From Minisyncoccota bacterium (GTDB taxonomy: Bacteria > Patescibacteriota > Minisyncoccia > Phycocordibacterales > UBA9973): a DNA stretch of 44,768 nucleotides. A program made the translations under genes and the position numbers. The stretch's first letter is position 1. Every line of letters begins with the position of its first letter. Below the pieces are notes generated by a model. That model saw only the letters and a program-made list of their open reading frames with translations. It made no database searches and was not told the origin of the DNA. The DNA lies in NCBI GenBank assembly GCA_018061035.1, contig JAGOUX010000006.1, positions 1-44,768 on the forward strand, given 5' to 3'. Shown piece by piece: positions 1-44,768 of the stretch.

Positions 1-4
1 TTCT

Positions 5-32
5 TTGCATTAAATATTAAATATGCTAGTAT
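5..32 (+). promoter_or_regulatory. rpmF promoter
   Basis: TTGCAT at 5-10 and TAGTAT at 27-32 are separated by 16 bases, with TGC directly before the -10 hexamer (extended -10). The start codon at 42 lies 9 bases after the hexamer, so the mRNA would have almost no leader. The same layout recurs through the window. Confidence 0.55.
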
Positions 33-41
33 ATACCCATT

Positions 42-269
42 ATGGTAGTACGAATGAGACATACAAAATCGCATACGGCAAACCGACGTTCGCACCACGC
101 GCTCAAGTCCACTTCATTTGCGAAGTGTGAAAATTGTAGCGCCCTAAAGCGACGACACACAGTTTGCGTTGGGTGCGGATTTTACCGAGGCAAAAAAGTA
201 GTTGATTTGGTAAAAAAGACTGAAAAGAAGCAAAAGAAAGCTAAGGCAAAGAGTGCAGCCGCAAAATAA
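42..269 (+). CDS. rpmF: 50S ribosomal protein L32
   Basis: Small zinc-ribbon protein of the large ribosomal subunit, 75 aa. The N-terminus MVVRMRHTKSHTANRRSHHA is the CPR form of the L32 signature, and two Cys pairs (CENC and CVGC) form the zinc ribbon. A Lys/Ala-rich tail follows. The first ATG is preferred over the one at 54 because the leading MVVR is typical of this L32 type. It stands 81 bases before nusB and may be cotranscribed with it. Confidence 0.93.
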   Translation: MVVRMRHTKSHTANRRSHHALKSTSFAKCENCSALKRRHTVCVGCGFYRGKKVVDLVKKTEKKQKKAKAKSAAAK

Positions 270-299
270 TAGTTTAACCGAGTAGTTAGGCCTTAGGCC

Positions 300-328
300 C
301 TAGGCATAGCGTTATCGCTCCAGCCTAG
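300..328 (+). other. hairpin between rpmF and nusB
   Basis: CTAGGC (300-305) pairs with GCCTAG (323-328) and AGCG (308-311) with CGCT (316-319) around a TTAT loop. There is no U-tract, so it is not a standard terminator. It could protect or process the rpmF-nusB transcript. The surrounding 270-350 is non-coding and also holds further TAGGCC-type near-palindromes. Confidence 0.4.
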
Positions 329-350
329 ACCCTAGAGCCCGTACAAAACA

Positions 351-1250
351 ATGGCAAACAGGCACCTTTCTAGATCAATAGTTCTTCAGACGCTGTTCGA
401 ATTGGACTTTAATCAGTCCAAAGCTATCGACGTGCGTGAAGCAGTAAAACGAAACATCAAGGAGTTCGCCCTAGGACTCGAAGATGACACTTTTGTATTT
501 TCTCTAACAGAAGAAGTCCTCAGAAAAAGATCCGTAATAGACGAGATCATAGAAAAAGCTGCGCCGGATTGGCCAATTGAAAAGATCTCTGTAGTAGACC
601 GCAACATTCTCCGCATTGGATTATGTGAACTCCTTTTTGGTGACCGCACCCAGGTGCCACCAAAGGTGGCGATAAATGAGGCAATCGAACTTGCAAAAAC
701 ATTTGGTGGTGAGAATTCTGGTAAATTCGTAAATGGTGTTTTGGGTGCAGTCTACAAAGAGATGGGCGAGCCAGGCAAAAGTGAAACAAGCAAAAAGAAA
801 AAAGAAAATGAGCCACTAGATATTAGTAAATTGCCTGTGGAGACTCTTGGTGGTGCACTCGTCTACGCAAAAAAAGATGGCCAAGTATACTTCGGTCTTG
901 TGCATGATGTGTTTGGCTATTGGACACTTTCAAAAGGCCACCTAGAGCCAGGAGAAGATGTAAAGGTGGGTGTGAAGAGAAAAGTAAAGGAAGAGATAAG
1001 TATAGAAGTGGATGTTCAGGATAAGCTGGGAGAAAATGAATATGTGGCTACGCATCCTGAGAAGGGAAAGACACTAAAAAAAGTAGTCTATTTTCTAGCC
1101 GAGACACCTTATGCCGAACTTGTCCTTCAGCCTTCTGGCGGACTCGACAAAGCAGAATGGTTTCCATTGTCGCGCATTCCAGAGCTTCGTATATATAACG
1201 ACATCATCCCGCTTATTGCCAAGGCAATAGACATCATCTCAAAGATGTAG
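351..1250 (+). CDS. nusB: NusB antitermination factor fused to a Nudix hydrolase domain
   Basis: Two-domain protein of 299 aa. Residues 1-140 match NusB (N-terminal ANRHLSRSIVLQTLFELDF and the helices around VAINEAIELAKTFGGENSGKFVNGVL), an all-helical RNA-binding partner of NusE in antitermination. A Lys/Glu linker (140-160) leads to a Nudix domain. The Nudix box begins at G196 with E202, R210, E214 and E215 present, but the Glu expected after R210 is Lys211 and the late Gly is Ser217. The SKGHLEPGE stretch resembles Ap4A-type Nudix proteins. The changed box leaves hydrolase activity uncertain. Followed by rnc after 23 bases, probably one operon. Confidence 0.88.
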   Translation: MANRHLSRSIVLQTLFELDFNQSKAIDVREAVKRNIKEFALGLEDDTFVFSLTEEVLRKRSVIDEIIEKAAPDWPIEKISVVDRNILRIGLCELLFGDRTQVPPKVAINEAIELAKTFGGENSGKFVNGVLGAVYKEMGEPGKSETSKKKKENEPLDISKLPVETLGGALVYAKKDGQVYFGLVHDVFGYWTLSKGHLEPGEDVKVGVKRKVKEEISIEVDVQDKLGENEYVATHPEKGKTLKKVVYFLAETPYAELVLQPSGGLDKAEWFPLSRIPELRIYNDIIPLIAKAIDIISKM

Positions 1251-1273
1251 GATTAAAAAGTAATTTTAAATTC

Positions 1274-1969
1274 ATGATTAATTTTTCAGATTTTGAAAAA
1301 CAGACAAAGATAGTTTTCAAGGATAAAGAGCTTCTCAAGCAAGCATTTATTCATCGTTCATACATAAACGAGAATCCTTCTGCGGGATTGTCGCACAACG
1401 AACGTCTAGAATTTCTTGGTGACGCAGTGCTCGAGCTCATCGTTACCGACTATTTATATAAAAAGTATCCATCATATACAGAAGGCGAGCTTACCTCGGT
1501 CCGCTCAGCGCTTGTGAACGCTATTATTATTTCTGAAGTCGCTTCAAGTGTTGGTATGAACGATTTTCTACTTTTATCTAGAGGCGAAGCAAAAGACAAT
1601 GGCAAAGCGCGTCAGTATATTTTAGCCAATACCTACGAGGCATATATTGGGGCGATGTATCTCGACCAAGGGTATGAAGTAGTAGATAAATTTGTTTCAA
1701 AAACTTTACTTCACAAAACAGAAGAGATTGTGAATAAGAAACTCTGGCGTGATGCGAAAAGTCTTGTTCAAGAAAAAGCCCAGGAATTCGTAAATCTCAC
1801 ACCTGCATACAAAGTGCTCAGTGAATCCGGTCCTGACCATGATAAGCATTTCACCGTGGGAATATTCTTCGGCAAAGATCTTATTGGTGAAGGTAAAGGT
1901 AAAAGCAAACAAGAAGCTGAACAATCAGCTGCATTGTCAGCGTTAAAAGCTAAAAATTGGCTCGACTAA
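1274..1969 (+). CDS. rnc: ribonuclease III
   Basis: Double-strand-specific endoribonuclease that processes rRNA precursors and structured mRNAs, 231 aa (usual length). The catalytic signature ERLEFLGDAVLELIV lies near residues 45-60, and the second acidic cluster (NTYEAYIGAMYLDQG) near 120. Residues from about 165 to the end form the dsRNA-binding domain (EKAQEF...GIFFGKDLIGEGKGKSKQEAE). It follows nusB closely, and smc starts 25 bases after it, but smc has its own promoter inside the end of rnc. Confidence 0.95.
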   Translation: MINFSDFEKQTKIVFKDKELLKQAFIHRSYINENPSAGLSHNERLEFLGDAVLELIVTDYLYKKYPSYTEGELTSVRSALVNAIIISEVASSVGMNDFLLLSRGEAKDNGKARQYILANTYEAYIGAMYLDQGYEVVDKFVSKTLLHKTEEIVNKKLWRDAKSLVQEKAQEFVNLTPAYKVLSESGPDHDKHFTVGIFFGKDLIGEGKGKSKQEAEQSAALSALKAKNWLD

Positions 1970-1986
1970 TCTTTCTCGGCTATAAT
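1958..1986 (+). promoter_or_regulatory. smc promoter, leaderless
   Basis: TTGGCT at 1958-1963 and a perfect TATAAT at 1981-1986 are 17 bases apart. The smc ATG at 1995 begins 8 bases after the -10, so transcription should start at or just before the start codon. The -35 lies inside the last codons of rnc. Confidence 0.7.
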
Positions 1987-1994
1987 AAGACCAT

Positions 1995-4136
1995 ATGCGC
2001 CTGAAGACCCTCGAACTCAATGGTTTTAAATCTTTTGCCCAAAAGACTATTTTAGAGTTCCAAAGTCCTGTGGTTTCAGTGGTTGGTCCAAACGGGTCAG
2101 GTAAATCAAACGTAGTAGAAGCTATCCGTTTCGTTTTGGGCGAACAATCAATGAAGTCTATGCGCGGAAAAGCAGGTAGTGATCTTGTTTTTAAAGGTTC
2201 AAAAAATCTCCCAAAAGGAACCAAAGCAAGTGTCACCATATATTTCAATAATTCCGATAAAGTATTTAAGCTCATAAATGATGGAGGCGAGACAGTGGAT
2301 TTAAACTACGATGTTGTTTCTATTTCTCGTGAAGTGTATTCTGATGGGCTTAATAAATATATTCTAAATGGCAGTGAAGTTCGTCTTCGTGATATAAACA
2401 ATTTGCTCTCATCGGTAAATATCGGTTCATCCGGACATCATATTATCTCTCAAGGAGAAGCGGATAGAATCTTGAATGCCAATCCAAAGGACCGAAGAGA
2501 GATGGTAGAGGATGCACTTGGACTTAAGATCTACCAATTTAAAATAAAAGAATCTGCTCGCAAGCTCGAACGTACTGAAAACAATATGAAGGAGGTGACA
2601 CTGCTCCGTCGCGAGAATGCTCCACACCTTAATTTTTTAAAACGGCAAGTAGAAAAATTCGAGAAGACCAAAGAACTTCAAGTAGAGCTTGGAGCTTTAT
2701 ACCGTGCGTATTTGAAAAAGGAGAGTGTGTATATTGATCGAGAGAGGGGTGTTCTTGGTGGAGAGAAAAGTAAATTAAAGTCCGAGTTGGATTTATTGGC
2801 AGGGAAAATATCTTCGACCGAGGATGCTACTTCACCTAAAGGGAATGCAAAAATATCTGAACTTCGTACAGTGGAACAAAAAGTAAACGAATTGAGATTG
2901 CAGAAAGGTGAGATGGAGCGCAAGCTTGGCCGTATCGAAGGTATGCTTGAGGCAAAAGAAAATCGAGTACGTGTTTCTGGTAGATGCCCAACTTGCGGCA
3001 AAGAATTGGCTGAGATAGATAACGCTCTTTTGGAAAAAAGACAGCAAGACGAAAGAGAAGTTGAGGATCTTAAAAATTCACAGGTGGGCACAATATCTGA
3101 GATCAAAAGAATCGAAGAAGAGGAGAAGAAATTGCGTGATGCTGTAGAGGTACTTAAGTCTGAGATAAATAATGAGATGGAAAGTCTCAGGGACCTAGAG
3201 CGGGAGAAATTTGCACTCAAAGTTCGCCAACAGGAATTGGCTTCGGCACTTAATTTAATAAATGTAAAAATAGAAAATCTAGATAGGGAAGCGACCGCGT
3301 TTCAAAACGAAATTCAGGAAGGAGTGGCATTAATTGGCCATGAGATACTGCAATACAAAGATTTCCTTTTTGATGGAGCAGTGGATCGTAATACTCAGGA
3401 AGAAGATAAGAGAAAGATCGAACGCATCAAGATCAAACTTGAGGATGCCGGTATGGGCAATGGCGCAGAAATAATGAAGGAGTATAAAGAGGTTTCAGAA
3501 AGAGATGCGTTTTTGGCAAAAGAGCTGGAAGATCTCAATAAGAGCATTGAGTCTATCGAGAAACTTATGGCTGAGCTCAAAGAAAAGATCGATTATGAAT
3601 TCAAGGAGGGTATTAAGAAGATCAATATTGAGTTCCAAGAATTTTTCTCTCTCATGTTTGGAGGTGGAACTGGTAATCTTTCTGTTGTAGTAGAAAATAA
3701 AAAGAAGAAAAGAGATGAAGATGAGGGATTGTTGAAGAATTATTCTCAAGATGAATCTACTGATTTGGAATTGGTATTCGAGCAAGGAATTGAAATAAAT
3801 GTTTCCCTACCTCATAAGAAGGTGAAGGAACTTCATGCGCTCTCTGGAGGTGAGAGATCGCTCACATCTATCGCACTTCTTTTTGCTATGTCACAGGTAA
3901 ATCCGCCTCCATTCTTAGTGCTAGATGAAACAGACGCCGCTCTCGATGAAGCCAATTCACGCAAGTATGGCGATATGATTGAAAAACTATCCAAGCATTC
4001 TCAGCTTATTGTGGTAACTCACAACCGCGAGACTATGTCCCGGGCCGGAGTGCTCTACGGAGTAACTGTTGGAGGCGACGGAGCATCAAAGCTTCTTTCA
4101 GTTAAATTCGACGAAGCAGCAGCTATTGCGAAATAG
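1995..4136 (+). CDS. smc: miniature SMC ATPase with a CxxC zinc-hook
   Basis: Chromosome organisation ATPase of 713 aa; bacterial SMC is usually near 1150-1200. The N-terminal head carries Walker A GPNGSGKS (31-38) followed by NVVEAIRFVLGEQS, which is SMC-like rather than Rad50-like. The C-terminal head has signature LSGGERS (from 616), Walker B FLVLDETDAALDEAN and the VVTHNRETM switch. Two short coiled coils (about 170-325 and 345-545) flank CPTC (C331, C334). That motif matches the Rad50 zinc hook and sits where SMC should have its large hinge. Function in chromosome folding is inferred; a Rad50-like repair role cannot be excluded. No ScpA or ScpB is seen nearby. Confidence 0.85.
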   Translation: MRLKTLELNGFKSFAQKTILEFQSPVVSVVGPNGSGKSNVVEAIRFVLGEQSMKSMRGKAGSDLVFKGSKNLPKGTKASVTIYFNNSDKVFKLINDGGETVDLNYDVVSISREVYSDGLNKYILNGSEVRLRDINNLLSSVNIGSSGHHIISQGEADRILNANPKDRREMVEDALGLKIYQFKIKESARKLERTENNMKEVTLLRRENAPHLNFLKRQVEKFEKTKELQVELGALYRAYLKKESVYIDRERGVLGGEKSKLKSELDLLAGKISSTEDATSPKGNAKISELRTVEQKVNELRLQKGEMERKLGRIEGMLEAKENRVRVSGRCPTCGKELAEIDNALLEKRQQDEREVEDLKNSQVGTISEIKRIEEEEKKLRDAVEVLKSEINNEMESLRDLEREKFALKVRQQELASALNLINVKIENLDREATAFQNEIQEGVALIGHEILQYKDFLFDGAVDRNTQEEDKRKIERIKIKLEDAGMGNGAEIMKEYKEVSERDAFLAKELEDLNKSIESIEKLMAELKEKIDYEFKEGIKKINIEFQEFFSLMFGGGTGNLSVVVENKKKKRDEDEGLLKNYSQDESTDLELVFEQGIEINVSLPHKKVKELHALSGGERSLTSIALLFAMSQVNPPPFLVLDETDAALDEANSRKYGDMIEKLSKHSQLIVVTHNRETMSRAGVLYGVTVGGDGASKLLSVKFDEAAAIAK

Positions 4137-4165
4137 TTTCTGTAAAGGACAGTCCTTTACAGAAA
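4137..4165. terminator. palindrome between convergent smc and capA-like
   Basis: A perfect 13-bp stem (TTTCTGTAAAGGA and its complement) with a CAG loop lies directly after the smc stop and 3 bases before the capA-like stop. U-tracts are weak on both sides, so termination strength is uncertain, but the position suits a two-way terminator. Confidence 0.6.
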
Positions 4166-4168
4166 GAG

Positions 4169-5194
4169 TTAGAATATTTTCTGCTTCACGCCTTCTTCTT
4201 TGACTGAAGACTGGAAGAACTTATTGATCTGGACAACATTTTCTTTTACAGACATTTGTCCGTCTTTGAACAGTTCGATTTCAAGGAGAGCTCCACGCAT
4301 TGTGGGAGAGCTCCAGGACTGATCAAAAATAAAGTTTCCGAGCGAATAGGCGATAAAACTTGCGCACGAACTTTGAGTGCAGCCTTTTCTGCTGTATATT
4401 TCTGTGTCTTCCGGTACATGAGGGTGGTGGCCTATAACTATCTTGGCACCATGGTCTACTGCCCTATGAGCTAGATATTCCTGACGTTTATTATGGATAG
4501 GTTTATATTCGTCGCCAAAATGGAAAGATACAACTAGATGGTCAACCTGCGAAGCAGCAGCTTCGACGATTTCTGCAAATCTAGCATCACTTGCGAGGAG
4601 TAGACCTGCTTTGTCGGTCTGTACATCCATCCAGCTCGGGCCGACATCAGAGAATCCTAAAAATCCAATTTTTATACCATTCTTTTCGATTATTGTTGGC
4701 CTCTCTGCTTCACTCCTAGTCATTCCACCTCCAGTAAAAAGTATACCTGCTTGTGTAAGTCGGGACAGAGAGTCGACGTATGCATCACGACCCCAATCAC
4801 CGACATGATTGTTGGCAACAGATACAATATCAATTCCAGCATTTTTGAGCGCTGGGATCGTGCCAGGGTCCATACGGAAAGAATAAAGATTATGTCTATC
4901 TACTCCAATGTCAGATACAGGTCCTTCTAGGTTAGCAAATGCGATATCAAAAGTTTTTAAGAGACCGAGATTTTCAAAAAGTTTATTGTAATCGCTTGCA
5001 AAATTCTTATCTACTGACTTTCGAACTCCACGATCTACCATAATATCTCCACCAAAAATCATAGTCACAGGTTTAGGTTTGTGCCTTACAAATTCAAGGG
5101 ATATGTCTTCAATCACACTTAGTTTTAATAAGAATGCTGAAATTAAAATAATTATAGCTAATAAAAGCTTTGTTGTTTTGCTATGCCAGTACAT
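4169..5194 (-). CDS. CapA-family putative metallophosphatase, membrane-anchored
   Basis: Member of the CapA/PgsA family (poly-gamma-glutamate synthesis protein, calcineurin-like fold), about 341 aa. An N-terminal segment (KLLLAIIILISAFLLKLSV) serves as signal anchor, placing the domain outside the cell. Metal-site motifs are FGGDIMVDRGV, ANLEGPVSD, VSVANNHVGDWG, HFGDEYKP, GHHPHVPEDTEIY and GNFIFDQ. Whether it makes a polymer is unknown; CPR homologues often stand alone. The ATG at 5194 overlaps the end of rnr by 14 bases. A GTG at 5224 would add ten residues and cannot be excluded. Probably cotranscribed with rnr. Confidence 0.82.
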   Translation of the reverse strand: MYWHSKTTKLLLAIIILISAFLLKLSVIEDISLEFVRHKPKPVTMIFGGDIMVDRGVRKSVDKNFASDYNKLFENLGLLKTFDIAFANLEGPVSDIGVDRHNLYSFRMDPGTIPALKNAGIDIVSVANNHVGDWGRDAYVDSLSRLTQAGILFTGGGMTRSEAERPTIIEKNGIKIGFLGFSDVGPSWMDVQTDKAGLLLASDARFAEIVEAAASQVDHLVVSFHFGDEYKPIHNKRQEYLAHRAVDHGAKIVIGHHPHVPEDTEIYSRKGCTQSSCASFIAYSLGNFIFDQSWSSPTMRGALLEIELFKDGQMSVKENVVQINKFFQSSVKEEGVKQKIF

Positions 5195-7127
5195 AATCGA
5201 TAGTTTTTTTCTCAAGGTCTGCACCCTTTACTTTTATCTTTACTCTGTCGCCTAATTTATAACTTTTCTTTTTCTTTTGTCCAAAGAGTTCCATTTTCTT
5301 TTCGTTGAATATATAGAAATCATCTTCCATATCTCTTACTCGAACCATTCCTTCGCACTTGGTCTCAATCTCTTCTACATACATGCCCCATTCGGTAATA
5401 CCGCTGATGATACCGTCGAATTTTTGTCCGACTCGCTTGCTCATATATTCTACCTGTTTGTATTTGATACTAGCGCGCTCAGCGTCTGAAGCTCGTTTTT
5501 CTTGATCAGAAGATATTCGAGCGACTTTTTCGAGTTCAGTCCAAGCATCCTTGGTTTTTTCTTTGACGATTTTCTTTTTGTTTACGAAGTCCATAAGCAT
5601 ACGATGGACCATAACATCGGGGTATCGTCGGATAGGAGAAGTGAAGTGGGTGTAGTATTCGAAAGCTAATCCATAATGGCCGATATTGTTTGTCGAATAT
5701 ATGGCCTTGGCCATGGATCTGATCACAGCTCGCTCGACAGTTCCGGATTCGCTTTTACCTTCGAGATTTTTGAGCAGAGTATTTATTTCATGGGTAGGTA
5801 TGAGCCCGTCTTTGAGACTAATCTTGTGTCCAAGGCTTCGTAGAAAAAATGCGAGATCCTCGGTCTTTTCTTTGTTTGGTAGGTCGTGAATTCTGTAGAT
5901 AAATACGCCGTTGTCCTTCTTGATGCCCTTGGAAACAGTTTCGGCTACCTGTCTGTTGGCTAGGAGCATGAATTCCTCGATAAGGCGGTTAGAATCTCCC
6001 CGGATCTTTTTGATTACTTTGATTGGTACACCATTCTTGTCGAGTACAAACTTAACTTCTTCTTGGTCGAGTGAGATTGCTCCTTGGGCGAAGCGCTCCT
6101 TGGTCAATTTTTTCGCAAGGGTATTTAGAATTGCGAGTTCTTTGTGTAGAGGAGCATCGATTTTCTTTATTGAAATTTCCGCATCTTCATAGGTGAATCT
6201 TTTTTGAGAATGAATAACAGTGCGTCCGAACCACTTTTCTTTTACGTGCGCATTTTTGTCGATGACGAAAACAGCAGCCATTGTTAGCCTGTCCTTGTTT
6301 GGCACTAGTGAACATAAGTCATTGGAAAGTACTTCTGGAAGCATAGGAATAGTGCGGTCGACTAGATATACCGATGTTCCGCGGCCCTTTGCTTCGTCAT
6401 CGAGTGCGCTACCAGGTTTCACATAATAAGACACATCTGCTATGTGCACGCCTATCTCATATAGATCCTTGCCAACTTCTTTAAAAGATATAGCATCATC
6501 GAAATCTTTCGCATCAGCAGGGTCGATGGTGAATGTGAGTGTTTTTCGGAAGTCTTTGCGTCCTTCATAATCACTCTCTTGTATCCCGCGCTTCTTTATA
6601 TTCTCTGCCTCCTTTTCTGCTTCGGGTGAGAGGTGAGAGTCAAAGCCCTTTTCAATAGCGATAGAATGCATTTCTGCATCGTTGTCTCCCGGTTCACCAA
6701 GTACCTTGATGACCTTGCCGAGCGGAGCCTTGCGAGGATCTTTCCATGAGTCGATTTCTGCGAATATCTTTTGACCAACCTTAGCACCATTGAGTGATTC
6801 CGCGGGAATAAGAATATCTGTATACATTCGGGTATCGTCAGGCTTGAGAAAGAATATTGCGTTTTCTTTTTCGAGCACGCCAGCAAAACTATATTTCGCG
6901 CGGTTGACGATCTTTGTCACTTCAGCGGTCTGTCTGGTCTTGCCTTTGGGATGTAGGTGAATTGCCACCATGTCTCCATGAAGAGCAGTGTTTAAATGCT
7001 TGAAGTCTATCTCTGGATCCTCCTTGAATCCTTCTACTGCGACATAGCCGGTACCCTTGGCGGAGATGGAAATTATCCCTTCTAGTTTATTGATTTTATA
7101 GGTATTTTTACGGTCTGTTTTTGGCAT
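5181..7127 (-). CDS. rnr: ribonuclease R (RNB-family 3'-5' exoribonuclease)
   Basis: Processive 3'-5' exoribonuclease for structured RNA turnover, 648 aa. After an N-terminal cold-shock/OB region (GTGYVAVEGF..., GDMVAIHLH), the catalytic RNB domain shows TIDPADAKDFDDAIS with its Asp cluster, then HIADVSYYVKPGSALDDEA and TSPIRRYPDVMVHR. The C-terminus is an S1 domain (GQKFDGIISGITEWGMYVE...) ending without the long basic tail of E. coli RNase R. The frame is open further upstream, but MPKTDRK at 7127 is chosen because the open extension has no family similarity and the promoter -10 (7137-7142) lies inside it. Confidence 0.93.
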   Translation of the reverse strand: MPKTDRKNTYKINKLEGIISISAKGTGYVAVEGFKEDPEIDFKHLNTALHGDMVAIHLHPKGKTRQTAEVTKIVNRAKYSFAGVLEKENAIFFLKPDDTRMYTDILIPAESLNGAKVGQKIFAEIDSWKDPRKAPLGKVIKVLGEPGDNDAEMHSIAIEKGFDSHLSPEAEKEAENIKKRGIQESDYEGRKDFRKTLTFTIDPADAKDFDDAISFKEVGKDLYEIGVHIADVSYYVKPGSALDDEAKGRGTSVYLVDRTIPMLPEVLSNDLCSLVPNKDRLTMAAVFVIDKNAHVKEKWFGRTVIHSQKRFTYEDAEISIKKIDAPLHKELAILNTLAKKLTKERFAQGAISLDQEEVKFVLDKNGVPIKVIKKIRGDSNRLIEEFMLLANRQVAETVSKGIKKDNGVFIYRIHDLPNKEKTEDLAFFLRSLGHKISLKDGLIPTHEINTLLKNLEGKSESGTVERAVIRSMAKAIYSTNNIGHYGLAFEYYTHFTSPIRRYPDVMVHRMLMDFVNKKKIVKEKTKDAWTELEKVARISSDQEKRASDAERASIKYKQVEYMSKRVGQKFDGIISGITEWGMYVEEIETKCEGMVRVRDMEDDFYIFNEKKMELFGQKKKKSYKLGDRVKIKVKGADLEKKTIDYVLA

Positions 7128-7136
7128 TGCACACTT

Positions 7137-7189
7137 AATATAGCATATAATCGGCCAAATCTTGCAATTTATAGGTTTTGTGTTAAGCT
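7137..7189. promoter_or_regulatory. divergent rnr/rpsP promoters sharing one -35
   Basis: The palindromic hexamer TTGCAA (7162-7167) reads the same on both strands. On the plus strand it lies 16 bases from TAAGCT (7184-7189, preceded by TGT), and the rpsP ATG at 7196 follows 6 bases later. On the minus strand it lies 19 bases from TATATT (7142-7137, preceded by TGC), and the rnr ATG at 7127 is 9 bases on. Both transcripts would be nearly leaderless. Confidence 0.5.
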
Positions 7190-7195
7190 GTGCAT

Positions 7196-7516
7196 ATGTT
7201 AAAAATTCGATTACAGAGAATAGGCAGAAAGAACAACCCGGCATTCCGTGCCGTTTTGACTGATTCCAAGAACAGCACAAAGAGCGGAAGATTTTTAGAA
7301 ATACTCGGTACATACAATCCTAAGATTGGAGATGTAAATAAAGAGACTGTTTTTGATTCTGAGAGAATCACTCACTGGATTTCAAAAGGTGCTCAGCTTT
7401 CTCCAACTATGCACAATTTCCTCGTGCATCAGAATGTTATCAAAGGTAAGAAAGTAAACGTGCTTCCAAAGCGAAAACCTACTCTCAAGAGAAAAGAACT
7501 CAAAGCGAAGAAATAA
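7196..7516 (+). CDS. rpsP: 30S ribosomal protein S16
   Basis: Small-subunit protein, 106 aa. The signature MLKIRLQRIGRKNNPAFRAV followed by SGRFLEILGTYNP is diagnostic. A GTG at 7190 would add two residues, but the ATG at 7196 fits both the family start and the leaderless promoter. The order rpsP, KH protein, trmD is the classic bacterial rpsP-khpA-rimM-trmD cluster with rimM missing here. Confidence 0.95.
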   Translation: MLKIRLQRIGRKNNPAFRAVLTDSKNSTKSGRFLEILGTYNPKIGDVNKETVFDSERITHWISKGAQLSPTMHNFLVHQNVIKGKKVNVLPKRKPTLKRKELKAKK

Positions 7517-7541
7517 AATACCCAAATATACTCCGGCATGC

Positions 7542-7571
7542 TTGCCTGGCATCTTTGGTTTTTGTTATACT
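7542..7571 (+). promoter_or_regulatory. khpA promoter
   Basis: TTGCCT (7542-7547) and TATACT (7566-7571) are 18 bases apart, with TGT before the -10 hexamer. Unlike most genes here this one would have a leader of about 55 bases before the ATG at 7634. Confidence 0.5.
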
Positions 7572-7633
7572 ATATAAATAGAAGCGAACTAGTCATCGCT
7601 CTACAAATTAAAAATTAGTTTCAGAAAAACAAT

Positions 7634-8005
7634 ATGGAAGAAGCAGATAAGATATTTCTAGAATACGTAGTTAAGGCTCTAGTAGACAATCCCAACGATG
7701 TAAAGATAGAGCGAACAGTAGACGAGATGGGCGTGCTTATCACCCTGACCGTAAATCCTGCTGATATGGGTAAAATTATCGGACGCATGGGCAACACCGC
7801 AAAAGCTATCCGAACTCTTCTTCGAATCATCGGTATGAAGAATAATGCTCGAGTAAACCTCAAGATCAATGAACCAGAAGGAGGCATGAGACAGGACTCC
7901 GGAGTAGACCTATCTATGAGCCACAATACCAATAGCGGTATGGGTAAGGCACCAAGTACTCTGAAATCAGTAGACGAAGCAATGGAAGAACTAAAAGGAA
8001 TATAA
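7634..8005 (+). CDS. khpA: KH-domain RNA-binding protein (KhpA/YlqC family)
   Basis: Single KH domain of the YlqC/KhpA family (UPF0109), 123 aa versus about 76-80 in Firmicutes. The start EEADKIFLEYVVKALVDNP and the core GKIIGRMGNTAKAIRTLL with its GRMG loop are characteristic. The extra C-terminal 45 residues (rich in Ser, Met, Gly) look disordered. KhpA proteins bind many RNAs and influence cell size in other bacteria; that role here is inference. The neighbourhood (rpsP before, trmD after) matches the conserved ribosomal cluster. Confidence 0.88.
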   Translation: MEEADKIFLEYVVKALVDNPNDVKIERTVDEMGVLITLTVNPADMGKIIGRMGNTAKAIRTLLRIIGMKNNARVNLKINEPEGGMRQDSGVDLSMSHNTNSGMGKAPSTLKSVDEAMEELKGI

Positions 8006-8006
8006 T

Positions 8007-8037
8007 TAAAAATCCCCCGAAAGGGGGATTTTTGTTT
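8007..8037 (+). terminator. intrinsic terminator after khpA
   Basis: An 11-bp stem (AAAAATCCCCC with its complement) closed by a GAAA tetraloop is followed by GTTTT. It separates khpA from trmD, which has its own TATATA -10 at 8049-8054. Confidence 0.85.
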
Positions 8038-8059
8038 TAAGGTGTGTTATATATAGGAT

Positions 8060-8716
8060 ATGCGTTTTCATATAATTACAATTTTCCCAGACATTTTCGA
8101 CTCATATTTGCATGAGTCTATCGTCGGGCGGGCGCTTGAGAATAAGCTTATAGAGGTGAAGTTTTATAATCCTCGCGATTTTATCAAAGCACCCAAGAAT
8201 AATTACCGTCCAGTGGACGACAAGCCTTATGGTGGTGGCCCTGGTATGGTCATGCGCGCGGAGCCGATGCTAAAAGCTATCGAAGCTGCAGTAAAAAAGA
8301 TAAAAAGTAAAAAAGTAAAAATAGTTAATTTCTCACCAAGTGGTAAAAAGTTTACAACAGATTATGCCAAAAGCTCTGTAAAAAAATACACAGATATTGT
8401 TTTGATATGTGGTAGATACGAGGGGATAGATGCAAGAGTGAAGAAGATTTTTAAGGCAGAAGATATTTCTGTGGGGGATTATGTGCTTACCGGCGGAGAG
8501 TTACCAGCAATGACATTGATAGATTGCATCTCTCGCCAGATCAAAGGAGTACTCGGTAAATTTGAATCCCTAGAAGAAGAGCGGGTGTCTACAAGCGAGG
8601 TTTATACTCGACCTGAAGTTTTGAAATACAAAAACAAGAATTATAAAGTACCAAAGGTGCTACTTTCAGGTAACCATAAGCTGATAGAAGAGTGGAAAAA
8701 GTCTCGTCTTGACTAG
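8060..8716 (+). CDS. trmD: tRNA (guanine-N1)-methyltransferase TrmD
   Basis: SAM-dependent enzyme making m1G37 in tRNAs, which prevents +1 frameshifting. It has 218 aa, somewhat shorter than the usual 230-250, with a reduced C-terminal domain. Family motifs: FPDIFDSYLHESIVGRA, PYGGGPGMVMRAEP, ICGRYEGIDARV and the trefoil-knot SAM site DYVLTGGELPAM. TATATA lies 5 bases before the ATG, so a leaderless start is possible. The -35 is not clear. Confidence 0.94.
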   Translation: MRFHIITIFPDIFDSYLHESIVGRALENKLIEVKFYNPRDFIKAPKNNYRPVDDKPYGGGPGMVMRAEPMLKAIEAAVKKIKSKKVKIVNFSPSGKKFTTDYAKSSVKKYTDIVLICGRYEGIDARVKKIFKAEDISVGDYVLTGGELPAMTLIDCISRQIKGVLGKFESLEEERVSTSEVYTRPEVLKYKNKNYKVPKVLLSGNHKLIEEWKKSRLD

Positions 8717-8755
8717 TTCACACGGGAGGTGTAGCTTTGTATGCGGAGGTGTTGC

Positions 8756-9109
8756 ATGGTCCGACCGTTTCGATTCAGCGACCCCAAGGTCGTAGAGATG
8801 TTGAAGCTGATTAACGAGGAGTTCTATCGCGTCGCCGACTCTTTGGCTTCGCCGTTGCTCCTGATCGGGTTGTTGTATCAGGATTTGGGCCTGTGGTTGT
8901 TGGATCATCCAACAAACAATCACATCCAGTCTCGGATCGCCAGTCGAGTTAAGCATGCATGCGGAGATTCGCTGGCTCCTGACCGGCAATCACGATTGAT
9001 CCAGGGTATTGTCACGGCGGTGATTTGCTGTTTTGACGACAGGAACTGGGCCAGCTCGCCGCATCGTCAAGATATTCAAGACAAAAGCAGATCTGCACCC
9101 TGGTTATAG
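8756..9109 (+). CDS. GC-rich small ORF of unknown function, probably acquired
   Basis: Predicted protein of 117 aa with no family I recognise; it has a Leu-rich hydrophobic stretch (ASPLLLIGLLYQDLGLWLLDH), Arg/His-rich ends and two Cys pairs. The DNA is clearly more GC-rich than its neighbours and uses codons such as CGG, CTG and TCG that nearby genes avoid. GGAGG stands 6 bases before the ATG at 8756. A second GGGAGGTG precedes an in-frame ATG at 8741. Such strong Shine-Dalgarno sites are absent from the neighbouring genes. It sits between trmD and the rpoB promoter and is followed by its own hairpin. Transfer from another organism is inferred. Confidence 0.6.
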   Translation: MVRPFRFSDPKVVEMLKLINEEFYRVADSLASPLLLIGLLYQDLGLWLLDHPTNNHIQSRIASRVKHACGDSLAPDRQSRLIQGIVTAVICCFDDRNWASSPHRQDIQDKSRSAPWL

Positions 9110-9145
9110 CCAGTAAGTAGCCGGGGGACTAATATCCCTCAATTC

Positions 9146-9175
9146 CCACCGAACGATCACAGATCGCTTCGGTGG
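9146..9175 (+). terminator. hairpin after the GC-rich ORF
   Basis: CCACCGAACGATC pairs with GATCG and TTCGGTGG around an ACA loop, a 13-bp stem with one bulged C. The following TCTGTGTTTCTGG is only moderately T-rich. The rest of 9110-9413 holds no gene: it contains the rpoB promoter and leader. Confidence 0.6.
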
Positions 9176-9201
9176 TCTGTGTTTCTGGGGTACTTTGGGA
9201 T

Positions 9202-9230
9202 TTGACTTTAGAACAAAAATAGTGTAGGCT
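9202..9230 (+). promoter_or_regulatory. rpoBC promoter
   Basis: TTGACT (9202-9207) and TAGGCT (9225-9230) are 17 bases apart. This would give a leader of roughly 175 bases, the longest in the window, for the RNA polymerase operon. Confidence 0.5.
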
Positions 9231-9341
9231 ACTATGGATTCACTGATTGAGTATTGGATGCAATCTCCGTTTTAATTATTAGCAATTATAAGCGTTAATT
9301 AATAGGCATCCAAGGAGTTAATAAGAAGGTGAAGAGAATTT

Positions 9342-9372
9342 AGAGAAAAGCATGTTTCCGTTGTTTTTCTCT
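9342..9372 (+). promoter_or_regulatory. rpoB leader hairpin
   Basis: AGAGAAAAGC pairs with GTTTTTCTCT (9363-9372) over 10 bp with one G-U pair, 41 bases before the rpoB ATG. A T-rich stretch follows, so attenuation or mRNA stabilisation is possible; no protein-binding site is recognisable. Confidence 0.4.
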
Positions 9373-9413
9373 GTAGTCTTTTTGTCTCTCGTTGCTTTTA
9401 GGGCCATAAAAAT

Positions 9414-12400
9414 ATGGAAGTAGAGACAAAGCGACCAAAGAAGTATTTCGGAAGATACAAGAAACCTCTTGTAGAATTCCCAAACCTGATTGAAGCACAG
9501 GTAAAAAGTTTCAAGTGGATGGTGGAGAAAGGCATCGCAGAAGTATTCAAAGAATTTTCTCCGATCGTCGACTATTCTGGAAAAAAGTTCCAGTTAGAGT
9601 TCACGTCTTTTTCTCTTGGTGAATCCAAGAGCGACGAGAATGATTCAAAGGTTAACAAATTATCCTATCAGGGACTTTTGAAGGCTCGCGTTAAACTTAC
9701 AAATAAAATTTTAGGTACAGTAAAGGAACAGGAGATATTCATGTCTGAGTTACCACTCATGACTCCTCACGGAACATTCATCATCAACGGTGTAGAGCGA
9801 GTTATCGTTCCTCAACTAGCCCGAAGCTTCGGAGTATTTTTCACGGAATCCGAAACTAAAGGCAAGAGATATTTCGGAGCAAAGATCATCCCAGCTCGTG
9901 GAGTATGGATTGAAGTAGAATCTGAATCTGATGGTGCCATATATATCCGAATCGACAAAAAGCGCAAATTCCCTGCGACTGCTCTTTTGCGTGCAATGGG
10001 ATATGAAACAAATGAAGCAATCCTAAAGGCCTTTGCTGGCAATGCCGTGGCCGAAGAAGCGATCAAGGCATGTCTAACCAAAGATTTGGCTAAGAGTATC
10101 AACGATTCATATATCGAGATCTACAAGAGACTTCGAGATGGAGACATGGCTACTGCAGAGAACGCAAAAGAATTCATAAACTCACTATTTACTGCAGAGC
10201 GATACGACCTTTCTCCAGTTGGACGATTCCGATTCAATCAGAGATTTAACAAGCCTATGGATGAGGCAGAAATGGCTCGCCGAACTATCTCTAAAGAAGA
10301 CTTGGCGACAGTTGTTGCCCATATTATCGCACTCAACAATGATCCTGAGGCAAAAGCGGACGATATCGATCACCTTGGTCAGCGACGCGTACGATTCGTT
10401 GGAGAAATTCTTCAACAGAAAATTCGCACAGGTATGATGCAGATCAAGAGAAACATTCAGGACCGTATGTCTATTATAGATGTAGATACTGCTATGCCTA
10501 TCCAGATCATCAACCAGCGTCCACTTCAGGCTCGAATCAAAGAGTTCTTCACTACTAACCAGCTGTCACAGTTCATGGCGCAGGAAAACGTGCTCTACGA
10601 GATGGAACATCTCCGCACTCTCTCAGCACTCGGACCCGGCGGTCTTACTCGCGAAAGAGCTGGCCTCGAAGTTCGTGACGTGCACCCTTCGCACTACGGT
10701 CGTGTGTGTCCTATTCATACACCTGAAGGTCCAAACATCGGTTTGATTCTTCACCTCTCTACTTATGCCAAGATCAACGATTTCGGAATCATCGAAACAC
10801 CATATATCAAAGTTAAGAACGGAAAGATTACCGGAGAGGTAGTCTACTTGAATGCGCTTGAAGAAGAAAAATTCAACATCGCGCACGCAGGTATTCCATA
10901 TGATGAGAACGGCAAAATCACCGCAGATCGAGTAGAAGCTCGTATCAAGACAGAACCGGGAACAGTCCTAAAGGACGAAGTTGATTTCATCGACGTGGCT
11001 GCCAACCAGGCATTCTCTATTGCGACATCAATGGTTCCATTCCTAGAACACAACAACGCTAACCGAGCACTGATGGGAAGTAACATGCAGAAGCAGGCTG
11101 TACCATGCGTATTGCCTGAAGCACCATTGGTTGCAACAGGAGTAGAAGAGTTAGCATCACGCGACTCAGGAAGACTTGTGATTTCAGAAGAGGATGGAGT
11201 TGTATCATATGTTGATGCACGAAAGGTTGTGGTGAAGGGCAAAAACGAAAAAACTTATGATCTTGTAAACTTCCTTCGAAACAACAACTTCTCAACATTC
11301 CACCAGCGTGGAGCGGTGAATGTTGGAGACAAAGTTAAGAAGGGAGATGTGCTTGCAGATACATCTAGTACTGTAGGTGGACAGATTTCTATCGGTCAAA
11401 ACATTTTTATCGCGTTCCTTTCATGGAGTGGAAACACATACGAAGACGCGATCATCGTATCTGAAAGACTCGTAAAGAAAAGCAAATTCACATCTGTATA
11501 TGTTGAGGAATTCGTTTGCACTGTGCGAGACACCAAGCTTGGACCCGAGATAACTACTCGCGATATTCCAAACGTTGGAGAATTGAAATTAAAGGATCTC
11601 GATGAGGACGGTATCGTTCGAATCGGTGCTGAGGTTCGTGAAAACGATATCTTGGTAGGAAAGATCACTCCAAAGGGTGAAACAGAACTTACTCCAGAAG
11701 AAAGACTTCTTCGTTCTATCTTCGCTGAGAAGGCGAGAGATGTGAAGGATACATCTCTACGTATGGAACACGGAAAGCGAGGACGAATCATTGGAGTAAA
11801 AATATTCTCTCGAGATCTTGGTCATTCACTCGAAGCTGGTATCATCAAGAAGATCGTTATCGAAGTTGCTCAGATCAGAAATATCTCTGTCGGAGACAAG
11901 CTTTCAGGACGACACGGAAACAAAGGTGTCATCTCTATGATCCTCCCTGAAGAGGATATGCCATATACAGCTGACGGTACACCTATCGATATTATACTTT
12001 CACCACTCGGTGTTCCATCTCGTATGAACTTGGGACAGATCTTGGAAATGCACCTCGGTATGGCTGCAAATAGCTTGGGTTACCAGGCGATCGTGCCTCC
12101 ATTCCTAGGAGCAAAGCACGAAGAAATTTCTGGAGAGCTTGAGAAAGCAGGACTACCACGAAACGGTAAGTTGAAATTATTCGATGGACGAACAGGCGAG
12201 CCTTTTGAGCAAGATGTAGCAGTGGGTTATATGTACATGCTCAAACTGCACCACATGGTGGAAGACAAGATCCACATGCGATCCATTGGTCCCTACAGCC
12301 TTATTACCCAGCAGCCTCTCGGAGGAAAGGCGCAGGGTGGAGGACAGAGATTCGGAGAAATGGAAGTCTGGGCTCTCGAAGGTTACGGTGCTGCATATAC

Positions 12401-12584
12401 ACTACGTGAAATGCTTACAATCAAATCTGATGACATAAGTGGACGGTCGGCTACTTTTGATTCTATTATCAAGAACGAACCTATTAGACCGCCAAATGCT
12501 CCCGCATCATTCAACGTCTTGTTGAATTACCTACGAGGACTAGCGTTAGATGTCGATCTAAAAAAGTACGGAGCTAAAGAATAA
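9414..12584 (+). CDS. rpoB: RNA polymerase beta subunit
   Basis: Core RNA polymerase subunit, 1056 aa (E. coli 1342), lacking the lineage-specific insertions. Recognisable blocks: PHGTFIINGVERVIVPQL, the rifampicin region TTNQLSQFMAQENVLYEMEH followed by LSALGPGGLTRERAG and PIHTPEGPNIGLI, SGRHGNKGVISMILPEEDMP and the C-terminal QPLGGKAQGGGQRFGEMEVWALEGYGA. In the rifampicin pocket the residues equal to E. coli D516 and R529 are Ala and Thr. No Shine-Dalgarno is visible. rpoC follows after 19 bases. The usual rplJ-rplL genes are not upstream. Confidence 0.97.
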   Translation: MEVETKRPKKYFGRYKKPLVEFPNLIEAQVKSFKWMVEKGIAEVFKEFSPIVDYSGKKFQLEFTSFSLGESKSDENDSKVNKLSYQGLLKARVKLTNKILGTVKEQEIFMSELPLMTPHGTFIINGVERVIVPQLARSFGVFFTESETKGKRYFGAKIIPARGVWIEVESESDGAIYIRIDKKRKFPATALLRAMGYETNEAILKAFAGNAVAEEAIKACLTKDLAKSINDSYIEIYKRLRDGDMATAENAKEFINSLFTAERYDLSPVGRFRFNQRFNKPMDEAEMARRTISKEDLATVVAHIIALNNDPEAKADDIDHLGQRRVRFVGEILQQKIRTGMMQIKRNIQDRMSIIDVDTAMPIQIINQRPLQARIKEFFTTNQLSQFMAQENVLYEMEHLRTLSALGPGGLTRERAGLEVRDVHPSHYGRVCPIHTPEGPNIGLILHLSTYAKINDFGIIETPYIKVKNGKITGEVVYLNALEEEKFNIAHAGIPYDENGKITADRVEARIKTEPGTVLKDEVDFIDVAANQAFSIATSMVPFLEHNNANRALMGSNMQKQAVPCVLPEAPLVATGVEELASRDSGRLVISEEDGVVSYVDARKVVVKGKNEKTYDLVNFLRNNNFSTFHQRGAVNVGDKVKKGDVLADTSSTVGGQISIGQNIFIAFLSWSGNTYEDAIIVSERLVKKSKFTSVYVEEFVCTVRDTKLGPEITTRDIPNVGELKLKDLDEDGIVRIGAEVRENDILVGKITPKGETELTPEERLLRSIFAEKARDVKDTSLRMEHGKRGRIIGVKIFSRDLGHSLEAGIIKKIVIEVAQIRNISVGDKLSGRHGNKGVISMILPEEDMPYTADGTPIDIILSPLGVPSRMNLGQILEMHLGMAANSLGYQAIVPPFLGAKHEEISGELEKAGLPRNGKLKLFDGRTGEPFEQDVAVGYMYMLKLHHMVEDKIHMRSIGPYSLITQQPLGGKAQGGGQRFGEMEVWALEGYGAAYTLREMLTIKSDDISGRSATFDSIIKNEPIRPPNAPASFNVLLNYLRGLALDVDLKKYGAKE

Positions 12585-12603
12585 TAACTAATCAAAATAT
12601 ATT

Positions 12604-15600
12604 ATGAAAACTCTAAATACAACTGATTTTGATCACATTACGCTAAAGCTAGCTTCTCCTGAACAAATAAAGGAGTGGTCCTTTGGAGAGGTCACCAAGC
12701 CGGAAACAATAAATTATCGAACTGGACGCAGTGAGCGTGGAGGTTTGTTCGATGAGAAAATATTCGGTCCTGAGAAGGATTACGAATGTTACTGTGGAAA
12801 ATATCGCCGAATTCGCTACAAAGATATCATCTGTGAGAAGTGTGGAGTCGAAGTTACTCGCTCTATAGTTCGACGTGAACGCATGGGTCACATTGAGCTT
12901 TCAACACCAGTATCTCACATCTGGTTCCTAAGAGGTGTACCATCACGAATGAGTATTCTTCTCAATATCTCTGTTTCTGACCTTGAGAAGGTTATATACT
13001 TCGCTGGCTACATAATTACCAAGGTTCACGAAGATGAAAAGGAAGCTGTTATTTCTGGACTTGATAAAGAATACAAAGCGAAGCTTAAGAATTCTGCTGA
13101 TGATGAGACAAAGGAGAAACTAAAGTCACTTCTTTCTATCACCAAAAAGGAGATCGGTGAGATCTACGAAGGAAAAGTGTTGAATGAAATTTCTTTCCAC
13201 CACTACTCACTCAAGTATGGTACTTGTTTCGAAGCAAACATCGGAGCAGAAGCGATCTACTCTATATTCAAGAATCTTGATCTCAACAAGCTTAAGGCTC
13301 ACACCGAAGCTATGATTGAGAAGGCGAGTGCGATCGAAAAAGAGAAACTTCAAAAGAGACTCTCATTGATCCGCGCTATGAATTACGCTTCGATTCGTCC
13401 AGAATGGATGTTCCTTACTGTCATCCCAGTCATCCCTCCAGTTTTGCGACCGATGGTGGCTCTTGATGGTGGACGACATGCGACTTCTGATCTTAACGAT
13501 CTATACCGTCGTGTTATCAACCGAAACAATCGTCTTAAGAAATTGAAAGAAATAAATGCTCCAGATGTTATTCTTCGAAACGAGAAAAGAATAATTCAGG
13601 AAGCTGTAGATGCTCTAATCGACAACTCTATTGCAAAGCAGAATGATGGCGCAGCTATGAGTCAGTCTCAGAAGCGTCCACTCAAATCTCTTTCAGACAA
13701 CCTAAAATCAAAGCAGGGTCTATTCCGTCAGAACCTTCTTGGTAAGCGTGTGGACTACTCTGGACGATCTGTAATCGTTGTTGGTCCTCAGCTAAAGCTC
13801 AACCAGTGCGGACTTCCAAAGCACATGGCGCTCGAATTGTTCCGACCATTCGTTATCTCAAAAATCTTACAAGCAGAACTCGCATTCAACATTCGCGGAG
13901 CAAATAAATTAATCGAAGAGCGAACAGGTGAAGTTTGGGCAATGCTCGAAGAAGTTATCGAAGGAAAGTTCGTGCTTCTAAACCGTGCACCGACTCTACA
14001 CCGCTTGGGTATTCAGGCTTTCAATCCTATCCTCATCGAAGGAAACGCTATTCAAGTGCACCCTCTAGTGTGTCAGGCTTTCAACGCTGACTTCGACGGT
14101 GACCAGATGGCAGTCTACGTGCCTCTTCTCGAAGAAGCTCAATGGGAAGCAAAGGAGCTCATGGCTGCAAACAAAAACCTTCTAAAGCCTCAGAATGGTG
14201 ACCCTATCGTGCATCCACGTATGGACATGGTTCTAGGATCTTACTGGATGACTAAAGGTGTAGATGGTGAAAATGGTGAGGGAAAGTATTTCTCAAATCC
14301 AAACACTGCAATTACTGCATATGAATATGGAGTAGTCTCACTTCGAGCCAAGATAAAAGTACTTGCAACAAATACTCCGAAGTACAAAAAATTCGGAGAG
14401 GCAATATTCGAAACATCTGTCGGGCGATTGTTGTTCAACAGTATCCTTCCAAACGATTTCGCTTATGTAAATGAGGAAATGAATCAAAAGAGACTCTCTG
14501 CTTTGGTAGATGAACTTATCATGCACTACGGTATAGATGCTACTCCGCCTATTCTCGATAAGATAAAAGAATTTGGATTCAAATATTCTACTGTGTCTGG
14601 TACTACTTGGGGACTCGACAATGTTTCTGTCTCACCGATGAAGCCTCAAATCATAGAAAAGGGCCGAAAACTTGAAGAAGAAATAATTTCTCAGTGGAAC
14701 GACGGTCTTCTTTCAGAAGAAGAAAAATACCAGAAGGTTATCGAAGTTTGGACTCACACCAAGAAGGAAATCGAAAAGATTCTTCCAGACACTCTTGATA
14801 AGAATGGTTCAACCTACGACCTCTTCACTTCTGGTGCTCGAGGTACGATGACATCACTCACTCAGATGACTGGTATGATCGGTTTGATCCAAAACAACCA
14901 GGGTAAGACATTGGAATTCCCAATTATCCCTTGTTACCACGAAGGCCTATCACCGATCGAGTATTTCGTCATTACCCACGGAGCACGTAAGGGAGCATCT
15001 GACACCGCGCTTAACACAGCAAAGGCAGGATACCTTACACGCCGTCTTGTTGACGTCGCTCAGGATGTGGTCATTACCGAAGCAGACTGTGGAACCAAAG
15101 AAGGTAAAATGGTTACCAAAGAAAATATTTCTGGAATCGAAATTCCTCTATCTAAGAATGTTCGAGGACGTGTTCTTGCAGCAGATCTAAAAGATGCTGA
15201 AGGAAAAGTTCTCTACAAGAGAGGATTTATGGTTACCAAAGAAGACGCATATGATATCGAAGGCACAGGAGTGGCAGAAGTATTCGTACGTTCACCATTA
15301 ACTTGTAAAACTGTACACGGACTATGTCAGATGTGTTATGGTCTAGATCTTGGACGAAACCACCTTGTAGACCTAGGTGAAGCAGTCGGTATCATCGCAG
15401 CACAAGCTATCGGTGAGCCGGGAACACAGCTTACTCTTCGAACTTTCCACGCTGGAGGTGTCGCAGGAACAGACATCACTACTGGTCTTCCTCGTATTGA
15501 AGAAATCTTTGAACGCCGAATTCCAAAGAATCCTGCAGTTGTTTCTCAGACAGATGGAGAAGTTGCAGCGATAGTAGACAAGGAAGGCAAAGAGAAGATC

Positions 15601-16218
15601 ATCAAAGTTCTTTCTGACTCAAAGGGCGACGGTAAGAGCAACGAGATAGAATACAATGTTGCATTCCGACGTATGCCAATCGTTAAGGTTGGTGACCGAG
15701 TTACCAAGGGTGAGCTCCTTACAGATGGATCAGCGGATATTGCAGAAATATTCAAATATGGAAGCAAGGAATTGGTGGAAGAATACATCATCCGTGAAAT
15801 CAACAAAGTGTATGAGCTTCAGAGTGCATCTATTTCTAGAAAGCACACTGAGATCATCATTCGTCAGATGTTCTCACGCCGCAAGATCAAGGATGCGGGC
15901 GAGACAAACTTCTCAAATGGAGACATTGTTGAAAACACAGCATTCATGGAAGAGAACTTCAGAGTTGAGAAATTGGGAGGCAAGGAAGCGAAAGCTGAAA
16001 CTGTTGCTCTCGGTATCACCGAAGTATCACTCCGAACAAAGAGCTGGCTCTCAGCTGCATCTTTCCAGAACACAAACCGCGTGCTTATCGAGAACGCAGT
16101 GAAGGGAGGTGTAGACTCACTCCGAGGACTAAAAGAGAATGTTATTATCGGACGCTTGATCCCAGCAGGTACAGGTTTTGCCAAGAAAGAAGTACTCGTA
16201 CAGCCTACTGAAGAATAG
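12604..16218 (+). CDS. rpoC: RNA polymerase beta-prime subunit
   Basis: Catalytic subunit, 1204 aa. The N-terminal zinc ribbon ([20 protein letters not shown]) is complete. The active-site NADFDGDQ lies at 494-501 with Mg-binding Asp at 496, 498 and 500. The clamp/rudder ([16 protein letters not shown]), bridge-helix region ([19 protein letters not shown]) and trigger-loop region ([19 protein letters not shown]) are all present, as is the second zinc site ([13 protein letters not shown] with an upstream Cys). Cotranscribed with rpoB and perhaps with the following membrane proteins, dnaG and rpoD. Confidence 0.97.
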
Positions 16219-16239
16219 TTCTTAGCTTAAAATAAAATC

Positions 16240-16800
16240 ATGGAACCCTCTAACAAAATTAATAAAAAAAGTTTTGTAAGTATTCTTCTTGTTGGAGGTG
16301 TTCTATTGGTTGTTCTTGCTAGCTATGTCGCTTGGAATGTACGCAATAAGCAAGTTGAGATTGGAGAAGATACACAATCTATACAAGCTGGATTCGTAAC
16401 CCAAGACGCTCAATATACACCTATTGAATTAGCACAGGTTAAAAGCTATACCCCCAAATTTGCTACGGACCTTATTATTACTACTGGAACTGTTGTTGGA
16501 ATCGATATTGATCGCAACAATCTCTTGATTGGTGATGGTAATGGCGCGTATGTATTGGTGACTTTTGGACGTGCCTTTAGAGATGTGTTTATCCCTATAT
16601 TTACAAGTTTGAAGATTGGAGATGTTGTTGAAGTAAAAGGTACACCTGAATGGACCACGGGTGATCTCATTAATTCTTCAAATGGCCTAATGATACAAAC
16701 TATTGGTTTTAATCCTCAAACTTCTATAACTTTCGGTATGATTGGGTTAGATGGCATAAAAAGGATCCACACTTTAATTCCCGATTCACAAAATAATTAA
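16240..16800 (+). CDS. membrane-anchored protein with possible OB-like domain
   Basis: Unrecognised protein of 186 aa. A short N-terminal tail precedes one hydrophobic helix (FVSILLVGGVLLVVLASYVAW), predicting an anchored outward-facing domain. The body alternates short beta-like segments (IITTGTVVGIDIDRNNLLIGD, YVLVTFG, IGDVVEVKG) reminiscent of an OB or SH3-like barrel, but this is weak. The first residues and the anchor are shared with the next gene, including a 44-base stretch identical in DNA. It lies 21 bases after rpoC and 2 before its partner. Confidence 0.6.
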   Translation: MEPSNKINKKSFVSILLVGGVLLVVLASYVAWNVRNKQVEIGEDTQSIQAGFVTQDAQYTPIELAQVKSYTPKFATDLIITTGTVVGIDIDRNNLLIGDGNGAYVLVTFGRAFRDVFIPIFTSLKIGDVVEVKGTPEWTTGDLINSSNGLMIQTIGFNPQTSITFGMIGLDGIKRIHTLIPDSQNN

Positions 16801-16802
16801 TA

Positions 16803-18245
16803 ATGACTTCACCCATTCAAAACAACATAAATAAAAAAAGTTTTGTAAGTATTCTTCTTGTTGGAGGTGTTCTGCTGGTTGCGTTTAGTAGCTTTCTAGC
16901 TTGGTCTTCTCGGGAAGATCAAGTCCAAAATTCAGTTTGGGAAACTTATACAGATCCCGAATATGGATATGAGTTAATGTATCCCTCTAACTGGACTCCC
17001 GACCCGGGATATCTGGAAGGATTTAATGTTACTTCTCCGAACAATATAATTTTACTTTCAGTCAATCGTGGCCCATGGTTCGAAGACTTAGAACTAAATA
17101 GGAATACAGCAGTTTTTAAATCTTCAGTGGGTGTTATGCTAAATTCTCCCTATGAAAAATTGATCAAATTAGAAGATCTTATGATAAAAGGGTATCCCGC
17201 CGTTCACTACACCGATGAATATTTTAAAGGAGGAGTGGCTTCAGGAGTAGAATCTGTTTGGGCAATAAGAGTTGGAAATTCTGTCTATACTTTAGACTTT
17301 TTTACCAATAGTTCCAAAGAAGAATTTGTAAAAGAAAATGAGACGATAAGTAAAATCATTTCCAGCTTTAAATTTACTGAGAAGGAAAATGTATATGCAG
17401 ATTCAAAAACTTATACGAGCACTCAGTATGGGTTTGAATTTAAGTATCCGGATCAAGGAATAGAAATAATTCCTTTTAGTCGCGAAGATAAAACTGAAGG
17501 TATGTATGTGAACATAGGAGAAAGTCAGTTTAAATACGAGGAAGGCCTTCAAGAACTTGCAAGTGGAGAAAAAACACAAGTAGTAATGATTGACGGTAAA
17601 AATTACCCGATGTGGTCAGGTCCTGCTGGCGTAGAAGGAACTAGTTACAGAGTTATTTTAGGAATTAATAAAGAAATTGACTTTTATTGTGATTATACCT
17701 GTGACTCCGATAAGAAAATTTTTGATAAAATTCTCTCCACATTTAAATTTACCAATACTAAAATTGATACTTCTAATTGGAAAAAATACACTGATACTAA
17801 ATACGGATTTGAGTTTGAGTATCCCTCAATATATTCTATAGATGCGTCACGTAGTGATAACGCAAGTAAATGGACTCCATCTATAGTTATGACAACCAAA
17901 AAAACTCTCAGTGTAGAGGAGGGTAGTATGGGGGTGTCTAATGATGCACTTAATATTCTCCCGAGAGCGAGTGTCGAATTTATAAAGAATAATTTTCAGT
18001 TACCAGAGCCTTTCATTTTCAGTGAAGAGTATTTTAGTTTAAGGCAGCGTGGATATAATAAATATTTCGGGAAAGTTTTTATTGATGAATCTATCGGTTT
18101 TCAATTAGATTATAATAGTGGTGAATCGATCACTTTCTATTCGATTTTCGACAATAAAGATGGAACATATTTTATAGTATCCATGAATGAAGGATATTCT
18201 TATTATTATGATCAAATTCTCTCCACCTTTAAATTTACTAAATAA
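16803..18245 (+). CDS. membrane-anchored protein with three PsbP-like repeats
   Basis: 480 aa. The N-terminal INKKSFVSILLVGGVLLV anchor is copied from the previous gene. Three similar domains follow, each opening with YTDPEYGYELMYP, YTSTQYGFEFKYP or YTDTKYGFEFEYP and closing with SKIISSFKFT, DKILSTFKFT or DQILSTFKFT. This pattern resembles PsbP-like/lipoprotein domains found as single copies in other bacteria. Repeats run roughly 43-195, 200-315 and 320-480. Function is unknown; an extracytoplasmic binding role is a guess. dnaG starts 2 bases after the stop. Confidence 0.65.
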   Translation: MTSPIQNNINKKSFVSILLVGGVLLVAFSSFLAWSSREDQVQNSVWETYTDPEYGYELMYPSNWTPDPGYLEGFNVTSPNNIILLSVNRGPWFEDLELNRNTAVFKSSVGVMLNSPYEKLIKLEDLMIKGYPAVHYTDEYFKGGVASGVESVWAIRVGNSVYTLDFFTNSSKEEFVKENETISKIISSFKFTEKENVYADSKTYTSTQYGFEFKYPDQGIEIIPFSREDKTEGMYVNIGESQFKYEEGLQELASGEKTQVVMIDGKNYPMWSGPAGVEGTSYRVILGINKEIDFYCDYTCDSDKKIFDKILSTFKFTNTKIDTSNWKKYTDTKYGFEFEYPSIYSIDASRSDNASKWTPSIVMTTKKTLSVEEGSMGVSNDALNILPRASVEFIKNNFQLPEPFIFSEEYFSLRQRGYNKYFGKVFIDESIGFQLDYNSGESITFYSIFDNKDGTYFIVSMNEGYSYYYDQILSTFKFTK

Positions 18246-18247
18246 TT

Positions 18248-20005
18248 ATGAATTCACCCGTTACACAAATTAAGGAGAGACTGTCAATCGAAGATGTAAT
18301 CTCTTCTTACATAAAACTTGAGAGAGTAGGTACAAACCTGAAAGCACGGTGTCCTTTTCATAACGAAAAGACGCCGTCTTTCTTCGTTTCAACCGATCGG
18401 GGGACATACTATTGTTTCGGATGCGCGGCTAGCGGAGATATATTCTCTTTCGTAGAAGAATTCGAAGGACTCGATTTCAAAGGCGCACTTAAACTTCTCG
18501 CAGAGCGAGCCGGCGTATCTCTTGCCAATTATTCTAAGGAGGATGAGAAGAATCAAGGGGAGAAGGAGAGACTGTATGCGGCTATGGCAGAGTCAGCAAA
18601 ATATTTCGCGGATAATCTCTCTCGAAATACCCCTGCTTTGGAATATTTGAAAAAGCGAGGATTAAACGAGCAAAGCATTAAAGACTTTCAGATTGGATTC
18701 GCAATACTTGATTGGAGACAGCTATATGATCACCTGAAAGGAAAAGGTTTCAAAGATGAAGATATTGAGAAGGCAGGCCTTGCGAAGAGATCTGAGAAGG
18801 GGTTTTATGACAGATTTCGTGGCCGAATAATGTTTCCGATATCTGATTCAAGCGGTAGGGTGATCGCATTTTCTGGACGTTTGTTTATAGATGATGAGAA
18901 GTCAGCAAAATATTTGAACAGTCCAGAAACACCAATATTTAGTAAATATGCAGTTCTATACGGGCTTAATCGTGCCAAAGATTCTATTCGCAAAAATAAC
19001 TTTTCAATTCTTGTAGAAGGACAGATGGACTTAGTATTGTCGCACCAAGCTGGATTTAAAAATACAATTGCAACAAGCGGTACTGCATTGTCTGATTCCA
19101 CAATGTCCAAAGAGAATGTAGTGAGTAATTTGGGGTTAGTGCGAAGACTATCAACAAATATTGTATTGGCTTTTGATGCCGACAAAGCAGGATTTAATGC
19201 CACCGACAGGGCAGGCAAGATAGCACTATCGCTTGGTATGGATGTAAAGGTTGCCGCACTTCCTGATAGTACTGATCCAGCTGACCTAATATCGCAATCA
19301 GGAGCAGATGCATGGAAAGAAGCCATTCGAAAATCTAAACACATAATAGAATTTCTATTAGATAAGGTTATGAAGGGAAGTGGGGATGATATGAGGAAGG
19401 CGGGTCGTGAGATAAAGGAAAAGATATTACCATACGTGAATTCTCTCGGCAGTGCCATAGAAAAAACTCATTTTCTTAAAAAAATCAGTGATATTTCATC
19501 AATCCCGCTTGCTCCACTTGAAGAAGATCTTCGTGCAATTGAAAAAGATACACAATTTGAAAAGAAAGAACTCGAGGATGCAAAAGCTGCATCGATCAAA
19601 CTCTTTCGCAAGGATCATATTATGAGACGGCTTCTCGGAATACTGTTGTGGCAGAATAGTCTAGAGAAGAATACTGTAGACACGAAAGAAATAACCAAGA
19701 GCTTGAGCAGTATTTTGAAAAGAACAGAAGAAGATATAATTAACAAAGCAAATGAGAATGGCAATGATCTCATATTTGAAGCGGAAGTATTTTATGGAGG
19801 TGGGGGTGATCTAGCCAAGGATGTAAAGGAGATGCTAGATAATCTAGAGGAAGAATATACAAAAGAAGAACTTGGTCGGAAAATGAGGGAATTATATATA
19901 GCTGAAGAAAAAAAAGACCCCGGCAAGTCATCAGAAATTTTAAGAGAAATAAGTGCCCTAAACAACCGGATTGAAGAGATTAAAAATAAACGCATTACAA
20001 AGTAA
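18248..20005 (+). CDS. dnaG: DNA primase
   Basis: Makes RNA primers at the replication fork; 585 aa. The N-terminal CHC2 zinc finger is CPFHNEKTPSFFV ... YYCFGCAASGDIFSFV. The TOPRIM core shows ILVEGQMDLVLSHQAG and VLAFDADKAGFNATDRA with the expected acidic residues. The C-terminal 130 residues are helical and Lys/Glu-rich, the usual place of the helicase-binding domain. The start is 2 bases after the preceding stop, and rpoD follows 10 bases later, the conserved dnaG-rpoD pairing. Confidence 0.96.
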   Translation: MNSPVTQIKERLSIEDVISSYIKLERVGTNLKARCPFHNEKTPSFFVSTDRGTYYCFGCAASGDIFSFVEEFEGLDFKGALKLLAERAGVSLANYSKEDEKNQGEKERLYAAMAESAKYFADNLSRNTPALEYLKKRGLNEQSIKDFQIGFAILDWRQLYDHLKGKGFKDEDIEKAGLAKRSEKGFYDRFRGRIMFPISDSSGRVIAFSGRLFIDDEKSAKYLNSPETPIFSKYAVLYGLNRAKDSIRKNNFSILVEGQMDLVLSHQAGFKNTIATSGTALSDSTMSKENVVSNLGLVRRLSTNIVLAFDADKAGFNATDRAGKIALSLGMDVKVAALPDSTDPADLISQSGADAWKEAIRKSKHIIEFLLDKVMKGSGDDMRKAGREIKEKILPYVNSLGSAIEKTHFLKKISDISSIPLAPLEEDLRAIEKDTQFEKKELEDAKAASIKLFRKDHIMRRLLGILLWQNSLEKNTVDTKEITKSLSSILKRTEEDIINKANENGNDLIFEAEVFYGGGGDLAKDVKEMLDNLEEEYTKEELGRKMRELYIAEEKKDPGKSSEILREISALNNRIEEIKNKRITK

Positions 20006-20015
20006 CTAAAATATT

Positions 20016-21248
20016 ATGAAGAAAAAAACAAAGACAAAAAAAATAATTAAGAAAATAGCCAAGACTATCAAAAAGTCAAAACCAAAAGTAGTTAAAAAGA
20101 TAAAGAAAGTCGTTCCTAAAAAGAAAGTTGTCAAAGCAAAGGTAAAGAAGGAGGCTCCAAAGAAAATGTCTTCAGCTGAAAAGAAGGCAGATGCCCTCAC
20201 TGTTATTTCAAATACTCTCATCGAAAAAGGTCGCAAGCGAGGATTCATTACTTACGATGAGATTTTGAAGACATTTCCAGATATCGAAAACAACATCTTA
20301 TTCCTCGATGAGTTGTATGAGAAATTCGGTGTTGCTGGAATCGATGTCCTAGAGGGAGGCAATTTGCTCAATCTAGACAATGAACTTTCAGATAAGGATC
20401 TCAATAAATCAAGCATCAACGACTCCATCCAGATGTATTTGAAGGAGATTGGTCAGTATCCACTTATCCATGCGAGTGACGAGAAGGACCTCGCAAAGAG
20501 AATAGAGCATGGGGATTTGGAAGCTAAGAATCTACTTGCTCGCGCGAACCTTCGTCTTGTGGTATCTATAGCCAAGAAATATGTAGGAAGAAGTGCGAAT
20601 CTCACGCTCCTTGACCTTATCCAGGAGGGTAATTTGGGCTTATTTAAGGCCGTAGAGAAGTTTGATTGGACTAAGGGCTACAAGTTCTCCACATACGCTA
20701 CTTGGTGGATCAGACAGTCAATTACACGCGCCTTAGCCGACCAATCTCGAACTATCCGTATCCCTGTGCACATGGTTGAGACTATTTCTAAATACAAGCA
20801 GACTCATCGCAGATTATCTCAAGATCTTGGTCGTGAACCACTAGCTGAAGAAATTGCAACTGAAATGGGTATACCAGTAGAGAAAATCCATGTGATCGAA
20901 AACATCTCTCAAGAAACTGTATCCCTCGAACAGCCAGTAGGAGATGACGATGATAAATCAACTCTCGAAAATTTCATTCCTGATGACAAGATATTGCGTC
21001 CTGACCAAGAGTCTTCTCGTCGTATTCTTTCTGATCAGATCAAGGAAGTGCTCGATGAGTTGAATCCTAAAGAGCGCAAGATACTAGAAATGCGTTATGG
21101 ACTTCTCGATGGAATTCAGCATACCCTCGAGAGAGTGGGTGAAGAATTCGGTGTCACTCGCGAGCGTATTCGTCAGATTGAAGCCAAGGTGCACGAAAAG
21201 CTTCGTCAGCATGACAAGATTTCTCGCCTGAAGAACTATTTCGATTAG
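20016..21248 (+). CDS. rpoD: primary sigma factor RpoD/SigA
   Basis: Housekeeping sigma-70 factor, 410 aa. Residues 1-50 are an unusual lysine-rich tail ([20 protein letters not shown] and onward), then a region 1.1-like helical domain. Region 1.2/2 follows ([53 protein letters not shown]), then region 3 ([13 protein letters not shown]) and region 4 with the -35-binding helix ([20 protein letters not shown]). Regions 2.4 and 4.2 are intact, which agrees with the consensus-like TTGNNN/TATAAT promoters seen throughout. Last gene of the rpoB-to-rpoD run. Confidence 0.96.
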
Positions 21249-21252
21249 GTGC

Positions 21253-21288
21253 AAATTAAAAATCCCCCGATTGGGGGATTTTTAATTT
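21253..21288. terminator. bidirectional terminator between rpoD and dsbA-like
   Basis: A perfect 16-bp stem (AAATTAAAAATCCCCC and its complement) with a GATT loop carries A-tracts and T-tracts on both sides, so it can act for rpoD on plus and for the convergent dsbA-like gene on minus. Confidence 0.85.
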
Positions 21289-21294
21289 TAGTGA

Positions 21295-22020
21295 CTACAG
21301 TTCTTTTTCGTCGAGCCCGTTGTTTGAAGGAGTGATCTGATAGATCTTGTCGACATACTTCCAGAAAGCTTCATTGCCACCTTGTTCCCAGGCACATTCA
21401 GAAGCTTCTGATTCATGTGGTGCTTTGGAGTGTAACTGAGGAATAGGGTAGTGTCTATATACCCAACCAACATTAGATTTTTCTGCAACTAGAGAATGCA
21501 TAGTAGCATGAAATTGTTTACAGTATGGACACTCAAGATCTGAATACTCTACAATAATAAACTTTCCATTTGGATTTCCAAAAATATGTTCGTCGGGGGA
21601 GATTGGTCTAATGGTTACGGGCAAAGGAGCATTCTTTATTTCCAATTGATCTAAGGCATTTACTATCTCCTTTAGAGGCTGTGCTCCAGGTATAGTTTCA
21701 ACAACTTTTCCATTCATCACTATAAATGATGAAGGAGTACCAGTGACCCCAGCTTTTACTCCATCATCGATGTCTGCCTGAACTTTATCAGCAAATTTTC
21801 CACTTGCTAAACAAGCACTAAATTCCTTGGTGTTAAGACCAATAGTTTTTGCCACAGAAGGATTTAGCTTTCTAGCGCCATTAGATCCTGCGGTCGTTAC
21901 TCCATCAGATGAGCCACGAAGTAATACAGCTCCGGCTATTAATAATCCTGCGACTATAATCGCTCCAGCAATTTGACGAGAATCTTGCTTTGGGGCTTTG
22001 TTTTCAATGTTATTTTCCAT
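21295..22020 (-). CDS. DsbA-like thioredoxin-fold protein with permuted domain order
   Basis: Membrane-anchored oxidoreductase of 241 aa; helix at 17-35 (QIAGAIIVAGLLIAGAVLL). In DsbA-like proteins the CxxC half comes first and the cis-Pro half last. Here residues 53-126, with FSACLASGKFADKV, GVTGTPSSFIV (cis-Pro P96) and IPGAQPLKEIVNALDQL, precede residues 140-241 with HIFGNP, YSDLECPYC (C164, C167), VYRHYPIP, SEASECAWEQGG and a final TPSNNGLDEKEL. The break falls in the helical insert, so both halves could rebuild one thioredoxin fold. Probable disulfide formation or isomerisation outside the membrane. TATACT lies upstream on the minus strand near 22049-22054. Confidence 0.85.
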   Translation of the reverse strand: MENNIENKAPKQDSRQIAGAIIVAGLLIAGAVLLRGSSDGVTTAGSNGARKLNPSVAKTIGLNTKEFSACLASGKFADKVQADIDDGVKAGVTGTPSSFIVMNGKVVETIPGAQPLKEIVNALDQLEIKNAPLPVTIRPISPDEHIFGNPNGKFIIVEYSDLECPYCKQFHATMHSLVAEKSNVGWVYRHYPIPQLHSKAPHESEASECAWEQGGNEAFWKYVDKIYQITPSNNGLDEKEL

Positions 22021-22121
22021 TACTTTTAAATTAAATTACTAATATCCTAGTATACCATTTTTCCAATTTATGATACAATTTGTATATTAATAATAAATCC
22101 GCTCTTCGCGGGAATAAAAAT

Positions 22122-22397
22122 ATGTGTAACAATTGCAATAGTGGCGCGTGTATCTTGTCTAAGGTTGGTAAATTATTACTAATCGTTGGCGGGCTCAATT
22201 GGGGAATTTTGGGAGTAGGAATGCTTATGGGTAAGATGGCTGAATGGAATGTTGTTGAAATGCTTTTGGGTAAAATGCCAACACTTCTAGCTGTAGTCTA
22301 CGTCTTAGTAGGACTTTCTGCTATTCTTGGTATTTTTGGTTGCCCTTGCAAGCAGTGCAAAGGCGCATGTACCTGTGATACTGGATCTACCAAATAA
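22122..22397 (+). CDS. DUF378 small membrane protein with Cys-rich ends
   Basis: 91 aa if read from the ATG at 22122 (MCNNCNSGAC). The frame is open earlier but the upstream part is hairpin-rich leader (22098-22113) with no family similarity. The body matches DUF378 (YuzA type): LLLIVGGLNWGILGVGML and LLAVVYVLVGLSAILGIFG, two membrane helices. Both ends add Cys-rich segments (CNNCNSGAC; CPCKQCKGACTC), suggesting metal or disulfide binding. Function unknown. A TACAAT with TGA before it (22068-22079) is a likely promoter, divergent from the dsbA-like gene. Confidence 0.8.
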   Translation: MCNNCNSGACILSKVGKLLLIVGGLNWGILGVGMLMGKMAEWNVVEMLLGKMPTLLAVVYVLVGLSAILGIFGCPCKQCKGACTCDTGSTK

Positions 22398-22416
22398 TCT
22401 ATCGTTTTTGGTATTC

Positions 22417-22447
22417 AAAAGGACCCCAGTGGGGTCCTTTTGTTTTT
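22417..22447 (+). terminator. intrinsic terminator after DUF378
   Basis: AAAAGGACCCC pairs fully with GGGGTCCTTTT around an AGT loop, followed by GTTTTT. Confidence 0.9.
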
Positions 22448-22521
22448 ATCCCCACATATAATTTTATACCATATTCTCGATTCTAGCCTTTAAATATAAG
22501 GTTAAAATCAGCCTGATTAGA

Positions 22522-22550
22522 TTTACATTTAGTCACAAAAATGCTATAAT
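22522..22550 (+). promoter_or_regulatory. glycosyltransferase promoter, leaderless
   Basis: TTTACA (22522-22527) and TATAAT (22545-22550) are 17 bases apart with TGC before the -10. The ATG at 22557 comes 6 bases later, so the transcript should start at the start codon. Confidence 0.7.
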
Positions 22551-22556
22551 ATTTCT

Positions 22557-23810
22557 ATGGCTTCACTGGGGAGTATTGTTTTCTATATGTTCATATTTCT
22601 GTCTGTTTACGTGCAGGTGTTTTTTCTTTTAACTTTCATCGAAAATCGCAAGAAAATCATTGTCCGTAAAAAAGATGTATCTCTTAGTCGTTATCCTACT
22701 GTTTCTATTGTCGTGCCTTGTTGGAATGAAGAGAAGACAATTTACAAGACAGTTCGATCTTTGTTAGCCCTAAATTATCCCAAAGATAAATTAAGCTTAT
22801 TTTTGATTGATGACGGGTCTACTGATAGTACTTGGCAGATTTTGTCTAAATTTTCTCATTACTCCAATATTCAATTATTTAAAAAAGAAAATGGAGGGAA
22901 GCATTCTGTGCTCAATCTGGGCTTGGAGAAAAGCACTACCGATTTTGTCGGTTGTTTAGACGCGGACTCTGCAGTTCACCCAGACGCTCTTATTCGTATT
23001 ATGAGTCATTTTGAGCTTGAACCAGATTCTATGGCTGTAGTGCCCTCAGTAACAGTTCACAATGCTCGAAATGTAATTCAAGATGCACAAAGAGTCGAAT
23101 ACCACATGGGTGTCTATATGAAAAAAATGCTTGATTTTCTAGGAGCCATAAACGTAACTCCTGGTCCATTTACTATTTTTCGTAAAAAGGTTTTTAACGA
23201 TTTGGGACCTTATCGCAAGGCATACAATGTCGAAGATATGGAAATAGCGTATCGCATGCAGACCAACAATTATAAGATATCTCACTGTTATGATGCCTAT
23301 GTCTATACCAACACCCCAGCCACTGTTGTAAAGCTTTACAAGCAAAGACTACGTTGGATCTATGGTTTTATAAACAATACCTTGGATTATCGCAGAGCCT
23401 TGCTTAACAGGAAGTACGGCAATTTCGCTTTATTTACTTTGCCCACAGGTCTTATCTCTATAGCTGCAGTAGGTTATCTTTTTGGAAGAATGGTTTATAG
23501 CATAGGACATTTTATATATTTTAAAATCATTCAAATTCAGACTGTAGGTTTTCACATGCCTTCGTTCAATCCAAATGTGAGCTCATTCGATCCATTTTTC
23601 ATTAGTATAAATGCCTCACTTATTTTAGTCTTGGTGATTTATCTTTCAGTGATGTTCGCAGTTATGTATGGTAGGTACATGTCCCAGGAGGGATTCAAGC
23701 CGTCGATTGGTATGTTGTATTTCCTAATATTATTCAGAGTAGTGGCCCCATTTTGGATATTGAAGGCTATGTACAATACAGTCATGTCTCGAACCCCAGA
23801 ATGGAGGTAA
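22557..23810 (+). CDS. membrane glycosyltransferase family 2 (processive type)
   Basis: 417 aa. An N-terminal membrane helix (residues 1-25) is followed by a GT-A domain with VSIVVPCWNEE, the nucleotide-binding LFLIDDGSTDST, CLDADS (DxD-like), the acceptor-site VEDMEIAYRM and the QRLRW motif typical of processive enzymes such as PgaC, cellulose or hyaluronan synthases. Three to four further helices close the protein (VGYLFGRMVYSIGHFIYF, SLILVLVIYLSVMFAVM, LYFLILFRVVAPFW). It probably elongates or exports a surface polysaccharide from a nucleotide sugar. Product unknown. Confidence 0.88.
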   Translation: MASLGSIVFYMFIFLSVYVQVFFLLTFIENRKKIIVRKKDVSLSRYPTVSIVVPCWNEEKTIYKTVRSLLALNYPKDKLSLFLIDDGSTDSTWQILSKFSHYSNIQLFKKENGGKHSVLNLGLEKSTTDFVGCLDADSAVHPDALIRIMSHFELEPDSMAVVPSVTVHNARNVIQDAQRVEYHMGVYMKKMLDFLGAINVTPGPFTIFRKKVFNDLGPYRKAYNVEDMEIAYRMQTNNYKISHCYDAYVYTNTPATVVKLYKQRLRWIYGFINNTLDYRRALLNRKYGNFALFTLPTGLISIAAVGYLFGRMVYSIGHFIYFKIIQIQTVGFHMPSFNPNVSSFDPFFISINASLILVLVIYLSVMFAVMYGRYMSQEGFKPSIGMLYFLILFRVVAPFWILKAMYNTVMSRTPEWR

Positions 23811-23863
23811 TAGGTTATTTAAGATAATACCCAATATTTAGTAGTAATTTAAATTATATTGAA

Positions 23864-24550
23864 ATGCAAAATAATAATATTGATTGGAAAAAATATGTAA
23901 TTGTCTTTTTTATTACTGTCGGACTTTTTGTGTCCGCTAGTTATATCAGTAATTATTTTGGTGAAAAGAAGATAGATCAGCTTAAATCTATCCAAGATAA
24001 GATTGCTATAGATATCTTATCTTCAGAAACACAGTTTTCGCTCTTGTCAGAACTTTCATGTAAAAATATTTCTGACTCTGTCTTCTCAAGCGAGCTAGGT
24101 GAACTCGGCAGTAAGCTAGAATGGGGACAAAACAACCTAGGAGCTACTGAAGAAGTCGCATACCTTAGAAAATATTACTCCTTACTTCAAATCAAAGATT
24201 ATTTGTTGGCTAAAAAGATTTCTACACGCTGTGGAGTAAAATCTGCTTTCATATTATATTTTTACACTACTGCTGACAATTGCAGTGAGTGTGAACGTCA
24301 AGGATTAGTGCTTACAGATTTGCGTAGCCGTTATCCAGACCTTAGGGTGTATTCTTTTGATTACAGTACCGATCTGACAGCCATCAAAGCCATGCTTCAG
24401 ATATACAAGATTGAGGATACAAAATTGCCAGCAATGGTGATGGATGATGAAGTCCTGACTGGATTTCAATCTGTAGATGACCTAGAAACAAAAGTCAAAG
24501 AAACATTTAAATTGCAGGAAGTTGATCCTAAGAATATAGATACTATATAA
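23864..24550 (+). CDS. membrane-anchored thioredoxin-like protein (CSEC)
   Basis: 228 aa. One N-terminal helix (YVIVFFITVGLFVSASYISNYF) anchors a mostly helical region up to about residue 120. A thioredoxin-like domain follows with FILYFYTTADNCSECERQG (redox CxxC) and the cis-Pro segment TKLPAMVMDDEVLTGF. An extra Cys pair is present (LSCKN, TRCGV). It likely acts outside the membrane as a disulfide reductase or oxidase. It stands 53 bases after the glycosyltransferase and may share its transcript. Confidence 0.68.
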   Translation: MQNNNIDWKKYVIVFFITVGLFVSASYISNYFGEKKIDQLKSIQDKIAIDILSSETQFSLLSELSCKNISDSVFSSELGELGSKLEWGQNNLGATEEVAYLRKYYSLLQIKDYLLAKKISTRCGVKSAFILYFYTTADNCSECERQGLVLTDLRSRYPDLRVYSFDYSTDLTAIKAMLQIYKIEDTKLPAMVMDDEVLTGFQSVDDLETKVKETFKLQEVDPKNIDTI

Positions 24551-24563
24551 AATCAAAATAATC

Positions 24564-27500
24564 TTATTCGAGTTGATTTATTTTAGCTTTAGTTTTCGGT
24601 CCAATCAATCCATCTACTACGAGACCATTATTTTTTTGCCAAGATTTAATTACAGCAATTGTTTTAGGTCCGAGCTTTCCATCAATTGCCAATTTCATAT
24701 CGAGGGATTTATTTAGAAATCTCTGAAGTTCTTTTACGGCTTCACCAGTACTTCCTTTGCGGAGAGTAACAGATCCAAGATTGTATTTATAGGATACATT
24801 GGATGTATTTGGTGCAGGTGTAAATCTCGGTGTATTTGCAGCCATCAAATATGGAGTATTTGCTAAATACAATCCACCACTACTACCAGTGCTACCACCT
24901 CCTGATGGAGGAGTATATACTTCACTAAATATAGCGAAATCAGAAAAATGAGAAGTCTGACAAGATACAGTATGCAGAGTTGTGTTGATTGAACAATTGG
25001 TAAGCGCTGTCCAGCCATCTCCGACGTCGTATCTATATATAACCAATCGTGATTCAGAAAGTGCACCAAGGTCTAATGGATCATAAGTTATGGTAACAGT
25101 TAGGGGAGTATCAAAAGTAGATATAGAGGTGGTGGCATCGGTGGCTAGGGCTTTGATTTCTACTACGTATGTTCCTACTAGGGTTTTTCCCGTAGGAGTT
25201 CCAGCGCTTAGTGTGAATGCTGTCTCATCAATTATATTGGCCTGAAACAAAGCTTCTGTTGTACCGATTTTAAATCCTGCAGGTACGGTCAAACTCAAGT
25301 CGCCACTAGCGAAAGTTCCATTTCCAGAAATAGCTTGTGATTCAGAAGAGGTGATAGAAGCCGATCCAGTACAACCTGTGGTGGTAAAATTGCCATCAGC
25401 GCTAGATGCGGTGTTTGGTACAAGATCTCTAGATCGAACTCTGTAGTGATATTTTGTACAAGCAACCAAACCAGACAATGCTACTGAGTGGCTAGTTGTT
25501 CGAGTGAGGGTAGCGTTGTCAGTTTCAGTGGTAGATGCTGTGTAGGAAGTTGTCAAACCATAATCTACAATAGAAGAAGCAGGAGCATCTGTTGTCCAAG
25601 TGATCGTAGTACCGCTATCATTCGGTGTTCCGCCTGATACAGATGATGCGGTAGAAACAGGAACAATAATATAATCTTCTGATAGGGTGGCGAGGTCAGC
25701 TGCTAGTAATTGTGATCCAGTAGCATCTGGGTGCAATCCTCCGTGAGCCTGGGTTGTGTCGTAGCCATCAGAACCTAAGTCCAGAGTATAGACTCTTGTG
25801 TCATCTGGATACAAAGCTTGATAGTCGCTTATACCTCCGAGAAGGGCGGTCTTGTAGGTGGCAGTGTCTACATTGCCAAATCTAAAAGGTGATATCACAA
25901 ATACAGCAGGCGAGGCACCTACAGTGGTTCTGATATCGGTGAGCCAGCTTGTGACCTTTGTGCGCATGTTTGGGGCGCTGGTTGTGTTTAAATAGTCATT
26001 TGTACCCATGTTCAAAAACACAGCATTTGGTATGCCATCGGTAAATCCAGAAGCTAGGGAAGCATTGTTTACTAGTCTGCTTGTGCTTGAGTCATGCTTT
26101 CTCCAAGAAGAGTTGGCAGGGGTGCCACTTTCATAAAATGCGGGAACACCACCATTTCCTCCAACATCCCAGCCAACTGCACCGTAGCCAACTTGTCCGT
26201 ATTCTACTTCGAGAGTTCTTCCTAGGACTGCAGCGTAGCCATTCTCGGCTTCATCTACTCCCACACCTTCTGTAATTGAATCACCAAAAATAACTATTTT
26301 TTTTGATTTTTGAGCTAAGGGAGTACTAGATAAAGATCGTGATGCTCCGGTACCATCTGTGGCTAGTTGAATTTTTGTAATACGAATTATGTTAGTTGGT
26401 CCTACCCATCTGTCGGTGCCCTCGACTGATTTTGAAAGATAAATAATAGCGTAGTGGTTGCCGGCGGAAAGGGCAGAAGAAAAAGTTAAAATTCCACCCG
26501 AGACATCTGCCAATGTTTTAGATACTGGTACTCCTGAGCCATCAATATATGCGTTTACTTCAATAGTGCTCAGATCTACAGCACCGTTGCCTGCAGTGCT
26601 TACACCGAGAGCTAAAGTAGAGCCAGTAAAGCCAACTTTGACATAAGCTCCACCTGCAGTAGTTTGGGCATGGGTCGATCCATTAAAATTCCAGTTGTAA
26701 GGACTCCATACTAGATTTGAATCAGTAATACTTACTACACCAGGGGCCAAGGTGGTTACCACCACTGATATCGGAGCTGGATTAGTTCCTAGGGCTGGGC
26801 TTGCTGACACGCTAAGAGTTTTGGTTCCTGTTGAGGCAGGGGTGTAGGTAAAAGTTTGGGCTGCTGATCCTCCAGAGAAAGTAAGACTAGATGGGGTAAA
26901 AGTTCCACCTGCGCCACTATCAGATGGTGTGATGGTTCCTGTATATGTGCCATCAGGGGTTATTGTGTAATTAGTCGTCGCTGTATTTATTTGTCCTGCT
27001 GTAGGTCCGGTAAATGTATATGCCGTAGCAGCAGGAACATTTGTGTCATAGACAATTACATTATCCAGGGTAATTGAACCAACAGTAAAAAATCCAGCTG
27101 ATCCCGCAGACTGTAGCTCGGCGGTACTATCTGTCATTGTTTCACTGGCGACTACTGTGCTGGTGTTTTGATCGGTGACTATTATAGTGAGAGTAGTAGG
27201 AGATGTTCCAACCACAGAAACATCTATCAAGTATCCATGGCTACTGTCATAGCTAGAATAAGCCACACTATCACTCAAGAATCCAAGTGATCCACCAACT
27301 GATTTACCAAAGCGAACCGCAGAATGGTCAGTTCCCAAGAGGTACTCTGTGCCCTTTGAATGTGTTCTTAGGCTTGTCCAAAGAGCAGAACCCGAAATAT
27401 CAACTCCAGCAGGGATTTCTAGGGTCATTCTTTGGTCCACTGAGGACTCTCCTCCGGGGCGCATAGTGATGCCTTCTACCCAAGGATTTCCAGCAGTATT

Positions 27501-27716
27501 TAGCAGAAGTCTGTTTGAAGAAATTGAATGTGTTCCCGGACCCTCATCCCAGCTATTACCCATACTGGTATTATCAGCTCGATTAAAGTTATCAGTAAAA
27601 TTTGCATGCCAAGTAGTTGCATTCACCTGACTGCTCTTCAAAAAAGGCAACACTATTATTAATATAATCAAACAAACTCGTATTATTGAGTTAAATAATA
27701 TTGAATATTTTTTCAT
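24564..27716 (-). CDS. large secreted multidomain SGNH hydrolase with peptidoglycan-binding domain
   Basis: 1050 aa. Signal peptide 1-33 (LIILIIVLPFLKSSQVNA). A concanavalin-like sandwich (35-230, DNFNRADNTSMGNSWDEG) is followed by an Ig-like module (232-320), a beta module (325-450), then an SGNH/GDSL esterase (about 465-680) with GDSITEGVG, MGTNDYL and GLHPDATG. In the last block the Asp usually three residues before His is Gly. A fibronectin III-like domain (685-790), a ZU5-like domain (790-940), a Gly/Ser linker and a PG_binding_1 domain (980-1050, LRKGSTGEAVKELQRFL ... GPKTKAKIN) complete it. It probably removes acyl groups from a cell-surface polymer. Substrate unknown. Confidence 0.85.
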   Translation of the reverse strand: MKKYSILFNSIIRVCLIILIIVLPFLKSSQVNATTWHANFTDNFNRADNTSMGNSWDEGPGTHSISSNRLLLNTAGNPWVEGITMRPGGESSVDQRMTLEIPAGVDISGSALWTSLRTHSKGTEYLLGTDHSAVRFGKSVGGSLGFLSDSVAYSSYDSSHGYLIDVSVVGTSPTTLTIIVTDQNTSTVVASETMTDSTAELQSAGSAGFFTVGSITLDNVIVYDTNVPAATAYTFTGPTAGQINTATTNYTITPDGTYTGTITPSDSGAGGTFTPSSLTFSGGSAAQTFTYTPASTGTKTLSVSASPALGTNPAPISVVVTTLAPGVVSITDSNLVWSPYNWNFNGSTHAQTTAGGAYVKVGFTGSTLALGVSTAGNGAVDLSTIEVNAYIDGSGVPVSKTLADVSGGILTFSSALSAGNHYAIIYLSKSVEGTDRWVGPTNIIRITKIQLATDGTGASRSLSSTPLAQKSKKIVIFGDSITEGVGVDEAENGYAAVLGRTLEVEYGQVGYGAVGWDVGGNGGVPAFYESGTPANSSWRKHDSSTSRLVNNASLASGFTDGIPNAVFLNMGTNDYLNTTSAPNMRTKVTSWLTDIRTTVGASPAVFVISPFRFGNVDTATYKTALLGGISDYQALYPDDTRVYTLDLGSDGYDTTQAHGGLHPDATGSQLLAADLATLSEDYIIVPVSTASSVSGGTPNDSGTTITWTTDAPASSIVDYGLTTSYTASTTETDNATLTRTTSHSVALSGLVACTKYHYRVRSRDLVPNTASSADGNFTTTGCTGSASITSSESQAISGNGTFASGDLSLTVPAGFKIGTTEALFQANIIDETAFTLSAGTPTGKTLVGTYVVEIKALATDATTSISTFDTPLTVTITYDPLDLGALSESRLVIYRYDVGDGWTALTNCSINTTLHTVSCQTSHFSDFAIFSEVYTPPSGGGSTGSSGGLYLANTPYLMAANTPRFTPAPNTSNVSYKYNLGSVTLRKGSTGEAVKELQRFLNKSLDMKLAIDGKLGPKTIAVIKSWQKNNGLVVDGLIGPKTKAKINQLE

Positions 27717-27726
27717 TTATTCAAAT

Positions 27727-27732
27727 ATTATA
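27727..27732 (-). promoter_or_regulatory. -10 element of the SGNH hydrolase gene
   Basis: TATAAT on the minus strand, preceded by TGC (extended -10), stands 10 bases before the ATG at 27716. A TTGTGA 18 bases upstream could be the -35. Confidence 0.55.
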
Positions 27733-27778
27733 GCATGTCATACCCAGAGCTCACAAATCCACAGTAGAATGATTTTTT

Positions 27779-27854
27779 TGGAGCCGCCTCTCGGATTCGA
27801 ACCGAGGACCTTCGCTTTACAAAAGCGTTGCTCTACCAACTGAGCTAAGGCGGC
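27779..27854 (-). tRNA. tRNA-Thr (anticodon TGT)
   Basis: Full cloverleaf. Acceptor GCCGCCT pairs with AGGCGGC, D-arm GCTC/GAGC, anticodon loop TTTGTAA giving TGT, T-arm CTCGG/CCGAG with loop TTCGAAT. The discriminator is T and CCA is encoded (27781-27779), unlike the two other tRNAs in the window. A minus-strand promoter lies at 27877-27904 (TTGTAA, 16 bases, TGC-TAGTAT). Confidence 0.95.
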
Positions 27855-27898
27855 ATATATACTTTTCAATTACCTCATACTAGCAGATTTAATTTATT

Positions 27899-28306
27899 TT
27901 ACAAACCTTTTTCCTCTTCTCGTATCTTGTGCTTTATTGTTCGAATCTTGCCCTTATATTCAGATATTATTTGGAGGAACTTCGAGATTTCTTTCTGGTC
28001 TTCAATTTGAGCTAAAGTCTTGTTCTTATTTCTTAGGTCCTTTATCCTAATCTTTGTAGTGTGGTACTTGGTTTTTACAAAGTTGGTTGAACGGAAATAT
28101 AATCTCATCGAAGTGACTAGAGTTACATAACCAATCTTCTTTACAGTCTTGCCTGTGACATATCTCATTTCTTCAAAGATGGGAACTTCTACAGAAAATT
28201 CTTCTTTGTCTAGAAACTCCCCATTTCTTAGCACTATCAATTTTCTTCCGATCATTGCACTGATCGACAGGAGAGACAATATGAATAATGTAAAGAGTAT
28301 ATACAT
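27899..28306 (-). CDS. small membrane protein of unknown function downstream of tsf
   Basis: 135 aa, not recognised. The first 18 residues are a membrane helix (MYILFTLFILSLLSISAMIG); the remainder is basic and helical (KTLAQIEDQKEISKFLQIIS, KGKIRTIKHKIREEEKGL) and may form a coiled coil in the cytoplasm. It starts 6 bases after the tsf stop, so it belongs to the rpsB-tsf transcript. The tRNA-Thr -35 overlaps its stop codon. Confidence 0.6.
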   Translation of the reverse strand: MYILFTLFILSLLSISAMIGRKLIVLRNGEFLDKEEFSVEVPIFEEMRYVTGKTVKKIGYVTLVTSMRLYFRSTNFVKTKYHTTKIRIKDLRNKNKTLAQIEDQKEISKFLQIISEYKGKIRTIKHKIREEEKGL

Positions 28307-28312
28307 GAGGTA

Positions 28313-29095
28313 TTAGATAGAGTATCTTTTTACTTCTTTGATTGCTGATTTTGATTTTTGGAGGAGCGATCCGATAGTTTCTTCTGGGTTTTTGATGAAA
28401 GGCTGGTCGATAAGTGTTTTTTCTTTGAAATATGTACCTATCTTACCTTCTAGCATTTTCTTTTTAATTTCTTCTGGCTTGTCTACTCCGGCGACCTCTT
28501 TTTCGAATATCTCAGTCATGGTCTTTTTGGCAGCTTCATCGATTTCAGAGGCTGACAAGTATTCTGGTCTCATAGCAGCGATATGCATAGCGATATCTTT
28601 TGCTAATTCTGAAGTTCCGCCTTCTAGGGATACTACTACAGCAGCTTTGTTGTTGTGAACGTATGTTCCAATTACAGCACCGTCTACTTCATAGGCTTCA
28701 CCAAGTTCAATCTTTTCTCCAGTCTTCTGAATAATAGGATCAATCATGTCCTTTGCACCTACTTTCATGGCTTCAATGCCACCCTCTACAGCTTTGGTAG
28801 CAAGAGTTTCTAGGAGATTCACGAAGTCATCATTCTTTGAGACGAAATCAGTTTCGCAGTGCAAAGATACTATAAAAGCCTTGTTTGGAGCTGTTTTTAC
28901 GGTAACTCGTCCATCAGCAGCTACTCGGTCCTGTTTCTTTAGGGCTATATCAGAGCTAGTCTTTTTAAGGATAGCAATAGCTTTCTCCATATCTCCCTGG
29001 GCTTCTTCTAGAGCCTTGCGACATTGCATGACAGAAATACCGGTTTTATCCCGAAGTTCTTTAACCAACTCAGTTGTAATTGTGGATGATGACAT
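28313..29095 (-). CDS. tsf: elongation factor Ts
   Basis: Nucleotide-exchange factor for EF-Tu, 260 aa. N-terminal UBA-like domain LVKELRDKTGISVMQCRKAL with EEAQGDMEKAIAILKK, then the core TDFVSKNDDFVNLLETLA and VVSLEGGTSELAKDIAMHIA. The C-terminal region (KEKTLIDQPFIKNPEETIGS) matches the family. It follows rpsB by 27 bases, the conserved rpsB-tsf operon. Confidence 0.95.
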   Translation of the reverse strand: MSSSTITTELVKELRDKTGISVMQCRKALEEAQGDMEKAIAILKKTSSDIALKKQDRVAADGRVTVKTAPNKAFIVSLHCETDFVSKNDDFVNLLETLATKAVEGGIEAMKVGAKDMIDPIIQKTGEKIELGEAYEVDGAVIGTYVHNNKAAVVVSLEGGTSELAKDIAMHIAAMRPEYLSASEIDEAAKKTMTEIFEKEVAGVDKPEEIKKKMLEGKIGTYFKEKTLIDQPFIKNPEETIGSLLQKSKSAIKEVKRYSI

Positions 29096-29122
29096 ATATT
29101 TATTTAGTTAAGATTAATAAGC

Positions 29123-29848
29123 TTACGCTTTCTCAGGCACAGACATTTGTCCAGCCTTGTATGCATCTACTATTGCAGTAGTGAAAAGTTTGATTGAAGG
29201 AATAGCAGAATCATTTCCGACGATAGGGTAGTCGAGAGTTTTTATATTTGAATCAGAGTTTACCAAAGAGATTACTTTGACATTTGATTTCATAGCTTCG
29301 GTCGCTGCTATGTGCTCAGCCTTTGCATCTACTATAAATAGAGCATCAGGAGCCTTTTTGAGGCCTAGAAGACCACCGTAGTAACGAGCTAGCTTTTCCA
29401 TCTTTTTTGCCATCATGACTCGCTCTTTCTTGGTGTATTTGTCTAGTCCGCCGGCTACTGAGTCCTTGTTGTAGGTCTCAAGCTCAGCAATTCTTTTCTT
29501 GATTTCTGTGAAGTTTGAAAGGGTACCTCCGATCCATCGCTCTACCACGTATGGCATATTGAGGGATTCCGCAGCATTTTTGACTGAAACCTTAGCCTCA
29601 GGCTTGGTTCCAACGAAAAGCACTACCTTGTTGCGGGCACCTAGGGTCTTTACGAACTCGAGAGCTTCATCAAGCATTCCGCTTGTCTGCTCAAGGTCGA
29701 TAATATCGCCTTTGTTCTTAGTTGCGTATATATATGAAGAAACAGAAGGGTGTCTTCTGGTCTTTGAGTATCCATAGTGCGCTCCGGCAGCGAACATTTG
29801 CTCCACGGAAACACTCTTATTTTCTGCGCTCTTTGCTACTTTTTGCAT
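29123..29848 (-). CDS. rpsB: 30S ribosomal protein S2
   Basis: 241 aa, usual length. Motifs: MFAAGAHYGYSKTRRHPSVS (start of the S2 fold), IYATKNKGDIIDLEQT, VVERWIGGTLSNFTEIKKRI, DALFIVDAKAEHIAATEA and DYPIVGNDSAIPSIKLFT. The ATG at 29848 lies 6 bases after the -10 of a strong promoter, so the mRNA is predicted leaderless. Head of the rpsB-tsf operon and divergent from proS. Confidence 0.95.
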   Translation of the reverse strand: MQKVAKSAENKSVSVEQMFAAGAHYGYSKTRRHPSVSSYIYATKNKGDIIDLEQTSGMLDEALEFVKTLGARNKVVLFVGTKPEAKVSVKNAAESLNMPYVVERWIGGTLSNFTEIKKRIAELETYNKDSVAGGLDKYTKKERVMMAKKMEKLARYYGGLLGLKKAPDALFIVDAKAEHIAATEAMKSNVKVISLVNSDSNIKTLDYPIVGNDSAIPSIKLFTTAIVDAYKAGQMSVPEKA

Positions 29849-29854
29849 GAATCC

Positions 29855-29883
29855 ATACTAACAGAAAGTCCTAAATTTTGCAA
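29855..29883 (-). promoter_or_regulatory. rpsB promoter, leaderless
   Basis: On the minus strand TTGCAA (29883-29878), 17 bases, then TAGTAT (29860-29855) preceded by TGT; ATG six bases on. Confidence 0.7.
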
Positions 29884-29917
29884 ATTTATACGGTTTCAGT
29901 CTGATATTATTTAGTCT

Positions 29918-29946
29918 TTGACCAAAAGGCTTTTTTCGGGTAGTAT
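29918..29946 (+). promoter_or_regulatory. proS promoter, leaderless
   Basis: TTGACC (29918-29923) and TAGTAT (29941-29946) are 17 bases apart. In-frame start codons at 29918 and 29945 lie within or upstream of the promoter, leaving ATG 29954, 7 bases after the -10, as the real start. Confidence 0.7.
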
Positions 29947-29953
29947 GAGCTAT

Positions 29954-31207
29954 ATGAGACAATCTAAACTTTTCACAAAAACAAGGAAAGAAGCTCCATC
30001 AGATGAGGTCGCCAAGAACGCTCAACTTTTGATTCGAGGTGGATTTGTGCACAAAGAAATGGCAGGAGTATATTCCTATCTTCCACTTGGACGTCGTGTG
30101 CTTTTGAAGATTGAAAATATAATTCGCGAAGAAATGGATGCGATTGGCGGACAGGAAATTCGAATGGCTACTTTGCACCCAAGCGATAATTGGAAAAAGA
30201 CTGGAGGTTGGGACGGAGTAGATGTACTTTTTAAATTACAAAGTCGAACTGAAAAAGAATATGCATTAGGGCAAAGCGAAGAAGAAATCGTGACTCCTAT
30301 TGCTCAGGAATATGCGAGTTCATACAAAGATTTACCTGTGGCTATTTACCAGATCGGACAAAAATATCGAGATGAGCTCCGAGCCAAGAGTGGCATCATG
30401 CGCGGACGAGAATTTGGCATGAAAGATATGTACAGTTTTCATGCATCCCAGGAAGATTTCGATCGTTTTTACGAAATTGCCAAACAAGCATATTTCAAGA
30501 TATATGATCGCTGCGGCTTGGTAGCAAAGGTCACTGAGGCTTCTGGAGGTAGTTTTTCTGAAAAGCTTTCTTACGAATTTATGGTACTAACTGATGCAGG
30601 AGAAGATGATATTTTATATTGTGAATCTTGCACACATTGCGCTAATACTGAAGTGTCAAAAGTTTCCGAAGGTGGTACTTGTCCTAAGTGTGGCAATGGC
30701 ATGCTAAAGAAAGCCAGAGCAGTAGAAGTCGGTAATGTATTTGATCTCGGACAAAAGTACCCAAAGAGTTTTGATTACACTTACAAGGATGCCAATGGTG
30801 AGGATAAGCATCCTATTGTTGGTTGCTACGGCATAGGTACTACAAGACTTATGGGTACTGTGGTAGAGGCCTTAGCAGACGACAAAGGTATCGTTTGGCC
30901 TGAAAGCATTGCACCATTTAAAGTTCACTTGCTTGCTCTTGGTGAGGATGAAGCTGTGAAAAAACAAGCAGACGAAATCTATGAGACTTTGGTAAAGAGT
31001 AATGTTGAAGTATTGTTTGATGATCGCGCGGGATTTACTCCTGGCGAGAAATTCTCTGATGCAGATTTGCTAGGTATGCCTATTAGAGTCATTGTATCTG
31101 CCCGCAGTATGAAAGAGGGCGGAGTCGAGGTCAAGAAACGTACAGAAGAAAAAGGCGCAGTTATGTCGACTACAGATTTGCTGAAATTACTAGCAACTAA
31201 AAACTAG
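29954..31207 (+). CDS. proS: prolyl-tRNA synthetase, short form without editing domain
   Basis: Class II synthetase charging tRNA-Pro, 417 aa. Motif 2 is YRDELRAKSGIMRGREFGMKDMYSFH; motif 3 is PIVGCYGIGTTRLMGTV; the anticodon-binding domain follows (VHLLALGEDEAV ... DDRAGFTPGEKFSDADLLGMP). The roughly 180-residue editing insertion of bacterial ProRS is missing. In its place is a short zinc ribbon: CESCTHC then CPKCG about 15 residues later. Loss of Ala-tRNA-Pro editing is inferred. Start chosen from the promoter spacing. Confidence 0.94.
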   Translation: MRQSKLFTKTRKEAPSDEVAKNAQLLIRGGFVHKEMAGVYSYLPLGRRVLLKIENIIREEMDAIGGQEIRMATLHPSDNWKKTGGWDGVDVLFKLQSRTEKEYALGQSEEEIVTPIAQEYASSYKDLPVAIYQIGQKYRDELRAKSGIMRGREFGMKDMYSFHASQEDFDRFYEIAKQAYFKIYDRCGLVAKVTEASGGSFSEKLSYEFMVLTDAGEDDILYCESCTHCANTEVSKVSEGGTCPKCGNGMLKKARAVEVGNVFDLGQKYPKSFDYTYKDANGEDKHPIVGCYGIGTTRLMGTVVEALADDKGIVWPESIAPFKVHLLALGEDEAVKKQADEIYETLVKSNVEVLFDDRAGFTPGEKFSDADLLGMPIRVIVSARSMKEGGVEVKKRTEEKGAVMSTTDLLKLLATKN

Positions 31208-31223
31208 AACCTATCTCCTATTT

Positions 31224-32273
31224 ATGATGTTCGAAAGATTTTACAAATTAGTTTCAAACGATATTGGTATTGACCTTGGTACTTCGAATACCTTGGTGTA
31301 TTTGAAGGGCCATGGCATCGTGATCAACGAGCCATCTGTAGTAGCAGTCAACATCAAGACCAATCAAATTCTCGCTGTGGGAATCAAAGCAAAAGAAATG
31401 CTCGGCCGAACTCCAGGTCATATCCGCGCGGTACGTCCGCTTGTTGATGGAGTCATCTCTGATTTCGAAGTTACCGAAGAAATGCTTTCTTACTTAATTA
31501 GTAAAGCCGACAAGATGTCCAAGAAGCTTGCCAAGCCTCGAGTCGTAGTGGGCGTGCCTTCTGGTACTACCAATGTCGAGACTCGCGCAGTATATGATGC
31601 AGCTCGTAGTGCAGGTGCTCGCGAGGTATATCTAGTAGAAGAACCTATGGCGGCGGCGATAGGAGTTCGTCTACCAATCAAAGACCCAGTAGGATCAATG
31701 ATTATTGATATCGGTGGAGGTACTACAGACATAGCCGTGATATCTTTGGGAGGAATTGTGAAGTCAAAGAATTTGAAAATTGCAGGAGATAGATTGAACA
31801 ACGACATCATTTCCTATATGCGCGATGAGTTTAAAATATTGATCGGTGAGCGTACAGCAGAGATGGTCAAGATAGCTATTGGTTCGGTCCTTCAGGGTGA
31901 ATACATGGAGACCGAAGTGCATGGTCGCGATTTGCTTACAGGTCTGCCTCGTGAAGTAGTAGTCACAGATTCTGATATTCGAGAGGCAACTAGTACTTCG
32001 ATCAAGGAGCTCGTGAGTGGAGTCAAAGACATGCTGGAATCAACCCCTCCAGAAATTCTCTCAGACATAATGCATCGGGGTATTACGCTCTCGGGTGGTG
32101 GAGCGCTTATTCCAGGACTCGACCAGCTTTTAGGTAGCGTGCTCAAAATACCAGTATATGTAGTCGACGATCCATTGTCTGCTGTGGCTCGAGGTACCGG
32201 TATTATTTTAGATGACATTGAATCATATAGAGAAGTTTTGATAGGTAATCAAGATGAGCTACCTCCTAGATAG
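31224..32273 (+). CDS. mreB: rod-shape determining actin homologue MreB
   Basis: Bacterial actin guiding cell-wall synthesis, 349 aa. Phosphate-1 NDIGIDLGTSNTLVYLKG, phosphate-2 IIDIGGGTTDIAVISLGG, adenosine motif ITLSGGGALIPGLDQLL. ATG codons at 31224 and 31227 are both possible. It overlaps mreC by 20 bases, so the two are translationally coupled. Confidence 0.95.
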   Translation: MMFERFYKLVSNDIGIDLGTSNTLVYLKGHGIVINEPSVVAVNIKTNQILAVGIKAKEMLGRTPGHIRAVRPLVDGVISDFEVTEEMLSYLISKADKMSKKLAKPRVVVGVPSGTTNVETRAVYDAARSAGAREVYLVEEPMAAAIGVRLPIKDPVGSMIIDIGGGTTDIAVISLGGIVKSKNLKIAGDRLNNDIISYMRDEFKILIGERTAEMVKIAIGSVLQGEYMETEVHGRDLLTGLPREVVVTDSDIREATSTSIKELVSGVKDMLESTPPEILSDIMHRGITLSGGGALIPGLDQLLGSVLKIPVYVVDDPLSAVARGTGIILDDIESYREVLIGNQDELPPR

Positions 32274-33057
32274 AAAAAATAAAAGAAGAAAGATGTCCGC
32301 TATTGTTGTCGGATTGGTTTTTTTAGTTTTGATATTTTATTTTAGGTCCGGTGTATTTAAGGGTCTTTCTGTGACGGCTCATACTATATTTCGTCCTGTC
32401 ATGGTATTAAGCAATGCTGTTAGTTCAAAATTCTCTGGAATTGGAAACTTTTTCTCGAGCAAAAATTCTTTAATTAAAGAAAATGAGAGTCTCCGAGAAT
32501 CACTCACCGAAAATTTTAATCAAATGACCAATTACAATTCTTTAGTTGATGAAAACAATCAGCTCAAAGAGATTTTGAACCGTAAACAGAATCCAAATAT
32601 GCGGGACAATATGGTGCTCGGAGCGATACTAGAGAAGCCAAATCATAGTGCCTACGACACCATCATTATAGATATCGGCGAGAATCACGGGGTCAAGGCA
32701 GGTGATATAGTTTTTGCAGATGGTTATGTACCTATTGGTCGGGTAGATACTGCTTTTCGTTCTACATCAAAAATTGTTCTTTTTTCTACAAGTAGGGTTG
32801 TCACCGAAGTTATAGTGAGTGGCCAAAATATTTTTATGCAATTAGTCGGCCGAGGCGGAGGTAATTTCGAAATGATTTTGCCTAGAGATTCAGTTATTGA
32901 AAAGGGTACCGAAGTAGTTTTGCCTGGCATGCATCCTTATACTGTGGCTGTAGTCGAGACTACTATTTCAGATCCTCGAGATGCTGCTGCTCACGCATTA
33001 TTGGTGAGTCCAGTAAATATTCAGCACTTGAAATTTGTACAGGTTAAAAAAGAATAA
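32254..33057 (+). CDS. mreC: rod-shape determining protein MreC
   Basis: Periplasmic-facing scaffold of the elongation complex, 267 aa. A basic start (RKNKRRK) and one membrane helix (IVVGLVFLVLIFYFRSGVF) precede a coiled coil (SLIKENESLRESLTENFNQM, LVDENNQLKEILN) and the MreC beta domain (IDIGENHGVKAGDIVFADGYVPIGRV ... VVLPGMHPYTVAVVE). No MreD is seen downstream; the next gene is tgt. Confidence 0.93.
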   Translation: MSYLLDRKNKRRKMSAIVVGLVFLVLIFYFRSGVFKGLSVTAHTIFRPVMVLSNAVSSKFSGIGNFFSSKNSLIKENESLRESLTENFNQMTNYNSLVDENNQLKEILNRKQNPNMRDNMVLGAILEKPNHSAYDTIIIDIGENHGVKAGDIVFADGYVPIGRVDTAFRSTSKIVLFSTSRVVTEVIVSGQNIFMQLVGRGGGNFEMILPRDSVIEKGTEVVLPGMHPYTVAVVETTISDPRDAAAHALLVSPVNIQHLKFVQVKKE

Positions 33058-33058
33058 T

Positions 33059-34371
<1,313 letters not shown>

Positions 34372-34372
34372 T

Positions 34373-34400
34373 TGAATAAAACCTAATTTTAAGCTAATAT
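34373..34400 (+). promoter_or_regulatory. promoter of the retroelement target gene, leaderless
   Basis: TTGAAT (34373-34378), 16 bases, TAATAT (34395-34400); the ATG at 34407 follows 6 bases later. Confidence 0.6.
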
Positions 34401-34406
34401 AAACAC

Positions 34407-36263
34407 ATGGAAGGCTCAGATTTTCTAGATAAAAAATACCCTGATTTGGCAGGTTCTAAAATAGTTGATAGAATTGCCAAAAAACTTAAAAGACAAGGCA
34501 AAGAAACTCCTTACGGAAGAAGTGAGCGTGCAAAAGCATATGTCGACCGCATTGCAAAGTTTGCAGAAATAGAGCGTGGGGATGGCCGAACAGGTTTTGA
34601 TATTTTGAAACAAAAAGTCCTTGACCGCTACGTTACTAAACAAGATGAAATACCTGAAAGCTATTGGAAACTTCAGGAGAAAATAATGCGAGAGCGAGGG
34701 CAAGGTGGAGACTGGGCCAATGCTAGTGAGGCAGACAAAAATGAATTAAAAAGACAAAATTCTGAAGGAGTACTAGGTGACCAGCGAGCATCTCTGGAGC
34801 AGTGGGTAGACTATCTGGGTACAGATGATTCTAGCTATATTCCCAATGAATTAAAATACTGGATCTTGAGAAATGTACTTGGACTGCAGGAATATGACAA
34901 AGAGAAAAAGGAGTTCCCAAAGAGGTCAAAGGGCACGGTAAAACAATTCCCAGATATAAATTACGAAGCACTTGGGTACCTTGTCGACGCAGTCAAGAAG
35001 AAGCTGGGGGGCACTGCTATGGAGTTTGAGCATGATATTCAGCCGGATGAACGCGCCGAGTTTTTAAAATTCTTAGAAAAAGAAGATTTTGCTAAACTGT
35101 ATGCTTGGGCGAATGAGCTGATGAATCCTATACCAGAGCATCTACTACCTGTAACAGACGGAGAGTGGAGAAAGTATGATCAAGGCTCGGATGCATCGAA
35201 TCTTGTAAAAACTATTAGAGGCAAAGGTACCGGTTGGTGCACAGCAGGCGAAAATACGGCAAGAGCACAGCTTGGTAGTGGAGATTTCTATGTTTTCTAT
35301 TCTTTAGACGATGATAAAAAAGCAACTATTCCAAGAATCGCTATCCGAATGGAGGGAGACAAAATTGCTGAAGTTCGCGGGGTGGCGTATAAACAGAATC
35401 TTGATCCGTACATGAATGATGTACTTATAGCAAAGCTGGACGAATTCCCAGACAAGAAAGACTATATTAAAAAGGATGCTGATATGAAGATGCTGACCGA
35501 TATAGAAAACAAAATTAAGAAACAAGAAGCTTTGGGTAGGAGCGAGCTTATCTTTTTATATGAAATAGACTCAAAAATCACCGGCTTTGGGTACCAAGAC
35601 GATCCTCGTATTAAAGAGCTAAGAAAAAATAGAGACCCAAAACAAGATGCACCGATAGTTTTTGAATGTGAGCCAAACCAGATTACGTGGAATAAAGATG
35701 AAATTTCTACCAATACAAAAGTTTATGTCGGCCCACTGTTTAAGGGAGTTTTTATTTTACACCTCGAACACATCTATGCCTCATTTCCAGAGATGGAAGT
35801 TAAAAAAAGTGATTTGGAAATAGGCGGACAGACAAAAGAACAACTTAAGGCTCAGTTACTAGAAAAAGGATTTAAGATAAGTCTTTATGCAGAAGATATG
35901 CTCGATAGTCCAGATTTTACTACGCTAGCAAATCGTGAAAATATAAAATTAGCAAGATTGAAAGTGAAAGATCTAGGATTTACGAGTAATCCTACAACTG
36001 ATGAGCTATATGCTAAAGCAAAAGAGTTCGGGCTTGAATTGTGTCCAGCAGAAGTCGGGCCTCATCAAAGATTGAAAGACAAAGATCAGCCTCTAGATCA
36101 ATGGTATCGTATTGCAATGAAACAAATTGCAGACCGGAGTAGCCGCCCGCGCGTCTTCGGCGTCGGACGCCGCGGAGGTGGGCCGTGGCTGTACGACGGT
36201 TGGGCGAATCCCGCGCGCGAGTGGAATCTCGGCAGTGAGATCGTGTTCCGTCTACCAAGTTAG
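34407..36263 (+). CDS. diversity-generating retroelement target protein
   Basis: 618 aa with no signal peptide, so probably cytoplasmic. Residues 1-250 are helical and charged. A compact domain at about 270-350 has GTGWCTAGENTARAQLGSGD and IPRIAIRMEGDKIAEVRGV, recalling PcfJ-like sequences. The C-terminal 42 residues (575-616) are encoded by the variable repeat and have the C-type-lectin-like ending RRGGG...WANP...EWNLGSEIVFRLPS typical of retroelement targets. Diversified positions would form a ligand-binding surface. The ligand is unknown. This architecture is common in CPR retroelement targets as I recall them. Confidence 0.85.
   Translation: MEGSDFLDKKYPDLAGSKIVDRIAKKLKRQGKETPYGRSERAKAYVDRIAKFAEIERGDGRTGFDILKQKVLDRYVTKQDEIPESYWKLQEKIMRERGQGGDWANASEADKNELKRQNSEGVLGDQRASLEQWVDYLGTDDSSYIPNELKYWILRNVLGLQEYDKEKKEFPKRSKGTVKQFPDINYEALGYLVDAVKKKLGGTAMEFEHDIQPDERAEFLKFLEKEDFAKLYAWANELMNPIPEHLLPVTDGEWRKYDQGSDASNLVKTIRGKGTGWCTAGENTARAQLGSGDFYVFYSLDDDKKATIPRIAIRMEGDKIAEVRGVAYKQNLDPYMNDVLIAKLDEFPDKKDYIKKDADMKMLTDIENKIKKQEALGRSELIFLYEIDSKITGFGYQDDPRIKELRKNRDPKQDAPIVFECEPNQITWNKDEISTNTKVYVGPLFKGVFILHLEHIYASFPEMEVKKSDLEIGGQTKEQLKAQLLEKGFKISLYAEDMLDSPDFTTLANRENIKLARLKVKDLGFTSNPTTDELYAKAKEFGLELCPAEVGPHQRLKDKDQPLDQWYRIAMKQIADRSSRPRVFGVGRRGGGPWLYDGWANPAREWNLGSEIVFRLPS
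36129..36254 (+). repeat. variable repeat (VR) of the retroelement
   Basis: 126 bp at the 3' end of the target gene aligned without gaps to the template at 36567-36692. There are 19 differences and every one is at a template A (14 to G, 4 to C, 1 to T). The last 19 bases are identical (the initiation-of-homing segment), after which the sequences diverge. The VR is much more GC-rich than the rest of the gene. Confidence 0.95.
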
Positions 36264-36566
36264 TTACTTAAAATCTTTATTCTTTTTAACTTTTTGAATC
36301 TTGGATTTTTTGACTCTTTGGGTTTTTGAAATTTTTAGTATACTAAGTTAGGTTTGGTTGAGTCCGGCGGTCAAGGCTTCCGGAGACCAGGCTGGCAAAC
36401 ATAGACTGAGAGCGTGAACGATCAAGGTTTTTCACGGAGGGTTTATGCTTTTTCTTTAAAAAAGAAAATACTTGGTGTGTAGTACTTCTGGATTTTCGAT
36501 CCCAAATAATATACAGCCCGACAGACGACTTCGTGGGCAGTGGCATGGATGGTATTACACATGAAA
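36264..36566 (+). ncRNA. leader region of the template-repeat RNA
   Basis: This stretch has no convincing gene. 36282-36336 is T-rich with loosely repeated TTTTTGAATCTT-like units. TATACT at 36339-36344 is a likely -10 for the template RNA. The following 220 bases contain GC-rich segments with pairing potential (TCCGG, CCGGA) and resemble the structured RNA that flanks template repeats. 36534-36566 keeps weak similarity to the target gene just before its VR (ATGGTAT, ATGAAA), so the copied unit was once longer. Confidence 0.5.
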
Positions 36567-36692
36567 GCAGACCGGAATAGCAACCCGAACGTCTTCAACG
36601 TCGAACGCCGCGGAGGTGGGCAGTGGCTGAACAACAATTGGGCGAATCCCACGAACAAGTGGAATCTCGACAATGAGATCGTGTTCCGTCTA
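36567..36692 (+). repeat. template repeat (TR) of the retroelement
   Basis: Invariant donor copy. Adenines are grouped in AAC, AAT and AAG codons (its reading would contain NPNVFNVE and WLNNNWANPTNKWNLDNE), so A-mutagenesis changes many positions without making stop codons. It is on the same strand as the target and the reverse transcriptase. Confidence 0.95.
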
Positions 36693-36707
36693 GGCAAGTC
36701 ATTTCTT

Positions 36708-36736
36708 AACCGCACTATAATGTGCGGTTTTTCTTT
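36708..36736 (+). terminator. terminator after the template repeat
   Basis: AACCGCAC pairs with GTGCGGTT around TATAAT, followed by TTTCTTTT. It would end the template RNA about 16 bases after the TR. It overlaps the avd stop codon on the other strand. Confidence 0.75.
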
Positions 36737-37116
36737 TCTGGATTGTCCAAGCTTTTCCGCCAGCCACCGAGCATCTTGCCGACTTCTTCTAGTTTGAGTG
36801 CGACGGTCTCGTATTGTTTATTCGAGATCAGCTTGCCTTCCCAGGCCACACTAATTATGAATTTGAGTGTATCTAAAATTAAAATACAATCAGTAATCTT
36901 TTGAGCTTTTTTTCTTTAGTAATAAAATAGGTTATATATGATAAATCAAGTAAGTCTAAGAATTTATGTTCAATCCGGGAGCCTATCGTATAGCGTGCTC
37001 CTTTAGCGATATGAGGAACAATATCAAGCCAAAGCAAATACCCCTCTTTGATCCTAGAGAGGACCGAAGCGTCTCGAGAGAGAGAGAGAGAGAGTAGAAG
37101 CGCCGGAATTTTTCAT
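36715..37116 (-). pseudogene. avd: Avd-like accessory protein, interrupted by two frame changes
   Basis: Read on the minus strand in two frames. The first gives RIKEGYLLWLDIVPHIAKGA, then RYTIGSRIEHKFLDLLDL and ITKEKK. The second continues AQKITDCILILDTLKFIISV, then AWEGKLISNKQYETVALKLE and EVGKMLGGWRKSLDN. Together they form the four-helix Avd protein (about 130 aa) that binds the retroelement reverse transcriptase. The frames join at a run of seven A (36913-36907) in A-AAA-AAG phase; one extra A or a -1 ribosomal slip restores the frame. The probable ATG at 37116, 7 bases after an extended -10 (37129-37124), is out of frame because of the CT/GA repeat; one more 2-base unit would fix it. Decay, phase variation or sequencing error are all possible. 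Confidence 0.75.
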
Positions 37117-38094
37117 ACTTATGATAATATCATTTCTTTGTCAAATTTGCTTCTATCATGGCGAGAGTTCCTAGCTGGTAAGAGAAAACGTAAAGATGTG
37201 GAGGAATTTTCAGTTAATCTAACGGACAACATTCTTTCTTTGCATCAAGATTTGAAAAATAAAACATATATACATGCTGGGTATCATGCATTTAACATAT
37301 CAGATCCAAAACCAAGGAACATTCACAAGGCCACCGTCCGAGACCGATTACTCCACCACGCAATCTATCGAATCCTGTACCCTCATTTTGATAAAAAGTT
37401 TATTTTCGACTCATACTCCTGCCGAGTAGATAAAGGCACCCACAAAGCCATAAATAGATTCCGCACTTTTTCTAGAATGGTTTCCAAAAACAACACTAAA
37501 ACCTGCTTCATATTAAAGTGCGACATCAGAAAATTCTTCGCCAACATAGACCACCAGATCCTCAAGTCCATACTGTCAAGGGGCATCCTCGACATAGATA
37601 CTCTCTGGCTACTTGGGCAGGTTATAGACAGTTTCCAACCAAATCATATTTACGCTATAGCTGATATAAGAAAAGGCTTACCACTAGGTAATTTAACCTC
37701 ACAACTTTTGGTTAATATATACATGAATGAGTTTGATCAGTATATGAAAAGAGAACTGAAAGTGAAATATTATATTCGCTATGCGGATGATTTTGTGATC
37801 CTGAGTGAAAATAAAAAATATTTAGAAGATTTGCTACAATATATCGTAGTATTTTTGGAAGAAAAATTAAAACTACAACTTCACCCAGACAAGGTATTTA
37901 TTAAAACTTTTACTTCAGGTGTAGATTTTCTCGGCTGGGTGCATTTTTCCAGGCATAGAGTATTGCGGACAGCGACGAAGCGACGGATGCTGAAGAATTT
38001 GAAATGGAATCCGAGTGAAGAGTCGAAAAAGTCGTATTTGGGAATGCTTTCGCATGGGAATGGGTATAAATTGGGAATGATACTAAAACCCTAA
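37048..38094 (+). CDS. diversity-generating retroelement reverse transcriptase
   Basis: Copies the template RNA with errors at A and feeds the cDNA into the variable repeat. The conserved domain begins at HTYDNIISLSNLLLSWREFL (from 37114), with VRDRLLHHAIYRILYP, FDSYSCRVDKGTHKAI, LKCDIRKFFANIDHQIL, the retroelement-type LPLGNLTSQL (SQ instead of the SP of group II intron enzymes), the catalytic YYIRYADDFVILS and FLGWVHFSRHRVLR. No ATG is in frame before the domain; TTG 37048 reads through the GA repeat, and an ATT at 37108 is the only near alternative. ATG 37011 would be in frame with one more GA unit. Start therefore uncertain. Confidence 0.92.
   Translation: MILERTEASRERERESRSAGIFHTYDNIISLSNLLLSWREFLAGKRKRKDVEEFSVNLTDNILSLHQDLKNKTYIHAGYHAFNISDPKPRNIHKATVRDRLLHHAIYRILYPHFDKKFIFDSYSCRVDKGTHKAINRFRTFSRMVSKNNTKTCFILKCDIRKFFANIDHQILKSILSRGILDIDTLWLLGQVIDSFQPNHIYAIADIRKGLPLGNLTSQLLVNIYMNEFDQYMKRELKVKYYIRYADDFVILSENKKYLEDLLQYIVVFLEEKLKLQLHPDKVFIKTFTSGVDFLGWVHFSRHRVLRTATKRRMLKNLKWNPSEESKKSYLGMLSHGNGYKLGMILKP
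37076..37094. repeat. GA dinucleotide microsatellite
   Basis: Nineteen bases of uninterrupted GA lie inside the 5' end of the reverse transcriptase reading frame (encoding RERERE) and, on the other strand, inside the 5' end of avd (encoding LSLSLS). No other such repeat occurs in the window. Confidence 0.95.
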
Positions 38095-38110
38095 TTTATC
38101 AACATTTCTA

Positions 38111-38138
38111 TTGCATTTTTTCTACAACTTGTTATACT
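38111..38138 (+). promoter_or_regulatory. promoter of the SpeA-like gene
   Basis: TTGCAT (38111-38116), 16 bases, TATACT (38133-38138) preceded by TGT. The ATG at 38151 lies 12 bases after the -10, leaving a leader of only a few bases. Confidence 0.65.
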
Positions 38139-38150
38139 TTTGTCAATTAA

Positions 38151-39557
38151 ATGGGACCGACCAAAAAAATTAAAAAGGTGAAAAAGCCCGGCAAGAACTG
38201 GAAGAAATTTTGGAAGCTCGGGGCTGATGAGTTCAATACTCAATTTTTCGGCGTGAACAAGGATGGTGAGATGACTGCTACCGAAGGTCACCACATTTAC
38301 AATATTCATGATCTAGCAAAAAAATACGGCACACCTCTTCAGGTAGTTTTCCCATTCATGATCGAAGACCGATTGAAGGACTTGATCGGATATTTCCAAG
38401 CCTATATTAAGATATTGGGTTACAAAGGTAAATTCTTCTATCACTATCCCATGAAGGTGAATCAGAACAAAGAGTTCATTTTGCCACTTTTGTCTGAGGG
38501 AGCTAATTTGGAGGTGACTTCTGCAAACGAGCTTTGGATTGTGAAGAAATTGTGGGAAGGTGAGAAATTTAATACCAAAATTCGAGTACTCTGCAATGGT
38601 CCAAAGACCCATCAGTATCTCGACCTCGTCGAAGAATTGCGTGGCAAGGGTATGAACATTGTTCCTATTATAGAATCAATGGAAGAATTAGAGCGTATTT
38701 CAAAATACAAAGGTGATGTAGGAGTTCGAGTCGATCTCAATATCAAAGCAGATACTCATTGGGACAAGAAATTTGATCGTTTTGGACTTTCTGAAAAAGA
38801 TGTACTCGATCTCGGTAAGCTCAAAAATCTTAAGATTATGCATTATCACCTTGGTTCTCAAATCAAGACCCAGAAGAGTATTCTCGATGGTGTGAAGCAT
38901 GCATTTAGTATCTATGCCGAGCTACAGAAGACACACCCAAACCTCGACACACTTGATATCGGAGGAGGTTTCGGAGTCCCTTATGAAAAGGTAAAGTTTT
39001 ATACAGCAAAAGGTGTATCAAGCAAGATAATCAAGATTCTTAAAAATCTTTCCGACAAAGCCGGTATCAAGCATCCCAACTTGGCAGTAGAGTGGGGTCA
39101 ATATATTGTCGCTCCTGCTCAGGTCACAATATACAAAGTTATCTCTGAGAAAACTATTCCAAAGGCCAATGCCAAGAGTTGGTATATCGTAGATGGTTCA
39201 TTTATGAACGATCTCAAAGATACCTGGGCTATTCATCAGAAATGGCACACCATACCTGCAAACAATATGCACAGCGCGCTCAAAACTGTATGGCTTGCTG
39301 GTAGTACCTGTGATTCTGACGATAAATACACAGCTGGAGGCAATTATATTTTAATGCCCAAACTGCACGAAGACAGAGATCAATTAATCGCTCTTTTGGA
39401 TACCGGTGCTTATCAGGATGCACTTTCTTCTCATCACTGTCTATTGTCGGCGCCAATGAAAATCGTTGCTCAAGATGGAACTATCAAAATAGTCCGCAAA
39501 AGAGAGACTGCTGACTCTATCGGCAAGCTCTTCGGCTGGAACGGCGACCATAAATAA
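38151..39557 (+). CDS. PLP-dependent decarboxylase, SpeA-like (arginine decarboxylase family)
   Basis: Fold-type III decarboxylase of 468 aa. FFYHYPMKVNQNKEFI holds the PLP lysine, followed by ANLEVTSANELWIV, MHYHLGSQIKTQKS, LDTLDIGGGFGVPYEK, VEWGQYIVAPAQV and GSTCDSDDKY, the last typical of biosynthetic arginine decarboxylase (the DxTCDSDG block). E. coli SpeA is about 660 aa, so the helical insertion and C-terminal extension are reduced. It may supply agmatine for polyamines, but a diaminopimelate or other amino-acid substrate cannot be excluded. No other polyamine gene is nearby. Confidence 0.75.
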   Translation: MGPTKKIKKVKKPGKNWKKFWKLGADEFNTQFFGVNKDGEMTATEGHHIYNIHDLAKKYGTPLQVVFPFMIEDRLKDLIGYFQAYIKILGYKGKFFYHYPMKVNQNKEFILPLLSEGANLEVTSANELWIVKKLWEGEKFNTKIRVLCNGPKTHQYLDLVEELRGKGMNIVPIIESMEELERISKYKGDVGVRVDLNIKADTHWDKKFDRFGLSEKDVLDLGKLKNLKIMHYHLGSQIKTQKSILDGVKHAFSIYAELQKTHPNLDTLDIGGGFGVPYEKVKFYTAKGVSSKIIKILKNLSDKAGIKHPNLAVEWGQYIVAPAQVTIYKVISEKTIPKANAKSWYIVDGSFMNDLKDTWAIHQKWHTIPANNMHSALKTVWLAGSTCDSDDKYTAGGNYILMPKLHEDRDQLIALLDTGAYQDALSSHHCLLSAPMKIVAQDGTIKIVRKRETADSIGKLFGWNGDHK

Positions 39558-39570
39558 GCTAGAATAAGGT

Positions 39571-40041
39571 ATGTCTAAAAAAATAAAAGGCTTATCAAAA
39601 AATGCCTTGTATGTAGTCGCTGTCGTTATTTTTATTTCAATATTTTTGATTACATCTTTCTCTGGTAATCACAAAGTATCCGATATCAAAGAAGTTTCTA
39701 TCGCAGGAAAAAATATAAAAGTCGAGGTGGCTGCATCTCAATCCAGCCAAGAACAAGGGCTCTCTGGTCATATTAGACTAAAAGATGATGAGGGTATGCT
39801 TTTTGCTTTTGACCATTCGGCAAAGTATTATTTCTGGATGAAGGAAATGACTTTTCCCATCGATATTATTTGGATTAGCCAAGACAAAAAGGTAATTTAT
39901 ATAAAACAAAATGCTACGCCCAAAGATGGTTTGAAAACTTTCGGTCCCGATACTGATAGCATGTATGTGCTCGAAGTAAATTCTGGTTTTTCAGATAAGA
40001 ATAATCTTCAAATAGGGGACAAGATAAAGTTTATTTACTAA
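39571..40041 (+). CDS. DUF192 membrane-anchored protein
   Basis: 156 aa. One N-terminal helix (ALYVVAVVIFISIFLITSF) anchors a DUF192 domain: VEVAASQSSQEQGLSGH, EGMLFAFDHSAKYYFWMKEM, PIDIIWISQDKKVIYI, VLEVNSGFSDKNNLQIGDKI. Biochemical function of the family is unknown. TAGAAT at 39560-39565 stands 5 bases before the ATG, so it may have its own leaderless start although it follows the SpeA-like gene by 13 bases. Confidence 0.85.
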   Translation: MSKKIKGLSKNALYVVAVVIFISIFLITSFSGNHKVSDIKEVSIAGKNIKVEVAASQSSQEQGLSGHIRLKDDEGMLFAFDHSAKYYFWMKEMTFPIDIIWISQDKKVIYIKQNATPKDGLKTFGPDTDSMYVLEVNSGFSDKNNLQIGDKIKFIY

Positions 40042-40057
40042 TATAAAATTATGAAGA

Positions 40058-40095
40058 GAAAACTCCGTCATTTCTGACGGAGTTTTCATTTTTTG
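40058..40095 (+). terminator. intrinsic terminator after DUF192
   Basis: GAAAACTCCGTCA pairs completely with TGACGGAGTTTTC around a TTTC loop, followed by ATTTTTT. It also lies at the 3' end of rnpB on the other strand and may serve both. Confidence 0.85.
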
Positions 40096-40096
40096 T

Positions 40097-40428
40097 GCAG
40101 GTATCTATAAGCCGAATTCTGTGTCCTGACCGAAATCAGGATGACAATCATTTATCTAGGCCAGGGATTGCTCCCAAGCTCAAGCGATTCTTCTCTTCTT
40201 GCGAAGAGACACGATCTTGCACAGAGGTAAGGATTTAGCCGTTTCACCCTGATATTTCTATCAGATTATTCCTTGCGGAATCCTAGCCTTTCGGCGTCGG
40301 CGTCTCTGCTCGCACCTATGTATTGCTACATGCGGGCGTTACCCGCTACCATTCCCAGCCTTTTGGGCTTGCGCTGTGTTCGGACTTTCCTCTCTGATAT
40401 TATCAGAGCGATTGTCCAATACCTGCCC
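40097..40428 (-). ncRNA. rnpB: RNase P RNA
   Basis: About 332 nt on the minus strand. Universal pieces are present: GAGAGGAAAGTCCGAACAC near the 5' side, and CAGAATTCGGCTTATAG at the 3' end (40102-40118 region). The 5' GCAGGTAT pairs with the 3' ATACCTGC to close P1. It is the catalytic part of the enzyme that trims tRNA 5' ends. Ends are estimated from P1 pairing and the promoter. Confidence 0.93.
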
Positions 40429-40432
40429 AAAT

Positions 40433-40461
40433 ATCATACAATACTTGCAATTTATTTTCAA
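40433..40461 (-). promoter_or_regulatory. rnpB promoter
   Basis: On the minus strand TTGAAA (40461-40456), 17 bases, TATGAT (40438-40433). Transcription would begin at the GGG near 40428-40426, matching the start of P1. Confidence 0.8.
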
Positions 40462-40473
40462 GTGTGATATACT
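40445..40473 (+). promoter_or_regulatory. strong promoter facing away from rnpB
   Basis: TTGCAA (40445-40450), 17 bases, TATACT (40468-40473) with TGA before the -10. It overlaps the rnpB promoter on the opposite strand and no ordinary gene follows. Confidence 0.75.
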
Positions 40474-40479
40474 ATGGGT

Positions 40480-40560
40480 GTGAGTGTAAGGGTTAAACTT
40501 ACATTTATCGTAAACAACATATGTGCTACAAAAGGCGCCGCAAGGCGTCTTTTGTTTTTT
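40480..40560 (+). ncRNA. candidate small RNA of about 80 nt
   Basis: Bounded by the extended promoter at 40445-40473 and a strong terminator at 40530-40560 (AAAAGGCGCC paired with GGCGTCTTTT, GCAA loop, then GTTTTTT). A second hairpin, TGTAAG with CTTACA (about 40486-40504), lies near the 5' end. An open frame from ATG 40474 exists but would run through the terminator stem, so a non-coding product is more likely. Function unknown. Confidence 0.55.
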
Positions 40561-40583
40561 CAATTTACAATTATTAGAGAGTG

Positions 40584-41543
40584 CTAATGATGATGGCTAT
40601 GACCCAAAGCACTTTTACCCTTGTATCCTTTGAGCAAATATACTGCTAGAAGGGTAGTGATAGGCACAGTGAGCACCAACCCTATGCTTCCGACTATTGT
40701 TCTAACTATTTCTACTGCAAAATGCTCCTGACTCACCACAAATCTAAGAGGGTAATCATAACTCGATATCAATAGTAGTAAAGGCAGAGAAGCGCCGGCA
40801 TAGGCCAATACCAGAGTATTCACCAAGGCCGAGACATGCTCTCTACCTACTCTCATGGCTTTTTGATAGACTTCTTTGTGATTGAGATGGCTAGCAGAAT
40901 TGTATATTTCACTTACTACTGCAGATTGAGTTACTGCGATGTCGTCCAATATTCCCAATACACCTATCAAAATACCACCCAATAATAATCCATGAAAATT
41001 AAGTTTTGTTGCACTTCCCAAGCTCAAGAATAATGCTTCTTCGGTTTCAAAACCAGTCAATTGCATAATCCAAACAGAAAAATAGGCCAATATACCTGTC
41101 AGTATTACAGCAATAATAGTTCCTCCAAATGCCACCGAGGATTCTCGATTGAAGCCGTGGGTAAAATAAATTGCAATAAACAATATCACTGTAGCAAAAC
41201 TGACACTGACTAATATAGGAGAATATCCCTTTGCCAACATGGGGAGTAGTAAATATATTATTACCAAGAATCCTCCCATCAAACTAAGCAAAGATCTAAA
41301 TCCTTGTTTGCCGCCAAAGATCAGGATAGTCAGTGCAAAAACCAAAAATAGTATTCCTATGGGAAACTGTCTATCTCTTTCTCTTACGATATATCTTTCG
41401 ATTTCATCTGGTGTGGAGGTTTTTTCGATAAAGACTACATCTCCTTTTTTCAATTTGATGTAATCATTTTCCAGATTTATGATTTTGCCTTTTTCCAGTC
41501 CATCAATTATTTCTACAGAAAGTGTTTGTGTTAGGATTTCCAA
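40584..41543 (-). CDS. YibE/F-family multipass membrane protein (main part)
   Basis: 319 aa from a TTG at 41543. A short soluble segment (LSVEIIDGLEKGKIINLEND, LKKGDVVFI) typical of the YibE/F N-terminus is followed by about eight membrane helices, with FGGKQGFRSLLSLMGGFLVI, GILIGVLGILDDIAVTQSA and GREHVSALVNTLVLAYAGASLPLLLL as family blocks. It ends in a His-rich tail (GHSHHH). Function of the family is not established; a transporter is suspected. An in-frame TAA separates it from the signal-peptide part directly upstream. Confidence 0.82.
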   Translation of the reverse strand: MEILTQTLSVEIIDGLEKGKIINLENDYIKLKKGDVVFIEKTSTPDEIERYIVRERDRQFPIGILFLVFALTILIFGGKQGFRSLLSLMGGFLVIIYLLLPMLAKGYSPILVSVSFATVILFIAIYFTHGFNRESSVAFGGTIIAVILTGILAYFSVWIMQLTGFETEEALFLSLGSATKLNFHGLLLGGILIGVLGILDDIAVTQSAVVSEIYNSASHLNHKEVYQKAMRVGREHVSALVNTLVLAYAGASLPLLLLISSYDYPLRFVVSQEHFAVEIVRTIVGSIGLVLTVPITTLLAVYLLKGYKGKSALGHSHHH

Positions 41544-41690
41544 TTATTTATCGATTTCTCCTAGGATCTGGCTGTTTTCTTCCTTGATTACTTCAAGCAC
41601 TTTTGCTCTATTCAAATTGATACTTTCTGCGAGCAGGGGACTTGCTACAAGTAATAATACGAGACAGATTAAGATTTTCTTTATTGTCAT
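41544..41690 (-). CDS. signal-peptide segment of the YibE/F gene, cut by an in-frame TAA
   Basis: 48 codons: MTIKKILICLVLLLVASPLL then AESINLNRAKVLEVIKEENS and QILGEIDK, followed by TAA and immediately, in the same frame, by the TTG of the main part. YibE/F proteins normally begin with exactly such a signal peptide and RAKVLEV-like strand, so this is the missing N-terminus. Either the gene is broken, the stop is read through, or translation restarts at TTG. TATAAG lies shortly upstream of the ATG at 41690. Confidence 0.65.
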   Translation of the reverse strand: MTIKKILICLVLLLVASPLLAESINLNRAKVLEVIKEENSQILGEIDK

Positions 41691-41756
41691 TGGCACTTAT
41701 ATATTTTACCACAATGTTTCAAGATTCATTTTACTAAATGAGCAGTTGGCTTGCTT

Positions 41757-41816
41757 ACGGTCCACGCAACAAAAAAGCCCTGCCGAAGCAGGACCTTTTT
41801 TCTACGCGTGGACCGT
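41757..41816 (-). terminator. tRNA-Ala terminator inside a longer inverted repeat
   Basis: On the minus strand a G/C stem closed by a TTCG loop (41771-41801 core, with A- and T-tracts) ends the tRNA-Ala transcript. It is nested in a second inverted repeat: the tRNA 3' end ACGGTCCACGC is matched by its complement at 41757-41767, which comes just after the T-tract. Confidence 0.75.
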
Positions 41817-41881
41817 ACAGGACTCGAACCTGCCACCCCCTCATTGCAAATGAGGTGCTCTACCAGATGAGCTAACGGCCC
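41809..41881 (-). tRNA. tRNA-Ala (anticodon TGC)
   Basis: Acceptor GGGCCGT pairs with ACGGTCC, including the G3-U70 pair that marks alanine tRNAs. Anticodon stem CCTCA/TGAGG with loop TTTGCAA gives TGC. T-loop TTCGAGT. Discriminator A, no encoded CCA. Confidence 0.95.
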
Positions 41882-41898
41882 ATATTTATACAGAGATG

Positions 41899-41927
41899 AT
41901 TATACCTTTTTTTATTCGATAAGACAA
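41899..41927 (-). promoter_or_regulatory. tRNA-Ala promoter
   Basis: On the minus strand TTGTCT (41927-41922), 17 bases, a perfect TATAAT (41904-41899). Confidence 0.75.
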
Positions 41928-41944
41928 GTTTTTTAACGTATAAA

Positions 41945-41974
41945 CCGCGCCAGGGGAAATACTCCCTGGCGCGG
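41945..41974 (-). terminator. GC-rich terminator after the second acquired ORF
   Basis: CCGCGCCAGGG pairs fully with CCCTGGCGCGG. On the minus strand TTTATACG follows. The stem composition matches the GC-rich ORF, not the surrounding genome. Confidence 0.7.
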
Positions 41975-41980
41975 CAAATG

Positions 41981-42358
41981 CTACCGATATCCGAACCACA
42001 AATATACTTCGATGGCGATCGAACAGCAAATCAATACTGATGCGATCGCCGTGAAGGCTTTGTGGATTTCGACCACTGGCGGGTGCTCCCACCCCAATGG
42101 GCTCTTTCGAAGCTTGTGACCGCTGTAGGCCCCCACGCCCAGAAAACCGAGAACCAGCACTCGAAGCACCAAATCAGTGGTAGACATGATGCTTGTGCCG
42201 AAAATCATTGCTTCTCGCACCGCTGCGAGGTACACCGTCGAGATGGCCGCGAATAGCACCATCCCACCGAGGAGAGCGTGTTTCCTAGTTCGCACCGCCG
42301 GCGCGAACGAGAGATACACGATCACCATGAACATTGCCAACAACACCAGTAGCCCCAT
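41981..42358 (-). CDS. GC-rich small membrane protein, probably acquired
   Basis: 125 aa, not recognised. Four predicted membrane helices (LLVLLAMFMVIVYLSFAP, HALLGGMVLFAAISTVYLAA, DLVLRVLVLGFLGVGAY, AFTAIASVLICCSIAIEVYLWFG), reminiscent of DUF420-like or cytochrome-subunit proteins but without clear heme ligands. GAGGGGG stands shortly before the ATG, a strong Shine-Dalgarno. GC content and codon choice resemble the ORF at 8756 and not the neighbours. It lies between two tRNA genes, a common landing place for foreign DNA. Confidence 0.62.
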   Translation of the reverse strand: MGLLVLLAMFMVIVYLSFAPAVRTRKHALLGGMVLFAAISTVYLAAVREAMIFGTSIMSTTDLVLRVLVLGFLGVGAYSGHKLRKSPLGWEHPPVVEIHKAFTAIASVLICCSIAIEVYLWFGYR

Positions 42359-42429
42359 GCGACCCCCTCAAAGAATTTCATCTGGAAATAGATTACTAAA
42401 ACATGATTGAAATGTAAAGTCCACCCCTG

Positions 42430-42457
42430 TTGTTTTTTGGCTGATTTCTGCTACTAT
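42430..42457 (+). promoter_or_regulatory. tRNA-Asn promoter
   Basis: TTGTTT (42430-42435), 16 bases, TACTAT (42452-42457) preceded by TGC. Confidence 0.6.
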
Positions 42458-42487
42458 GTTAGGAGTTCTTTTAGTAATTGAATACAT

Positions 42488-42559
42488 TCGGGAGTAGCTC
42501 AGCGGTAGAGCGATCGCCTGTTAAGCGATTGGTCGTAGGTTCGATCCCTACCTCCCGAG
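42488..42559 (+). tRNA. tRNA-Asn (anticodon GTT)
   Basis: Acceptor TCGGGAG pairs with CTCCCGA, D-arm GCTC/GAGC, anticodon stem ATCGC/GCGAT with loop CTGTTAA giving GTT, T-arm GTAGG/CCTAC with loop TTCGATC, discriminator G. No encoded CCA. A substrate of the Tgt enzyme encoded in this window, and the anchor of the cassette array that follows. Confidence 0.96.
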
Positions 42560-42620
42560 CATTGGAAATAACCTTATAAAATAAAGGTATTTTTTTCTAC
42601 CACAAATCAAGTTCGAACCT
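42557..42620 (+). repeat. 64-nt array spacer, copy S0 (includes tRNA-Asn terminator)
   Basis: Begins with GAGC (last bases of the tRNA gene) and ends GTTCGAACCT. It contains a terminator, ACCTT paired with AAGGT then seven T (42567-42596). About 44 of 64 positions agree with the spacer at 44040-44103. Confidence 0.75.
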
Positions 42621-42640
42621 AGTGAGTTTTTGTGTATAAT
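42612..42640 (+). promoter_or_regulatory. racemase promoter, leaderless
   Basis: TTCGAA (42612-42617), 17 bases, TATAAT (42635-42640); ATG 42647 follows 6 bases later. The -35 lies in the right edge of the S0 spacer. Confidence 0.6.
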
Positions 42641-42646
42641 ATAGAT

Positions 42647-43333
42647 ATGAAAACTATAGGAATAATTGGTGGGTTAGGACCAGAAACAACTTCCGAGTTT
42701 TATTTGGATATTGTTTTTTCTTGTCAAAAAAAGAACAAAACTGCTAGACCTGCAATTCTTATATCTAGTGTTCCTTTGCCTTACCAAATAGAGGAAGATT
42801 TAATTCTAAAAAATGAGGGTTCTGAGCGTTATATTCCTTTCCTGACACAAGAAGCAAAACGGCTAGAAAAAGCAGGTGCTGATTTTATAGTAATGCCTTG
42901 CAACTCCTTGCACGTCTTTATAGAAGACATAAGGAAAGCAGTTTCAATTCCTGTATTAAGTATTGTTGAAGAAACCGTTAAGTTTCTCAAATCTGAAAAT
43001 ATGCATAGGGTTGGCATAGTTTCAACATCTGCCACAATTAAAAATAAATTATACGAAAATGCTTTTGTTGAAAGTAATATAGGATACATTACCCCTAATG
43101 AATTACAGCAGGCAAAGATGGGTAAGTTTATTCTCAATCTCGTTACTGGTCAGCAGAAAAATCAAGACAGAGAAGAGCTTATCAATATAATAAATGATTT
43201 TGAAGATAAGGACTTAGATTGTGTTATTTTAGCTTGCACCGACTTACAACTACTTATACCTCATCATCCTACACTCAAAATCTTTGATACAATGAAAATA
43301 TTAGCTGATGCAACAGTTAAAGGCATTCTTTAA
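42647..43333 (+). CDS. aspartate/glutamate racemase-family protein
   Basis: 228 aa, full length for the family. IGIIGGLGPETTSEFYLDIV opens the fold; the two catalytic cysteines are in VMPCNSLHVFI and ILACTDLQLLIP. It likely interconverts L- and D-aspartate (or a related acid), relevant to cell-wall or D-amino-acid metabolism. A GTG at 42632 would add five residues but lies before the -10 hexamer, so ATG 42647 is chosen. First protein gene of the array; its flanks are unrelated to other metabolic genes. Confidence 0.85.
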   Translation: MKTIGIIGGLGPETTSEFYLDIVFSCQKKNKTARPAILISSVPLPYQIEEDLILKNEGSERYIPFLTQEAKRLEKAGADFIVMPCNSLHVFIEDIRKAVSIPVLSIVEETVKFLKSENMHRVGIVSTSATIKNKLYENAFVESNIGYITPNELQQAKMGKFILNLVTGQQKNQDREELINIINDFEDKDLDCVILACTDLQLLIPHHPTLKIFDTMKILADATVKGIL

Positions 43334-43381
43334 TAATAGCTATTCGAACATCATCCCAGGTTCGGAGCTCGTTAAAATCTT

Positions 43382-43411
43382 AGGCCACCTTCGGGTGGTC
43401 TTTGATTTTTT
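43382..43411 (+). terminator. terminator of the racemase unit
   Basis: AGGCCACC pairs with GGTGGTCT around TTCG, followed by TTGATTTTTT. An outer helix (GAGCTC, AAAATC with GATTTT, GAGCTC) encloses it. Confidence 0.8.
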
Positions 43412-43539
43412 GAGCTCGGGAGAGAAAGCCAACTGCTTGGCTTTCGTGTAGGGAGCGAAAAGCTTTTCGTTATGAATTGAAAATTCATCGAAAAGGTATA
43501 CTGCCCCTGTAAGGGGAGATCACCCTACCTCCCGAGCTC
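43412..43539 (+). ncRNA. tRNA-Asn-like structured RNA
   Basis: 128 nt closed by a perfect 11-bp helix (GAGCTCGGGAG with CTCCCGAGCTC) whose inner 7 bp are identical to the tRNA-Asn acceptor. Inside: hairpin GAAAGCC/GGCTTTC in place of a D-arm; GTAGGG (43448-43453) with CCCTAC (43523-43528), matching the tRNA T-stem; then CTTTTCG/CGAAAAG continued by ATGAATT/AATTCAT (43463-43495), and CCCCT/AGGGG (43504-43516). No anticodon arm and no reading frame. Looks like a tRNA-Asn relative rebuilt into another RNA. No promoter is obvious. Confidence 0.6.
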
Positions 43540-43617
43540 GTAAATAATCTTATTTTTCAAGGTTCAATTTTCCTACAAACTTAGGAAGCTCGAACCTATG
43601 ATATACTTGTGAGATAA

Positions 43618-44001
43618 ATGATTAAAATCGAAAAAACACAAATATGGAAAAATGATGAACGAGGCATAGCTTACGGATTTTCTGCACGAAAAAGTTCATA
43701 CTTTATAGTCCTTAGTAGAAAGAAAGGCACTACTAGTGGAGACCATTACCACAAAGGCACAATTAAATCCAAAAACCCAGAGGTATTTTATTTCGTAAGT
43801 GGTAAAGCCGAATTGACGACTTGCGATATAAAAACAGGAGAAGAGAAAGTATTTCAATTAGAAGAAGGGGTAAAAATTGAGATACCTCCATACATATACC
43901 ATTCTTTTAAGGCACTTACCAATATAATTTTATTAGAACTAAATACTAATAAAGAAGATTTTGATAAATACGAGTCAGATACAGTTAAAGATATTCCTTA
44001 G
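43618..44001 (+). CDS. cupin-domain protein
   Basis: 127 aa single cupin. Metal-site pattern GDHYHKGTIKSKNPEVFYFVSGKAEL in the first motif (two His, one Glu), second motif IPPYIYHSFKAL with the third His. It resembles dTDP-sugar isomerase-like and WxcM-type cupins, but the substrate cannot be told. TATACT at 43602-43607 stands 10 bases before the ATG. Second protein gene of the array, functionally unrelated to its neighbours. Confidence 0.8.
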   Translation: MIKIEKTQIWKNDERGIAYGFSARKSSYFIVLSRKKGTTSGDHYHKGTIKSKNPEVFYFVSGKAELTTCDIKTGEEKVFQLEEGVKIEIPPYIYHSFKALTNIILLELNTNKEDFDKYESDTVKDIP

Positions 44002-44016
44002 GAGTTAATTATCGCC

Positions 44017-44103
44017 ATACGAACATCATCCCAAGTTCGGAGCATCAAAATTGACCTTATAATACAAGGGTCTGTTTTTTGATTTAGGATAATGTTCGAA
44101 CCT
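44017..44103 (+). repeat. array element R2 to spacer S2 (attC-like, 87 bp)
   Basis: Left edge 44017-44043 (TACGAACATCATCCC then AAGTTCGGAGC); right edge ends TTTAGGATAATGTTCG at 44099, the reverse complement of the left edge at 13 of 16 positions. The 64-nt spacer (44040-44103) carries a terminator, GACCTT with AAGGGTC then TGTTTTTT (44052-44080). Shortest, cleanest copy. Confidence 0.75.
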
Positions 44104-44108
44104 TTTGA

Positions 44109-44114
44109 TATAAT
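44109..44114 (+). promoter_or_regulatory. -10 of the LysE-type gene
   Basis: TATAAT preceded by TGA, 6 bases before ATG 44121; leaderless. It follows directly on the right edge of R2-S2. Confidence 0.65.
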
Positions 44115-44120
44115 AATGAA

Positions 44121-44732
44121 ATGAAATTTTTTAGAAATGGTTTATTAACAGGGTTAGCTCTTCAGTTTGCGATTGGTCCCGTTTTCTTTTATATAATAAA
44201 TTTAACACTACAAAAAACAATTTTTCATGGTTTGATAGGTGCCTTGGCGGTTGCTATTATTGATTTTTCATATGTCGGACTTGCAATATTAGGTATTGGA
44301 AAAATTTTAGAAAATAAAAAAGTTAAAAAAATATTTGGTATTATTAGTTCTGTTATTTTAGTTATTTTTGGTTTTATAATAATAAAAGGTATAACAAATA
44401 TAGATATTTCAAACAAAACAATAGGTTCAATAAGTTTATTGTCGAGCTTTGTTTCAGTATTACTTTTAACCATTTCTAATCCAATAACCATAGTTCTTTA
44501 TACTGGCATATTAGGCACAAGAGGGATAGATAAAGATTATACTAAAAAAGGGCTATTCATTTTTGGTTTTGGGATTGGAATGGCAACATTGATATTTATG
44601 AGTGCCTCAGTAAGTTTATTTTCTGTAATTAAAGGAGGTGTTCCCTTAATTTTAATTCAAACAATGAATTTAGTAGTAGGGTGTCTCCTTATTGGATACG
44701 GGGGATTAAGATTTATAAAGGTTTTGAAATAA
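44121..44732 (+). CDS. LysE/RhtB-family amino-acid exporter
   Basis: 203 aa, six predicted helices. The start FFRNGLLTGLALQFAIGPVFFYI is the family N-terminus with the conserved Gly-Pro. Other helices are ALAVAIIDFSYVGLAILGIG, IISSVILVIFGFIIIKGI, LLTISNPITIVLYTGILGT with the Asn-Pro motif, GFGIGMATLIFMSASVSLF and MNLVVGCLLIGYGGLRF. It probably exports an amino acid or similar small metabolite. Very AT-rich. Third protein gene of the array. Confidence 0.85.
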   Translation: MKFFRNGLLTGLALQFAIGPVFFYIINLTLQKTIFHGLIGALAVAIIDFSYVGLAILGIGKILENKKVKKIFGIISSVILVIFGFIIIKGITNIDISNKTIGSISLLSSFVSVLLLTISNPITIVLYTGILGTRGIDKDYTKKGLFIFGFGIGMATLIFMSASVSLFSVIKGGVPLILIQTMNLVVGCLLIGYGGLRFIKVLK

Positions 44733-44737
44733 TACTA

Positions 44738-44764
44738 ATTCGAACATCGTCCCAAGTTCGGAGC
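44738..44764 (+). repeat. array element R3 (left edge only)
   Basis: 27 bases matching R1 and R2 (TTCGAACATCGTCCC then AAGTTCGGAGC), directly after the LysE-type stop. The window ends 4 bases later, so the array continues outside. Confidence 0.85.
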
Positions 44765-44768
44765 CTGT

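Follow-up and report, generated by a model that had tools for sequence, protein, structure and literature searches.

The racemase, cupin, and LysE units that follow tRNA-Asn at the end of the window (an entire contig of 44,768 bases) are, judging from their boundaries, passenger cassettes that carry the arms of large serine recombinase (LSR) elements. The array as a whole was probably built from small passenger elements that LSRs stacked serially at the tRNA-Asn 3' end. Shared boundaries, LSR junctions, and the exchange of LSR C-terminal tails are all evident at the sequence level. Patescibacteria have tiny genomes, and a one-way cassette array anchored at tRNA-Asn would, if true, explain how they gain single genes, with an integron-like logic achieved by a serine recombinase. 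The repeated right-end sequence, element E, would then be a tag for finding such genes in any metagenome, and the junction of E with a left end, together with tRNA-Asn, is a candidate attP/attB combination for use in genome engineering. With the tail exchanged at the LR codons, integration itself would rewrite the C-terminus of the serine integrase, a natural example open to direct test.

Organization of the Array

The assembly that contains the window comprises 606 kb in 16 contigs and is 94% complete. On a single strand, tRNA-Asn is followed by the racemase gene, a structured RNA, the cupin gene, and the LysE gene (Table 1). The original prediction had described this gene order, three repeated elements, and three 64-nt spacers, all of which are present; its assignments of tRNA-Asn and of the three proteins are borne out by ARAGORN and by Pfam, respectively. 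The three E copies are 82–87% identical across 39 nt. Each spacer (42557–42620, 43534–43597, and 44040–44103) begins with GAGC, closes with GYTCGAACCT, and is exactly 64 nt long; the spacers correspond to the left ends of the three cassettes, with a motif at +51 in each.

Table 1. Features of the tRNA-Asn array in the window
Feature	Position	Strand	Remarks
tRNA-Asn(GTT)	42488..42560	+	ARAGORN, Rfam RF00005; 3' end ..CCCGAGC is the array anchor and putative attB
Left end, cassette 1	42561..42620	+	Terminator-like hairpin with T-run; motif GTTCGAAC at +51 (42611-42618)
Cassette 1 gene, Asp/Glu racemase family, 228 aa	42647..43333	+	PF01177, E-value 4.5e-38
Element E1, right attachment arm	43343..43368	+	Extended coding-like part 43328-43368; reverse strand reads LRTWDDVRIAIIKECL and stop
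Left end of RNA unit	43369..43411	+	Terminator-like hairpin; precedes homologous RNA in other genomes too
tRNA-like structured RNA	43412..43537	+	Direct repeat to tRNA-Asn, homologues, consensus fold
Left end, cassette 2	43538..43597	+	Motif GCTCGAAC at +51 (43588-43595)
Cassette 2 gene, cupin-like protein, 127 aa	43618..44001	+	PF14667, E-value 2.7e-8; PF07883 just below cut-off
Element E2	44018..44043	+	Reverse strand reads LRTWDDVRMAIINS and stop
Left end, cassette 3	44044..44103	+	Motif GTTCGAAC at +51 (44094-44101)
Cassette 3 gene, LysE-type exporter, 203 aa	44121..44732	+	PF01810, E-value 8e-17
Element E3	44739..44764	+	Reverse strand reads LRTWDDVRISIISKPL and stop; contig ends 4 nt further

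The last 15 nt of the structured RNA (43523–43537) are a copy of the tRNA-Asn 3' end and stand in place of E. Its consensus fold includes double changes in 7 of 22 pairs, and the RNA matched none of 4227 Rfam families at E-values up to 1. The racemase is patchily distributed (6 of 297 genomes of the order), and its two close relatives stand singly after tRNA-Ser and tRNA-Leu.

Distribution and Orientation of Element E

Element E has the 26-bp consensus TTCGAACATCNTCCCANGTTCGGAGC. Scoring of the 606-kb window genome with a position matrix recovered only the three copies (scores of 51–59), with everything else at or below 8; the top score in 600 kb of shuffled array-bearing DNA of relatives was 1.1. 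The E repeats are real and lie beyond chance. Further copies, which the original prediction had proposed to look for, are not found in the window genome but are present in relatives, the longest array having 13 (genome G413). With three mismatches allowed, E was identified in no fewer than 19 of the 397 genomes scanned from the window's order, representing 13 of 179 genera, and the reversed pattern occurs in 0 of the same 397. A scan of 84,980 GTDB species genomes yielded 36 stretches with E, nearly all of which either carry the label Patescibacteria, Paceibacterota, Nomurabacteria, or Parcubacteria or come from metagenome-assembled genomes (MAGs) without a taxon name. One small E-bearing contig is binned as Bacteroidia. 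A class-wide model search with stricter filters added only weak matches, four of them with an LR.. tail reading (e.g., LRAWDEVR), and no exact E match was found in viral contigs.

Placement of E is restricted to arrays after tRNA-Asn plus a few other sites and is not genome-wide. Within the scanned array loci E lies on one strand, with 0 opposite-strand copies, and tRNA-Asn lies upstream on the same strand in every scanned array stretch that shows both. An exception outside the array loci is a weak E in G405, on the opposite strand and upstream of tRNA-Asn. Conservation stops sharply past ..GGAGC, and upstream of the core it follows a 3-base rhythm (positions −6, −9, −12, and −15). Three contigs, the window's among them, end no more than 4 nt past E (expected 0.015, P ~6e-7). 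These breaks fit the presence of alternative neighbours at E within a population; assemblers also break on repeats.

Large Serine Recombinases at the Same Junctions

Many relatives carry, as the first gene behind tRNA-Asn, an LSR in antisense orientation, ~500–620 aa long and with Resolvase (PF00239), Recombinase (PF07508), and zinc ribbon (PF13408) domains; one LSR per element is observed at the tRNA. This gene ends 12–14 bp inside the tRNA-Asn 3' end in ~15 genomes, and its last residues (LRG, LGR, or LPG, then the stop) are therefore encoded by the tRNA. Several such elements close with E ~5–21 kb downstream. LSRs that stand directly after E read into it: ..NWLR is joined to TWDDVRMSLL in L147, ..STMLR to TWDDVRTDILERK in L132, and ..IWLR to TWDDVRKVIIEEK in L078, each followed by a stop. 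LSR bodies with 63–70% identity bear different ends, and bodies with only ~24–30% identity share the TWDDVR tail. The LSR tree has two deep clades, each of which contains both tail types.

Read on its reverse strand, E is an alternative LSR C-terminus, LR-TWDDVRxxIIxx and a stop. Variation among 106 elements is distributed 46/56/184 over reverse-frame codon positions 1/2/3. Because the seed pattern, in which three wobble positions were open, biases this count, it was repeated on the 60 sites outside that pattern, themselves still retrieved by similarity to E, with the result 46/56/126. Past the core, the reverse reading continues through two hydrophobic residues to a stop mostly 14–17 codons after the crossover. 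The coding pattern is also kept in units that have no LSR nearby, including those of the window. Since E reverse-encodes the LSR tail, and the LSRs beside E carry that tail, we assign E as the right attachment arm of LSR elements. The original prediction had compared the boundaries to attC sites; that likeness is one of outline only, E being a reverse-coded LSR C-terminus.

The simplest account of these junctions places the attachment site at the LR codons of the LSR gene itself, where recombination swaps the tail. With the site in the 3' end of its gene, an LSR closes with LRG and a stop beside tRNA-Asn and with the TWDDVR tail beside E. Junctions between E and LSRs within arrays resemble the attP predicted in this way. 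LSR fragments adjoin E in L133 and L077. The chief gap in this reading is that the window assembly contains no tRNA-Asn-type LSR, its sole LSR lying elsewhere and belonging to a different clade, and that the contig ends inside the array.

Left Ends and Passenger Units

Across ~30 loci of the same genus, the DNA 3' of tRNA-Asn is species-specific, and divergence sets in exactly at the end of ..CGGAGC, which reads ..CGAGC in the window. One left end, CTCGTAAAATATCC..hairpin..GTTCGAACC, adjoins tRNA-Asn in L142 and E in other genomes. Because an identical left end follows either, the tRNA-Asn end and E can replace each other as left neighbour. The two have no more in common than the terminal ..CGGAGC, of which GAGC applies in the window. 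Mimicry of the tRNA T-arm by E was considered and rejected, as a by-eye, ungapped comparison with the tRNA-Asn 3' end gave about chance identity beyond CGGAGC. An HUH transposase with a tetranucleotide target, an idea taken from the GAGC boundary, was dropped when this junction proved to be a site of LSRs.

The inverted-repeat relation between the edges, also part of the original prediction, is real and links E (TTCGAAC...) with the left ends (...GTTCGAA). With one mismatch allowed, the left-end motif GTTCGAAC is found in 23 of the 69 cassettes and in 11 of the 16 LSR left ends, against 3.2% at random places. Its usual position in motif-bearing cassettes is +51 to +53; LSR left ends have it at +59 to +62 or at +71, and these position classes differ in steps of about one helical turn. 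Terminator-like hairpins are present in 25 of 69 cassettes and 8 of 16 LSR left ends (versus 7.7%). Many cassettes have neither motif nor hairpin, and several of them have a TTGACA-like box after E instead. The left arm is poorly defined, since about two-thirds of cassette left ends are without the GTTCGAAC motif.

Most units are short: 62 of 80 E-ended units measure less than 1.8 kb, and in 49 of these 62 the longest ORF is directed away from the tRNA. Passenger units have their right-end sequence in common with recombinase-bearing elements, and their contents are unrelated, as with racemase, cupin, and LysE in the window and a HIT protein, MsrA, and MsrB in G413. The 13-element array of G413 is made of regular short units in which no LSR fragment was detected. 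A single gene was seen in three arrays, each from a different genome and with different neighbours, its copies being 73–81% identical at the DNA level. At one locus, two genomes of the same genus hold different single genes, each E-ended, between a common left gene (recognized by eye as EF-G from its C-terminus) and a common right gene (91.7% identical); an empty fusA site was sought in other genomes of G092's genus and not found. Content at the boundaries differs between related genomes, contrary to the invariance that the original prediction had named as evidence against mobility.

Proposed Mechanism and Alternative Explanations

We propose that single-gene units circularize by joining E to the left end and that an LSR acting in trans would insert and remove them, with a crossover that may fall within the shared GAGC. 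Neither a circular junction nor gain or loss between strains was observed. In many units, the left-end hairpin could make up for a terminator lost from tRNA-Asn or from the preceding unit. Repeated insertion at the same site poses a difficulty because it would seem to need attP × attL or attP × attP recombination, and to our knowledge serine integrases normally do not recombine either pair. Gain or loss of the tail might switch LSR activity or direction, which is the least certain step. By analogy, a regulatory role of the tail is plausible because an engineered C-terminal fusion to a directionality factor alters the direction of a serine integrase (PMC5737554). In a more ambitious version, to which we give somewhat less than even weight, the arrays would be a serine-recombinase counterpart of integrons that captures genes across the order in Paceibacterota. 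Units would enter at the tRNA and be exchanged in trans, and the tag would be an interchangeable tail for unrelated LSRs, with position setting the tail and perhaps the direction.

The arrays could also reflect accretion and decay, in which full LSR elements inserted repeatedly and lost all but the right-end gene and E, so that the present units are immobile leftovers. Full LSR elements of ~5–21 kb between tRNA-Asn and E do exist, as do the LSR fragments beside E in two loci, and multiple attR sites are known from SCC/ECC elements (PMC6222049). We nevertheless regard decay as unlikely, as it does not fit well with the regular, fragment-free array of G413, with the left-end motif kept precisely at +51 in many cassettes, with the E coding pattern kept in LSR-free units, or with one gene residing in different arrays among different neighbours.

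Passenger stacking by LSRs retains part of the original prediction, which had proposed mobile cassettes related in logic to integrons: a directional array anchored at tRNA-Asn, with common boundaries and varied genes across many genomes, is what we observe, whereas kinship with integrons is not supported. A true integron relative, in which E and the spacer fold into an attC-like site for a tyrosine recombinase, would account for the unidirectional single-gene units, the anchored start, and the inverted repeats at their edges. It is nonetheless very improbable and already largely refuted. No protein passed the cut-off of the IntI-type integrase model TIGR02249 (265 bits); the best match reached 91.5 bits, and the matches are Xer-like enzymes. 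The suggested search for a tyrosine recombinase returned about one such enzyme per genome, also in array-free members of the genus, and no IntI. The cores of E (TTCGAAC...GTTCGGA(GC)) differ from RYYYAAC/GTTRRRY, as had been recognized from the start, and E reverse-codes the tail of LSRs that occupy the same site.

Just as improbable is movement of the units by the host Xer in the manner of plasmid dif modules. Xer is the sole tyrosine recombinase in the window genome, and E can be drawn as two arms around a 6-bp centre (11-6-11), but E and tRNA-Asn have no 28-bp site in common beyond the short terminal match noted above, and the LSR junctions point to a specific enzyme for the same boundary. 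Least probable of all is that E, which closely follows stop codons and often precedes a terminator-like hairpin, is a terminator, an RNA-processing signal, or another conserved 3' untranslated element, a reading already contradicted by the LSR junctions, at odds with only three copies in 606 kb and a restriction to arrays and a few other sites, and silent on the opposite-strand codon-like variation and the swapping of junctions at the tRNA end.

Relation to Known Systems

The array belongs with LSR integrative elements. A protein with Resolvase, Recombinase, and zinc ribbon domains is present in relatives, though not in the window's own array, and the tRNA-Asn 3' end provides a fixed attB with a sharp left boundary. 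In the literature searched, with most subscription journals outside it, we found no description of such arrays, no work on LSRs in Parcubacteria or CPR, and no report of integrons in Patescibacteria.

The nearest described relatives are the staphylococcal and enterococcal cassette chromosome (SCC/ECC) elements, whose CcrAB LSRs act at the rlmH 3' end and which likewise combine an LSR, a target at a conserved gene's 3' end, cargo that varies, and serial attR sites (PMC6222049). In the present arrays, the target is tRNA-Asn rather than the rlmH 3' end, the hosts are Patescibacteria, most units consist of one gene and lack a recombinase, and the arm overlaps the recombinase's own C-terminal codons. 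Integrons (IntI, attI, and attC) are alike in logic, with an anchored start, a one-way single-gene array, a common 3' site, and exchange between arrays. The present system differs in its serine recombinase, its lack of attC cores, and its tRNA gene anchor; many of its units also have a terminator-like hairpin, and those in which TTGACA-like boxes follow E have their own promoter.

Serine integrases of phages and genomic islands in tRNA genes have the same three domains and use a tRNA 3' end as attB, whereas here the gene is antisense, its stop codon lies in the tRNA, integration gives the enzyme a different tail, and non-autonomous passengers stand in tandem. In the integration-dependent switches of mycobacteriophages, attP lies in the repressor gene, and a regulatory or recombinase protein acquires a changed C-terminus upon integration; here it is the serine recombinase itself that is altered, and the tail comes from a neighbouring cassette or from the tRNA. 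Engineered serine integrase–RDF fusions, in which a C-terminal extension alters the direction of recombination (PMC5737554), are artificial, whereas the natural tail extends only ~12–14 residues beyond LR. Single-gene passengers, the tRNA-Asn target, and the overlap of the attachment arm with the LSR tail set these arrays apart from the known kinds.

A tRNA-Like RNA Family

The tRNA-like structured RNA combines an acceptor-like stem with one hairpin and a T-stem carrying a long inserted loop, and no Rfam family matches the window RNA or its copies on contigs C4 and C6 of genome G000. Where this RNA lies at tRNA-Asn, the stem matches the tRNA-Asn of its own genome. On C6, tRNA-Leu is followed by two tandem tRNA-like RNAs, and the last 18 nt of each repeat the 3' terminus of tRNA-Leu.

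Boundaries and Single Genes at Other Sites

Single genes bounded by E, the 26-bp element that ends each cassette, were also found away from tRNA genes. The gene differs between the two genomes of one genus in which we observed this arrangement, and GGAGC is missing from its left border. The search for E and large serine recombinases (LSRs) did not cover the ends of two small G000 contigs, C5 and C7 (L005 and L007), where the sequence is given as runs of N, either masked or withheld. Relatives of the window racemase occur as a lone gene immediately 3' of a tRNA (L247 and L248), and E is absent beside those at tRNA-Ser and tRNA-Leu.

LSRs in these genomes often terminate on the opposite strand at the 3' end of tmRNA or another tRNA (Ser, Thr, Glu), or close to it. 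Separately, same-genus loci contain tRNA-Asn genes interrupted after about position 34–37 by inserts of about 270–600 bp; those in L200 and L201 match group I introns (Rfam RF00028).

Locations of the features described
Feature	Location	Strand or context
tRNA-like structured RNA	window 43412-43537	
tRNA-like RNA homologue	G000 C4, about 9382	-
tRNA-like RNA, two copies	G000 C6, about 16423 and 16535	-
E-bounded single gene	L070 9738-10603	non-tRNA site
E-bounded single gene	L069 9198-9747	non-tRNA site
Racemase relative, single	G187	directly after tRNA-Ser
Racemase relative, single	G130	directly after tRNA-Leu
LSR end at/near non-Asn tRNA or tmRNA 3' end	L210, L211, L213, L216, L219, L220, L221	opposite strand
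Split tRNA-Asn	L200, L201; other same-genus loci in G353, G384, G399, G404, G419, G420
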